Shown one piece after another: positions 1 to 48,203 of a stretch of DNA of 48,203 nt; positions within the stretch are counted from its first letter, which is position 1; the number at the start of each line of letters is the position of its first letter. The translations under genes and the position numbers were made by a program. Source of the stretch: Hyphomonadaceae bacterium (lineage in GTDB: Bacteria; Pseudomonadota; Alphaproteobacteria; Caulobacterales; Hyphomonadaceae); assembly GCA_030697555.1 (NCBI GenBank), contig JAUYPV010000027.1:1-48203 (forward strand), in the 5' to 3' direction. The notes beneath the pieces were generated by a model. It was given only the letters and a program-made list of their open reading frames with translations. It did no database searches and was not told the DNA's origin.

Positions 1-1
1 A

Positions 2-244
2 CTGCGTCCTGAGGCGGTAAAACCGCCGCCGCCGACGCCCGCCAAAGCGTCAAACCGCCTCGCACGAGAGCGCAAAAGCTCTCCGCTCCCGCCTGGCCCC
101 CAGCGCCCCTCTCAACAACCGCACCCGCGCGAAGAACTCCATGGTGAGCAGCTTCCGCTGGCGAAGCCTGCGGAAGCGCCTGTCGAACCACGAGGGCGTG
201 CTCACCGGCGCTTCTACATTGGGCGGCAACCCGATAGCGTGTGA
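2..244 (+). CDS. C-terminal tail of an unidentified gene (5' end outside window)
   Basis: A reading frame is open from the first bases of the window to a TGA at 242-244, about 80 codons. The visible part is rich in proline, arginine and alanine and ends in a basic segment (AHRRFYIGRQPDSV). This looks like the disordered tail of a longer protein, not a domain. The stop lies 19 bp before the ATG of the next lipoprotein gene, so the two could be co-transcribed. I do not recognise the family. In GC-rich DNA an 80-codon open frame can arise by chance, so confidence is limited. Confidence 0.4.
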   Translation: MRPEAVKPPPPTPAKASNRLARERKSSPLPPGPQRPSQQPHPREELHGEQLPLAKPAEAPVEPRGRAHRRFYIGRQPDSV

Positions 245-263
245 GTCGCACAGAGGGACTCAC

Positions 264-857
264 ATGCGCATAGCCATCGCTGCCGCCATCCTCGCGCTCG
301 CCGCCTGCGAACCCGCAAAGCCTGTCGAGGAAGCAACCGCCCCCACGCCCGAAGAGCTCGGCCAGGACGATCCCGACGCGCCGTTCAATCCCGCGCCCGT
401 TGGTGAACCGAAAACCTACGAAGCCTTTTCCAAGACCGCGATGAGCTTCACGCCCGGCGTCCTCACTCTCACGCCCACCGCGCAGAAATCCCCGAACCTT
501 CCGCCCGGCGCCGTCTTCGCCTTCGGCAATGGCATCATCTACGAGACGACGCTCAGTCCCGGCGGCGCCACGATGGGTCCGACTGGCAAGCCCGCCGACT
601 GGGCCAACCTTTTCATCGATCCGTCGGGCGCGCCGATCGACGCCGAGAAGATCGAGATGTACTCCGTCGACACCGAAACCGTTCCGCCCGGCACGCCCAA
701 TGGCGGCTTCTGCGAAAAGACTTCCTTCCTCGCGACCTACATCGTCCGCAGCCCCGGGGCCGAAGACATGACCATCGCCGCGTTCTCCGGCGACCAGTGG
801 CCTCCGAAAGACGAGACCGCGCTCTGCGGCACGTTCACTTACGCGGCGGTGCATTAG
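264..857 (+). CDS. Putative lipoprotein of unknown function
   Basis: The product is 197 aa. It starts with a short basic N-terminus and a hydrophobic stretch ending in LALAAC, a lipobox with Cys15 as the likely lipidated residue. A proline- and acid-rich linker of about 35 residues follows, then a globular part with two cysteines in its C-terminal third. I chose the ATG at 264 because it follows AGAGGG and places the signal peptide at the N-terminus; an in-frame upstream ATG at 141 would bury it. No domain is recognised. The stop lies 9 bp from the convergent serine-hydrolase stop. An envelope location is inferred from the signal only. Confidence 0.75.
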   Translation: MRIAIAAAILALAACEPAKPVEEATAPTPEELGQDDPDAPFNPAPVGEPKTYEAFSKTAMSFTPGVLTLTPTAQKSPNLPPGAVFAFGNGIIYETTLSPGGATMGPTGKPADWANLFIDPSGAPIDAEKIEMYSVDTETVPPGTPNGGFCEKTSFLATYIVRSPGAEDMTIAAFSGDQWPPKDETALCGTFTYAAVH

Positions 858-866
858 GGCAGGGCG

Positions 867-2183
867 CTACTCCAGCGACGAATAGATCAGCGCGCGTATC
901 TTGCTCTGATCCTCCAGCCCGCCCGCGGGAATGAGCTGCGTCATGTAGCTCACCACCAGCCCCTCGCTCGGATCGACCCAGTAGGTCGAGTGATACGCGC
1001 CGCCCCAGCCATAGTCGCCCACCGATCCCGGCTGGCCGAACTTGCCGACATCCTTGGTGATCCTGAAGCCCAGCCCAAAACCCTGTCCCGGCTGGTACGC
1101 CGCCGTCACCAGATTGTCCGACGTCATCAACTCGACGCTCTTGCGCGAGAGGTAGCGCTTGCCCTCGAGTTCGCCCTCGTCGAGCAGCATCTGCAGGAAC
1201 CGCGAATAATCCCCCGCCGTCGATGTGAGCCCAGCGCCGCCCGCGAACGCCATGCACGGCCCGTTGAGATAGTGTCCCTGTCCGATATGCCCCGTGCCCT
1301 GCATCCCGCCCGGCGAAGCCGCACGTTCCGTCTTCCCCTCCTTCGCTGAATACACCACCGCAAGCCTCGACGCCTTTTCAGGCGGCAGACAGAACGCCGT
1401 ATCCTTCAGCCCCATCGGCTCGATCAGCCGCGCGCGGAGAAACTGGTCCAGCGTCTGCCCCGACAGCCTCTCCACCACCACGCCAAGAATGTCGGTGTTG
1501 TAGCCATAGACCCATTGCTCGCCCGGCTGCGCCGCCATCGGCAGCTTCGCCATCTTCGAGACTACCGCCGACACCGGCTCGCGCTTGTCCGCGAAATACC
1601 AGCCATAGACGCCGGCATCTTTCCACGCCTTCTCGCCCGGTCCCGTGCCGTAGGAAATCCCCGCCGTGTGCGTCAGCAGATCGCGGATGGTGATCGCCCG
1701 CTTGGCCGCCACGACGTCATAGCCGCCCTTGTCCTTCGCCACCGCCACCTTCGTGTCCTTCCACTCAGGCAGGAATTTCGAAAGCGGATCGTCCAGAACC
1801 AGCCTGCCTTCCTCCATCAGCATCATGACGGCCGTCGAAGTCAGCGCCTTGGTCTGCGAGGCAATGCGGAAGATCGTGTCCTCCTTCATCGCATCGCTGG
1901 CTTCCTTGTCCCGCCAGCCATACGCCTCGGAGAAAACTTCCTTCCCGTCCTGGTGAATTACCAGCACCGCCCCCGCGAGCTTGCCGTCGTCGACATAGGC
2001 CTTCATCGCCGCATCCAGCCGCGCCAGCCCCGCCCGCGATACGCCGCGCGGCGCCCCCGCCAGCGCAGGCGCCGGATAAGCCGCAACCGGTTTCGCCGGC
2101 GCCGCCGTCTCGCTGACCGAAATGCATCCGGCCAGCGCCACCGCGCTCAGCCCCGCAAGCAGAAACCGCTGCAACCGCGCCAT
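867..2183 (-). CDS. Serine hydrolase of the beta-lactamase / EstB type, lipoprotein
   Basis: The product is 438 aa. It begins with a lipoprotein signal (LSAVALAGC) and is therefore probably anchored in the envelope. The catalytic motifs of the class C beta-lactamase / EstB esterase fold are all present: SQTK (SxxK, nucleophile and lysine) inside RIASQTKALTS, the tyrosine motif in WVYGYNTDILG where other members read YSxSTDVLG, and WGGAYHSTYW in place of the KTG/HTG box. Family members hydrolyse esters, D-amino-acid peptides or beta-lactams. The WGGA form is more typical of esterases, so antibiotic hydrolysis should not be assumed. The ATG at 2183 is preceded by AGGGAGGA and puts the lipobox near the N-terminus. 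Confidence 0.9.
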   Translation of the reverse strand: MARLQRFLLAGLSAVALAGCISVSETAAPAKPVAAYPAPALAGAPRGVSRAGLARLDAAMKAYVDDGKLAGAVLVIHQDGKEVFSEAYGWRDKEASDAMKEDTIFRIASQTKALTSTAVMMLMEEGRLVLDDPLSKFLPEWKDTKVAVAKDKGGYDVVAAKRAITIRDLLTHTAGISYGTGPGEKAWKDAGVYGWYFADKREPVSAVVSKMAKLPMAAQPGEQWVYGYNTDILGVVVERLSGQTLDQFLRARLIEPMGLKDTAFCLPPEKASRLAVVYSAKEGKTERAASPGGMQGTGHIGQGHYLNGPCMAFAGGAGLTSTAGDYSRFLQMLLDEGELEGKRYLSRKSVELMTSDNLVTAAYQPGQGFGLGFRITKDVGKFGQPGSVGDYGWGGAYHSTYWVDPSEGLVVSYMTQLIPAGGLEDQSKIRALIYSSLE

Positions 2184-2253
2184 GCCGTCCTCCCTGAATA
2201 TTGTTTGATCGACGATGGAAAGGCCGCCCTTCCGGGTCAAGCGTTTTGCAGGC

Positions 2254-2332
2254 AAGGGAATAGGGAATCGGGAATAGGGAGTGGCAACACGCTCGGGATA
2301 ACTACTCCCTATTCCCCATTCCCTATTCCCTT
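2254..2332. repeat. Long near-perfect inverted repeat built of GGGAATA-type heptamers
   Basis: Arms at 2254-2282 and 2304-2332 (29 nt each) are complementary except at one position and flank a 21-nt spacer. Each arm is itself a run of GGGAATA / GGGAATC-like heptamers. The structure lies between two divergently transcribed genes, so it cannot be a normal terminator for either. It resembles dispersed intergenic repeats. A role in mRNA structure or as a mobile miniature repeat is possible but unproven. Confidence 0.85.
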
Positions 2333-2359
2333 TTCTCGGCGCCCGATGAATCTACGCCC

Positions 2360-3994
2360 ATGAACGAGGGGTACGACTACATCATCGTCGGAGCAGGCTC
2401 GGCGGGCTGCGTGCTCGCCAACCGGCTATCTGCCGATCCGAACACCCGCGTCCTCCTGCTCGAAGCCGGCGGCAAGGACGACTGGATCTGGTTTCACATC
2501 CCCGTCGGCTATCTCTTCGCCATCGGCAACCCGCGCGCCGACTGGATGTTTGAGACTGACCCGATTCCCGGCCTCAACAACCGCCGCCTCAACTATCCAA
2601 GGGGAAAAGTCATCGGCGGCTCTTCCGCCATCAACGCGATGATCTACATGCGCGGGCAGGCCGCCGACTATGACGGCTGGCGCCAGCTCGGCCTCACCGG
2701 CTGGGGCTGGGACGACGTGAAACCGCTCTTCCTCAAGCACCAGGATCACATCGAGCCCGGCGAGCACCACGGCGCCGGCGGCGAATGGCGCGTCGAACAT
2801 CCGCGCATGCGCTGGGACGTCCTCGACGCCTTCGCCGATGCCGCTGAAACGCTCGGCATAGCCAAGACCGCCGACTTCAACACCGGCGACAACACCGGCG
2901 TCGGCTATTTCCAGGTCAACCAGAAGATGGGCCGCCGCTGGTCGACGGCTCGCGGCTTCCTCAAGCCCGCGCTGCATCGCCCGAACCTCACACTCGAAAC
3001 CCGCGCCATGGTCGACCATGTCGTCATGCAGAACAAACGCGCCGTCGGCGTCGCCTGGTATCGGGAGCCCAGAAAAGGACTAGGGAGCCGTGGCGAACCC
3101 GAGCACCACGTCTCCCGCGCCGCCCGCTGCGTCATCCTCGCCGCCGGCGCCGTGCAATCGCCGAAGCTCCTCGAACTCTCTGGCATAGGGCAGGGCGCCC
3201 GCCTCCAGAAACTCGGCGTTCCCGTAGTCCACGACGCCCCCGGTGTCGGCGAGAGCCTGCAGGATCATCTGCAGCTCCGCCCCATCTACAAGGTCACCGG
3301 CGTGCCCACGCTCAACGAGCAATACGCGAAAATCTGGAACCGTCCCTTCATGGCGTTCGACTACGCGCTGCGCCGCCGCGGTCCGATGACCATGGCGCCC
3401 TCGCAGATGGGCGCCTTCACGAAGTCGAACGACCGCCACGCCACGCCCAACCTGCAATTCCACATCCAGCCGCTCTCGCTTCCGAAGTTCGGCGAGGCGA
3501 TGCACGCCTTCCCCGCAATGACGATCAGCGTCTGCAATCTCCGCCCCGACAGCCGGGGCTCGATCCACGCAATATCGCCCGACCCCGAGCACAAGCCTTC
3601 GATCCAGCCCAACTATCTCGACACGGAGTCCGACCGCATCACCGCCGTCGAATCCATCCGCCTCGTCCGCCGCCTCACCGAACAGCCCGCGCTCGCGCGA
3701 TACCACCCCGAGGAATTTCTCCCCGGCGCCCAGCTCACCTCGGACGATGATCTCGCGAAAGCCGCCGGCGACATCGGCACAACGATCTTCCACCCCGTCG
3801 GCACCGCAAAGATGGGAACGAAATCCGACAAGCTTGCTGTCGTCGACGAACGCCTCCGCGTCATCGGCGTCGAAAATCTCCGCGTCGTCGACGCCTCCGT
3901 CATGCCCCGCATCACCAGCGGCAACACCAACTCGCCCACCATCATGATCGCCGAGAAGGGCGCGCAAATGATCCTGGACGACGTAAAGGCATGA
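2360..3994 (+). CDS. GMC-family FAD-dependent oxidoreductase (choline/alcohol dehydrogenase type)
   Basis: The product is 544 aa, the normal length for the glucose-methanol-choline family. The N-terminal YDYIIVGAGSAGCVLANRL is the FAD-binding Rossmann motif, with the ribose-binding Glu in LLLEAGG. The GMC signature region (YPRGKVIGGSSAINAMIYMRG) follows. The C-terminal active-site histidine is in HPVGTAKMG and the Asn/Thr element is in SGNTNSPT. Members oxidise primary alcohols, choline or polyethylene glycols using FAD. The substrate here cannot be read from sequence, and no betaine pathway genes are adjacent. No signal peptide is visible, so it is probably cytoplasmic. The gene stands alone, with dodecin 100 bp downstream in the same orientation. 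Confidence 0.92.
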   Translation: MNEGYDYIIVGAGSAGCVLANRLSADPNTRVLLLEAGGKDDWIWFHIPVGYLFAIGNPRADWMFETDPIPGLNNRRLNYPRGKVIGGSSAINAMIYMRGQAADYDGWRQLGLTGWGWDDVKPLFLKHQDHIEPGEHHGAGGEWRVEHPRMRWDVLDAFADAAETLGIAKTADFNTGDNTGVGYFQVNQKMGRRWSTARGFLKPALHRPNLTLETRAMVDHVVMQNKRAVGVAWYREPRKGLGSRGEPEHHVSRAARCVILAAGAVQSPKLLELSGIGQGARLQKLGVPVVHDAPGVGESLQDHLQLRPIYKVTGVPTLNEQYAKIWNRPFMAFDYALRRRGPMTMAPSQMGAFTKSNDRHATPNLQFHIQPLSLPKFGEAMHAFPAMTISVCNLRPDSRGSIHAISPDPEHKPSIQPNYLDTESDRITAVESIRLVRRLTEQPALARYHPEEFLPGAQLTSDDDLAKAAGDIGTTIFHPVGTAKMGTKSDKLAVVDERLRVIGVENLRVVDASVMPRITSGNTNSPTIMIAEKGAQMILDDVKA

Positions 3995-4041
3995 CGCGCG
4001 CGTGACGTTTACCGGCGCGTCCGCGTAAGGCAGCGTCTCCC

Positions 4042-4061
4042 CGGGAGCTATTCCGCTCCCG
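4042..4061 (+). other. Perfect 7-bp stem-loop before dodecin
   Basis: CGGGAGC and GCTCCCG pair around a TATTCC loop. The structure sits 48 nt downstream of the GMC stop and 33 nt before the dodecin start. No T tract follows, so it is not a classical terminator. It could stabilise the GMC mRNA end or act in the dodecin leader. Confidence 0.35.
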
Positions 4062-4094
4062 CCACGCCACACCAAGGCATGCAGGGAGGACCAC

Positions 4095-4328
4095 ATGGCT
4101 GAGTCCGTCTACAAGATCATCGAGCTTGTCGGCACGAGCACCGAGTCCTGGGAGAAGGCGGCGAAGGCCGCCGTCGAGCGCGCCGGGCAAAGCCTGCGCG
4201 ATCTGCGTGTCGCGGAAGTATCGCAGCAGGACCTCGTCATCGAGAACGGCAAGGTCACCGCCTACCGCGCCCGCATCAAGGTCTCCTTCAAATACGAAGC
4301 CCCGCCGAAGTCCAAACCGAAGCGCTGA
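4095..4328 (+). CDS. Dodecin family flavin-binding protein
   Basis: The product is 77 aa, close to the family norm of about 70. The sequence matches dodecin along its length: VYKIIELVGTS at the N-terminus, SWEKAAKAAVERA in the helix, SLRDLRVAEV, then GKVTAYRARIKVSFKYE. Dodecins assemble into hollow dodecamers that bind riboflavin, FMN or FAD and are thought to store or buffer flavins. A GGGAGGA ribosome-binding site lies directly upstream. The position behind a flavoprotein oxidoreductase fits flavin handling, but the 100-bp gap leaves co-transcription open. The C-terminal PPKSKPKR tail is a short basic extension. Confidence 0.95.
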   Translation: MAESVYKIIELVGTSTESWEKAAKAAVERAGQSLRDLRVAEVSQQDLVIENGKVTAYRARIKVSFKYEAPPKSKPKR

Positions 4329-4396
4329 GCGCAGCCATTCAGGCTGGCGCCTCTACTTCCCTCGCAGCCGCCGTCGCCAGCAACGCTCCGCGGGCC

Positions 4397-4444
4397 ACCT
4401 CCTCTTGTAAAAGGGGAGGTCCGATTTTCGCGAAGCGAAATCGG
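4397..4444. repeat. Double-hairpin intergenic repeat-like sequence
   Basis: Two adjacent hairpins are visible: ACCTCCTC / GGGGAGGT with a TTGTAAAA loop (4397-4420) and CCGATTTTCGC / GCGAAATCGG with a GAA loop and one bulged T (4421-4444). The style is that of short palindromic intergenic repeats scattered in alphaproteobacterial genomes. From this window alone I cannot show that it is repeated elsewhere. The rest of 4329-4602, between dodecin and the mobile element, holds no credible gene. Confidence 0.5.
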
Positions 4445-4594
4445 GGTGGCGGCCCTTTGATCAACGCTCACCGCACGAAGTGATCCCCACCCTCCGCAAG
4501 CTTCGCTTGGGAGAAACGGCGCCGAACTGCACCAAATCCCCACATCTCCCAGGCGAAACTCCCACATATTCAAGGTCAAGTCGAAAAAAATAGG

Positions 4595-4602
4595 AAAGTT
4601 AT
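4595..4602. repeat. Left 8-bp target-site duplication of the IS1595-type element
   Basis: AAAGTTAT directly abuts the left terminal repeat and recurs at 7124-7131 outside the right one. Eight base pairs is the duplication length known for IS1595-family elements. On both sides the octamer is embedded in the same 16-bp string, TAGGAAAGTTATCCTA. Confidence 0.7.
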
Positions 4603-4625
4603 CCTAATTGTATACGTGACAAAGC
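4603..4625 (+). repeat. Left terminal inverted repeat of the IS1595-type element
   Basis: The tip CCTAATTGTATAC continues as GTGACAAAGC. Read inward, it matches the right end at 21 of 23 positions. Differences are at G/A (position 8) and G/T (position 14). Confidence 0.8.
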
Positions 4626-4721
4626 ACTGATATACGGGTTTTGACAGGCCGGTGCTTTGAGACGGAAAGGACAATTGGGCGTCGCTCCACTAGGAGGACG
4701 TCATGGCCCAAGGGGCCGCCC

Positions 4722-5498
4722 CTACTCGGACTTCGAGGCTCTCTTCTTCAAAAGAGCCTTCCGCTCAGCTTTCACCGCGCGCCTCGGGGGCTTCTTTGCC
4801 AGCTCAGGCGGGGGCCATTTCCCCAGCTTCCGAAGCTGAGAAACGAGACGCAGGTCTCTCTGCTGCGCTTGCTGAACTTTATCGAGCTGGGATTGTTGCT
4901 CACGAATTTCCCGAACTAGATCGGGTAGTCGTGTCAAGGATGGTATCTGCTTGGCTACTTGCGGCGACAACTGATTGAGCCGCGTGAGTAACAGCCACAC
5001 GAGGCTGTCCGCCAGCGAACGAAAGCGACTGGTTACTGCCTGAATTTCCTTTAGGCCGAGACGAGCCTTCCTCGCCGTGATGAAGAAAAAGGGCTCTATT
5101 TCAGGATACGCGTGACCGTCCTTGTGGCCGACGAACAGGGTCGAATGAGCAATCTGATTGCGGCTCTTTGCTTGGACTCTGGCCTGCTCAAAGAGCATCA
5201 GGCAGTCGGTGCGAACCGGCACCTTGAGCTTGGCTTGGTCCAGCGCGGACTTGAGCACGTCCATGCGTGCATCGAAACTTTTGGGGGTGCTCCAAGCTAT
5301 GTTCGCGGATTGGAGCCGGCCCGACGCGCCTCCTCCCATCGCGCCCGACAGGGCCAGAAAAACAAGGTTCAACTGAAGCTCAACGGTGGCCCAAGCCATC
5401 AGGCATTCGCCAACCGCCTGGTGTCCTTGGTCGAACGCTTGTTTGTTGTCTTTGGAAATGTCTGAGTCTTCCAAGATCGTGGAAAGTCGCTTCGCCAT
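4722..5498 (-). CDS. HEPN-like passenger protein of the IS element, possible RNase or effector
   Basis: The product is 258 aa and mostly helical. An N-terminal helical segment (AVGECLMAWATVELQLNLVF) is followed about 70 residues later by KSRNQIAHSTLF. R113-N-Q-I-A-H118 fits the Rx4-6H motif with a polar residue after Arg, the signature of catalytic HEPN RNases in toxin-antitoxin, abortive-infection and CRISPR-associated proteins. A predicted coiled coil (about residues 192-225, rich in Gln and Leu) and a Lys/Arg-rich tail follow. I start it at the ATG at 5498, behind AGAGGGG; a TTG 30 bp upstream is also in frame. Its start codon overlaps the divergent small gene. No nucleotidyltransferase antitoxin is next to it. 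The HEPN assignment rests on motif and helical layout only. Confidence 0.7.
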   Translation of the reverse strand: MAKRLSTILEDSDISKDNKQAFDQGHQAVGECLMAWATVELQLNLVFLALSGAMGGGASGRLQSANIAWSTPKSFDARMDVLKSALDQAKLKVPVRTDCLMLFEQARVQAKSRNQIAHSTLFVGHKDGHAYPEIEPFFFITARKARLGLKEIQAVTSRFRSLADSLVWLLLTRLNQLSPQVAKQIPSLTRLPDLVREIREQQSQLDKVQQAQQRDLRLVSQLRKLGKWPPPELAKKPPRRAVKAERKALLKKRASKSE

Positions 5499-5649
5499 GT
5501 CCAACCCCTCTAAAGACCCGGACTTCAACGCCGCCCTTCAGAAGATGCTGAAGGCCGAGCCGAAGCAGAACAAAGACCTCAAGCTCGGACCGAAGCGGCA
5601 ACCGAAGCCCAAGAAAGAGCCGAAGCGTTGGCCGTGGGAGCGCGGCTAG
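5497..5649 (+). CDS. Small basic passenger protein (50 aa), function unknown
   Basis: The product begins SNPSKDPDFNAALQKMLK and ends in a lysine-, arginine- and proline-rich tail. The DPDFNAALQKMLKAEPKQNKD part resembles short, uncharacterised alphaproteobacterial and phage proteins of the DFxxxLxxLLxxPPKPH type, recalled from memory. The ATG at 5497 overlaps the start codon of the divergent HEPN-like gene (5498 on the other strand), and the stop shares CTAG with the convergent gene at 5646. GGAAAG lies about 10 nt upstream as a possible ribosome-binding site. Being divergent from a HEPN-like gene, it could be a regulator or antitoxin, but nothing in the sequence proves that. Confidence 0.55.
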   Translation: MSNPSKDPDFNAALQKMLKAEPKQNKDLKLGPKRQPKPKKEPKRWPWERG

Positions 5650-5951
5650 TTGATTCCAGATTTTGAAGAGGTCACACGAGCGCCTTCTTCAATGTTGTCA
5701 AAAAAATCTCTCAGCACAGTGCGCGCCGCTGCGTCCATCGGGTCACCATGATTCGTGACGGGCAGCGCCTTGCTCGAAAGGTCCCGCAATGCCGCTAGCC
5801 GCTCTTTTCCATTCTGCGGGTCCATTCGGTGTGTCGCGACGACTGCGGTCAGGATCGCAACCATTGCCGCAGATTCGGCCGCTAATTCGTTGTAGGCCCC
5901 CACAAGTCTCTCGTGAGCAGCTAGAACTTCTTCAATCGGTGTTTTGGCCAC
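5646..5951 (-). CDS. Helical passenger protein of the IS element, unknown function
   Basis: The product is 101 aa, starting at a GTG at 5951 that follows AGGAG at a good distance. A longer form from 6017 lacks such a site. The sequence is predicted largely helical (PIEEVLAAHERLVGAYNELAAESAAMVAILTA in its first third), acidic overall, with no recognised domain. It is read in the same direction as, and downstream of, the transposase, 95 bp after its stop, so it may share the transposase transcript. Its TAG stop overlaps that of the convergent 50-aa gene in a CTAG tetranucleotide. Confidence 0.6.
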   Translation of the reverse strand: MAKTPIEEVLAAHERLVGAYNELAAESAAMVAILTAVVATHRMDPQNGKERLAALRDLSSKALPVTNHGDPMDAAARTVLRDFFDNIEEGARVTSSKSGIN

Positions 5952-6046
5952 AGCCTTGCTCCTGCAAGAGCGCAGTTCAGGACAAATCCTGATCGGAGTC
6001 GATACCTCGCAAAGCACGCCAGCGCAGGAACGCGCGGGTCAACTGC

Positions 6047-7063
6047 TTAGGCGAGCGAGGCTTCACCAATCCGCCGATACGTCAGGCGCTTGCCGCCTGT
6101 GGCTTGCAGCAGGGCGTTGTGACGGTCGCGATCGTTCCAGCCGAGCGCGGTGCGGCGGTTGTAACGGAAGTCGAACTCGCGGAGGTAGCGGAACAGGTGG
6201 GCTTCGCCACAGTGCTGGTAGATGCCCGTCATGCCGCGCTTGAAGACCGAGAACGTGTTCTCGATGGTGTTGGTGTGCACTTCGCCGCGCACGTACTCTT
6301 TGGACGAGTGATTGACGGTCTCGTGTTCGGCGTACTCGCGGCCCGTGGTGATGTAGAGGCGGGACTCGTCGGTATAGAGCTTCGATTTTCGCGAGGCGTT
6401 CTGCACGAGGATTTTGCGGACCTGATCGACGGTCGCGACACGGACATGGAACGAGCGAACACGCCCACCGCGTTCGACCAGAGCGACAACGGTGCGCTTC
6501 TGGGCGCCACCTGACTTGCCCGACTTTGTAGGCTTGCGGCCTTCCTTCGCACGGCGCGGCGAGACGTAAGGCACGTCACGCTTGCCGATGTAGGTCTCGT
6601 CGGCTTCGATGGTCATGCCTTCGCCACCGAGCGGGCCGGACGAGGCGTTGTCTTCGCCCATGGCTTCACGGATGCGGTGGAGCATGAACCACGCGGTCTT
6701 GTAGGTGACGCCAAGCGAGCGGTGGATCTGATGGGCGCTGACGCCCTTCTTGGACGAGGTGATGAGGTAGGTAGCGGCCAGCCACTTGTTGAGCGGGATT
6801 TTGGAACGCTCGAAAATGGTCTTCACGGTCGCGGTGAACTGTTGACGGCAGGCGTTGCACTGGTAGAGCCCACGGCGCTCGGCGCCTTCCGGATTTGCGC
6901 GCGAAGGATTTGCACGGGCGCCGGTGATCGCCTTGATGTGTTCGGAGGTAGCCCCGCAATGCGGGCACACCGGACCGTTGGGCCAGCGCTGGGCTTCAAG
7001 GTGCTGACGCGCCTTGTCCGGATCGTTGAAGATCGGGTGGGTGAGGGTCATTTTCTCGGTCAT
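6047..7063 (-). CDS. IS1595-family transposase (ISXO2-like)
   Basis: The product is 338 aa. An N-terminal zinc ribbon (C33PHC36 and C69NAC72) precedes an HTH-like segment (VSAHQIHRSLGVTYKTAWFMLHRI). The catalytic domain has the first Asp in IEADETYIGKR (D155), the second in LYTDESRLY (D232), and the third acidic/Asn region in HTNTIENTFSVFKRGM (N265/E268, with the downstream Lys). The FRYLREFDFRYNRR block is typical of ISXO2-like transposases. The gene runs inward from the right end, behind its own promoter and an AGGAG site. No frameshift or internal stop is seen, so it appears intact. Confidence 0.95.
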   Translation of the reverse strand: MTEKMTLTHPIFNDPDKARQHLEAQRWPNGPVCPHCGATSEHIKAITGARANPSRANPEGAERRGLYQCNACRQQFTATVKTIFERSKIPLNKWLAATYLITSSKKGVSAHQIHRSLGVTYKTAWFMLHRIREAMGEDNASSGPLGGEGMTIEADETYIGKRDVPYVSPRRAKEGRKPTKSGKSGGAQKRTVVALVERGGRVRSFHVRVATVDQVRKILVQNASRKSKLYTDESRLYITTGREYAEHETVNHSSKEYVRGEVHTNTIENTFSVFKRGMTGIYQHCGEAHLFRYLREFDFRYNRRTALGWNDRDRHNALLQATGGKRLTYRRIGEASLA

Positions 7064-7081
7064 CGGGCGTCTCCTGCATTC

Positions 7082-7110
7082 TAGATAGAAAACAGGGGAC
7101 GCTTTGTCAA
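7082..7110 (-). promoter_or_regulatory. Sigma-70-type promoter of the transposase
   Basis: Reading the reverse strand, TTGACA (7110-7105) is a perfect -35 box. It is followed after 17 nt by TATCTA (7087-7082) as a -10 box. AGGAG then lies just ahead of the transposase ATG at 7063. The -35 overlaps the right terminal repeat, a common arrangement that lets transposase bound at the end affect its own transcription. Confidence 0.65.
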
Positions 7111-7123
7111 GTATATAATTAGG
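7101..7123 (-). repeat. Right terminal inverted repeat of the IS1595-type element
   Basis: Reading the reverse strand inward from 7123, the tip CCTAATTATATAC continues as TTGACAAAGC. It matches the left end at 21 of 23 positions and contains the transposase -35 box. Confidence 0.8.
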
Positions 7124-7131
7124 AAAGTTAT
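7124..7131. repeat. Right 8-bp target-site duplication
   Basis: AAAGTTAT, identical to 4595-4602, immediately outside the right terminal repeat. Confidence 0.7.
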
Positions 7132-7183
7132 CCTACACCTCCGAAACCGGATTTATACTCCGGGATCAGCAAGGAGGGACAAC

Positions 7184-7972
7184 ATGTCCAATCAACGATC
7201 CCCACGCGAACTCGATCTTCTGAAGAAGGAGGCCGAGCGGCGCATGCGCAGGGGCGACGACCGCATCGACATCGCGGACGACCTTGGCATCTCGGTGTCC
7301 ACGCTCCGCGACTGGGCGGCCAAAGGCGGTTGGCGCAAGAAAGACATTGCCTTCGAACGGAGCGAGGAGCGCGGCCAGGCCCTTCTGGCCCAGATTGCCG
7401 AAACCCAGACCCGGCAGCACGTGGAAGCCGAAGGGCGCGCGGCGAAGGCGAAGGAACTCGGCGACGCCGCCATGAAGGCGATGAAGGCCGCCGATCCGGA
7501 CGGGAGCGGAACGCCTCCCGGAATGGCGGCCCAGCCGGCGCATCAATTGTCGCTGTCGATGGCGTACGCCCTGCTGCAGCAGGGCCGGCTCGACGACGCG
7601 GATCGCGCAGCCCGCTTCGCCCTGCGGTTCGCCCAGGCGCAGAAGGCTACGAACGAGCAGGACAGCGCACAATGGCGTGTTGACCGCGAGCAGATGCTTG
7701 CCTGGTGGAAGCGGAACCGCGACGGCATCCTGTCCTTTCACAAGCACGCCAGCGATGCGATCGGAGATCTGAAATCCCTGACCAGATACCAGCGCCTGGC
7801 GCAGGAAGCTGGCACGTGCCCGACCTGCTCGCGTCCCGCGGATTTCTGGCCCGCCGAAATGAACGAGGTCAGCGAGGCAATGGTCGACCGGATGGAAGAG
7901 AACGAGTTCGCCGAAAAGGCGGAGGAGGCGGAGCAGGAGCAGATCAGACTCGACGAGGAACATGGATGGTAG
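7184..7972 (+). CDS. HTH-domain protein of unknown role
   Basis: The product is 262 aa behind a strong AAGGAGGG site. Residues about 20-50 (RIDIADDLGISVSTLRDWAAKGGWRKK) form a homeodomain-like or terminase-small-subunit-like helix-turn-helix. The middle is alanine- and glutamine-rich and probably helical. A CPTC motif near the C-terminal third suggests a partial metal or redox site, and the tail is strongly acidic. The HTH-GGW pattern also occurs in phage terminase small subunits, but no phage genes are adjacent. A chromosomal DNA-binding protein is the simpler reading. The IS element sits 60 bp upstream and probably separates it from its original promoter region. Confidence 0.75.
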   Translation: MSNQRSPRELDLLKKEAERRMRRGDDRIDIADDLGISVSTLRDWAAKGGWRKKDIAFERSEERGQALLAQIAETQTRQHVEAEGRAAKAKELGDAAMKAMKAADPDGSGTPPGMAAQPAHQLSLSMAYALLQQGRLDDADRAARFALRFAQAQKATNEQDSAQWRVDREQMLAWWKRNRDGILSFHKHASDAIGDLKSLTRYQRLAQEAGTCPTCSRPADFWPAEMNEVSEAMVDRMEENEFAEKAEEAEQEQIRLDEEHGW

Positions 7973-8025
7973 GGTTCGGCAGCAATCGAATAACGGGGCG
8001 GGGGCAGCGTGACGGACTTGGGACC

Positions 8026-8120
8026 GGAGGCAGCAGTGCCGCCGCTGCTGCCGCTGCTGCTGCTGCCCCCCGATCGCGGCGCCGTCGCTGCTGCCGCTGC
8101 TGCCGCTGCCCACGGTTGCT
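8026..8120. repeat. Low-complexity GCC/GCT/CAG triplet-repeat spacer
   Basis: The 271-bp gap before accA holds a run of GCAGCAG, GCCGCTGCT and GCTGCTGCTGC units with short interruptions. It can fold into CAG/CTG-type hairpins. Frames through it give only poly-Ala or poly-Leu and lack ribosome-binding sites, so I do not call a gene. It may be an unstable microsatellite or part of the accA leader. Confidence 0.6.
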
Positions 8121-8243
8121 TCCGGAGGCTTGCTCGCTATCCGAAGCGCCGATCGATATCCATTAATCACGCCTGTAGCGCCCATTTGACCCCATCCGCC
8201 GCCGGATATACGTCTCGCGCCGACCAACGCCCCGGAGCCTCCC

Positions 8244-9197
8244 ATGGCCGTCTCCACCTATCTCGATTTCGAGAAGCCCGTCGCGGACCTCGAAAAGAAG
8301 ATCGCCGAACTTGAAACCGCCGGCGGCGAAGCTGTCGGCGACGAGGTGGAAAAGCTGCGCGAGAAAGCCTCCCGGCAGCTCGAGCACATCTACACCCATC
8401 TCAACGCGTGGCAGAAAACGCAGGTCGCCCGCCACCCGGACCGGCCGCACTTCATGGACTACATCGAAGCCATGTTCGACGAATTCGTCGAGCTCGCAGG
8501 CGACCGCAAGTTCATGAACGACGACGCCATCCTCGGTGGCCTCGCGCGCTTCCGCGGCCGGCCGGTGGTCGTGATCGGACATGAGAAGGGCAGGGACACG
8601 CAGACCCGCCTCAAGCACAATTTCGGCATGGGCAAGCCCGAAGGCTACCGTAAGGCGGTGCGCCTAATCGAACTCGCCGGCCGCTTCGGCCTGCCGGTGA
8701 TCGCGCTGGTCGACACCTCCGGCGCCTTCCCGGGCAAGGGCGGCGAAGAACGCGGGCAAGCCGAAGCGCTCGCGCGCTCCATCGAAGCCTGCCTCACCGT
8801 CGACACGCCGATGATCTCGGTGATCGTCGGCGAAGGCGGCTCCGGCGGCGCCGTTGCGCTCGCATCCGGAAACAAAGTGCTGATGATGGAGCACGCCGTC
8901 TATTCGGTGATCTCGCCCGAAGGCGCCGCCTCCATCCTCTTCCACGACGCCAAGCGCGCGAAAGACACCGCCGAGGCGATGAAGATCACCGCGCAGGATC
9001 TCGCCAAGCTCCGCATCGTCGACGCCGTGGTGCCCGAGCCTATCGGCGGCGCGCATCGCGATCCGAAGGAAGCCATGGCGAAGATGGGCGATGCGATCGA
9101 GGAAGCCCTCGCCAGCCTCGCCGGCCTCACCCCCGACCAGCTCCGCGCCCAGCGCAAGGACCGCTTCTACGCGATCGGCCGCGAAGGCCTGTCGTAG
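8244..9197 (+). CDS. accA: Acetyl-CoA carboxylase carboxyltransferase subunit alpha
   Basis: The product is 317 aa, the standard AccA length. It transfers the carboxyl group from carboxybiotin on BCCP to acetyl-CoA together with AccD, giving malonyl-CoA, the first committed step of fatty-acid synthesis. The N-terminal YLDFEKPVADLEKKIAEL helix, HPDRPHFMDYI, GRPVVVIGHEKGRDT, the FGMGKPEGYRKAVRLI block, DTSGAFPGKGGEERGQAEAI-like region and GEGGSGGAVAL oxyanion glycines are all characteristic. GGAG precedes the ATG. accD is not in this window. The gene appears monocistronic; the MFS gene starts 170 bp later. Confidence 0.98.
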   Translation: MAVSTYLDFEKPVADLEKKIAELETAGGEAVGDEVEKLREKASRQLEHIYTHLNAWQKTQVARHPDRPHFMDYIEAMFDEFVELAGDRKFMNDDAILGGLARFRGRPVVVIGHEKGRDTQTRLKHNFGMGKPEGYRKAVRLIELAGRFGLPVIALVDTSGAFPGKGGEERGQAEALARSIEACLTVDTPMISVIVGEGGSGGAVALASGNKVLMMEHAVYSVISPEGAASILFHDAKRAKDTAEAMKITAQDLAKLRIVDAVVPEPIGGAHRDPKEAMAKMGDAIEEALASLAGLTPDQLRAQRKDRFYAIGREGLS

Positions 9198-9284
9198 TCG
9201 CTGTTGACCTAAGGCAGTTTTGGAGTCAGAAGCTCGGCCGCTTTCGATGGAGAGAGCCGATGAGGAACGCGACCGTCTAGTTCA

Positions 9285-9304
9285 GGCCGGAAACCAGTCC
9301 GGCC
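9285..9304. other. 7-bp stem-loop downstream of accA
   Basis: GGCCGGA and TCCGGCC pair around a 6-nt loop, 88 nt after the accA stop. There is no U-rich tail, so it is at best a weak or Rho-assisted terminator. Confidence 0.3.
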
Positions 9305-9367
9305 GGGCACGCTCAACTTGAAGCGCGATCGCATCGCGCTGCCTCATCCTTTCCGAAAGCCACTCCA

Positions 9368-10684
9368 ATGTTCGAATTCCTGCGGCGTTCGTCGCCCCTC
9401 TGGGCGCACGCCTCCTTCAACCGTCTCTGGGCCGCCCAAGCGCTCTCCGCCTTCGGCAACCGCATCACGCGGACTGCCCTGCCGATCATCGCTGTCGCCG
9501 TCCTCGCCGCCACCCCCGGCGAGGCTGCGTTCCTCGCCGCTGTGAGCCTCGCCCCGATGATTCTCGCTGGCCTCCTAGGCGGCGGCTTCGTCGAGCGATC
9601 CAACAAGCTCCGCCTGATGGTGGTGATGGACCTCGTCCGCTTCGCCGTGGTGATCGTTGCGCCGATCGCCTGGTATTTCGATGTGCTGTCATTCCCGCTG
9701 CTCTGCGGAATGGCGGCCGTCTCCGGCCTCGCCAGCGCCCTGTTCGCCAACGCCGACATCTCGATCCTCCCGCGCCTCGTCGGCAAGGGTGAACTGGTCG
9801 AGGCCAACTCCCGCCTGCAGGCGACGGAATCCATCGCCGAGCTGACCGGCCCAGGCGTCGCCGGCGTGCTGATCGACCTGCTCACGGCGCCCATCGCCAT
9901 GATCGCCGACGCGCTGACCTTCCTGTGGTCGGCATTCTGGCTATGGCGCATCCCCAAAGAAGCCGGCCGTCCCGCCGAAAGCGTCGAACCAGCCGCCCGC
10001 GCGGCCCCGCTGTCGAACCTCTGGAAAGACCTGACCGTCGGCTTCCGCGCTGTCGTCCACCGTCCGCCGCTGCGCGCCATCCTGATGGCGGTCGGCTTCT
10101 ACTTCATCGCCGCCGGATTCTTCGCCGCGCTGTTCATGATCTTCATGCTGCGCGAACTGAAACTGTCAGCCGCCATCGTCGGCGCGATCATCTCCGTCGG
10201 CGGGGCAAGCGCGCTGCTGGGCTCGCTCACGGCGAGGCCGCTGGCCAAGCGCATCGGCTTCGGCCCGGCGCTGGTCTCCGGCTTCACACTGAGTGTGGCC
10301 GGCGTCCTGCTGCTCATCCCAGCCGCCTATCTGCAAGGCTGGGCCGCCGTCCCCTTCATGATCGGCCAGCAACTCCTGGGCGATGCCGGCATCATGGTCT
10401 TCATGATCCTGTCGACCAGCCTGCAGCAGAAACTCTTGCCCGAGGACGAGATCGCCCGCGCCAACGGCCTCAATCAGGCCGTCTCCGGCTTCGGCATGAT
10501 GGCGTCCATCCTGCTCGCGGGCGCGCTCGCCGAGGCGATCGGCATCCGCTACGCCATGATGATCGGGGCAGGCGTCTCCCTGCTGGGCATCCTGCCTCTG
10601 CTGACGCGCCATCTCCTCGCCATGCGCGACGAACCGCAGGCGACAGCGCCGCTTGCGTCAGCTGAAGCCATGATTGCCGGTTAG
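9368..10684 (+). CDS. MFS transporter, enterobactin-exporter-like (MFS_3) subfamily
   Basis: The product is 438 aa with about 12 hydrophobic segments. The N-terminal [24 protein letters not shown], followed by [22 protein letters not shown], is the MFS_3 pattern (motif A variant in loop 2-3). The central [25 protein letters not shown] segment is also typical of this drug/siderophore exporter group. It is probably an inner-membrane proton-coupled exporter; the substrate is not readable. No strong Shine-Dalgarno sequence is seen before the ATG. The gene converges on secA, and the two stop codons overlap in TTAG. Confidence 0.88.
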
Positions 10685-13401
10685 GCCCGCGCGGCGGCGG
10701 TCACGTCGCCGTGGCAGTTCTTGAACCGCTTGCCCGACCCGCAAGGGCAGGGCGCATTGCGCGGCGTGTTCGCCCAGGCCGGGTTCATACCCTGGGTCTG
10801 ACCGGCTTGCTGCGGCTGAGCCGCGGCCTGTGTCGGCTGCGGCGAACGCACCGCGGCCGTCTGTACCGGCCCGCCATTGGCCTCGCCCGCGTCATCCGAT
10901 GGCGGGCGTTCGGTCACGAACTGGCCGCGCATCAGCACGCGCGTCACGCCGCTGCGCAGGTCCGCCAGCAGCGTCTCGAACAGCGTGAAGGCTTCGTTCT
11001 TGAACTCGTTCAGCGGATCGCGTTGCGCATAACCGCGCAGGTGGATGACCGAACGAAGTTGGTCGAGATGCCAGAGGTGTTCGCGCCAGCGCGTATCCAC
11101 TTCCTGCAGCAGCACCTGCTTCTCGAGCCAGCGCATGCGCTCTTCGCCGACCTGGGCCGACTTCTGTTCGTAATACGTGTCGGCAGCCGCCAGCATCTTG
11201 TCGGCGACTTCCTTGGTGGCCGCGCCTTCCTCGTGCGCCCATTCGCTGATTGGCAGCTTCATGCCCAGCGTCTCGGCGACCTCTTCGTCGAGATCGACCA
11301 GGTTCCACTGGTCGACATACGCCTTCTCCGGCATGTGGCGGTAGGCCATGTCGCTGATGAGCTGGTGGCGCATCTCCTTGATCGTGTCGGAGACGCTGGC
11401 GGCGCGCATGAAATCGATGCGCTGCTCGAACACAGCCTTGCGCTGGTCGTTGATGACGTCGTCGAACTTCAGGAGATTCTTGCGGATTTCGAAGTTGCGC
11501 TGCTCGACGCGCTTCTGCGAAGTCTCCAGCGCCTTGTTCATCCACTTGTGGGTGATGGCCTCGTCTTCCTTGATGCCGAGGCTACGCATGATGGCGTCGA
11601 GGCGTTCGGCGGCGAAGATACGCAGCAGGTCGTCCTCGAGGCAGATGTAGAATTTCGAGCGGCCCGGGTCGCCCTGGCGTCCCGTACGGCCACGCAGCTG
11701 GTTGTCGATGCGCCGGCTTTCGTGGCGTTCGGTCGCCAGCACATAGAGGCCGCCTGCTGCCAGCGCCTCGGCCTTTTTCTTGTCGACATCGCGGGTAACG
11801 TCGTCGCGCAGCTCTTTCAGTTCGTCCTCGTTGAGCTCGCGGCCGAGGGCCTTGGCGCGCTCGGCGCCTTCGTCCTCGATGCGCATCTCGATGTTGCCGC
11901 CGAGCTGGATGTCGGTTCCGCGACCGGCCATGTTGGTGGCGACGGTGATGTTCCCCGGAACGCCGGCCTGCGCGATGATGTGGGCTTCGCGCTCGTGGTG
12001 GCGGGCGTTGAGAACCTGGTGCGGGACTTTTTCCACCGCCAGCAGGTTCGACAGCACTTCGGATTTCTCGATCGACACCGTGCCAACGAGCACGGGTTGC
12101 TTGCGCCGCACGCAATCCTTGATGTCGGCGATGATCGCCTTGTATTTTTCCTTCGCGGTCCTGTAGACGACGTCGTCCTCGTCGATGCGCTTGACCGGCT
12201 TGTTGGTAGGAACTTCGACGACTTCGAGCTTGTAGATGTCCTGGAACTCGGCGCTCTCGGTCGAGGCCGTGCCGGTCATGCCTGCAAGTTTGTCGTAGAG
12301 GCGGAAATAGTTCTGGAAGGTGATCGAAGCCAGCGTCTGGTTCTCGGGTTGGATCTTCGTCTTTTCTTTCGCTTCGATCGCCTGGTGCAGGCCTTCCGAC
12401 AGTCGCCGGCCCTGCATCATGCGACCGGTGAACTCGTCGATCAGCATCACCTCGCCGTTCTTGACGATGTAATCCTTGTCGCGATGGAACAGCTTGTGGG
12501 CGCGCAGCGCCTGGTTCGCATGGTGGACCAGCGTAATGTTTGCCGGCTCGTAGAGCGAACCCTGCAGGATGCCCGCCTGCATCATCAGGTCTTCGATCTT
12601 CTCGTTGCCCGTTTCGCTGAAGACAATCGAGCGCTGCTTTTCGTCCAGCGTGTAGTCCGAGGCCTCCAGTTGCGGGATGATCGCGTCGATCGAGATGTAG
12701 AGGTCCGAGCGGTCGTCGGTCGGGCCCGAGATGATCAGCGGCGTGCGGCTTTCGTCGACCAGGATCGAGTCGACCTCGTCGACCATGGCGAAGCGGTGGC
12801 CGCGCTGGACCATATCGGCCAGCGAATACTTCATGTTGTCGCGGAGGTAGTCGAAGCCGAACTCGTTGTTCGTGCCGTAGGTGATATCGCACGCGTAGGA
12901 CGCGCGCCGCTGGTTGTCGTCCAGCCCGTGGACGATCTTGCCGACCGAAAGGCCGAGGAAGCGATAGACCTTGCCCATCCAGTCCGCGTCGCGGCTGGCG
13001 AGGTAGTCGTTGACGGTGATGACGTGGACACCCCGGCCCTCGAGAGCGTTGAGGTAGACCGGCGCAGTGGCGACCAGGGTCTTGCCCTCGCCGGTGCGCA
13101 TTTCGGCGATGGATCCCGCGTGCAGGATCATGCCGCCGATAAGCTGCACGTCGAAATGCCGCATGCCTAGGGCGCGTTTTGACGCCTCGCGGACGGTCGC
13201 GAATGCTTCCGGCAGGATGTCGTCGAGCGAGGCGCCGTTGGCGACCTGCTGGCGGAAGTCGCGGGTCCGCTGCTTCAGGGCGTCGTCGGACAGGGCCTCG
13301 GTCACGGGCTCCAGGGCATTGATGCGCTGGACTATGGCCCGGTACGGTTTGATCTTGCGTTCGTTAACCGATCCAAGGAATTTCTGGGCAATCCCGAACA
13401 T
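10681..13401 (-). CDS. secA: Preprotein translocase ATPase SecA
   Basis: The product is 906 aa, the normal size for alphaproteobacterial SecA. It is the motor that pushes unfolded preproteins through SecYEG. Visible features are Walker A MRTGEGKT (residues 101-108), the DEAD-type [21 protein letters not shown] block, the preprotein cross-linking region, [14 protein letters not shown], and [14 protein letters not shown] in the second motor domain. A Gln/Pro/Ala-rich linker precedes the C-terminal zinc finger [13 protein letters not shown], which binds SecB and ribosomes. I use the ATG at 13401; the preceding TTG is less likely. The gene is transcribed away from the parvulin-argJ operon across a 225-bp shared upstream region. 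Confidence 0.99.
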
Positions 13402-13626
13402 CAACGCCTATCCGCTGTCAGCCCTCCGCGAGGATCGCGGCGCCCCATGGTATATAGTGTATCCGGGGGAGTTTTCCGGCCTCGGGTACGACTGCGCGAC
13501 GCGGGGTAAACTCCCTCGACTTGCGCTTCCGCGAGACGTAAGGACCAGCCTATCCAGTGTCAATCGGAACACTGGGTAGCGCGTATCGCCTGAATACACC
13601 CTTAAGCAGCTCAAGGAGCCCTTGGC

Positions 13627-14904
13627 ATGGCTTTCCGTGGACGCCTGAAGGCGGGTGTGGCGGCAGCGGCGCTGGCGGCCATTCTGACCTTGGCCGCATG
13701 CGGCGAGAGCGCAGAGGAAGGCGACGCGGCCGCCGCCGCGGACCCCTCTGCAGTTGCGGCCCTGGTGAACGGTTCGCCCATCTATGTCTCCGATGTCGAA
13801 CTCGAGGGCCGGGTGCAGGGCCTGATCGAGCAGAGCGAAAAGCTCGAGGTCGACTCGGCCGAGTTCAATGAAATTCTCGACCAGCTCATCGACATCAAGC
13901 TGCTCGCCATGGAGGCGACTTCGCGTGGCCTCGATGAGGAGCCGGAGTCGCGCCACCGGCTACAGACGGCGCGCGACAACATCCTCGGCAACATCCTGGT
14001 CGACACTGTCGTTTCCGAGCGAGTCGACGAGGCGGCGATCAAGAAAATGTACGAGGCCCAGATCGCGATCTGGGAGTTGGGCGATGAAGCTCACCTTCGC
14101 CACATCGTTGCGCCCACGCGCGAGGACATCGACAAGACCCTCGCCGAGCTGAAGGGTGGGGCGGATTTCGCCGTGCTTGCTTCCAAGAAGTCGGCCGACG
14201 AGGCTACCCGCATGGAAGGCGGCGACCTCGGCTTCATGACCGAAGAAGAGGCGACGCCCGAATTCGCCAAGGTGATCCGTGAGACGCCAACTGGCGGCGT
14301 CTCCAAGCCATTCCAGACCGACATGGGCTGGCACGTTGTCAAGATCGACGAGCGGCGCAAGGAGCGTCCGCCCTCGATCGAAGAGTTGCGCGGACCGATC
14401 CTCAAGCACCTCACGATGATGCAGATCGGCGACGTGCTGAAGGAGCTGCGCCAGGAAGCCAAGATCGACAAGCAGACCTCGCCCCGGAACTCGACGCTCG
14501 ACGTCGATTCGTTCGAGCTGCCGGACACGCCGCCGCGCCAGGCCGCGCCTGCGGCGCCACCCGCCGCGCTGGAAACGCCGGTCGAGCGCCCGCCCATTCC
14601 GGATGCCGCTGCCGCGGCGCAGAAATCCGCAGCCACTCCGACGACGCCCGCGACGACCACGCCGGCAAAACCTCCGGCGACGACGACCGCGAAGCCGCCG
14701 GCTGCCGCGCCCACAACGGCAGCGAAGCCTCCGGCTGCTGCGCCGACGACGACAGCCAAGCCTGCCGCTCCGCCGGCAACGACGAACACTCCGTCTGTGA
14801 CGACGCCTCCGCCTGCTGCGACCCAGTCTCCCACGCCGCCGCCGGGCAGTACCCCGCAGCCGTCGGGTCCGGTAAGCGAAAGCCGCGAGGGCACGGGGCA
14901 GTGA
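13627..14904 (+). CDS. Parvulin-type peptidylprolyl isomerase lipoprotein with long Pro/Ala/Thr tail
   Basis: The product is 425 aa. A lipobox (LTLAAC, Cys25) indicates envelope anchoring. A SurA-N-like helical region (about 43-145) begins with ALVNGSPIYVSDVE. It is followed by a parvulin rotamase domain (about 154-243) with LRHIVAPT, FAVLASKKS, GGDLGF and KPFQTDMGWHVVKI. Such proteins help fold secreted proteins on the outer face of the inner membrane or in the periplasm. Residues from about 301 to the end are a low-complexity tail of repeated AKPPAAAPTT-like units, probably a disordered wall- or periplasm-spanning linker. AAGGAG lies upstream. argJ starts 22 nt after the stop, so the two are probably co-transcribed. 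Confidence 0.92.
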   Translation: MAFRGRLKAGVAAAALAAILTLAACGESAEEGDAAAAADPSAVAALVNGSPIYVSDVELEGRVQGLIEQSEKLEVDSAEFNEILDQLIDIKLLAMEATSRGLDEEPESRHRLQTARDNILGNILVDTVVSERVDEAAIKKMYEAQIAIWELGDEAHLRHIVAPTREDIDKTLAELKGGADFAVLASKKSADEATRMEGGDLGFMTEEEATPEFAKVIRETPTGGVSKPFQTDMGWHVVKIDERRKERPPSIEELRGPILKHLTMMQIGDVLKELRQEAKIDKQTSPRNSTLDVDSFELPDTPPRQAAPAAPPAALETPVERPPIPDAAAAAQKSAATPTTPATTTPAKPPATTTAKPPAAAPTTAAKPPAAAPTTTAKPAAPPATTNTPSVTTPPPAATQSPTPPPGSTPQPSGPVSESREGTGQ

Positions 14905-14926
14905 GGACGAGCGGGGGCTAAACGAA

Positions 14927-16180
14927 ATGAGCAGCCACAAGGAACTCCCGGTGTCGCCGCTGGCTCCGGAACGCTTTCCCAACATGCCGAAAGTAGGCGG
15001 CATGGAGACGGCGACCCTTTCCCTCGGCCTCTATAAAGGCAGGACGCGCGACGACCTGCTGGTGGTGCATTTCCCGGACGGCGCCTCGGCGGGCGGGGTT
15101 TTCACCACGTCCTCGACGCGTTCTGATGACGTCGACTGGGGGCGCGAAGCGCTGAAGTCCGGCGGCGGGCGCGCACGTGTGCTGGTAGTGAACACCGGCA
15201 ATTCCAATGCCTTCACCGGCGCGGCCGGAATCGCCAAGAACCGCGCGACCATCGCCTCCGCCGTGAAGCTGGCCGGCTGCAAGCCTCACGAAGTGTTCGT
15301 CTCCGCGACCGGCGTGATAGGCGAGCCTCTGCCGCCGCACATCGTTTCAGGTGGCGTCGAAAAGGTCTGGAGCTCCCTGGGAACGCCAGACTGGGAGAAG
15401 GCTGCGAACTGCATTCGCACCACCGATACCTTCGCCAAGGCTGCGGGCGAAATCGCCGATCTCAATCGCCGCAACGTGGCGATCGCGGGCTTCGCCAAGG
15501 GCTCCGGCATGATCATGCCTAACATGGCGACCACCCTCAACTATGTGTTTACCGACGCTGCGCTGACCCCGCGCGTGTGCCAGGCGCTGATCGCGCGCCT
15601 GTGCGATGTCACCTACAATTGCATCACCGTCGACAGCGACACGTCGACGTCCGACACGCTGATGCTGTTCGCTACGGGCGCTGCCGGCGGCGAGCCGATC
15701 GACAATCCGGACGATCCGCGCCTGGCCGGTTTCACCGAGGCGCTGCACCGCGTGCTGCTGGATCTGGCGACGCAGATCGTGCGTGACGGGGAGGGCGCCT
15801 CCAAGATCATCGAGATCGAGGTGACCGGCGCCGCAAGCGACACGTCAGCCAAGGCGATAGCGTGCTCGATCGCCAACTCGCCGCTGGTCAAGACCGCTAT
15901 TGCAGCCGGCGACGCGAATTGGGGCCGGGTCATCATGGCCATCGGCAAGTCCGGCGAGCCGGTCGAACGCGACCGCATTTCGCTCTGGTTCGCCGATCAC
16001 CTCGTCGCCAGCGATGGCGCGCGTTCGCCCGGATACTCTGAAGACACTGCCACCCGCGCCGTTTCGGGACAGGAGGTGTCGATCAAGGTCGACATCGGAA
16101 TCGCCAGCGGAAAGGCCCGTGTTTGGACCTGCGACTTCACCGATGGTTACGTGAAGATAAACGGCGCCTACAGAAGTTGA
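14927..16180 (+). CDS. argJ: Bifunctional glutamate N-acetyltransferase / amino-acid N-acetyltransferase
   Basis: The product is 417 aa. ArgJ moves the acetyl group from N-acetylornithine to glutamate and, in bifunctional forms, also uses acetyl-CoA. This closes the acetyl cycle of arginine synthesis. The autocleavage site is visible as MIMPNMATTLNY, with the split between Ala201 and Thr202; Thr202 becomes the nucleophile of the beta chain. VNTGNSNAFTGAAG and the C-terminal DGYVKINGAYRS are family hallmarks. It lies inside the parvulin-argJ-mutT-pilin gene string. argD and argF are about 11 kb away in a separate operon. Confidence 0.98.
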   Translation: MSSHKELPVSPLAPERFPNMPKVGGMETATLSLGLYKGRTRDDLLVVHFPDGASAGGVFTTSSTRSDDVDWGREALKSGGGRARVLVVNTGNSNAFTGAAGIAKNRATIASAVKLAGCKPHEVFVSATGVIGEPLPPHIVSGGVEKVWSSLGTPDWEKAANCIRTTDTFAKAAGEIADLNRRNVAIAGFAKGSGMIMPNMATTLNYVFTDAALTPRVCQALIARLCDVTYNCITVDSDTSTSDTLMLFATGAAGGEPIDNPDDPRLAGFTEALHRVLLDLATQIVRDGEGASKIIEIEVTGAASDTSAKAIACSIANSPLVKTAIAAGDANWGRVIMAIGKSGEPVERDRISLWFADHLVASDGARSPGYSEDTATRAVSGQEVSIKVDIGIASGKARVWTCDFTDGYVKINGAYRS

Positions 16181-16211
16181 GCGCTGTAATGAACTCCGTT
16201 CTCATACCGAT

Positions 16212-16646
16212 ATGACAAAACAGACAGGCGCAAAACCGTTGGTTCTAGTTTCAGCGGCTGCGTTGGTGCGGAGTGACGGGCGTCTGCTGCTTGCCCAAAG
16301 ACCCAAAGGGAAACCGATGGCGGGTCTCTGGGAATTTCCAGGCGGCAAGGTCGAAGCCGGTGAAAACCCCAAGGGTGCACTGGTGCGCGAACTCGGTGAG
16401 GAGCTTGGTCTCCACGTCGACGAGCACGACCTTCAACCATTCGCCTTTGCTTCGCATGACTATGAGACTTTCCATCTCCTGATGCCGCTCTTCATGGCGC
16501 GGCGCTGGGAGGGGGAAATCGAAGCTCGTGAGGGTCAACAGCTCGCATGGGTCTCGGCAGACGACATCGGGCGCTATCCTGCGCCAGAAGCCGATCTGCC
16601 GCTGTTCGAGCGGTTCATAGACTGGTCAAAGGCGGGACGCGAATGA
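16212..16646 (+). CDS. mutT: MutT-type 8-oxo-dGTP diphosphatase (Nudix hydrolase)
   Basis: The product is 144 aa. The Nudix box is complete at residues 45-67: G-x5-E51-x7-R59-E60-L61-x-E63-E64-L-G66. MutT removes 8-oxo-dGTP from the nucleotide pool and so prevents A:T to C:G transversions. The N-terminal half (VLVSAAALVRSDGRLLLAQRPKGKPMAGLWEF, read in two parts) and the C-terminal W(V)SADDI-LPLF pattern fit MutT closely. The gene starts 31 bp after argJ. Its TGA overlaps the ATG of the Flp pilin gene in ATGA, implying translational coupling. Confidence 0.95.
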   Translation: MTKQTGAKPLVLVSAAALVRSDGRLLLAQRPKGKPMAGLWEFPGGKVEAGENPKGALVRELGEELGLHVDEHDLQPFAFASHDYETFHLLMPLFMARRWEGEIEAREGQQLAWVSADDIGRYPAPEADLPLFERFIDWSKAGRE

Positions 16647-16840
16647 CACTCCTCCGGAACCTTCGGCGCTTCGCGCGGGACCGCTCGGGCGCAACCGTCA
16701 TCGAATACGGCCTCATCGCCGCGCTTCTCGCCACCGCAATCGTTGGCGGAGCTACCACCCTGGGCGGCTCCACCAACGACTCGTTCACCCGGGTCAGCGA
16801 CCAGGTCTGGGGTGCATCCCCGCCTCCGGCCACGCCGTAA
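16643..16840 (+). CDS. Flp/Fap-type pilin subunit
   Basis: The product is 65 aa. A basic N-terminus (LLRNLRRFARDRSG) is followed by ATVIEYGLIAALLATAIVGG. This gives a prepilin-peptidase site between Gly16 and Ala17, with Glu at mature position +5 and Tyr at +6, as in Flp pilins of tight-adherence (Tad) systems. The C-terminus is short and proline-rich. The start is fixed by the ATGA overlap with mutT, and no strong independent Shine-Dalgarno sequence stands out. No tad/cpa assembly genes are nearby, so secretion would depend on a distant locus. The stop is 2 bp from the convergent methyltransferase stop. Confidence 0.93.
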   Translation: MTLLRNLRRFARDRSGATVIEYGLIAALLATAIVGGATTLGGSTNDSFTRVSDQVWGASPPPATP

Positions 16841-16842
16841 GG

Positions 16843-17757
16843 CTACGTCTTCGGACGCCCCGGGCCGGTCTTTTCGCCCGCCGGCAATTCCTTAGCGCCC
16901 AACGCATCCGCAAGCCGCACCGTCGCGCTGCCTGGACGTTTCGCTTTTGGCTGATCCGGCGCCGGCGCCCAACCCGACATCGCAATGAACTCGAACGTCG
17001 CACGGACTTTTCCGTCGGCGTCCGAGAAACGTTGGGCATAGATCTCCATCGCTCGCGTCAGTATTCCGCGGGTCAACGGCGGCGCATCGCGAGTAGCAAA
17101 CGACGCGGTCTCGCCCATGCCCTTGAGATCGGTGAGCAGCCGCAGCGGCGAGCCATAACGCACTGTTCGCGCGTCGTTGTCGGCAACGGGCATGGCGAAT
17201 CCGGTGCGCTGCAGAAGTCCCGCCGCATCGATCACATCCATGAAGGGCGAAATGCGGTTGGCCGCTCCGCCGCGGATCTGCTCTTCCGATGCAAGCAGCG
17301 ACTGGCGCAGCTCGTTCAGCGTCCGCCCGCCCAGCGCCACGCCGATGAAGAGGCCGTCCGGCTTCAGCGCGCGGCGGATCTGGATCAGTGTCCCCGGCAG
17401 GTCGTTGACCCAGTGGAGCGATAGCGCCGAGACGATCAGGTCGAAGGACGCATCCGCGAATGGCAGCGCCTCCTCATCCGCTGCGACGCCGAGCGGCCGC
17501 CTGAGGAACGCCGGAGACGTGTCTGTTTCGATGATGTCGCCGAGGCTCCCGGCCAGCGCAGGATCGGCCTTCAGCACGCGCCCTAGCGTTCCGTCATGAG
17601 CGCCCAGGTCGAGCACGCGGTCGAACCGGCGGTTGATGGCCGACAGGCGCAACGCGATGTCTTCCGCTGCGGCCTGTTTCAGGAAAGAATACTCGCTGAA
17701 GCCAGACGCCGATCTTGCCCGCCTCGCGGCGTGGCGGCGGCGGTCGAAGATCCGCAT
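16843..17757 (-). CDS. Class I SAM-dependent methyltransferase-like protein (NDUFAF5/BioC-like)
   Basis: The product is 304 aa. It starts MRIFDRRRHAARRARSA, as bacterial relatives of the complex-I assembly factor NDUFAF5 do. The SAM-binding motif I reads VLDLGAHDGTLG, with His-Asp in place of the usual Cys-Gly/Gly-x. ADEEALPFADASFDLIVSALSLHWVNDLPG is the motif II/III region common to BioC and NDUFAF5. NDUFAF5 itself is an arginine hydroxylase, so methyl transfer is not certain. In-frame upstream starts at 17811 and 17853 would add proline-rich sequence. The chosen start leaves room for the divergent comF. The C-terminal RPGSATVRLADALG tail is typical of alphaproteobacterial versions. Confidence 0.82.
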   Translation of the reverse strand: MRIFDRRRHAARRARSASGFSEYSFLKQAAAEDIALRLSAINRRFDRVLDLGAHDGTLGRVLKADPALAGSLGDIIETDTSPAFLRRPLGVAADEEALPFADASFDLIVSALSLHWVNDLPGTLIQIRRALKPDGLFIGVALGGRTLNELRQSLLASEEQIRGGAANRISPFMDVIDAAGLLQRTGFAMPVADNDARTVRYGSPLRLLTDLKGMGETASFATRDAPPLTRGILTRAMEIYAQRFSDADGKVRATFEFIAMSGWAPAPDQPKAKRPGSATVRLADALGAKELPAGEKTGPGRPKT

Positions 17758-17837
17758 GGGGTCGCGCCTGGGCGGCGACGGGGTGGGGGGCGAGGGCGGT
17801 GGAGAAGACATCACCGGGCTATGTAGCCGCTTCAGCG

Positions 17838-18596
17838 GTGCGGGATAAGCCACGCCGGCGACACTCGCGCGCTGGCGGCCTTGCCGGCCTGATCTGGCCC
17901 CAGCGCTCGCTCATCACGGGCCGCGAAGTGGCTGGCCCTGGCGCGCTGGAGCCGGAGCTGTGGGCCAAGCTGCAATTCCTCTCGGATCCGCTCTGCCAGC
18001 GCTGCGGTACGCCCTTCGACATTGCGGTCGACGACGCCCAGGTTTGCGGCGCGTGCCTCGCCAATTCGCCGGTCTATGATCGCGCCCGCGCCGCACTGGT
18101 CTATGGCGATGTCTCCCGCGACCTCGTGCTGGGGCTCAAATACCAGGGCCGCCGCGACAGCCTTGCCCTTCTCGGCGGCTGGATGACAAACGCGGGGGCC
18201 GGGCTCCTGGCCGACGCAGACCTCATCGTGCCGGTCCCGCTGCACTATCTCCGTCTCGTGCGGCGAGGCTTCAATCAGTCCGTATGGCTTGCCGCCGCCA
18301 TCTCCCGATCCAGCGGTGTTGATCTGTCAGTCGATGCCCTGAAGCGCATCAAATCGACGCCCATTCAGGGCGGGCTTTCGGCTGATGGACGCCGCCGGAA
18401 CGTCCAGGGCGCCTTCCGAGTGCGCAAGGGACGCGAGGCCCGGATCAGGGATAAGAAAATCTTGCTGATCGATGATGTTTTGACCACCGGCGCCACCGCC
18501 GAAGCCTGTTCACGGGCTCTCAAAAGGGCTGGGGCGAGCTGCGTCGATGTGCTCACACTGGCGCGAGTTGCGGCGCCAAGGGGCATACCCATATAG
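17838..18596 (+). CDS. ComF family phosphoribosyltransferase-like protein
   Basis: The product is 252 aa if it starts at the GTG at 17838; the start is not certain and no strong Shine-Dalgarno sequence is seen. The C-terminal PRPP-binding loop KKILLIDDVLTTGATAEACSRAL is intact, and VPVPLHYLRLVRRGFNQS is the conserved ComF core. ComF proteins are linked to DNA uptake and transformation in several bacteria. The N-terminal zinc region is unusual: the second pair of knuckles (LCQRCG and VCGACL) is present, but the first cysteine pair, normally RCLxCG, reads RSLITG. The gene is divergent from the methyltransferase. Its stop codon lies inside a tandem 15-bp repeat. Confidence 0.85.
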   Translation: MRDKPRRRHSRAGGLAGLIWPQRSLITGREVAGPGALEPELWAKLQFLSDPLCQRCGTPFDIAVDDAQVCGACLANSPVYDRARAALVYGDVSRDLVLGLKYQGRRDSLALLGGWMTNAGAGLLADADLIVPVPLHYLRLVRRGFNQSVWLAAAISRSSGVDLSVDALKRIKSTPIQGGLSADGRRRNVQGAFRVRKGREARIRDKKILLIDDVLTTGATAEACSRALKRAGASCVDVLTLARVAAPRGIPI

Positions 18597-18617
18597 TTTT
18601 GGCCCATATAGTTTTGG
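18588..18617 (+). repeat. Perfect tandem duplication of 15 bp across the comF stop codon
   Basis: CCCATATAGTTTTGG occurs twice head to tail, at 18588-18602 and 18603-18617. The comF stop TAG (18594-18596) lies in the first copy. The flanking sequence to grxC is AT-richer than its surroundings, with no gene. Confidence 0.95.
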
Positions 18618-18711
18618 AACGATTCCAGAGTTTCAACGCTCTGTTATTTGGTAGTTGTTCAGTTTCTAGGTTCCAGAATTGGCCAGGAACAACGGGATAC
18701 GGAGTTTGCCG

Positions 18712-19008
18712 GTGACGGCTCGCGTAGAGATCTACACCACCGACTTCTGCGGCTACTGCACGCGGGCGAAAGCGTTGCTTGCCAGCAAGGGCGCGCAGGT
18801 CACCGAATACCGAGCGGGCGATGATCCCGAAAAGCGGCGCGAGATGATCCAGCGCAGCCAGGGCGGATATACCTATCCGCAGGTCTTCATCAACGGACGC
18901 CCTGTCGGGGGCTCCGACGAGATTTATGATCTCGACCGCGCCGGCCAGCTCGACGCGATGCTGGCCGAGGCGGACGATGATCGGCAGAAGACAGGAAAGG
19001 TTGCCTGA
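18712..19008 (+). CDS. grxC: Glutaredoxin 3
   Basis: The product is 98 aa from the GTG at 18712, which gives the canonical start VTARVEIYTT; an upstream in-frame TTG would add a non-conserved tail. The dithiol active site CGYC is at residues 13-16, with the cis-Pro in YTYPQVFINGRPVGGSDEI. Glutaredoxins reduce disulfides and glutathione adducts at the expense of GSH. The DUF1178 gene starts one nucleotide after the stop, so translation is probably coupled. The grxC-DUF1178 pair is common in alphaproteobacteria. Confidence 0.95.
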   Translation: MTARVEIYTTDFCGYCTRAKALLASKGAQVTEYRAGDDPEKRREMIQRSQGGYTYPQVFINGRPVGGSDEIYDLDRAGQLDAMLAEADDDRQKTGKVA

Positions 19009-19009
19009 C

Positions 19010-19444
19010 GTGATCCGCTATTCTCTCGCATGCGTGGGGGAACATGAGTTCGAGGCATGGTTCTCGAACTCGAAAGCGTATGACACCCAGCGCAAGAGGA
19101 AGCTCGTCGAGTGCCCAGTGTGCGGCACGCACGACGTGCGCAAGCAGATCATGGCGCCAGCCATCCACGGCTCGGACAAGAAGCCTGCCGAGTCCGCCGA
19201 GGCGAAGTTCCTGAAGATGGCGGACGAGATCCGCGCCAAGATCGCCGAGACGCACGACTATGTGGGCGAGAAGTTCGCCGACGAGGCGCGCTCCATGTTC
19301 TACGGCGAGGCAGAGGAGCGGCCTGTCTGGGGCGAGGTGACGCCCGACGTTGCGAAGGACTTGATCGAGGAAGGTGTGCCGGCCATGCCCATCCCCAAGC
19401 CGTTCGCGCCCGATCCGCCGCGCCGCCGGGCGAAGATGAACTGA
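19010..19444 (+). CDS. DUF1178 family protein
   Basis: The product is 144 aa from a GTG at 19010. The family pattern is clear: IRYSLACVGEHEFEAWFSNS at the N-terminus, LVECPVCGTHDVRKQIMAP with a CPVC zinc-ribbon half, then a helical middle (KFLKMADEIRAKIAETHDYVG) and a conserved PVWGEVTPDVAKDLIEEGVPAMPIP end. The function is unknown. The tight link to grxC hints at a redox or metal-related role, which is only inference. Confidence 0.92.
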   Translation: MIRYSLACVGEHEFEAWFSNSKAYDTQRKRKLVECPVCGTHDVRKQIMAPAIHGSDKKPAESAEAKFLKMADEIRAKIAETHDYVGEKFADEARSMFYGEAEERPVWGEVTPDVAKDLIEEGVPAMPIPKPFAPDPPRRRAKMN

Positions 19445-19469
19445 CCCCGGATTTTTGGCCGATTTTGCC

Positions 19470-19481
19470 CGCGAATTCGCG
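19470..19481. other. 12-bp perfect palindrome upstream of map
   Basis: CGCGAATTCGCG lies 63 bp before the map start, in the DUF1178-map gap. It could be a protein-binding site; the sequence gives no further support. Confidence 0.3.
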
Positions 19482-19543
19482 AAGATGGCGGGTCGTGCTA
19501 GATTAGGCTATCAGCCAAAGCTCGAGAGACCCGGAAATACGAG

Positions 19544-20380
19544 ATGACCGCTTTCATCGACGCAACTGAAGCCCCCGACCACCACACTGGACAGATCAAG
19601 CTTCATGGGCCTGAGGCGTTCGAAGGCATGCGCAAGGCCGGACGCCTTGCCGCCAAGTGCCTCGATATGCTGACGCCGCATGTTGTGCCTGGCGTGCTGA
19701 CTTCGGTGCTGGACGACCTAGCCCGCGAATTCGTTCTGGAGCGCGGCGGCATCCCGGCCTGTCTGTTCTACAAGGGCTATCGCCACACTGTCTGCACTTC
19801 GATCAACCACGTGGTGTGTCACGGCATTCCCGGCGCGAAGGCGCTGAGGGACGGCGACATCGTCAACATTGACGTCACGGTGATCGTCGATGGATGGCAT
19901 GGCGACACGTCGCGGATGTATTCGGTCGGCGAAGTCAAGCGCAAGGCGATGCGCCTGATGGACGTCACCTACGAGTGCATGATGCGCGGCATCGAGGCGG
20001 TGAAGCCGGGCGCGCGTCTGGGCGATCTTGGCGCGGCGATCCAGGAGCATGCCGAGCGGCAGCACTATTCCGTGGTCGAGGCGTTCTGCGGACACGGGCT
20101 GGGCCGCGTGTTCCATGACTCGCCGAACATCCTGCACTTCGGGCAACGCGGACGGGGCGAGCGTCTCCTGCCGGGCATGATCTTCACGGTAGAGCCGATG
20201 ATCAATCTCGGCCGCAAGGATGTGGCGCTGCTGGCGGATGGCTGGACGGCGGTGACGCGCGACCGCTCGCTGACGGCGCAGTACGAACACTCTATCGGCG
20301 TCACCGAGAGTGGCTTCGAGATATTCACGGCGTCTCCGACGGGGCAGCACACGCCCCATGCTTCGGGCTTCAAGGGCTGA
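19544..20380 (+). CDS. map: Type I methionine aminopeptidase
   Basis: The product is 278 aa. It removes the N-terminal Met from nascent proteins. The pita-bread fold residues are visible: His in HGIPGAKALRDGDIVNIDVT with the first metal Asp, the second Asp in GWHGDTSRMY, His in FCGHGLGRVFHDSP, Glu in FTVEPMIN, and Glu in YEHSIGVTE. An N-terminal extension of about 20 residues before IKLHGPEAFEGMRKAG is usual in alphaproteobacteria. radC starts 9 bp downstream, so the two are probably co-transcribed. Confidence 0.98.
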   Translation: MTAFIDATEAPDHHTGQIKLHGPEAFEGMRKAGRLAAKCLDMLTPHVVPGVLTSVLDDLAREFVLERGGIPACLFYKGYRHTVCTSINHVVCHGIPGAKALRDGDIVNIDVTVIVDGWHGDTSRMYSVGEVKRKAMRLMDVTYECMMRGIEAVKPGARLGDLGAAIQEHAERQHYSVVEAFCGHGLGRVFHDSPNILHFGQRGRGERLLPGMIFTVEPMINLGRKDVALLADGWTAVTRDRSLTAQYEHSIGVTESGFEIFTASPTGQHTPHASGFKG

Positions 20381-20389
20381 CGAGGCTAG

Positions 20390-21109
20390 ATGGCGGACGG
20401 GGGGAAGTCATCGAAGAGCGGGGCGGCTGAAGGGCCGGTCAAGCATTTCCACGGGCATCGCGAGCGGCTGCGCCAGCGCATCCTGACCGGAGACGGCGCC
20501 GGCCTTGCGGAGTACGAGCTGCTTGAACTTCTGCTCTGCGCCTTCATCCCCCGCGTCGATGTAAAGCCCATCGCCAAGGACCTGATCGCGCGTTTCGGCT
20601 CCGTCTCTGCCGCGCTTGCCGCCCCGCCCGAACGGTTGATGGAGGTGAAAGGCCTGGGCGAAACCGCCGCCGCCTATGTCCGCGCCACCAACTTGCTGAT
20701 GCAGACCGCTGCGGGCGAGCAGGTGAAGGACCGGCCCGTCATCTCCAACTGGGCCGCGCTGCTCAACTATGTCAGCCTCAAGATCAGGCACGAGAAGACC
20801 GAACAGGCGCGGGTCCTCTACCTCGACCGCAAGAACAAGCTGATCGCCGATGAAAAGGCCGGGCAGGGTACGGTCGATCATGCACCGGTCTATCCGCGCG
20901 AAATCGCGCGGCGGGCGCTGGAGCTGTCGGCGTCGGCGGTGATCCTGGTGCACAACCACCCCAGCGGAGACCCGACGCCGTCCCGGGCCGATGTCGAGCT
21001 TACGCGCGACATCGAAAAGGCGCTGGCGCCCCTTGAGATCAAGGTCCACGACCATCTTGTGGTCGGCGCCCAGGAAACGATCAGCATGAAGGCCAAGGGC
21101 CTGATCTGA
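20390..21109 (+). CDS. radC: RadC family JAB-domain protein
   Basis: The product is 239 aa. The N-terminal part has YELLELLLCAFIPRVDVKPIAK and a helix-hairpin-helix-like stretch, LMEVKGLGETAAAYVRA. The C-terminal JAB/MPN domain carries the full metal motif HNHPSGDPTPSRAD. The name RadC is historical: a direct repair role is doubtful in E. coli, and the biochemical function is unsettled. The gene follows map by 9 bp. Confidence 0.95.
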   Translation: MADGGKSSKSGAAEGPVKHFHGHRERLRQRILTGDGAGLAEYELLELLLCAFIPRVDVKPIAKDLIARFGSVSAALAAPPERLMEVKGLGETAAAYVRATNLLMQTAAGEQVKDRPVISNWAALLNYVSLKIRHEKTEQARVLYLDRKNKLIADEKAGQGTVDHAPVYPREIARRALELSASAVILVHNHPSGDPTPSRADVELTRDIEKALAPLEIKVHDHLVVGAQETISMKAKGLI

Positions 21110-21236
21110 ACGTCCGTTACGCTGAATCGTGCCACGATTTCGCTTTCTCGACGGTCGCCATTCCGCTTGCCCTTGCGAAGCCCGAAGCTAGGGTGCGGAC
21201 CGGAACGGCGCGCAAGCCGCCGTATGGGAGGTCATT

Positions 21237-22733
21237 TTGGCTATTGCACCAGCGGCTCCGGCGGGCGAAGCCCCGGCGGGCGGACAGAGTTACAGGTCGC
21301 CAGCGTATCGCGGCTATGTGCTGCTGTCGCTCACCCTGGTCTATACGCTCAACTTCATCGACCGGAACCTCCTGGGCGTCATTGCCCAGCCGATTATCGC
21401 GGAGTTCGGGCTCAGCGATACCGAGTTCGCGTTCCTCAACGGATTTCCATTCGCGTTGTTCTACGCCCTGATGGGCATTCCGATCGCCATGGCCGCCGAC
21501 CGCTACAACCGTGTCGCCATCATGGCGTTGTGCATCGCCATCTGGTCGTTGATGACGGCGCTGTGCGGGTTCGCCTCGAGCTTTGTATTCCTGCTGATCG
21601 CGAGGGTCGGGGTCGCCATCGGCGAGGCCGGCGGCACGCCTCCCTCCAACTCTATCATCGCCGACTACTTCAAGCCCAAGAGCCGGGCCAACGCGCTAGG
21701 CATCTTCGCAATGGGCGTGACCATCGGCGGTGCGCTGGCCAGCGGGTTCGGCGGACCCATCGCGCAGCTGACCGACGAGACGGTCGTAAATTTCTTCGCC
21801 AGCGTCGGCGTCGGCGACATTCATGAGCAGCTCGGCTGGGGCGAGAATTTCGGCTGGCGCTTCGCCTTCATCGCATTGGGCCTGCCCGGTCTCGTGATCG
21901 CGCTGATCCTGTTTCTGACGGTGAAAGAGCCGCCGCGCGGATTCTCCGATCCGCCGGGCGTGCAGCGGGTCCAGAAGGCCAGCATCATCGAGACGCTCAA
22001 GGAGCTAGGCTCAAAGCCGACATTCTGGACGATGGCGGTTGGCGCGTCGCTCGTCGCGCTGGTCGGGTATGGCCTGTTCAGTTTCCAGGCGCCAATGATG
22101 CAACGGGTCCATGGCATCGGTCCGGGCGATTTTGCGCTACGTTACGGAGTTCCGCTGGCGCTGATGTCGGCGGTCGGCACATTTGCGGGCGGCTTCCTCT
22201 CCGAAAAGCTGTCTTCGAAATCGCCGTCAGCCGCAGCTTGGTTGCCTGCAGTGGGACTGCTGCTTGCGATCCCGCTCTATATCTGGGGCTTCTACATGGA
22301 GCCGGGCACGCCTCAGCTCCTCGTCTGGGGCGCAGGCGCCGCCGCGCACTATAGCTATCTCGGCGCCCAGTACACGATCGGGCAGGGTGTCGTCTCCCAG
22401 CGATCGCGCGCCACCGCCATCGCGGTGCTTCTGGTTATCATCGCCCTGATCGGCAACGGCCTTGGACCGCAGATCGTGGGCAGTCTGTCCGATATGTTGA
22501 TGCGCATGCAGATCGAAGCGGCGGGTATGGGCGATACGCTCACCAACGCAGTCTGCCGCGCCCGTGATCTTTCGGCGCTGCCTCCTGATCAGCAGGCCAT
22601 CTGCACCACCGCCTATGGCGAAGGTGTGCGCCAGTCGATGGCGGCCACAGTGCTGTTCTTCATCCCTGCGGCGGCGTTTTACCTGATCGCGTCGCTCACA
22701 CTGAAGAAGGACATGGTCGCCAAACCGGTTTAA
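21237..22733 (+). CDS. MFS transporter, spinster-like subfamily (copy 1)
   Basis: The product is 498 aa with 12 predicted membrane segments. The TTG at 21237 is the likely start, because GGGAGG sits 6-7 nt upstream and no nearby ATG is as well placed. Family hallmarks are LNFIDRNLLGVIAQPI in helix 1, AADRYNRVAIM in loop 2-3, RVGVAIGEAGGTPPSNSIIADYF in helix 4 and LTVKEPPRGFSDPPG at the central loop. This branch includes eukaryotic Spns lipid transporters and many bacterial carriers of unknown substrate. A similar gene (copy 2) lies directly downstream. Confidence 0.9.
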   Translation: MAIAPAAPAGEAPAGGQSYRSPAYRGYVLLSLTLVYTLNFIDRNLLGVIAQPIIAEFGLSDTEFAFLNGFPFALFYALMGIPIAMAADRYNRVAIMALCIAIWSLMTALCGFASSFVFLLIARVGVAIGEAGGTPPSNSIIADYFKPKSRANALGIFAMGVTIGGALASGFGGPIAQLTDETVVNFFASVGVGDIHEQLGWGENFGWRFAFIALGLPGLVIALILFLTVKEPPRGFSDPPGVQRVQKASIIETLKELGSKPTFWTMAVGASLVALVGYGLFSFQAPMMQRVHGIGPGDFALRYGVPLALMSAVGTFAGGFLSEKLSSKSPSAAAWLPAVGLLLAIPLYIWGFYMEPGTPQLLVWGAGAAAHYSYLGAQYTIGQGVVSQRSRATAIAVLLVIIALIGNGLGPQIVGSLSDMLMRMQIEAAGMGDTLTNAVCRARDLSALPPDQQAICTTAYGEGVRQSMAATVLFFIPAAAFYLIASLTLKKDMVAKPV

Positions 22734-22758
22734 GGATCGGCGTAGTGACCGTTACACC

Positions 22759-22790
22759 CGGCCGGGCCTCGATGAGAGGTCCGGCCGTTT
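22759..22790 (+). terminator. Stem-loop terminator between the two MFS genes
   Basis: CGGCCGGGCCTC and GAGGTCCGGCCG form a 12-bp stem (one G-U) with a GATGA loop, followed by TTT. It starts 26 nt after the stop of MFS copy 1, so copy 2 probably has its own promoter in 22791-22931. Confidence 0.7.
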
Positions 22791-22931
22791 GCGTTCGCAG
22801 CAACACGGCGTTGTCAAACGCGAGCGCAAGTTCCGGGACGATTCAGGGTGGACCGCACGCAACAAAACAGTCAGCGTGACCTCAGCTAATTCACCGGGCC
22901 GCCAGTGTCCGGGGCTCGGGAGGGTTATCCG

Positions 22932-24386
22932 ATGGGTACGAACACCGCCGCCGCCGGGGCGGCGCCGCCGCAGGCTGCAACCGACGGCCATCTCACGGGG
23001 TTCGGCACCAAGCCCTATCGCAGCTACGTGCTGAGCGCGTTGCTGGTTGTCTACATTCTCAACTTCCTCGACCGCGGACTGCTCGGGATCGTGTCCGAGC
23101 CGGTGATGAACGAGCTGAAGATAACCGACGGTCAGTTCGGCCTGCTCACCGGCATCGGTTTCGCGCTGTTCTATTCGGTCGTCGGTATCCCGCTCGCGCA
23201 TGTGTCGGAATCGAAAAACCGCGTGTGGATCATGACCATCTGCATCGCATTGTGGTCGGCGGCGACGGCGGCGAGCGGCCTGGCCGCGGAGATCGATCTC
23301 GGCTTCGTGACACTGAGCGGGTTCGTGGTGCTGTTGATCTGCCGGGTTATGGTCGGCGTTGGAGAGGCGGGTTGCACGCCGCCTGCGAACTCGATCATCG
23401 CAGACTATTATCCGCCGGCCCGGCGATCGACCGCGCTGGGCTACTACGCAATGGGCGTAACCATGGGAACGCTGTCGGCCAACCTGATCGGCGGGCCGGT
23501 CGCCGACGCCTATGGCTGGCGGGTGGCGTTCATGGTGATCGGCGTCGCCGGAATCGTCGTCGCCGCAATTTTCCGGCTGACGGTGAAGGAGCCGCCGCGC
23601 GGCTATTCCGATCCTCCGGGAGCCGTGCGGCCGAAGAAGGCGCGCTTCGTCGATACGCTGGGCGAGCTGACGTCCAAGCCGTCATTCTGGACGATGGCGG
23701 CGGGCGCCACGCTGGCGGCCTTCTGTGGTTACGGCATCGTTACCTTCCAGACATCGTTCCTGATCCGCACGCATGGCGTGTCGCTGACGGAGGCGACGCT
23801 GCTGTTCAACGTGCCCTCGGCGTTAGCGGCGTCGGTGAGCGTATTCTTGACCGGATGGATCGCCGAGAAGGTGGTAAAGCGCCGTCCCAACGCGATCGCC
23901 TGGCTGCCGGCGCTGGGACTGATCGCCTGCGTGCCATTCTACCTCGTGGGGTTCAGCGCCGAGAACAAGTGGGTCGCGCTGGCCGGCATCTGTACCGGCG
24001 CCGCCCTGAAGTACGGCTACATCGCGGCCCAGTACACGATCGGCCAGGGCGTCGTCGGCATCCGTTCACGCGCAACGGCGACGGCCATACTGCTCTTCAT
24101 CATCAACCTGCTGGGCTATGGCGCCGGTCCGCCCTTCATCGGCTATCTTAGCGAAATTCTGTTCAACATGCAGGCCAATGCGGAGGGGTTTGCAGACCTT
24201 GCACGCGCCTCCTGCAAAGGCGACGCGCTCGCGGGACTCGCAGAGGTGCAGCAGGCCTTCTGCCGCTCGGCGGATGCCAAAGCGCTGCAGAACTCTTTGC
24301 TTATCACCTCGGTCCTCTACGCGCTTCCGGCGATATTCTTCCTGCTCTGCGTCAAGACGCTGCAGAAGGATCTGGTGGCGAAATAA
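22932..24386 (+). CDS. MFS transporter, spinster-like subfamily (copy 2)
   Basis: The product is 484 aa from the ATG at 22932, which lies behind GGGAGGG. It aligns with copy 1 throughout: LNFLDRGLLGIVSEPVM, RVMVGVGEAGCTPPANSIIADYYPP, FRLTVKEPPRGYSDPPGAVRP, YIAAQYTIGQGVVGIRSRATA. The two are diverged tandem paralogues, not a recent duplication. A helix-3 insertion (GLAAEIDLGFVTLSG) distinguishes it. The substrate is unknown. The next gene (24414) follows after 27 bp and may be co-transcribed. Confidence 0.9.
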   Translation: MGTNTAAAGAAPPQAATDGHLTGFGTKPYRSYVLSALLVVYILNFLDRGLLGIVSEPVMNELKITDGQFGLLTGIGFALFYSVVGIPLAHVSESKNRVWIMTICIALWSAATAASGLAAEIDLGFVTLSGFVVLLICRVMVGVGEAGCTPPANSIIADYYPPARRSTALGYYAMGVTMGTLSANLIGGPVADAYGWRVAFMVIGVAGIVVAAIFRLTVKEPPRGYSDPPGAVRPKKARFVDTLGELTSKPSFWTMAAGATLAAFCGYGIVTFQTSFLIRTHGVSLTEATLLFNVPSALAASVSVFLTGWIAEKVVKRRPNAIAWLPALGLIACVPFYLVGFSAENKWVALAGICTGAALKYGYIAAQYTIGQGVVGIRSRATATAILLFIINLLGYGAGPPFIGYLSEILFNMQANAEGFADLARASCKGDALAGLAEVQQAFCRSADAKALQNSLLITSVLYALPAIFFLLCVKTLQKDLVAK

Positions 24387-24413
24387 ACTCGGCAGACGAT
24401 AGGGAGGGGCGTC

Positions 24414-24977
24414 ATGCGACGCCTCGACCTTCATCCGCGCAGGAAGCTGCGCAATCCCGGCCGGCATCTTCGCCAGCTCTCGCGCTGGCCGGAGCGTATC
24501 GTTGATCAACTTCCGGGCGCGGCGCAGCTTGAAGGCCAGCGCTTCTGGAACTTCAAGGTTCCGGTCTTCGCCAAGGTGATCGAGCCCCCGCACGCTACGC
24601 CTGAAACGCAGCGGGCCTGCATCGCGGCGATCTTTGCCGCGGCAGAAGCTGTGGAGCGATCAACGCGTCGTCCGAAGAACTGCCGCGTCGCCTGCCTTGT
24701 TACGACGCCCTTCCTGTTCGAATCCGAAGTGACGCTGTTCAAGGACGAGGATTATTTCCGCAGCTTCCTTCCGCCGCCGAAGCAGGCGCGAACAGCGCTG
24801 GCTGAAGGCTCGATCGAGGCAGGACCTGCCGATGTCTCCGCGCTGCCGGACTATGTGCCATCCGCGCCAAAAGGCCTGGAATTTTTCGGGGGCGCGACGC
24901 TCAGCCAGTTTGATCCTTCATGGGGTGACAAGCCTGTCGGCCGCATCAACTGGGTCTGGGCTTACGATCCGCGCTGA
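24414..24977 (+). CDS. DUF3916-like protein
   Basis: The product is 187 aa behind GGGAGGGG. The blocks LRNPGRHLRQLSRWPERI, FWNFKVPV, TPETQRACIAAIFAAAEAVE and VACLVTTPFLFESEVTLF with KDEDYFRSF resemble DUF3916, a family of unknown function; I recall the family from memory and cannot verify it here. There is no signal peptide or membrane segment, so it is probably cytoplasmic. Its only contextual link is the MFS gene 27 bp upstream. Confidence 0.7.
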   Translation: MRRLDLHPRRKLRNPGRHLRQLSRWPERIVDQLPGAAQLEGQRFWNFKVPVFAKVIEPPHATPETQRACIAAIFAAAEAVERSTRRPKNCRVACLVTTPFLFESEVTLFKDEDYFRSFLPPPKQARTALAEGSIEAGPADVSALPDYVPSAPKGLEFFGGATLSQFDPSWGDKPVGRINWVWAYDPR

Positions 24978-24983
24978 CCGCAA

Positions 24984-25026
24984 AACGGAACCGCCCCCGA
25001 AGGCGAACCTCCGAGGGCGGGCCGTT
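24984..25026. terminator. Probable bidirectional terminator between the DUF3916-like gene and gcrA
   Basis: AACGG and CCGCCC pair with GGGCGG and CCGTT, with small bulges. On the reverse strand the stem runs into a short T run (CCGTTTTG), which suits gcrA. It fills the 104-bp gap of a convergent pair, and it is the only convergent pair in the window with such room. Confidence 0.5.
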
Positions 25027-25081
25027 GCGGGCGATGGGTCAGGCGCAGCCTGTCCTGTTCACGCGCCAAACCTGGATCAGA

Positions 25082-25612
25082 TCAGCTGGCGAGACGCTGG
25101 ATGTAGTCGAACTCGCGAGCGCGGCGTTCGCGCTTCTTGGCCGGCTGGAAGGCGACGCGGGCGTGCTCGGCGCAGTAGGGCGAGCCGTCCTGCGAGGCGT
25201 GGCCGCAGAAGCCGAATGCGGTGTCCGCCGGATCGCCGATCGGCCATTTGCACATCGTGTCCTTCACGGTGAGCACGGTGACCATGTCGCCGTTGGGCAG
25301 GCGCTGCGGCTCGATATTGGTTTCGGCCTCTGTGAGCGGGGCGGGAGCGACGGCCTCGCGGACGGCAAGGGCGCTGGAGCCGCGGGTCTGCGCCTGACGG
25401 GGCAGTTGCTGCTGCGGCTTGGGCCGGGCCAGCCGGGGCGGGCGCTTCACCGGACGTGACGGAGTCGCCCGTCCGGAGAGTCCGAGACGGTGCACTTTGC
25501 CTATGACAGCGTTGCGGGTGACGCTTCCAAGACGCTTGGCGATCTGGCTCGCGCTGTGCCCTTCGGCCCAGAGTTTCTTGAGTTCCGCGACACGTTCTTC
25601 GGTCCAGCCCAT
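25082..25612 (-). CDS. gcrA: GcrA cell-cycle regulator
   Basis: The product is 176 aa. The N-terminal DNA-binding domain is unmistakable: GWTEERVAELKKLWAEG, SASQIAKRLG, VTRNAVIGKVHRLGLSGR. A Pro/Arg/Gln-rich linker leads to the C-terminal sigma-70-interacting region with cysteines and histidines (CKWPIGDP, FCGH, PYCAEHARVAF). GcrA recruits RNA polymerase to promoters with methylated GANTC sites and pairs with CcrM and CtrA in the alphaproteobacterial cell cycle. A GAATC lies 24 bp upstream of its start, in line with cell-cycle control of the gene itself. Confidence 0.98.
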   Translation of the reverse strand: MGWTEERVAELKKLWAEGHSASQIAKRLGSVTRNAVIGKVHRLGLSGRATPSRPVKRPPRLARPKPQQQLPRQAQTRGSSALAVREAVAPAPLTEAETNIEPQRLPNGDMVTVLTVKDTMCKWPIGDPADTAFGFCGHASQDGSPYCAEHARVAFQPAKKRERRAREFDYIQRLAS

Positions 25613-25984
25613 GAATTGATCTCCACAGCCTCAGAGAATCATGCAAGACACTAGATATTGAGCGTGTCCGCCGGACCCTCTCCCATTTCACCTAGGGATA
25701 GTATCTACCGCTCTCGCGGGCGCAATATGCTGTGATCCTTGCTAACAGGTATCTCAATATATTGCGTCTATATTGAGTCCGAGTGAGTCACTCCGCCGCA
25801 TGACCGGTTTGAGCAGAGTGTGGCGGCGGGGACTCAACTTTCGAGCGAGGTTCCCGGTAGGCGCCCGGTTTGGACTCAAAGTTGACTCCCACGTCAGCTT
25901 CCTCGCGCCGGCGCCTTGCGGGGCGGCCCCCTCATTCCAAGATTTCCATGGCGTCGGCGAACGATCGGCGTAAAAGCGCGCCCC
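25613..25984. promoter_or_regulatory. Gene-free regulatory gap between gcrA and the ABC permease, rich in GANTC sites
   Basis: No credible gene is present in 372 bp. GANTC sites occur at 25636-25640, 25775-25779, 25785-25789, 25831-25835, 25873-25877 and 25884-25888. GACTCAACTTT (25831-25841) and AAAGTTGACTC (25878-25888) form an inverted repeat, imperfect only at the N of GANTC. The left part is AT-richer than the surroundings. The gap separates divergent genes, so it should contain both promoters. Methylation-dependent control is inferred from the known CcrM/GcrA system. Confidence 0.6.
25753..25777. promoter_or_regulatory. Perfect 9-bp inverted repeat, candidate operator
   Basis: CTCAATATA (25753-25761) and TATATTGAG (25769-25777) are exact complements around TTGCGTC. 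A further TATTGAG occurs at 25656-25662, closer to gcrA. The right arm overlaps the GAGTC at 25775, so a binding protein could compete with methylation. The bound protein is unknown. Confidence 0.5.
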
Positions 25985-26830
25985 ATGGATCAGACCGTAT
26001 CCCGCCCGCCGATGGAGACCGCCGCGCCCAGCGCGATCGGTCCTCGGGCGTATGGCGCGGTGAACTGGCTCGGCCTCTGGACACTCTGCCTGCGCGAGAC
26101 GCGGCGGTTCTGGAAAGTCGGGATGCAGACGCTGTTTGCGCCGGTCGTCTCCAGCCTGCTGATGCTGTTCGTATTCAAGCTGGCGCTGCCGCAGAACGGC
26201 GCGACGAGCCCGGGCGGCGTCGCTTTCGAGACGTTCCTGGCGCCGGGCATCGTTATGATGGCGGTCCTCACCAATGCTTTCGCCAACACGTCCTCTTCGG
26301 TGATCATCGCCAAGGTGCAGGGCAATGCGGTCGACTTCCTGATGCCGCCGTTGTCGCCGCTCGAGCTCACCATCGGTTTCCTGTCGGGCGCGGTGACGCG
26401 CGGCGTGCTGGTCGGCATCGTCACCTATGCAGTGATCTTCGCCCTGCAGATCGCGCCGTTCCAGATCGCGAACGCGCTGGCGCTGGTCTACTACTCGGTC
26501 GTCGCTTCGCTGTTCATGGGCGCCATCGGCCTCATCGGCGGTATCTGGGCGGACAAGTTCGACCACATGGCCGCCGTGCAGAACTTCGTGGTGATGCCGC
26601 TCACCATGCTGTCGGGCACCTTCTATCCGATCAGCCGGCTGGGCGAGCCGTTCCACACGATCAGCCACTTCAACCCATTCTTCCACCTGATCGACGGATT
26701 TCGCTATGGCTTCACCGGCCACGCCGAAGGCGACCTCATGCTCGGCGCTCTCTATACCCTCGCTCTCACCACCGCGCTGTGCGTCACGTGCTGGGCGATG
26801 TTCCGATCGGGCTACAAGCTGAAGGCTTGA
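25985..26830 (+). CDS. ABC-2 type transporter permease
   Basis: The product is 281 aa with six predicted membrane segments. FAPVVSSLLMLFVFKLAL, FLAPGIVMMAVLTNAFANTSSSVI, ELTIGFLSGAVTRGVLVG and NFVVMPLTMLSGTFYPISRLGEPF match the ABC-2 permease family (YadH/NodJ-like exporters). I start it at MDQTVSRPP (25985); a longer form is possible but less likely. No ATPase gene is adjacent in this window, so its partner must be elsewhere. A strong hairpin terminator follows. Confidence 0.9.
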   Translation: MDQTVSRPPMETAAPSAIGPRAYGAVNWLGLWTLCLRETRRFWKVGMQTLFAPVVSSLLMLFVFKLALPQNGATSPGGVAFETFLAPGIVMMAVLTNAFANTSSSVIIAKVQGNAVDFLMPPLSPLELTIGFLSGAVTRGVLVGIVTYAVIFALQIAPFQIANALALVYYSVVASLFMGAIGLIGGIWADKFDHMAAVQNFVVMPLTMLSGTFYPISRLGEPFHTISHFNPFFHLIDGFRYGFTGHAEGDLMLGALYTLALTTALCVTCWAMFRSGYKLKA

Positions 26831-26860
26831 AGCCCGTCACCAATCCTGCATTGACAGGGG

Positions 26861-26896
26861 AAGGGCGGGCCTCAATGGTCCGCCCTTTCCTTTTCG
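26861..26896 (+). terminator. Rho-independent terminator after the ABC permease
   Basis: AAGGGCGGGCC pairs with GGTCCGCCCTT around TCAAT, followed by TCCTTTT. It lies 31 nt past the permease stop and ahead of the argD ribosome-binding site. Confidence 0.8.
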
Positions 26897-26926
26897 GTGC
26901 TCCACCGGCGTCAAGGAGATACGCCA

Positions 26927-28117
26927 ATGTCGAACGCAGTCCTTCCCGTCTACGGCCCGAGTCCGGTCGTGTTCGAGCGAGGCGAAGGCGTGCGTCTGTA
27001 TGACGACAAGGGCAAGCCGTACCTCGACTTCATCGCCGGCATCGCGGTGAACTCGCTCGGCCATGCGCACCCGGCTCTGGTGAAAGCGCTGACCGACCAG
27101 GCCAACAAGCTCTGGCACCTCTCCAACATGTTCCGCATCCCCGGACAGGAGAGACTGGCGCAGCGCTATTGCGACCTGACGTTTGGCGACTTCGCCTTCT
27201 TCACCAATTCAGGGGCGGAATCGATCGAAGGCTGTATCAAGATCGCGCGGCGCTATCACTGGTCGAAGGGTCAGGCGGATCGCATCGGCATCCTCTCCTT
27301 CAACGGCTCGTTCCATGGCCGCACGCTCGGCGGCATCAATGCCGGCGCGCAGGAGAAATACCGCGAAGGCTTTGGCCCGCGTCTGCCAGGCTTCCGCTCG
27401 ATCGAGTTCGGCGACGTCGAAGCGTTGAAAAAAGAGATCAAGGCGCCGGACCTTGCTGCCGTCATCATCGAGCCGGTGCAGGGCGAAGGCGGCGTGCGCG
27501 AAGCGCCGGAGGCTTACCTCCAGCTCATCCGCAAGCTGTGCGACGAAAACGGCGTGCTGCTGATCTATGACGAGATCCAGTGCGGCGCAGGCCGCACCGG
27601 CCAGCTCTTCCATCACCAGTGGTTCAAGGGCGCCGATCCGGATCTGCTCGCCGCGGCCAAAGGCATCGGCGGCGGCTTCCCGATGGGCATGATCCTCGTG
27701 ACCGCGAACGCGGCCTCCGGCATGGCCAAGGGCGTTCACGGCACGACGTTCGGCGGCGGGCCGCTGGCAATGGCCGTCGGCAACGCTGTGCTCGACGTGG
27801 TTGCGGGTGAAGGCTTCCTCGAGAATGTGCGCCGCGTCGCCGGCACGCTGACCCAGGGCATGGAAAGCCTCAAGGACCGCTATCCGGAACTCGTCGTCGA
27901 GGTTACGGGGCGCGGCCTGCTGCGCGGCCTTCGGATGACGCAGGATCCGATGCCCCTGCGCGGCAAGCTGTCGGATCGCGGCCTGCTGGTCGGCACGGCC
28001 GGCAACAACACGCTGCGCCTCGCCCCGCCGCTGATCGTCACCGACGCCGACGTGCGCGAAGCCATCGACATCATCGACCAGCAGTTCGCCTCGATGATGA
28101 CCGCCGCAGGGTCCTGA
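26927..28117 (+). CDS. argD: Acetylornithine aminotransferase
   Basis: The product is 396 aa from the ATG at 26927, behind AAGGAGAT. It is a class III PLP aminotransferase that converts N-acetylglutamate semialdehyde to N-acetylornithine. Visible features are [50 protein letters not shown] and the PLP lysine in [13 protein letters not shown]. It may also act as succinyldiaminopimelate aminotransferase, as ArgD often does. argF follows after 2 bp, so the pair forms a tight operon. Confidence 0.96.
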
Positions 28118-28119
28118 AG

Positions 28120-29040
28120 ATGAATCACTTCATCGACCTGTGGCCGGTGCCGTCCGGCGAACTCAGGTCCATCCTCAACAACGCCAAGTCGCGCAAGGCC
28201 GCCCGCAAGGGCGCCCCGCGCGGCACGGTCGACAAGGATGCGCCCCTTGCGGGCCGCACGCTGGCGATGATCTTCGAGAAGAACTCAACCCGGACGCGGG
28301 TCTCGTTCGACATGGCGATCCGCCAGCTCGGCGGCTCCTCGCTTGTCCTCAATTCGGGCGACACGCAGCTCGGGCGAGGGGAGAGCGTCGAGGACACGGC
28401 GAAGGTTCTCTCGCGCTATGTCGACGCCGTGATGATCCGCGCCAACCGTCATGACGACGTTGAAATGTTCGCGAAGGCGGCGACGGTGCCGGTCATCAAT
28501 GGTCTCACCGAGAAGTCGCACCCTTGCCAGATCATGGCCGACCTGCAGACGCTGGAAGAAGCGGGGCTGGAGCTGAAAGGCTCGCGCATCGCCTGGATCG
28601 GCGACGGCAACAACGTCGCCGCCAGCTTCATCCATGCGGCGCCGAAGTTCGGCTTTTCGCTGAGCGTTGCGACGCCTCCTGGCTACGACCCGCAGAGGCA
28701 AGATGTCGAGCGCGCGCGCGCCGAACAGGGGCGCATCGATCTCTTCCGCGATCCGGTGAAGGCGGTTGCCGGTGCTGACGTTGTCGTCGCCGACACATTC
28801 GTGTCGATGGGCGATAAGGATGCCGCCAGGCGTCTCAGGGACCTGGCGCCGTTCAAGGTCAGTGAAGACCTGATGCGCCATGCCAATGGCAAGGCAATGT
28901 TCCTGCACTGCCTGCCGGCGCATCGCGGCGAGGAAGTGGACGCCGACGTCATCGACGGCCCACGCTCGCTGGTCTTCGACGAGGCGGAAAACCGCCTCCA
29001 CGCCCAGAAGGCGATCCTGGAGTGGTGCCTCCGAAGCTAG
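28120..29040 (+). CDS. argF: Ornithine carbamoyltransferase
   Basis: The product is 306 aa. It makes citrulline from ornithine and carbamoyl phosphate. The carbamoyl-phosphate site is STRTR within [11 protein letters not shown]. The ornithine and catalytic motifs HPCQ and [13 protein letters not shown] are both present. It begins 2 bp after argD, with the ribosome-binding site inside the argD end. Its TAG stop overlaps the stop of the convergent membrane-protein gene in CTAG. Confidence 0.98.
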
Positions 29041-29996
29041 GCTGGCAAGGCCGGATCGGCGTCGGGCGCCGGCTTTACCGGTTCGGCGAAGTCCGGGTCG
29101 GTCATCATTTTCCAGCTCACCGCACCGGCCATGGCGATGACAATGCTGCCGAGGAAGTTGATGAAAAAGGCCAGCGTCGTCCGCAACACGTTGGCGATAT
29201 CCGACATGTCGTAGCCGGCGGCGAGCGCGAGATTCGCCTCGCGCATCGCTTGCTGCATGCCCTCGCGCGAAGTGAAGTCGGCGTTCTGCATGGCCTCGAA
29301 ATAGCCAGGCGGAAGCACGTAGGGCGTCGACGACCACTGCGCCGCCTGTGCGATGATCGCCCAGATGATCCAGAAGCCGAGAAGCGGCCAGTAGTAGTCC
29401 TCGGTCATTTCCCACGACGAGGAAACACCGACCTTCCGGTGTGCGATCGTCTCGGGCGCGATGAAACTCAGGCGCACCCCGACCCATGTTGCGAGTATGG
29501 CCACGCCAACCGCGCCGAGAATTCCGAACAGCAGGCCGACGCCGCCGGGCGCCAGCGACATCATTCCCTGCGCGAGCAGGTTCGCGACAAAATACGCAAT
29601 CACGATCCCGATGATGATGGCGAACTGGATGGCCCACGCCGTCAGCAGGCGGAATTCGTCAGCGCCCCATGCGAGGTAGAAAGGCAGGCGAGGCTTCTCG
29701 CCACGCACCACCAGCTTGGTGAGGCCCGAAAACATGATGATGGTGAGCACGCAGGTCAGGAGGAAAAAAAGGATCCCCTGAGGCGCGACAGGCAGCAGCC
29801 TGCTCCAGGCCTCCGCCCCTTCCTCTGCCGCGTAGGTCTGTGCCTCGATGTAGGCGACCATGAAACTCGACATCAGCACGATGAAGGCGACGAGTTGCAG
29901 CAGGCACGGCAGCCACACGATCTTCAGCACTGGAAGCCAGTTCCGGCCGGTGAACACGAACGTCCTGGCGATGGCCTGGAAGACCTTGAACTTCAC
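29037..29996 (-). CDS. Multi-pass membrane protein of unknown function
   Basis: The product is 319 aa from a GTG at 29996, behind GGGGGAT. About six hydrophobic segments are seen, including [40 protein letters not shown] and [20 protein letters not shown] (each a stretch of about 20). No signal peptide or catalytic motif is apparent, and the C-terminus is a short acidic/Pro tail. It is an inner-membrane protein by prediction. It stands alone, convergent to argF and divergent from hslO. Confidence 0.8.
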
Positions 29997-30138
29997 GGTA
30001 TCCCCCTATTTTTCCGGCCCCGGCCTTGCCCTCCGCCTTGCCAGCGTGTCGAGCGGCCGTAAGCCTAGCAGGTGTGATCCCGGCCTCAAGGGTTGAACCG
30101 GGCGAATGCACCGCCCATGTTGGTCACCGCAATCCCTC

Positions 30139-31086
30139 ATGATAACCGGCGCCATGATCGAATCGATAGAGCTCAATGACCCTTTGGGCGAAGGCGACGA
30201 TTTCGTCGCTTCGTTCCAGATCGAGGACACATCCGTCCGCGGCCGCATCGCGCGGCTGGGCGATGGCGTGCTCGATCCCATCCTCAAGCGTCATGATTAT
30301 CCGCGCTGGGCCGCCCACCTGCTGGGCGAGGCGGTGACGCTCGCCGTGCTGATCTCGGCGTCGCTGAAGTTCGAAGGCAAGGTGCTCGTCCAGGCGCAGG
30401 GCGAAGGCCCGGTTCCGCTGATGGTCGCCGAGGCGCGCTCCGATGGCGGCGTGCGTGGCTATCTGCGCCTCGACAAGGCGAAGTGGGACAATCTCGACCG
30501 TATCAACAAGGGGCAGCGCCCGCACATCCCGCAGGTTCTTGGCGCGGGCGTGCTGGCCCTGCTGTTGCAGCCTAATGACCCGGACCAGTCGCCGTGGCAA
30601 AGCCTCGTTCCCATCGAGGGCGCGACTTTGGCCGATTGCGCGCAGACTTGGTTCGCACAGTCCGAGCAGATCCCCACGCGCGTGCGCCTGGCGGTCGGTG
30701 AGATTTCCGAGCCCGGCGGAACCAAGCGCTGGCGGGCAGGCGGCGCCTTGATCCAGCAAGTGGCCGGTGACGCGACACGCGGCGCAACGGACGAGCCGTG
30801 GGACAATGCCCGCGCCCTGTTCGACACCATTACCGATCTCGAGCTTGCCGATCCGGATGTGTCGTCCGGCACGCTTCTGTTCCGCCTTTTCCACGAGAAC
30901 GGCGTGCGGCTCGAGCCGCCGCGTGCGCTAACCGACAAGTGCACCTGTTCCGAAGAAAAGCTGCTCGCCACGTTGCGCCAGATGCCGCGTGACGAGATCC
31001 TGCAGCTTGCAGAAGCCGACGGCGCCATTGCCGCCGACTGCCAGTTCTGCGGTCGCCTCTATCGTTTTCCGGCGAAGGACGTCTGA
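30139..31086 (+). CDS. hslO: Redox-regulated chaperone Hsp33
   Basis: The product is 315 aa from the ATG at 30139; an ATG at 30154 is equally plausible because neither has a good Shine-Dalgarno sequence. The N-terminal region FQIEDTSVRGRIARLG and the GGVRGYLRLD block are typical. The zinc/redox switch is present as CTCS (CxC) and CQFC (CxxC) near the C-terminus. Hsp33 holds unfolding proteins when oxidation releases zinc and forms disulfides. The gene converges on apaG with a 6-bp gap. Confidence 0.94.
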   Translation: MITGAMIESIELNDPLGEGDDFVASFQIEDTSVRGRIARLGDGVLDPILKRHDYPRWAAHLLGEAVTLAVLISASLKFEGKVLVQAQGEGPVPLMVAEARSDGGVRGYLRLDKAKWDNLDRINKGQRPHIPQVLGAGVLALLLQPNDPDQSPWQSLVPIEGATLADCAQTWFAQSEQIPTRVRLAVGEISEPGGTKRWRAGGALIQQVAGDATRGATDEPWDNARALFDTITDLELADPDVSSGTLLFRLFHENGVRLEPPRALTDKCTCSEEKLLATLRQMPRDEILQLAEADGAIAADCQFCGRLYRFPAKDV

Positions 31087-31092
31087 CGTGGT

Positions 31093-31500
31093 CTAGTTCG
31101 GCGCGCGGCGGTCGTAGGGACTGTCGAGTGCGAACAACGGAATGCGAGCCTCGACTTTGCCGCCTGTTTCGTCTTCGAGGCTGTAGGTCCCCTGCATCAT
31201 GCCGGAGGGCGCGGCCAGCGGGCAGCCCGACGTGTATTCGAACTTGGCGCCGGGGCGCAGCACGGGATTCTGCCCAACGACGCCCGAGCCGTTCACTTCC
31301 TGCACGCGGCCTTCGCGATCGGTGATGTGCCAGTGCCGTGTCATCAGTTGCAGCGTGTGCTTGCCGCGATTCTCGATCTCGACATGGTAGGCCCAGAAAT
31401 ACCGGTTCTCCGAGGGCGAACTTTCTTCCTCAAGAAAGCTTGGCTTCACGCGGATGACGACGCCGTCCGTCTCCGCTTCATAGGCTAGGGAGCGGGCCAT
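31093..31500 (-). CDS. apaG: ApaG (DUF525) protein
   Basis: The product is 135 aa. The core blocks VIRVKPSFLEEESSPSENRYFWAY, VEIENRG, TLQLMTRHWHITD, VNGSGVVGQNPVLRPG and FEYTSGCPLAAPSGMMQGTY (here listed in parts) define the ApaG fold, an Ig-like domain of uncertain role. Its ATG shares one base with the metZ stop (TGATG), so translation is probably coupled to metZ. Confidence 0.96.
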   Translation of the reverse strand: MARSLAYEAETDGVVIRVKPSFLEEESSPSENRYFWAYHVEIENRGKHTLQLMTRHWHITDREGRVQEVNGSGVVGQNPVLRPGAKFEYTSGCPLAAPSGMMQGTYSLEDETGGKVEARIPLFALDSPYDRRAPN

Positions 31501-32702
31501 CAGGCGGTCAGCGCCTGTTCGAGATCTTCCGCGACGTCCTGCGGATCCTCGAGACCGACCGAAAGGCGGATCCAGCTGTCGTCGAGGCCGATCGCCGCGC
31601 GTTCCTCTTCGGTCAGCGTGCGATGCGTCGTCGTCGCGGGGTGCGTCACCAGCGATTTCGAATCGCCGAGATTGTTGGAGATGTCGATCAGGCCGAGCTT
31701 GTTCAGCGTCGCGAACGCTGCCTTGCGCCCGCCCTTGAGCGAGATCGCCAGCATGCTGCCGCCACCGTCCGGCATCTGCGAGGCATGTATGTTGTGGTGC
31801 GGATGGTCCGAGCGCCCCGGATAGCGCACCGCTGCGACCTGCCGGTTCGTGGCAAGCCGGTCCGCGATCAACCGCGCATTGTCGCTCATCCGGCGGACGC
31901 GCAGGTCCATCGTCTCGAGGCCCTTGAGAACCACCCACGCGTTGAACGGCGACATGGAGGGGCCGGTATGCCGGTAATACTGCTGCAGCTCGTCCTCGAT
32001 CGCTTTCTTCTTGCCGAGGATCGCGCCGCCCAAAGTGCGGCCCTGACCGTCGATGTGCTTGGTCGTCGAATAGACCACCCAGTCCGCGCCGAGCTGCAGC
32101 GGCTTCTGCAGGATGGGGGAGGCGAACACGTTATCGACGATCAGCTCGCCGCCGGCGCCGTGCGTCAGGTTCGCGACGGCGCGGATGTCGACCGCATCCA
32201 GCAGCGGGTTCGATGGCGTCTCGATGATTACGAAGCGGCACGGCTTCGCCAACGCCTTTTCCCACTGATCAAGGTCCGATCCGTCGACCCACGTCACCTC
32301 GACACCCATCTTCGGCAGCACGTTCTTGAGGATCCAGACGACGGACGAGAACAGCGCGCGGGGCGCCACCACCCGGTCGCCCGGCTTCAGCGGCGCCACC
32401 AACATGGTGTTGATCGCGGCCATGCCGCTCGCGGTCGCGCGGCAGTCTTCCGCGCCTTCAAGCTGCGCCAGGCGCTCCTCGAACATCCGCACGGTCGGGT
32501 TCGCGTAGCGCGAGTAGATATAGCCGGGCTCGTCGCCCGCCATGCGCGCCGACTGCTGTTCCGGGCTATCGTAGACGAAGCCCGAACTGAGGTAGAGCGC
32601 CTCGGACGTCTCGCCGTACTGCGAGCGGGTAAGGCCGCCGCGCACCATCATCGTCTGGGGCCGCCAGCTCTTGTTTTTCGGGCTTTTTGCGTCGTCGGCC
32701 AT
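31500..32702 (-). CDS. metZ: O-succinylhomoserine sulfhydrylase
   Basis: The product is 400 aa, a Cys/Met-metabolism PLP enzyme. It makes homocysteine directly from O-succinylhomoserine and sulfide, the direct sulfhydrylation route to methionine. The PLP lysine is in VVYSTTKHIDGQGRTLGG, with YSRYANPTVRMFEERLA, TASGMAAINTML and IIETPSNPLLDAVDI also present. The GRTLGG context favours MetZ over cystathionine gamma-synthase. apaG overlaps its stop by 1 bp. Confidence 0.93.
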   Translation of the reverse strand: MADDAKSPKNKSWRPQTMMVRGGLTRSQYGETSEALYLSSGFVYDSPEQQSARMAGDEPGYIYSRYANPTVRMFEERLAQLEGAEDCRATASGMAAINTMLVAPLKPGDRVVAPRALFSSVVWILKNVLPKMGVEVTWVDGSDLDQWEKALAKPCRFVIIETPSNPLLDAVDIRAVANLTHGAGGELIVDNVFASPILQKPLQLGADWVVYSTTKHIDGQGRTLGGAILGKKKAIEDELQQYYRHTGPSMSPFNAWVVLKGLETMDLRVRRMSDNARLIADRLATNRQVAAVRYPGRSDHPHHNIHASQMPDGGGSMLAISLKGGRKAAFATLNKLGLIDISNNLGDSKSLVTHPATTTHRTLTEEERAAIGLDDSWIRLSVGLEDPQDVAEDLEQALTA

Positions 32703-32855
32703 GTGACTACTCTGGATGATATTTCACCCCGCCTTTAAGCCGAAAACCGTCGCGGCGCCAGTGAGCTTACCTTATCAATCCCTCATGCTTGGTCCGACGC
32801 CATTTCCAGTGCGGGCCCGCAATGATGCTGGTATGGAGATCGCCCGGAGGCGCCA

Positions 32856-33497
32856 GTGATTCTGATCGGCCAATACGACAGCCCGTTTGTCAGGCGCGTG
32901 GCTATCGCGCTCCGGCTCTATGGCGTCCCGTTCGAGCACAAGCCTTGGTCGGTCTTCGGCGACGCCGAAAAGATCGCCCAGTACAACCCGTTGATGCGCG
33001 TCCCGACCCTGGTGATGGACAGCGGCGAGGTCGTCATCGAAAGCGCAGCCATCCTCGATGCGCTCGACCAGACGGCCGGTGCGGCCAAGGCGATGATGCC
33101 CCTTTCGGGCGATCTGCGCCGCGAAGCTCAGAAGGTCTGCGCTCTTGCCACAGGACTTGCCGACAAGGCGGTGTCGCTTGGCTATGAGCGCCACGTCCAC
33201 AAGCGCGAGACGGAATCCTGGGTCGAGCGCTGTCTGAGCCAGATCGCCGGCGCGCTGGGCCAGCTCGAAGCCAGCCGCACGCGGAACAGCAAGACTGAAT
33301 GGTGGTTCGGCTCCTCGATCGGTCACGCCGACATCACCGTCGCCTGCGCCCTGCGCTTCCTGGGTGATGCCCATGCCGGGCTATTCGATCTCTCCGAAGG
33401 CTGGCCGATGCTTGCCGCCCATGCCGCGAAATGCGAAGCGCTGCCGCCGTTCCGCGAGATCACCCAGCCTTTCTCGGTCACACCCCCGAAATCATGA
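32856..33497 (+). CDS. Glutathione S-transferase family protein
   Basis: The product is 213 aa from a GTG at 32856, behind GGAGG. The N-terminal thioredoxin-like domain has ILIGQYDSPFVRRVAIAL, with Ser in the catalytic region, the cis-Pro in RVPTLVMDSG, and ESAAILDALD for glutathione gamma-glutamyl binding. The C-terminal domain is all-helical. The substrate is unknown. The TGA overlaps the ATG of the dcd-type gene in ATGA, so the two are coupled, although their functions are unrelated. Confidence 0.92.
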   Translation: MILIGQYDSPFVRRVAIALRLYGVPFEHKPWSVFGDAEKIAQYNPLMRVPTLVMDSGEVVIESAAILDALDQTAGAAKAMMPLSGDLRREAQKVCALATGLADKAVSLGYERHVHKRETESWVERCLSQIAGALGQLEASRTRNSKTEWWFGSSIGHADITVACALRFLGDAHAGLFDLSEGWPMLAAHAAKCEALPPFREITQPFSVTPPKS

Positions 33498-34591
33498 GCA
33501 AAGCGAAGTCCGCTAAAGCCGCCGTAAAATCGTCCGCGAAGAAGCGCGCATCGGGCTCGCCATCGGCTGCATCCACCGCGCAAGGCGTGCTGCCAGACCG
33601 CGAGCTGCGCCACTTCGTGAAGTCAGGTGCGATCTTCGCCGAGGGCGGGCTTCTCGCCGACCAGATCCAGCCCGCCAGCCTCGACCTCCGCCTCGGCAAG
33701 GTCGCCTTCCGCCTGCGCGCCAGCTTCCTGCCTGGTGCAAAGAACGTCGCCGACCGGCTGGATGATAGCCTCGTCATGCACACGCTCGATCTCACGCGTG
33801 GCGCCGTGCTCGAAACCGGCTGCGTCTATCTCGTGCCGTTGCAGGAACGCCTGAAACTGCCGAAAGACCTGTCCGCCGCCGCCAACCCAAAGAGCTCCAC
33901 CGGCCGCATCGACGTGTTCGTTCGCGCCGTCTCCGATCGCGCCCGGGCGTTCGACGGCATTCCCGCCGGCTATTCCGGCGAACTCTACGCCGAGATTTCC
34001 CCGCGCACCTTCTCCGTGCTCGCTCGCACCGGCGATCGGCTGCTCCAGCTCCGCATGCGCCGCGGCCCGCAGACGCCCGTCCGCGATCTAACCTTCAGCC
34101 TCGACCTCCATCCCACTTCCAGCGACATCGTCGGCTACCGCGCCAAGCGCCACAGCCGCGTCATCGATCTCGCCGGCATCGGCGCCCACACCGTCGACGA
34201 TTTCTGGGAGCCGGTCCGGGCAAGGGAAGGGCGCATCGTGCTCGACCCGGGCGAGTTCTATATCCTCGCTTCGAAAGAGAAGATCGTCATTCCGCTCGAC
34301 GAAGCCGCCGAGATGGCCCCCATCGCGCCCGAACTTGGCGAGTTCCGCGCCCACTATGCGGGCTTCTTCGATCCCGGCTTCGGCGTCACGCACACGCGTG
34401 GCAAGGCGGTCCTCGAAGTCCGCTCGCGCGACGTGCCCTTCATCCTCGAAGACGGCCAGCCGGTCGGCCGCCTCCTGTTCGAAAAACTCACCGGCCCGCC
34501 CGACGTGCCCTATGGCGCAGAAGGCTCGTTCTCGACCTACCACGGCCAGGGCCTCCGCCTGTCGAAGTACTTCGAGGCCTCGAGCGAGTAG
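33494..34591 (+). CDS. dcd: 2'-Deoxycytidine 5'-triphosphate deaminase, two-domain form
   Basis: The product is 365 aa, nearly twice the length of E. coli Dcd (about 190). It belongs to the longer bacterial family with two dUTPase-like domains. The N-terminus after a Lys/Ala-rich leader reads GVLPDRELRHFVKSGAIF and QIQPASLDLRLGKVAFRLRA. The second domain includes ISPRTFSVLARTGDRLLQLRM, GFFDPGFGVTHT and GQPVGRLLFEKLT. It makes dUTP from dCTP for dTTP synthesis. Translation is coupled to the GST gene by ATGA. Confidence 0.9.
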   Translation: MSKAKSAKAAVKSSAKKRASGSPSAASTAQGVLPDRELRHFVKSGAIFAEGGLLADQIQPASLDLRLGKVAFRLRASFLPGAKNVADRLDDSLVMHTLDLTRGAVLETGCVYLVPLQERLKLPKDLSAAANPKSSTGRIDVFVRAVSDRARAFDGIPAGYSGELYAEISPRTFSVLARTGDRLLQLRMRRGPQTPVRDLTFSLDLHPTSSDIVGYRAKRHSRVIDLAGIGAHTVDDFWEPVRAREGRIVLDPGEFYILASKEKIVIPLDEAAEMAPIAPELGEFRAHYAGFFDPGFGVTHTRGKAVLEVRSRDVPFILEDGQPVGRLLFEKLTGPPDVPYGAEGSFSTYHGQGLRLSKYFEASSE

Positions 34592-34613
34592 CCTGTCAAC
34601 TACACTTGACAGG
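34592..34613. promoter_or_regulatory. Palindromic operator, copy 1
   Basis: Perfect 8-bp arms CCTGTCAA and TTGACAGG flank CTACAC. It starts one base past the dcd stop. Its TTGACA could also be a -35 box. An identical pair of arms recurs 39 bp downstream. Confidence 0.75.
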
Positions 34614-34630
34614 CCCGCGGCCGCATCCTA

Positions 34631-34652
34631 CCTGTCAACTGTACTTGACAGG
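34631..34652. promoter_or_regulatory. Palindromic operator, copy 2
   Basis: The same 8-bp arms flank CTGTAC. Its right end merges into the AGGAGGGG ribosome-binding site of the membrane-protein gene, so a bound repressor would block initiation. The likely ligand is the Xre protein encoded two genes on, by analogy with autoregulated Xre operons. Confidence 0.75.
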
Positions 34653-34660
34653 AGGGGTCG

Positions 34661-35083
34661 ATGTCCGGCGTCACGTTCAAGCAGGCCAACCGGCGTTATC
34701 GCCGTGCGTTTATTCCGGCGATGATCGCCTACGCGATCATCTGCTTGGGCGGAGCGTTCCTGTTCAAGTCGCTGGACGACCCGCCGGTCTGGGCTTCGGC
34801 CCTCATCGCCGTCCTCACCGCGGCGCCGATGGGCGTCGTCTTCTGGCTAATGTGGCGTCTCATGCGAGAGACCGATGAGTTCAGCCGGCTGCAGCAGGCC
34901 ATGGCAATGGCCGGTGGCGGGATGATCACCGCCTTCGCCTGTACGGTGTGGGGCTTCCTGGAACTCTACGATGTGGCGCCGAGCATGTGGGCGTTCCTCG
35001 TGGGGCCCATGTTCCTTCTCAACTATGGTCTGATCCATCGCTTCGCCTTCCAGGGTCCCTGCGAACCGGGCTTCGGGAAATGA
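34661..35083 (+). CDS. Small membrane protein paired with an Xre regulator
   Basis: The product is 140 aa with four predicted membrane helices (for example FIPAMIAYAIICLGGAFLF, WASALIAVLTAAPMGVVFWL and MWAFLVGPMFLLNYGLI). No domain of known function is recognised. AGGAGGGG precedes the ATG and overlaps operator copy 2. The TGA overlaps the ATG of the Xre gene in ATGA. Membrane-protein/Xre pairs of this form occur in many bacteria and are usually of unknown purpose. Confidence 0.85.
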   Translation: MSGVTFKQANRRYRRAFIPAMIAYAIICLGGAFLFKSLDDPPVWASALIAVLTAAPMGVVFWLMWRLMRETDEFSRLQQAMAMAGGGMITAFACTVWGFLELYDVAPSMWAFLVGPMFLLNYGLIHRFAFQGPCEPGFGK

Positions 35084-35298
35084 AGAACCGGCTGCGCGAG
35101 CTGCGCACCAAGCAGAGCTGGAGTCAGGGCGATCTCGCCGACGCGCTCGGCGTATCGCGCCAGTCGATCAACGCGCTGGAGACCGGAAAATTCGATCCGT
35201 CTCTGCCGCTGGCTTTTCGCATCGCGCGGCTGTTCGGCAAGCGCATTGAGGATGTGTTCGACGACGAACTGGGTCACGCAAGGAAGGCGGCCGAGTAA
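35080..35298 (+). CDS. Xre-family transcriptional regulator
   Basis: The product is 72 aa. It is almost entirely an HTH domain: LRELRTKQSWSQGDLADALG, VSRQSINALETGKFDPSLPL, AFRIARLFGKRIEDVF. This compact type (about 70 aa, YgzD/YozG-like) is a typical partner of small membrane proteins. It probably represses its own operon through the two CCTGTCAA palindromes upstream. Its stop is directly adjacent, with no gap, to the convergent eda stop. Confidence 0.93.
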   Translation: MKNRLRELRTKQSWSQGDLADALGVSRQSINALETGKFDPSLPLAFRIARLFGKRIEDVFDDELGHARKAAE

Positions 35299-35922
35299 CT
35301 ATCCGCGCTTCAGCCCGGCCGCTTCCTTCGCCAGCCTAGCGATCTCTTCCCACATCTTCGCATCGATCAGCTTGGTGGGCGCAACCCATCCGCCGCCGAC
35401 GCAGCCGACGTTCGACCGCGTGAGATAATCGCGGGCAAGGTCGAGCGAAATCCCGCCTGTCGGACAGAACTTCACCCTGCCGAACGGTCCCTTGAACGCA
35501 TCGATCATGGCTCGGCCGCCAGCCTGCTCTGCCGGGAAGAACTTGAAACGGTCAAGGCCGAGGTCGAGCCCCGCCATCAGCTCTGTCGCCGTGGCGATGC
35601 CGGGCAGGATCGGCAGGTTGGCTTCGCGCGACGCAGCCACGGCGGAAGCAGAAAGTCCCGGCGTGACGATGAACTGCGCGCCCGCTTCCCGCGCCAGCAT
35701 CACATCATTCGAAGTCAGCACCGTGCCGGCGCCTACGATTGCGCCCGACGTCTTGCTCATCACCTTCATGCAGGCAAGCGCCTGTTCGGTCCGCAGCGTC
35801 ACTTCCAGCACGCGCAGCCCCGCGCTCACCAGCGCATGAGCTAACGGTGCAGCGTCCTCCACACGTTCCACCGTTATCACTGGGATCACGGGCTGAATCG
35901 CCATCAGTTCGTCGACTGTCAT
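35299..35922 (-). CDS. eda: 2-Keto-3-deoxy-6-phosphogluconate aldolase
   Basis: The product is 207 aa. It splits KDPG into pyruvate and glyceraldehyde-3-phosphate, the last step of the Entner-Doudoroff pathway. The Schiff-base lysine is in RFKFFPAEQAGG, with EVTLRT, VGAGTVL and FCPTGGIS also seen. The start at 35922 follows the edd stop by 2 bp, so edd and eda are translated together. Confidence 0.97.
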   Translation of the reverse strand: MTVDELMAIQPVIPVITVERVEDAAPLAHALVSAGLRVLEVTLRTEQALACMKVMSKTSGAIVGAGTVLTSNDVMLAREAGAQFIVTPGLSASAVAASREANLPILPGIATATELMAGLDLGLDRFKFFPAEQAGGRAMIDAFKGPFGRVKFCPTGGISLDLARDYLTRSNVGCVGGGWVAPTKLIDAKMWEEIARLAKEAAGLKRG

Positions 35923-35924
35923 GC

Positions 35925-37748
35925 TCAAGCGCCTGCTCCCGTGAATGCCGAGAATATGCCGCCGCCGCGCTCGGGGTCGATCGCCAGGGCGCGGAACGGC
36001 GCGAACAGTTCGCGGCCCCAGCCGGCTTCGGCCGCAGGCTGCGGGGCAGGGCGGCGCTGCGCGAGTTCTGCGGGCGCTACCATCAGCTCGAGCGTTCCCG
36101 CCTCGGCATCCAGCACGATGCGGTCGCCATCCATGACGCGCGACAGCGGCGATTCCTGGTCCGCCCCGGGGCACACGTGAATCGCCGCCGGCACCGCGCC
36201 CGATGCGCCCGACATGCGGCCGTCGGTCACCAGCGCCACCCGGAAGCCTTTGTTCTGCAGCCCGGTCAGCGCCGGCGTCAGCGAATGCAGCTCCGGCATT
36301 CCGTTGGCGCGGGGCCCCTGGAAGCGGACGACCACGATGGTGTCGCGATCCAGCTTGCCTGCCTTGAACGCAGCGGTGAAGGACGCCTGGTTGTCGAACA
36401 CCGCGGCGGGCGCATCGATGCGGCGGCGATCCGGTGGCACAGAGGAAATCTTGATGACGCCCCGGCCGAGCGATCCTCTCAGCAGGCGTATGCCGCCCTC
36501 GACCTCGAAAGGCTCGGACACCGGCCGCAGGATCGACTTGTCGAGAGATTTTTCCGCGCACGGCCGCCACGCCAGCGTCTCGCCGTCGAGCCATGGCTCC
36601 ATTGTGTAGTCGGCCATGCCGGCGCCGGCATTGGTCAGCACGTCACCATGCAGCAGCCCGGCCTGCAGCAGCTCGCGCGTCAGGAACGCCATGCCGCCAG
36701 CCGCGTGGAACATGTTCACGTCTGCCGAGCCGTTGGGATAGACGCGCGTCAGCAGCGGCGTAACCCCCGAGATTTCGGAAAAATCGTCCCAGTCGATAAC
36801 GATGCCTGCCGCCGCCGCCATGGCCGGAATGTGCAGTGCATGGTTGGTCGAGCCGCCGGTCGCCATCAGGCCGACCAGTGCATTCACGAACGCGCGCTCG
36901 TCGACGATGTGCGCGAACGGCCGGTCGCCCGACTTCGCCAGTTCGATGCAGCGCACCGCCGCAGCGCGCACCAGCGCCTCGCGCAGAGGTGTCCCCGGGT
37001 TGACGAAGGCCGTGCCGGGCAGGTGAACGCCCATCAGCTCCATCATCATCTGGTTGGAGTTGGCCGTGCCGTAAAAGGTGCAGGTGCCAGCCGTGTGATA
37101 GCTCGCCGCTTCCGCTTCCAGCAGTTGCTCGCGCGTCACCTGGCCCAGCGCGAACAGTTCGCGTACCTTGGCCTTCTCCTTGTTGTTGATGCCCGACGGC
37201 ATCGGTCCGGCAGGCGAGAAAAGGATCGGCAGGTGGCCGAAGCTCAGCGCGCCGATCATCAGCCCCGGCACGATCTTGTCGCACGTGCCGAGCATCAGCG
37301 CCGCGTCGAACGCATCATGCGTCAGCGCCACAGCTGTCGAGAGCGCAATCACATCGCGCGAGAACAGCGACAGCTCCATGCCCGGACGGCCCTGGGTCAC
37401 GCCATCGCACATCGCCGGCGTGCCGCCCGCGACCTGCGCAGCGCCGCCCGCCTTGCGCGCGGCGTCCTTGATGATTGCCGGATAGTGCTCGAACGGCTGG
37501 TGCGCGCTCAGCATGTCGTTGAACGACGTGACGATGCCGATGTTCGGCGCGCGCCCCCTTATTGTTAGCTTGTCGCCCAGCGGTGAAGCCGCAAAGGCAT
37601 GCGCCAGGTTTCCGCAGGAAAGGTGAGAGCGTCCCGGTCCCGCCTTGCGAGCCTCTTCGATACGCGCGAGATACGCCGCTCGTGTGGGCCGGCTACGCTC
37701 GACAATTCGCCGCGTAACCTCGGCGATCTTCGGATGAAGTGCGGGCAT
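35925..37748 (-). CDS. edd: 6-Phosphogluconate dehydratase
   Basis: The product is 607 aa. It dehydrates 6-phosphogluconate to KDPG. It belongs to the IlvD/Edd family, and the iron-sulfur cysteines are visible in [20 protein letters not shown] and [24 protein letters not shown] and [11 protein letters not shown] are family motifs. It forms a tight pair with eda. A 73-bp gap separates it from the upstream alpha/beta-hydrolase. Confidence 0.98.
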
Positions 37749-37821
37749 GGCGAGCCTATCCCTCTGACTTCGGTCAATGCGGCATAGGCCGCTGCCCCCG
37801 GCAGATCAACGCCTGAGTAGG

Positions 37822-38901
37822 TCAGGAGCTGGCCGATTTCCCAAGCCAGTCAAGAATCGCCCCATTCGAGTCCGTCGGATAGGTGTGGCTGAGGTCGGCG
37901 ATCTCCCGATACGTCACCGCGGCGCCAGCCGACGAAAGATACCGCTCCGCCTCGCTCGCCATGTTGACCGGAAACATCCAGTCCTTCAGCCCGTGCACGA
38001 TGTATATCGGTAGGTTGCGCAGCCGATTCGCATCAGCGGCTTGCACGAGCATGGGATGAAACGCCGCCGCTATTGGCGCGAGGTGCGTGAAGGGCGAGGA
38101 TGACTCAAGGCCCGACACGTAGGTGAAGGTGCCTCCGTCGCTCATTCCGGTGAGGAGCATCCGGCCGGCGTCGACATTCCATCGTTCCCGCACGAAGGTC
38201 AGGAGGCGCGCGAGGTGCGGTGTATCCCAATCCTCGCCCTGAATCGCCCATGTGTCTCCGAGCGAGGTCGGCGCCACTAGTATCGCCCCGCGGCTGCGTG
38301 CTTCGCGCACCCAGCTCCACAGGAAGCTGCGGCCGCGACCGCTGCCGCCATGCAGGGCCATCACCAGCGGGTGCGCGATGTCTGCCGAATATGTCTCCGG
38401 CACATAGACCCAGACCGTCTCGCGCGCGTTCGGATCGTCGCCGAAGCGGATAACTCCGGTCTCGCCCGTGGGTGGGAGAAGAAAGCGCTTCTGGAAGTCT
38501 TCATCCTTGCGCAACTCGGGCTCAAGGAAGAACCGGTTCACCGGCGGCAGGATGCCGGTGAGGGGATAGAGCGCCTCCAGCGCCCGCGGCGCATGACGCA
38601 TGGCGCGGAACAGCTCCCGCACGCCGCCCGGGTCAGTCGCGGAGGCGCGCAGGCCATCGAAAGCGGCAAGTGTTTCATCGCTTGCCGTGTCGAGTTGCGC
38701 GCCAAGAGCGGAGAAGTTTTCTGGCCATGGCAGCGCTGGCGTTCGGGCAGCGCGCAGGTCCTTGTCCGGAGAGCCGACCTGCTCAAGCAGGTCCGCCAGG
38801 TCCGGCGGGTTCAGATAACGGCCGATCAGGCGTAACGTCTCGAGCGATCGTAGCAGCGGCGTGAGCTGACCCTCGATTCTTTCGATTGGAGGAACGCTCA
38901 T
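37822..38901 (-). CDS. Alpha/beta-hydrolase (carboxylesterase / PHB-depolymerase-like)
   Basis: The product is 359 aa. An N-terminal helical region of about 150 residues precedes an alpha/beta-hydrolase domain: VYVPETYS, MALHGGSGRGRSF for the oxyanion, GMSDGGTF as the nucleophile elbow, VHGLKDWMFPV for the acid and LSHTYPTDSN for the histidine. It sits between pgl and edd in an otherwise pure Entner-Doudoroff cluster, 15 bp after pgl. The substrate is not known; a role on sugar esters or lactones is only a guess from context. No signal peptide is visible. Confidence 0.85.
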   Translation of the reverse strand: MSVPPIERIEGQLTPLLRSLETLRLIGRYLNPPDLADLLEQVGSPDKDLRAARTPALPWPENFSALGAQLDTASDETLAAFDGLRASATDPGGVRELFRAMRHAPRALEALYPLTGILPPVNRFFLEPELRKDEDFQKRFLLPPTGETGVIRFGDDPNARETVWVYVPETYSADIAHPLVMALHGGSGRGRSFLWSWVREARSRGAILVAPTSLGDTWAIQGEDWDTPHLARLLTFVRERWNVDAGRMLLTGMSDGGTFTYVSGLESSSPFTHLAPIAAAFHPMLVQAADANRLRNLPIYIVHGLKDWMFPVNMASEAERYLSSAGAAVTYREIADLSHTYPTDSNGAILDWLGKSASS

Positions 38902-38916
38902 CGATTGCCCGCGGGA

Positions 38917-39612
38917 TCAGGGCGCCCAGAAGGCGTGAACCGGCGTCTTCTTCTGGGCGAGAAGGTCGCGGACCGGTGAAGTCCCCCGGCCCTCCTTCGC
39001 TTCGTTGTATATGTTGAGTTTGTCCTGTCCCATGATCAGGAGGATGATCCGCCGCGAGGACAGGATTCCCGTGACTGTCAGCGTCATGCGCTCGGAGCTG
39101 CCCGCCGCGCCTTCGTGATGGATGCCCGCGACCTTCTTGGTGTTCGCCGGATCGACCGCGGCGTCATAGCCTTCAGCGCCTGGGATCAGTGACGCGATGT
39201 GCCCATCCGGTCCCATGCCCAGCAGGCAGATGTCGAACGGCATGATCGGAGAAATGCGCTTTTCCGCGATCGCAGCTCCGCCGGTCGCCTTGGCGTGGTT
39301 GGTCTTGAAGCCGTAGAACGTCGCCGAATGCGCGCGGCGCTTCAGCAGCAGGTCGCGGATCAGCCACTCATTGCTGGCGGGATCTTCCGGCGACACCCAG
39401 CGCTCGTCTGTCAGCGTGACGGAGACCTTCTCCCACTTGAGCGGAAGGTTCGACAGCGCCTCATAGAGCGGGCCCGGCGTGGTGCCGCCGGCGAGCGCCA
39501 GGCTTGCCTTGCGCCGTTTGGCGACGATGTCCGCCAGCCGCTCGCTGAAATCGTGGGTAAGGCCGACGAACAGCTTCTTGCGGTCCGGGAAGAAGGATTC
39601 CTCATGGTTCAT
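38917..39612 (-). CDS. pgl: 6-Phosphogluconolactonase
   Basis: The product is 231 aa. It hydrolyses 6-phosphogluconolactone made by Zwf. ALAGGTTPGPLYEAL, TLTDERWV, the SNEWLIRDLL block and LLGMGPDGHIASLIPG (catalytic His) identify the DevB/SOL type. It lies 24 bp downstream of zwf. Confidence 0.96.
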   Translation of the reverse strand: MNHEESFFPDRKKLFVGLTHDFSERLADIVAKRRKASLALAGGTTPGPLYEALSNLPLKWEKVSVTLTDERWVSPEDPASNEWLIRDLLLKRRAHSATFYGFKTNHAKATGGAAIAEKRISPIMPFDICLLGMGPDGHIASLIPGAEGYDAAVDPANTKKVAGIHHEGAAGSSERMTLTVTGILSSRRIILLIMGQDKLNIYNEAKEGRGTSPVRDLLAQKKTPVHAFWAP

Positions 39613-39636
39613 TTATGGGGGCTCATGCGCAGGGGC

Positions 39637-41085
39637 TCATTCGTACCAGCTATGTCCGTTGCGTTCGGTGAGGGCGAAGGCGCCAGCCGGGCCCCAGCTT
39701 CCGGCCTGATAGGGGGCAGGCTTCATTCCGGTGCGCGACCAGCCTTCGATAATGCGGTCGACCCACAGCCAGGCGGCCTCGGCCTCGTCGCGGCGCACGA
39801 ACAGCGTGGAATTGTCCGAGATCGCCTCGAGCAGCAGGCGCTCGTAGGCGATGCGCCGCCGCTTCTCGCCCTTGAAGGCGTCGAGCAGGGACAGGTTGAG
39901 CGACAGCGGCTGCAGTTCGTATCCACCCTGCGTCAGCGTCGGCGTCTTGTTCATGATGGTAAGCGCGATCGATTCTTCCGGCTGCAGCGTGATGGTCAGC
40001 CTATTCGCCAACAGAGCCGATCCGTTGAAGATCGAGTGCGGCACGTTCTTGAACTGGATCGTGATCTGCGAGAACCGGCTCGGCAGCCGTTTCCCGGTGC
40101 GCAGGTAGAACGGCACACCCGCCCAGCGCCAGTTGTCCAGATGCGCGCAGATGGCGACGAAGGTTTCGGTGTCGGAGGCCTTGCCGCCTTCCTCTTCCGC
40201 ATAGCCCGGCACGCTTTTCCCATCGGTGACGCCGCGCGTGTACTGGCCGCGCACCGTCTTCTGCGCCAGCTCCGCATCGTGGATCGGCCGCAGCGAGCGC
40301 AGCACTTTCACCTTCTCGCTGCGCACGGATTCCGCGCGCATGTTCGAAGGCGGCTCCATGGCGATGAGGCAGAGTAGCTGGAGCAGATGGTTCTGCACCA
40401 TGTCCCGTGTCGCGCCGTATTCGTCGTAATAGGCAAACCGTCCCTCGACGCCGAGCGTCTCGGCAACCGTGATCTGCACGTGGTCGATGTTGTGGCGGTT
40501 CCACAAAGGCTCGAACAGCGCATTGCCGAAGCGCAGCGCGATCAGGTTCTGCACCGTCTCCTTGCCGAGATAGTGGTCGATCCGGAACGTGCGCGGTTCG
40601 CTGAAATGCTCGGCGATGGCGGTGTTGATCGCCTCGCAAGTCGCCCGGCTCTTGCCGATCGGCTTTTCCACGATGATGCGGTTGGGCTCGACCGTCAGGC
40701 CCTGCGAGGCAAGGCCCCGCACGATCGGGATGTAGAGGGCAGGCGAGGTCGAAAGATAGAAAAGGGCCCCGCCGGCCCCGCTCAGTTTCTCCCGGAGCGC
40801 GATATAACTGGCCCCGTCCGACGCGTCGCCGCCGGCATAGACCAGTCGCTTCGAGAAACCTTCCCAGGCTTCCTTGGAGAAGAAAGACCCCGCCCGGGCC
40901 CGCACCGATTCTTCGACTTCGGCCCGGAACTGCTGGTCGGTCAGCTTCGACCTGGCCGCGCCGATGATCTTGAGATCCCAGGGAAGAAGCCCGTCCGCAT
41001 CAAGGAAATACAGCGATGGAAACAGCATCCGGCGGGCGAGATCGCCCGTCGCCCCAAAGATTACAAAAGCCCCCGGCACAGCCAT
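39637..41085 (-). CDS. zwf: Glucose-6-phosphate 1-dehydrogenase
   Basis: The product is 482 aa. It oxidises glucose-6-phosphate to 6-phosphogluconolactone and yields NADPH. The nucleotide-binding loop FGATGDLARRMLFPSLY is at the N-terminus, and the active-site block is FRIDHYLGKETVQNLIALRF. RFPYYDEYGAT-like (here RFAYYDEYGATRDMVQNH) and YLRTGKRLPSRFSQI are also typical. It heads the reverse-strand zwf-pgl-hydrolase-edd-eda cluster. The promoter should lie in 41086-41281, but I see no clear boxes. Confidence 0.98.
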   Translation of the reverse strand: MAVPGAFVIFGATGDLARRMLFPSLYFLDADGLLPWDLKIIGAARSKLTDQQFRAEVEESVRARAGSFFSKEAWEGFSKRLVYAGGDASDGASYIALREKLSGAGGALFYLSTSPALYIPIVRGLASQGLTVEPNRIIVEKPIGKSRATCEAINTAIAEHFSEPRTFRIDHYLGKETVQNLIALRFGNALFEPLWNRHNIDHVQITVAETLGVEGRFAYYDEYGATRDMVQNHLLQLLCLIAMEPPSNMRAESVRSEKVKVLRSLRPIHDAELAQKTVRGQYTRGVTDGKSVPGYAEEEGGKASDTETFVAICAHLDNWRWAGVPFYLRTGKRLPSRFSQITIQFKNVPHSIFNGSALLANRLTITLQPEESIALTIMNKTPTLTQGGYELQPLSLNLSLLDAFKGEKRRRIAYERLLLEAISDNSTLFVRRDEAEAAWLWVDRIIEGWSRTGMKPAPYQAGSWGPAGAFALTERNGHSWYE

Positions 41086-41281
41086 TTCCGAACCTCAGGA
41101 CGCCGTTGCACATGCGGTCAAGAAGAAACGCGTGCGCACACACATCAACACACCCTTCTGACGAGATAGGATTGCATTAGCTCGCCCAAATGGCGCTCTA
41201 ACGCCTTGCACCTTAGACGCAATCAGGCTTATTTCCATTGCGTCGTTGGGTTGGGAACAGCGATAAAACCCTAGTCGGGTA

Positions 41282-41355
41282 GCGGGTGTAGCTCAATGGC
41301 AGAGCAGAAGCTTCCCAAGCTTACGACGAGGGTTCGATTCCCTTCACCCGCTCCA
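41282..41355 (+). tRNA. tRNA-Gly(CCC)
   Basis: A complete cloverleaf is present: a perfect 7-bp acceptor GCGGGTG / CACCCGC, D-arm GCTC / GAGC, anticodon loop TTCCCAA with anticodon CCC, T-arm GAGGG / CCCTT with loop TTCGATT, discriminator T (usual for bacterial tRNA-Gly) and an encoded CCA. The lowest anticodon-stem pair is a G-A mismatch. Confidence 0.96.
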
Positions 41356-41682
41356 GGCTCTCCAAGTAATTCAACTCGCGGATATTTTATAGTTTCCACA
41401 AGTTCGGCTCTCCAAGCTGTGGAATGCAGTGATGGACCACTAAGCGCCAAGAACAGGCGAGGTCCGATCAGCCAGCTTTGTCAACGGACGACTTTCACGT
41501 ACCCGATCGCCGGAACTCTTGGTAGTCGAGGTACATATTGTTCTTGATGAGCGACAATCTCGATAGCCTGATTACTTTGTAGTTGCTAATGGCTAGGATT
41601 ATACTTTGCGGCGCCGTACGGGGAAATGTGGGTTGGCGGCCTTCCCCGCGACGATGAATGACCTGAGGGAATCAAAAACACG
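41356..41682. other. Gene-free, AT-richer stretch after tRNA-Gly
   Basis: No credible gene is seen in 327 bp. GGCTCTCCAAG is repeated at 41356-41366 and 41406-41416. Base composition is visibly less GC-rich than the neighbours, which could reflect a decayed insertion at the tRNA 3' end. No integrase or second tRNA end is present. The right part should hold the MarR promoter. Confidence 0.5.
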
Positions 41683-42090
41683 ATGGACGCCAGTGTAGTT
41701 GCACGTCTGCTGGAGCAGACCGCGCGCGCGGTTTATGAAGCCCGGGGCCCAAAAGCCATTCACGCCGGCCAATGGGCGGTGTTGCGCTATCTTGCGCGCG
41801 CCGGTCGCCAGGCCCGCACAGTAGGCGGCGTCGCCACCTATCTGGGCGTCACGCACGCGCCGGCCTCGCGAGCAGTCGCCGCGCTGGCCCGCAAGGATTT
41901 CGTCACCGTCAAAGCCGATTCGGAAGACCGCCGCGTCCGCCGCATCGACCTCACGGCCGCCGGCAAGGCGCTGCTCGAGCACGATCCCGTTCATCGTCTC
42001 ACCGCGGCGATCGAAGCGCTCAGCAACGACAAGCAGCGCGAATTCGCCAATACGCTTGAGACGCTCTACGGACGGCTCGCGAAGGCGTAA
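41683..42090 (+). CDS. MarR-family transcriptional regulator
   Basis: The product is 135 aa. The winged-helix core is visible: HAGQWAVLRYLARAG, TVGGVATYLGVTHAPASRAVAAL as the recognition region, and KADSEDRRVRRIDLTAAGKALLE as the wing with the DxRxxRxxLT signature. MarR proteins are usually dimeric repressors relieved by phenolic or oxidant ligands. The fRMsr gene follows after 9 bp, so it may sense oxidative stress and control that gene, which is an inference. Confidence 0.92.
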   Translation: MDASVVARLLEQTARAVYEARGPKAIHAGQWAVLRYLARAGRQARTVGGVATYLGVTHAPASRAVAALARKDFVTVKADSEDRRVRRIDLTAAGKALLEHDPVHRLTAAIEALSNDKQREFANTLETLYGRLAKA

Positions 42091-42099
42091 GATATCTCC

Positions 42100-42606
42100 A
42101 TGGCCGAACAGCGGATCGAATACTCCGCGGACCCAAATGGAGCAGATAGGGCAACGGCTTACAGCCAGCTCGCTGCCGAAGTCGCGTCCGTCGTCGCGGG
42201 CGAGACCTCGCGCACGGCCCGCTATGCAACCGCCGTCTCGCTGCTGGTCCAGGCATTCGGCCCGCGCTTCTTCTGGTGCGGCTTCTACGAAGTAGATCCG
42301 CAGAAGCCCCAGGAACTCGTCGTCGGCCCGTACCAAGGCACGCTCGGCTGCCTGCGTATCGCGTTCGGAAAGGGCGTCTGCGGCGCCTGCGCTGCAAAGC
42401 GCGAGACCATCATCGTGCCGGACGTCCACCAATTCCCCGGCCATATCGCCTGCGATTCTCGATCGAACTCCGAGATCGTGACGCCGGTGTTCGACCAGGC
42501 AGGCAAACTCGTAGCCGTGCTCGATGTCGATTCGACCGAGTTCGCGTCGTTCGATGAAGCCGATGCACGCGGCCTCGAAGCCGTCTGCCGTGCAATGATG
42601 AGCTAG
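42100..42606 (+). CDS. msrC: Free methionine-(R)-sulfoxide reductase (GAF domain)
   Basis: The product is 168 aa, one GAF domain. It closely follows the fRMsr pattern: FFWCGFYEVD, ELVVGPYQGTLGCLRIAFGKGVCG (in parts), VPDVHQFPGHIACDS and SEIVTPVFD. Cysteines are at positions 84, 94 and 118, the positions of the three redox cysteines in E. coli fRMsr. The enzyme reduces free Met-R-sulfoxide. Its stop overlaps the convergent lipoprotein stop in CTAG. Confidence 0.92.
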   Translation: MAEQRIEYSADPNGADRATAYSQLAAEVASVVAGETSRTARYATAVSLLVQAFGPRFFWCGFYEVDPQKPQELVVGPYQGTLGCLRIAFGKGVCGACAAKRETIIVPDVHQFPGHIACDSRSNSEIVTPVFDQAGKLVAVLDVDSTEFASFDEADARGLEAVCRAMMS

Positions 42607-42965
42607 TTGATTGGCGTCGTTTTCTCGAAGCTGGTGACGCTCATCTCGCCCTGGAGCGGCTTGAACACCACGATCCGATAGGAGTTCTGCCCGCTCATCT
42701 TGATGGTGAACCGGTAGTTCATGCCCGCCACCACCTGCTGCTCGCGTGTTACATTTTCAACGAGGCTGCGCTGGGGCTCGCGGCGATAGATCTCGTCCAC
42801 CGCCATCTTCTCCGCCGCCATCACATCGGGATTAGCGAGATTGGCCGGCCCATAGCCGCCAACCACCGCCGGCGCTCCACTTCCCGCGGCCGCCGGATCA
42901 TTTGCCGGACTATTGGCGCAGCCAGCAGCCGCGAGCGCGAAAACGATAAAGGCAGAGCGAAGCAT
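42603..42965 (-). CDS. Cystatin-like lipoprotein
   Basis: The product is 120 aa from the ATG at 42965, behind GGGAGGA. A lipobox ends at Cys16 (ALAAAGC). The mature part has GGYGPANLANPDVM, matching the N-terminal GG of cystatins, and Q77-V-V-A-G81, the QxVxG cystatin loop, inside VENVTREQQVVAGMNYRF. This suggests a single cystatin domain, possibly an envelope inhibitor of cysteine proteases. The inhibitor role is inferred from the fold signature. The larger lipoprotein upstream is a further neighbour. Confidence 0.78.
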   Translation of the reverse strand: MLRSAFIVFALAAAGCANSPANDPAAAGSGAPAVVGGYGPANLANPDVMAAEKMAVDEIYRREPQRSLVENVTREQQVVAGMNYRFTIKMSGQNSYRIVVFKPLQGEMSVTSFEKTTPIN

Positions 42966-43042
42966 GGGCGTCCTCCCATTGATGCATGATGCTACGCCGC
43001 AAGCCGCGCCGGCGATACAGCCCCACACAGAACCGGCTGCGT

Positions 43043-43771
43043 TCAGTCAGCCTTCGCCCACGTCCCGTTCAGGCCTTTCCGATAGAAGGTGAAGCTCGCC
43101 GGATCCCACATCGGATCGTCCTGACCGACCATGTGGAAGAGCGCGTGCTTGTCACGGCCTTCCCAGTACTGGATGCCGTCCATCGTCACGCCATTGGGTC
43201 CGCATGCATCCCATGGTTCGTCCGGCGAGGCGGCCTGCAGCTCGGCTTCGAGCTCGGCGTTCGGGCCAAGCTCGAACACGCGCCCCGGCGCCTTCACGTT
43301 GTTGAGCGGGCTGGTCACGCACCGCGCACGCTGGTCCTCCGGCGCGGCCGCCAGTGTCTTCAGGGCTGCTTGTTCCGCCGTTTCGCCATCCGCCACGTCG
43401 AACACTTCCACGGCGAACACGGCCTGATCGTCCGGCACAGGCGCAAGCTTCGCCTTCACATAGTTGCCGACCCAGGAATAGACCGTCCTGTCCCACTGCT
43501 CGCCGGTGCAGTCCTGCGCACGGAACACCACCGCCTCTTCAGGTTTGGTCTGCAGCTCTTCCGTCCGCCACACGCATCCTTGCGCATGCGTCTCCAGGCT
43601 CGCATTCGTCATCAGGAAAAGCACGGGCTTGGCGTCGTTGCATACGCCGGTAATTGGCAGCTTGGTGCACACGCCGCCGCCCGCCGCAGCATCCGCGCCT
43701 TCGCCCGGCGCATCTGCCTGTCCGCACGCCGCCATTGCTGCCGCTGCAACCGCCGCCAGAACAATCCGCAT
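43043..43771 (-). CDS. Lipoprotein of unknown function
   Basis: The product is 242 aa from the ATG at 43771. A lipobox is present (AAAAMAAC). The mature protein has several cysteines and no recognised domain. It lies upstream of the cystatin-like gene on the same strand, 77 bp away, and downstream of the PhoPQ-related gene by 88 bp; the three may form a loose envelope gene set. GGAG is present near the start. Confidence 0.78.
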   Translation of the reverse strand: MRIVLAAVAAAAMAACGQADAPGEGADAAAGGGVCTKLPITGVCNDAKPVLFLMTNASLETHAQGCVWRTEELQTKPEEAVVFRAQDCTGEQWDRTVYSWVGNYVKAKLAPVPDDQAVFAVEVFDVADGETAEQAALKTLAAAPEDQRARCVTSPLNNVKAPGRVFELGPNAELEAELQAASPDEPWDACGPNGVTMDGIQYWEGRDKHALFHMVGQDDPMWDPASFTFYRKGLNGTWAKAD

Positions 43772-43859
43772 TTCCCGCTCCCGCGACTCGAAATCCGGGC
43801 CAGTTCTGCGCGAGCCGGCCCGGTTTCTCAAGCACCTGGATCAGGCTGTCGCAGCCCTA

Positions 43860-45386
43860 TCAGCCCTTTGGCTCTTTTCTGGGCTCGACCGGCTTATCGG
43901 CGTTGTGGACCGTATCCTTGTACTTCTCGGCCGCCGCTTCCCACTTGAAGGGCAGGACGTCCGGGACGATGGACACCTCGGTCGAAAAATTGAACGGCGC
44001 GGCCGCAAGGCCGCTGTCATAGGTCAACTCGACGAAGAAGGCGGTGAAGCCTTTCTCCGGCTTGGCGACCTGGCCGACATAGCTGCCGTCCGCCTGCGGC
44101 TGCAGCACGCTCGATTTGTAGACGTTGCCGATCAGTTCGACCCGGAAGTCGCGCGTGTCGCTATGCGCCTGCCACAGCTTCACTTCCTTCGGCTTGTCCG
44201 GCGTCGTAACGGTAAGCGACCCGTCCGCGCCCTTGGTCCAGGCATACTCGGGGCGTTTCCCGCTCGTGATCACCGAATTGTACCAGGCCAGCAGGCTGTC
44301 GATCGCGTCCGTGTCGGCGAGATTGTGCTTCGAATTCTCGACATAGCGGATGCGTTTTTCTTCTTTCACCTTGTCCCAGTAGAGGTGGGAGTTGTCGGGC
44401 AGGAAGAATTGGTCGCCCGAAGCGTTGATGATGAATTTCGGGATCGAGAGCCGCGCCCGCTCCAGATAGTTGTACGGGTCCTCGATCTTCAGCACGGCCG
44501 TGTAGTCGTCGGTGCCAATGCGGTGCGGGAAGAGGCCGTGCCGGACATAATCGCCCAGCGACGGCCCGAAGAAGCCATACGCCTCGAACTGGTGCCTCGT
44601 GATCTCCTGCGAGTTGAGGGCGTCGATCACCATCGGTGCGATGCCGATGACGCGCTCATCCGTCGCGCCGACCAGCCACGTCGTCCAGCCGCGCTTCGAT
44701 CCACCGGTGACGACATACTGCTTCACCGGTAGCTTGCCGCCTTCCTCGCTCGCCATGAACTCGGTTACCGCGTCCATCGCCTTGATGCCCGACTTCACCA
44801 TGGCCAGCCTCACCAGCCATTCATCGTCCTTGGTCAGGAAGTGCTGCACGCGCGTGTAGGCGATCAGGTCGTCCTCGAAGCGCGCCACATCCTTGGAGTC
44901 GGAGAAATGCAGCGGCTGGTTCGGCACCATGCCGAGATTGGCGACGATCGAGCCTGTCTCCTTGGCGATGCGCACGTCGCGGTCGGCCGCCTTGGTCGGC
45001 GCCGGATCGCCATTGTCGCCGCCGCCGATATAGAGCAGCGCCTTGTCGGACTTCACCTCGGTCGGCTTCACCACGGTCAGCCAGTGCGTCCACACCGTGC
45101 GGTCGACCTCTTCCGGCTTGCGCCAGGTCTGCGAGGTCAACTCCAGCACATAGGCGGTGTAGCCATCGCCGGGGATGGTCGAGTTGAGCTTCCAGCCATA
45201 CACGGCCTCGGGCTTGGCGATGTAGGCGTCGAGCGGCGTCTTCTCGTCCGGTTTCACCGAAAGGTCGGCCACAGCGGGCGCCGCGGATGAGGCCTCTACA
45301 GGCGCCGAAGGCTGACACGCCGCCAGGCCCAGGCCCAGGGCCGCGAGCGCTGCGACCAACGCAGCCGATTTCCTGAAATCGATCAT
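43860..45386 (-). CDS. PhoPQ-activated pathogenicity-related family lipoprotein (PqaA-like)
   Basis: The product is 508 aa. A lipobox (LGLAAC, Cys24) precedes an alpha/beta-hydrolase-like domain with the nucleophile elbow VTGGSKRGW (Ser230). TPLDAYIAKP, YIGGGDNG, WTTWLVGATDERV and FGPSLGDYVRHG are typical of the PhoPQ-activated pathogenicity-related family, named after Salmonella PqaA. The name comes from regulation there and does not show virulence here. Activity is unknown but the fold suggests a peptidase or esterase. GAGGGAGAG precedes the ATG. Confidence 0.93.
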   Translation of the reverse strand: MIDFRKSAALVAALAALGLGLAACQPSAPVEASSAAPAVADLSVKPDEKTPLDAYIAKPEAVYGWKLNSTIPGDGYTAYVLELTSQTWRKPEEVDRTVWTHWLTVVKPTEVKSDKALLYIGGGDNGDPAPTKAADRDVRIAKETGSIVANLGMVPNQPLHFSDSKDVARFEDDLIAYTRVQHFLTKDDEWLVRLAMVKSGIKAMDAVTEFMASEEGGKLPVKQYVVTGGSKRGWTTWLVGATDERVIGIAPMVIDALNSQEITRHQFEAYGFFGPSLGDYVRHGLFPHRIGTDDYTAVLKIEDPYNYLERARLSIPKFIINASGDQFFLPDNSHLYWDKVKEEKRIRYVENSKHNLADTDAIDSLLAWYNSVITSGKRPEYAWTKGADGSLTVTTPDKPKEVKLWQAHSDTRDFRVELIGNVYKSSVLQPQADGSYVGQVAKPEKGFTAFFVELTYDSGLAAAPFNFSTEVSIVPDVLPFKWEAAAEKYKDTVHNADKPVEPRKEPKG

Positions 45387-45456
45387 GGATCTCTCCCTCG
45401 AACCTCGGCGTCTTTGGTGCGCCTCGTGATACTGCAGAGTAGCCTAGATGCGACAA

Positions 45457-45490
45457 AGGCCGCGCGCCAGATTTGTCTGGTGCGCGGCCT
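45457..45490 (-). terminator. Strong terminator of the third MFS gene
   Basis: AGGCCGCGCGCCAGA pairs with TCTGGTGCGCGGCCT (one wobble) around a 4-nt loop, 33 nt past the MFS stop. On the reverse strand TTTGT follows. It isolates the MFS gene from the PhoPQ-related gene. Confidence 0.75.
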
Positions 45491-45522
45491 CTGCGTCAGC
45501 GTCAAAAATATCGTGAACCGTC

Positions 45523-47151
45523 TCAGGTCGCCTTGGCGCCAGCCTTTGAGAACGTGCGCGTCAGAGTCAGCCAGAGCAGCCAGACGCCCCAGACGGCGAA
45601 AACCGTCTGTGACAACGAGATAAACACGTCAAATACGATGTCGATCTGGTCTGCAAGCTCGACGCCGCCAAATTGTGCTAGGCGGCCGATGTCCACCACC
45701 GCGCCGGGAAAGCCCAGTTCCTGGAAGCGCAGGTAGAGGCCCGTAAGGCCAATAGCCGCGAGCACGATGCCTGCCCGGAAGCCGCCATCCCGCACGGGCT
45801 GGCCGGCCTTGATTTCGCGCCGGATGGCGGCCGCCTCGAGCAGGAGGAAGACAACGGCCACCCCGTAGAATGGCGTCATCCAGACCATGGCCGACTGCAA
45901 CCCGGCGGCGCTGGCCGCGGCCGCGTCCATGCCTGCGGCGACGTTTGCGGTCGCGTAGTTGGTGGACAAGGTCCCGACCAGCGTCGGCCCGCCGCCCAGC
46001 CCGATGATGTTGAGGATCATCAACAGGATCGCGCCCGACATGGTGCGCTGCGACGGCTTCACCGAATTCTGCACCAGCGCGAGGGCCGGAGCGAGATACA
46101 TGATGGTGAGGAACAGCGGCGCCAACAGGATCAGGATCGCGGTCTGCCAGGTTTCAGCGCCGACGTAGAAATACCAGAACGGCGCAGCAAGCCCCATGAC
46201 GATCGCGGGCATGAGCGCGTACCATACCCTCGACCGCTTCACGAGCCAGTCGGTCAGCGCGCCCGAGAACCAGGTGCCGAGGCCGATCCCGATACCGAGG
46301 GCCAGAGCGTAGTAGATCGACAGCTCTTCGCGGGTCATGCCGAGGACGCGCAGGAAGTAGGGCGCATTCCACACGAGAGAGGCGTATCCGACAAAGGCGC
46401 AGAAGCCGCACCCCAGAGCGGTCCATAGCAGCATGGGCCGGCTTACGAACTGCCAGACGGTCGTGAGGAAACCCTCCTTCACGGAGGCGTTCGCCTCCGC
46501 CTGTTCCCGGGTGACGGTGGCGGAATGATCCATCGCGCCGCGCTTGGGTTCGCGGACTATGAACAGCATCAGGACGGCCGCGATGGCGCCGGCGACGCCG
46601 ATGCCGATGAAGGCCGTGCGCCAGCCCCAGATGATGTCGATCTGCGCGCCGAAGGCCACGGCAAACGCCTGGCCCAACGGAACGCCGAGCGAGAACAGGG
46701 CGAGCGCAAGGCCGCGTTTCTCCGGCGGGAAATAGTCCGACAGGATCGAGTAGGAGGGCGGGGCGCCCGCCGCCTCACCGATACCGACGCCGGCCCGGGC
46801 TGCAAGCATCACGGGATAGGTCTGCGCCATGCCGCAGAGCGCAGTGAAGATGCTCCACAGGAAGGCGCCGGCGAACAGGATGTTGCGGCGGCTGGTGCGG
46901 TCGGCGAGGAAGCCGACGATCACGCCGAAGACGGTGTAGAACAGGGCGAAGTTGAACCCCGTCATGAAACCCATCTGCTTGTCGGTGAAGCCGGTGTCCT
47001 TCTTGATCGACTCGATCAGCGTCGACATCAGCTGCCGGTCCAGGAAGTTGAAGATGTAGATGAAGGCCAGCATCGCCAGCACAACCCACGCGTAGGGTTT
47101 CGTGCGATGAGCAGGCGCAACTCCGCTATCGGCTGCGGTTGCAGTGGACAT
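45523..47151 (-). CDS. MFS transporter, spinster-like subfamily (copy 3)
   Basis: The product is 542 aa from the ATG at 47151, behind GGGAGGAAACC. It shares the layout of copies 1 and 2: FIYIFNFLDRQLMSTLIESI, FLADRTSRRNILF, ARAGVGIGEAAGAPPSYSIL and an FIVREPKRG loop. It has about 12 membrane segments plus a C-terminal extension with about two further hydrophobic stretches (AGIVLAAIGLTGLYL and TVFAVWGVWLLWLTL). The substrate is unknown. It is divergent from ettA across 230 bp. Confidence 0.9.
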   Translation of the reverse strand: MSTATAADSGVAPAHRTKPYAWVVLAMLAFIYIFNFLDRQLMSTLIESIKKDTGFTDKQMGFMTGFNFALFYTVFGVIVGFLADRTSRRNILFAGAFLWSIFTALCGMAQTYPVMLAARAGVGIGEAAGAPPSYSILSDYFPPEKRGLALALFSLGVPLGQAFAVAFGAQIDIIWGWRTAFIGIGVAGAIAAVLMLFIVREPKRGAMDHSATVTREQAEANASVKEGFLTTVWQFVSRPMLLWTALGCGFCAFVGYASLVWNAPYFLRVLGMTREELSIYYALALGIGIGLGTWFSGALTDWLVKRSRVWYALMPAIVMGLAAPFWYFYVGAETWQTAILILLAPLFLTIMYLAPALALVQNSVKPSQRTMSGAILLMILNIIGLGGGPTLVGTLSTNYATANVAAGMDAAAASAAGLQSAMVWMTPFYGVAVVFLLLEAAAIRREIKAGQPVRDGGFRAGIVLAAIGLTGLYLRFQELGFPGAVVDIGRLAQFGGVELADQIDIVFDVFISLSQTVFAVWGVWLLWLTLTRTFSKAGAKAT

Positions 47152-47199
47152 GGTTTCCTCCCGACTCGACTTTATCGCCTCTGCGTGGGCGTCGTTGTT

Positions 47200-47230
47200 C
47201 ATGGGCCCGTCCCGAGCCCATGGCCGGGAC
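47200..47230. other. Overlapping short palindromes in the MFS-ettA gap
   Basis: CATGGGC pairs with GCCCATG and GTCCCG pairs with CGGGAC, interleaved. They lie in the divergent promoter region and could be an operator; the support is weak. Confidence 0.25.
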
Positions 47231-47381
47231 ATTTCCATAACGTAAGGTGTTTGGCGAGGCCGCTGTCGTTGTAGGCGAAATAGCCTTGCCGCAGGTGCGA
47301 GATCGCATCGCAGCGGCCTTGATCTGCCAGCCCTGACAGCGCATCTAGGCCGCGAAACCAGCTCCCCGCCCAGGAACACTC

Positions 47382-48203
47382 ATGGCCGCCACACACTATG
47401 TTTACCACCTCGACGGCCTGACCAAGATCTATCCGGGCGGGAAGAAAGTGTTCGAGAACATCCGGCTGCACTTCCTGCCGGACGCCAAGATCGGCATCGT
47501 CGGGGTCAACGGCTCGGGCAAGTCGACCCTGCTGCGCATCATGGCGGGCGAGGACCACGAGATCCTGGGCGAGGCTAAGCCGATGGATGGCCTCAAGATC
47601 GGCTACCTGCCGCAGGAGCCCAAGCTCGACCCCACCAAGACCGTGTTCGAGAACATCGCCGCGAAGTGTCCCGAGAAGATGATGGTGGACGAGTTCAACG
47701 CCATCTCCATGAAGCTCGGCGAGGAATACACCGACGAACTCATGGAGAAGATGACCAAGCTCCAGGAGGAGATCGACGCCGCCGGCGCCTGGGACATCGA
47801 CGCCAAGATCGAGATGGCGATGGAAGCGCTGCGCTGCCCGCCCGGCGACTCACCCGTGACAAACCTGTCCGGCGGCGAGATCCGCCGTACGGCCATCTGC
47901 GCTCTGCTGCTCTCCAAGCCCGACATGATCCTGATGGACGAACCGACCAACCACCTCGACGCTGAATCGGTAGCGTGGCTCCAGAACTATCTCTCCAACT
48001 TCCCGGGCTGCGTGATCCTGGTCACCCACGACCGTTACTTCCTCGACCAGATCACCACTTGGATCCTCGAGCTCGACCGCGGGCAGGGCATCCCCTACGA
48101 GGGGAACTACTCGGTGTGGCTGGAGAAGAAGGCCAAGCGCATCGCGCAGGAGTCCCGCGAGGAAGCCGGCCGCCAGAAATCCCTCAACCGCGAACTCGAA
48201 TGG
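47382..48203 (+). CDS. ettA: Energy-dependent translational throttle protein EttA, N-terminal part (runs off window)
   Basis: The first 274 codons are present and in frame to the edge. This ABC-F protein binds the ribosomal E site and gates the first elongation step according to ATP/ADP. HYVYHLDGLTKIYPGGKKV, Walker A GVNGSGKST, signature LSGGE and Walker B ILMDEPTNHLDAESV complete the first ABC domain. The EttA-specific arm and the start of the linker (KKAKRIAQESREEAGRQKSL) follow. AGGA precedes the ATG. The second ABC domain lies beyond the window. Confidence 0.96.
   Translation, partial: MAATHYVYHLDGLTKIYPGGKKVFENIRLHFLPDAKIGIVGVNGSGKSTLLRIMAGEDHEILGEAKPMDGLKIGYLPQEPKLDPTKTVFENIAAKCPEKMMVDEFNAISMKLGEEYTDELMEKMTKLQEEIDAAGAWDIDAKIEMAMEALRCPPGDSPVTNLSGGEIRRTAICALLLSKPDMILMDEPTNHLDAESVAWLQNYLSNFPGCVILVTHDRYFLDQITTWILELDRGQGIPYEGNYSVWLEKKAKRIAQESREEAGRQKSLNRELEW

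Follow-up and report, generated by a model that had tools for sequence, protein, structure and literature searches.

An IS1595-type transposon with an exchangeable HEPN-like gene points to a cargo-swapping mobile element in Alphaproteobacteria

Passenger-bearing members of the IS1595 family are known from the ISfinder literature. A compact transposon that carries three genes besides its transposase raises the question of what these genes are to the element: a fixed accessory set, or passengers that come and go. One such locus lies in the window analysed here, the whole 48,203-nucleotide stretch of contig JAUYPV010000027.1 from a Hyphomonadaceae bacterium. A complete IS1595-family element occupies positions 4603-7123 and comprises terminal inverted repeats, a target-site duplication, the transposase, and the three other genes. 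Its left terminal inverted repeat, at the cargo end, is CCTAATTGTATACGTGACAAAGC (4603-4625, plus strand), and its right one, at the transposase end, is CCTAATTATATACTTGACAAAGC (7101-7123, minus strand); the left repeat agrees with the reversed right repeat at 21 of 23 positions. The right repeat contains TTGACA, a candidate promoter motif. The 8-bp target duplication AAAGTTAT stands at 4595-4602 and 7124-7131. Because its flanks equal the 4-bp tips of the element, the direct repeat around the element extends to 16 bp and forms a target palindrome, TAGGAAAGTTATCCTA, found at 4591-4606 on the left junction, where the element tip makes up its last 4 bp, and at 7120-7135 on the right, where the tip makes up its first 4 bp. 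The element ends were found again when no ends were preset, and 1 of 40 shuffles of one control locus gave any match.

The transposase is an intact 338-aa protein of the IS1595/ISXO2 type (6047-7063, minus strand), matching PF12762 DDE_Tnp_IS1595 (1.1e-32) and PF12760 Zn_ribbon_IS1595 (5.7e-11). The element thus shows the DDE_Tnp_IS1595 domain with N-terminal zinc ribbon, the 8-bp target duplication, and the terminal inverted repeats that define the family, and sibling elements with empty sites support its borders. The other three genes are an exchangeable, HEPN-like cargo gene of 258 aa (4722-5498, minus strand), a conserved lysine-rich backbone gene of 50 aa (5497-5649, plus strand), and a variable third gene (5646-5951, minus strand) that encodes 101 aa from a GTG at 5951. 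The frame of this third gene is also open up to a GTG at 6017, giving 123 aa; a family search returned no match, and a distant relative occurs in the G008 element (30% over 70 aa, 4e-07). Downstream of this palindrome lies a chromosomal gene (7184-7972, plus strand) with a weak HTH and terminase-small-subunit-like match (PF10668 at 1.8e-4, 21.6 bits, just below the cut-off of 22). An earlier note on this DNA had described an IS1595-type element with defined ends, an intact transposase, and three non-transposase genes, and this description stands. Among the checks that it suggested were a search for further copies and one for empty sites. The element's own genome assembly yielded no further copy, and the unique part of its right flank has no match in the 14 other genomes of the same genus that were searched, so this locus was not seen in an empty state. 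Sibling elements elsewhere do have empty sites, which support the borders, and comparison of the siblings reveals a constant backbone with exchangeable cargo.

Judged by sequence comparison, the transposase and the 50-aa gene form this backbone, and the HEPN-like gene is the cargo. Among five siblings whose transposases are 96-99% identical, 8 of the 10 cargo pairs lack a BLASTP match at E<=0.01, the two matching pairs being L033-L059 (6e-10) and L034-L060 (0.002). Cargo kin are found in other families, as between L035 and L065 (1.6e-12), whose transposases are 64% identical, and between L037 and L066 (5e-20), the latter being a locus where no transposase was seen. In Mantel tests on 16 elements with a transposase, the small gene follows the transposase (r=0.75, p=0.0005), and cargo tracks neither of them; the correlation of small gene and cargo is r=0.07 (p=0.27), and r=0.02 (p=0.43) for the 13 elements left without L032, L033, and L059, both small samples. 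The mosaic structure is seen in L033, L034, L035, and L060, whose transposase ends are 94-95% identical and are followed by a variable stretch and then by a block of 85-90% identity that stops within about 10 bp of CATG. Past CATG comes differing cargo, and the last 24-91 bp at the right end are again shared. Small genes that resemble one another (pN 0.09-0.18) stand beside HEPN-like cargo in L035 and L058 and beside another cargo family in L033 and L059. That related bacteria repeat this layout while their cargo differs greatly points to a cargo-swapping mobile element of a kind not found described. The earlier note had named the joint occurrence of the cargo genes outside any IS1595 element as evidence against its reading, and in some places this does occur: small-gene loci, among them pairs of small gene and cargo, turned up where no intact element could be recognised. 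One end-like sequence is present at some of them and none at others, and several lie on short contigs.

The start codons of the 50-aa gene (plus strand) and the cargo (minus strand) overlap in a CATG at 5496-5499. An opposite ATG-initiated ORF of at least 130 aa lies at this exact offset at 60 of 89 distinct small-gene loci (next commonest offset, 5), a count whose small-gene profile drew in part on loci of the first and second sets; the CATG pair is absent at 29 of the 89. The overlap is present in 19 of 20 first-set loci, and at 22 of 34 small-gene loci within a 79-locus sample found by transposase alone. Among the papers listed for start-codon overlap and genes in head-to-head order, none bears on the CATG arrangement, and searches of IMG/VR, plasmids, and phages with the small gene gave nothing useful.

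The cargo of the window carries RNQIAH at residues 113-118, which agrees with the HEPN rule RX4-6H with a polar residue, mostly N, D, or H, after the R, as worded in the part of PMC3710099 that treats the motif. R[NDH]x3H is present in 50 of 60 cargos and in 5.4% of shuffles. Its R and H are invariant in two alignments of chosen rows, one of 17 of the 20 first-set cargos (L032, L033, and L059 dropped as not alignable) and one of 18 rows, made up of the window cargo plus 17 of the 22 cargos from viral contigs (the duplicate L156 and L172, L177, L189, and L217 dropped). Profile searches with the window cargo gave no match in Pfam (E<=5), NCBIfam (0.5), or the PADLOC-DB defence models (1), and 0.28-0.29 at best in PHROGs. 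Its relatives show weak matches to Cthe_2314, RiboL-PSP, and MAE_28990 models and scattered weak PADLOC matches, the best being JetA at 0.0015 for L035. Their best HEPN profile match (0.0038) is no stronger than those to the unrelated P4Ha_N (0.0027) and HCV_NS4b (0.0062); no scanned cargo passes a Pfam cut-off, and the HEPN_Cthe2314 profile gave one match, below its cut-off, in 115 genomes. The AF2 model of the window cargo is mostly helical (pLDDT 79.4, pTM 0.64; pLDDT 48.3 from single-sequence AF2). Foldseek returned nothing at E<=0.001 for this model in PDB or BFVD, the best PDB matches being unspecific helical proteins and the best BFVD match a 159-aa protein (E 3.1e-3, TMt 0.66). PDB sequence searches gave nothing useful, and among 385 genomes of the class the window cargo was found in its own genome only, and searches of genome contigs and plasmids gave nothing useful. 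Assignment of the cargo to HEPN depends on the motif and on weak profile matches, and the fold search did not confirm it; the cargo probably encodes an RNA-cutting enzyme.

How the two overlapping genes relate can be read in several ways. A small ORF that is an artefact, conserved as leader of the cargo or as a stretch antisense to it and yielding no protein, would fit the SD-like motif that precedes only 10 of 60 small genes (20 of 60 cargos; background 8%). Codon analysis disfavours it and makes it highly improbable: differences between seven g4-like elements fall on the three codon positions as 331, 257, and 537, a synonymous excess in the small frame with summed pN/pS of 0.46, and pN/pS is 0.20-0.73 in all pairs compared. 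The small gene is coding, because its relatives evolve under purifying selection. Its product could be the antitoxin of an addiction module, as the earlier note had considered, with the HEPN protein as toxin and the pair stabilising the transposon as Tn3 TA pairs may do. HEPN domains are common TA toxins in the portion of PMC3710099 concerned, a HEPN/MNT pair is known in the Tn3-family TnSod9 from what PMC7157771 gives of it, and the two genes adjoin at 60 of the 89 loci. An antitoxin of a type II system is expected to co-evolve with its own toxin, but the 50-aa gene follows the transposase and, in the small sample available, not the cargo; similar small genes pair with different cargo families, the gene order is divergent and not that of an antitoxin-first operon, and the partner is not MNT. 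The co-variation test thus weakens this reading, which now seems improbable. Slightly less so, if still unlikely, is a 50-aa protein serving as accessory or regulator of transposition beside passenger genes that serve the host in various ways, in which case the HEPN-like motif would mark a helical family without nuclease activity. The link of small gene and transposase, cargos that are not HEPN-like (L033/L059, L124, L134), and the missing family and fold matches of the window cargo agree with it, but 50 of 60 cargos retain the motif despite their high divergence, which argues that the HEPN active-site pattern is under selection. For the element, a mobile role in conflict or defence is plausible.

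Tn7, a DDE element, targets an attachment site upstream of a gene. In two sister genera, elements of the present group sit in a 16-bp palindrome before a gene with a DnaA_C domain, and the palindrome is rebuilt at both junctions. Among 27 g4 and g5 genomes, 7 sites are filled, 13 have the motif once and are empty, and 7 lack the exact motif; joined flanks of siblings equal empty sites without gaps (169/172 and 173/180). The target pattern occurs in 25 of 101 genomes, and its reversed control in 8 of 101. A 16-bp target duplication was considered and rejected in favour of 8 bp, because L063, L064, L065, and L067, with GGCG, GGCA, or GGCT tips, show 8 bp; in CCTA-tipped elements alone, 16 bp is indistinguishable from 8 bp with matching tips. 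The shared site might instead reflect one ancient, vertically inherited insertion, later altered by cargo swaps and by inversions between the terminal repeats. The filled sites do look orthologous in g4 and g5, and the relevant part of PMC3004938 describes IS inversion through terminal-repeat recombination. Yet the window element occupies this palindrome at a different locus, with the canonical site of its own genome empty; another IS1595 subgroup has one junction in the same palindrome (G054, L030); and the empty sites are scar-free, so that a single old insertion appears doubtful. Site preference is the favoured explanation: the CCTA-tipped subgroup, including the window element, would insert into a TAGG-N8-CCTA palindrome upstream of a gene. 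As the palindrome is rebuilt at both junctions, insertion probably leaves the adjacent promoter or operator unharmed.

These observations suggest a scheme in which the mobile backbone of an alphaproteobacterial IS1595 group would be the transposase with a conserved basic protein of about 50 aa. The cargo slot would open at the small gene's own start codon, read on the opposite strand as CATG; the 5' region of that gene may double as leader for whichever gene fills the slot, and the conserved right end would encode the last part of several cargos. Cargo is presumably swapped by recombination within the constant blocks, which leaves the mosaic pattern. The slot would usually contain a rapidly diverging protein of HEPN type. 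This would most likely be a metal-independent RNase directed at phages or competing elements, a conflict gene paying for the transposon's keep. Because both transcripts must overlap head to head, the small-gene transcript could be antisense to the cargo leader and keep cargo expression low. The whole scheme, from the cargo-swapping backbone, CATG slot, and HEPN-type RNase cargo to the palindrome-restoring subgroup, is more likely than not. The broadest version is more tentative, with chances somewhat short of even: IS1595 transposons over many alphaproteobacterial families as a gene-swapping platform, the antisense start codon in the 50-aa gene as entry point for hypervariable HEPN-type effectors, a mobile and diversifying reservoir of RNA-targeting conflict genes, and one branch with site-restoring insertion before a DnaA-domain gene. 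If true, simple transposons would have a new principle of cargo exchange, in which start codons overlapping on opposite strands set the slot; HEPN-like proteins that now lack annotation would be added as a pool, and a DDE insertion sequence would favour one chromosomal address and restore it.

As the earlier note had supposed, a literature search did not find the combination of an IS1595-type element, a HEPN-motif cargo, and a divergent 50-aa partner described. The element shares with the IS1595 family the Zn-ribbon and DDE_Tnp_IS1595 transposase, the 8-bp target duplication, and inverted repeats of about 20 bp, and differs in its constant second gene, the cargo slot opening in the start codon of that gene, the exchange of cargo, and, in one subgroup, the palindromic target. 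The RNxxxH-type HEPN superfamily, as far as the excerpted account in PMC3710099 goes, resembles the cargo in RX4-6H with N, D, or H after the R, helical prediction, and weak model matches, whereas no scanned cargo passes a Pfam cut-off and the fold search gave no match at E<=0.001. Tn3-family transposons with TA pairs likewise carry a HEPN-type gene beside a partner gene; compared with the HEPN/MNT pair of TnSod9, within what the sections of PMC7157771 on it cover, the present element has another transposase family, no MNT, a head-to-head order, and a partner that follows the backbone and not the HEPN-like gene. TnGBS/ISKra4-type elements, in the part of PMC3942029 on insertion upstream of promoters, are also DDE elements with a defined place upstream of a gene; in contrast to these and to Tn7, the element described here has a single transposase and a palindromic target that is rebuilt by its own tips.

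The IS1595-family element at positions 4603-7123 of the window is a modular unit in which a conserved, coding 50-aa gene accompanies an exchangeable cargo and insertion occurs at a palindromic target. The earlier description of this element is borne out: its terminal inverted repeats agree at 21 of 23 positions, AAAGTTAT lies on each side, the transposase is intact and three further genes are present. It is found as one copy in its own genome assembly (4.98 Mb, 176 contigs). The 50-aa gene (5497-5649, plus strand) and the cargo gene (4722-5498, minus strand) both start in the CATG at 5496-5499. Element DNA, mostly its transposase part, matched 28 of 101 genomes, the window's own counted, and seven elements were the first complete relatives retrieved. 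All eight elements, window included, share the order transposase, stretch with small genes, ~50-aa gene and cargo gene; in each, the ~50-aa gene is antisense to the remaining genes, encodes an SKDDKKFNDTLKRMMDxKPKPxED-like sequence and has an ATG overlapping that of the cargo.

The 50-aa gene is coding. Across seven g4-like elements (g4 and g5 being two sister genera), its differences by codon position number 331, 257 and 537 (1079 codon pairs), and pN/pS is 0.46 when summed (pairs 0.20-0.73); the three remaining groups give 0.43-0.55. A profile of this gene matched 17/299 genomes of the order and 2/385 of the class, and a wider profile matched 25/385 class genomes (E<=0.01) in 24 genera. In a phylum sample whose share of other classes is not shown, the wider profile matched 6/200 genomes, all of the window's class; the window's genome is among the matches in every search. 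The small protein of the window has a PHROG match at 0.17 only, and a small protein at L034:2777-2950 (plus), a locus fetched for comparison, weakly matches a different entry, phrog_3775 (labelled transglycosylase, 0.0015).

The cargo, by comparison with the backbone, is highly variable. Transposases of five g4 siblings (L033, L034, L035, L059, L060) are 96-99% identical, and that of L032 is 88-89% identical to those five, whereas the five siblings' cargos match by BLASTP (E<=0.01) in only 2 of 10 pairs, and those two matches are distant (27% and 33% identity). DNA comparison delimits one constant block of ~1.1 kb, comprising end and transposase, before a variable stretch, and another of 57-163 bp, reaching the CATG or near it, before the variable cargo; the right end is common over 24-91 bp, in some pairs scarcely beyond the inverted repeat. 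A common C-terminal tail, for example PPQSSGE, is found in several cargos. The third gene (5646..5951, minus strand) is dispensable, since it is missing from L059, where 45 bp separates transposase and small gene. At the cargo end of some elements, a further small ORF with an ITPEMIEAG-like motif lies antisense to the cargo, overlapping or near its 3' end (L037:1799-2050, L065:3100-3318 and L069:2818-3063, plus; L035:5457-5684, minus). In Mantel tests, of modest power because cargos are few and strongly diverged, transposase and small gene are correlated (r=0.75, p=0.0005), while transposase and cargo give r=0.04 (p=0.37) for all 16 elements and 0.13 (p=0.17) for 13. The earlier suggestion that small gene and cargo form an addiction (toxin-antitoxin) pair is disfavoured because the two do not co-vary (r=0.07, p=0.27, all 16 elements; 0.02, p=0.43, 13 elements).

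The overlapping CATG recurs widely. It occurs in 19/20 loci of the first set, the exception (L062) having ATA for ATG in the small gene, and in five of six more transposase loci with a distant small gene (absent in L016). In the second set, 28 new loci from the wider profile (L113-L140; L127 and L129 alike, L133 probably a false hit), 17 combine CATG with an opposing ORF of 130 aa or more, 18 have an IS1595 transposase within the ~3-kb locus, and 12 have transposase and CATG pair together. In a third set of 79 IMG/VR loci, picked by transposase alone (L155 and L156 alike; many contigs cut), 34 carry the small gene past the transposase and antisense to it (E<1e-3), of which 22 have a CATG pair with an ORF >100 aa. 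The pooled 133 loci hold 92 small genes, 89 of them distinct: 60 show CATG, 4 another offset, 18 no opposite 130-aa ORF and 7 no ATG. The commonest other offset was seen 5 times among pooled small-gene loci, and some cargos also have in-frame starts upstream of the predicted CATG start.

Elements of g4/g5 sit, in both orientations, in TAGG-AAAAATAT-CCTA or TAGG-AAAGTTAT-CCTA upstream of a Bac_DnaA_C-domain gene (PF08299; tested at 1.4e-14 in L033 and 6.8e-12 in the window's own genome, the neighbour at remaining sites being identified by flank likeness). The motif TAGGANANNTNTCCTA was found in 25/101 genomes, against 8/101 for the reversed control. By our reading of the 27 g4/g5 genomes among these 101, 7 sites are filled (G017, G026, G037, G038, G052, G054, G059), 13 are empty with the motif once and 7 lack the exact motif; filled sites usually have two exact copies, except G054 (three) and G038 (one exact, one variant). 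Empty sites of siblings support the borders, joined flanks matching without gaps at 169/172 (L034), 173/180 (L060) and 160/180 (L035) positions, and with gaps at 127-132 of 153-175 for five other elements. In the window's own genome the canonical site upstream of the DnaA_C-domain gene is empty (L094, G000:C46:742-757); it has 27 bp, TAGGAAAGTTATCCTACACCTCCGAAA, in common with the right junction of the window element, which precedes another gene. Window positions 8033-8111 form a G+C-rich repetitive stretch matching 12 other genome places.

In the eleven tabulated elements with CCTA or CGAC tips, window included, tips and target arms are identical at 4/4 positions, or, at one end of L031 and L036, at 3/4. 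Insertion in this branch therefore restores the palindrome on either side of the element, which we infer spares a promoter or operator. In L063-L065 and L067 the tips agree with the arms at 0-1 of 4 positions, and the eight elements tabulated from other families give mixed values (0-4 of 4); duplications look unrelated in L069, L115, L118, L121, L130, L136, L140, L145 and L152, and L122 has TAGG and CCTA at its flanks. At L030 (G054:C14, about 2400-2430) the target palindrome also contains one junction of an IS1595 element from another subgroup (tip CCTAATATTATACTTGACGTACCC); in G054 the canonical locus appears divided over two contigs. In L029 (G008:C1, about 1190-1250), the ends of two IS1595 elements, each from its own subgroup, meet back to back at TGGG-AAAATGTT-CCCA, another palindrome that matches the tips.

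Searching for exact 8-bp duplications with 14/20 end matches recovered an element in 16 of 34 tested loci and none in 18, several loci being cut by contig or locus ends. The stretch fetched around small-gene loci L142-L144 and L146-L149 contained no IS1595 transposase; in L141 one lies 2.8 kb away. Loci without an intact element show one end-like sequence at some places and none at others, and may be decayed or settled copies. One truncated element (L058/L075, G052:C2:1242538-1243749) keeps small gene and cargo, with transposase and one end not seen; the site's left flank is duplicated, adjoining an intact site.

The cargo had earlier been called HEPN-like; its HEPN-type motif is present, while a Foldseek search gave no confirmation of the fold. 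The AF2 model (18 sequences) is mainly helical (pLDDT 79.4, pTM 0.64). Profile matches among cargo relatives are weak (HEPN_Cthe2314 0.0038, HEPN_RiboL-PSP 0.13, HEPN_MAE_28990 0.19, PADLOC RTasHEPN 0.017), and unrelated families match similarly strongly (P4Ha_N 0.0027, HCV_NS4b 0.0062, PADLOC JetA 0.0015); for these reasons the name HEPN-like is used. Non-HEPN cargos also exist (L033 and L059, one family; L124; L134). By eye, the CATG-slot cargo of L124 (G342:C4) looks like an HNH-type endonuclease (CIFCGENANSQEHIW); its small-gene match counts a TGA inside. An HEPN-like cargo would act as an RNase, possibly in conflicts, with antisense control and an accessory role for the small protein.

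Judged by title and abstract opening, the arrangement has no described counterpart in the literature searched (on passenger-bearing IS1595 elements, HEPN, Hyphomonadaceae, cargo, palindromic targets and overlapping starts), most subscription papers lying outside it. R113 and H118 are invariant in 17/17 aligned first-set cargos (of 20; L032, L033 and L059 not alignable) and in 18/18 rows comprising the window and 17 of 22 viral-contig cargos (without duplicate L156 and L172, L177, L189, L217). Of the 22 third-set CATG-pair loci, 19 have an R-x4-H motif whose R is followed by a polar residue. R[NDH]x3H occurs in 50/60 CATG cargos versus 5.4% of shuffled cargos, and the looser R[NDH]x3-5H in 51/60 versus 13.9%. 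The predicted active site fits the rule given for HEPN proteins in PMC3710099, RX4-6H in which R is followed by N, D or H.
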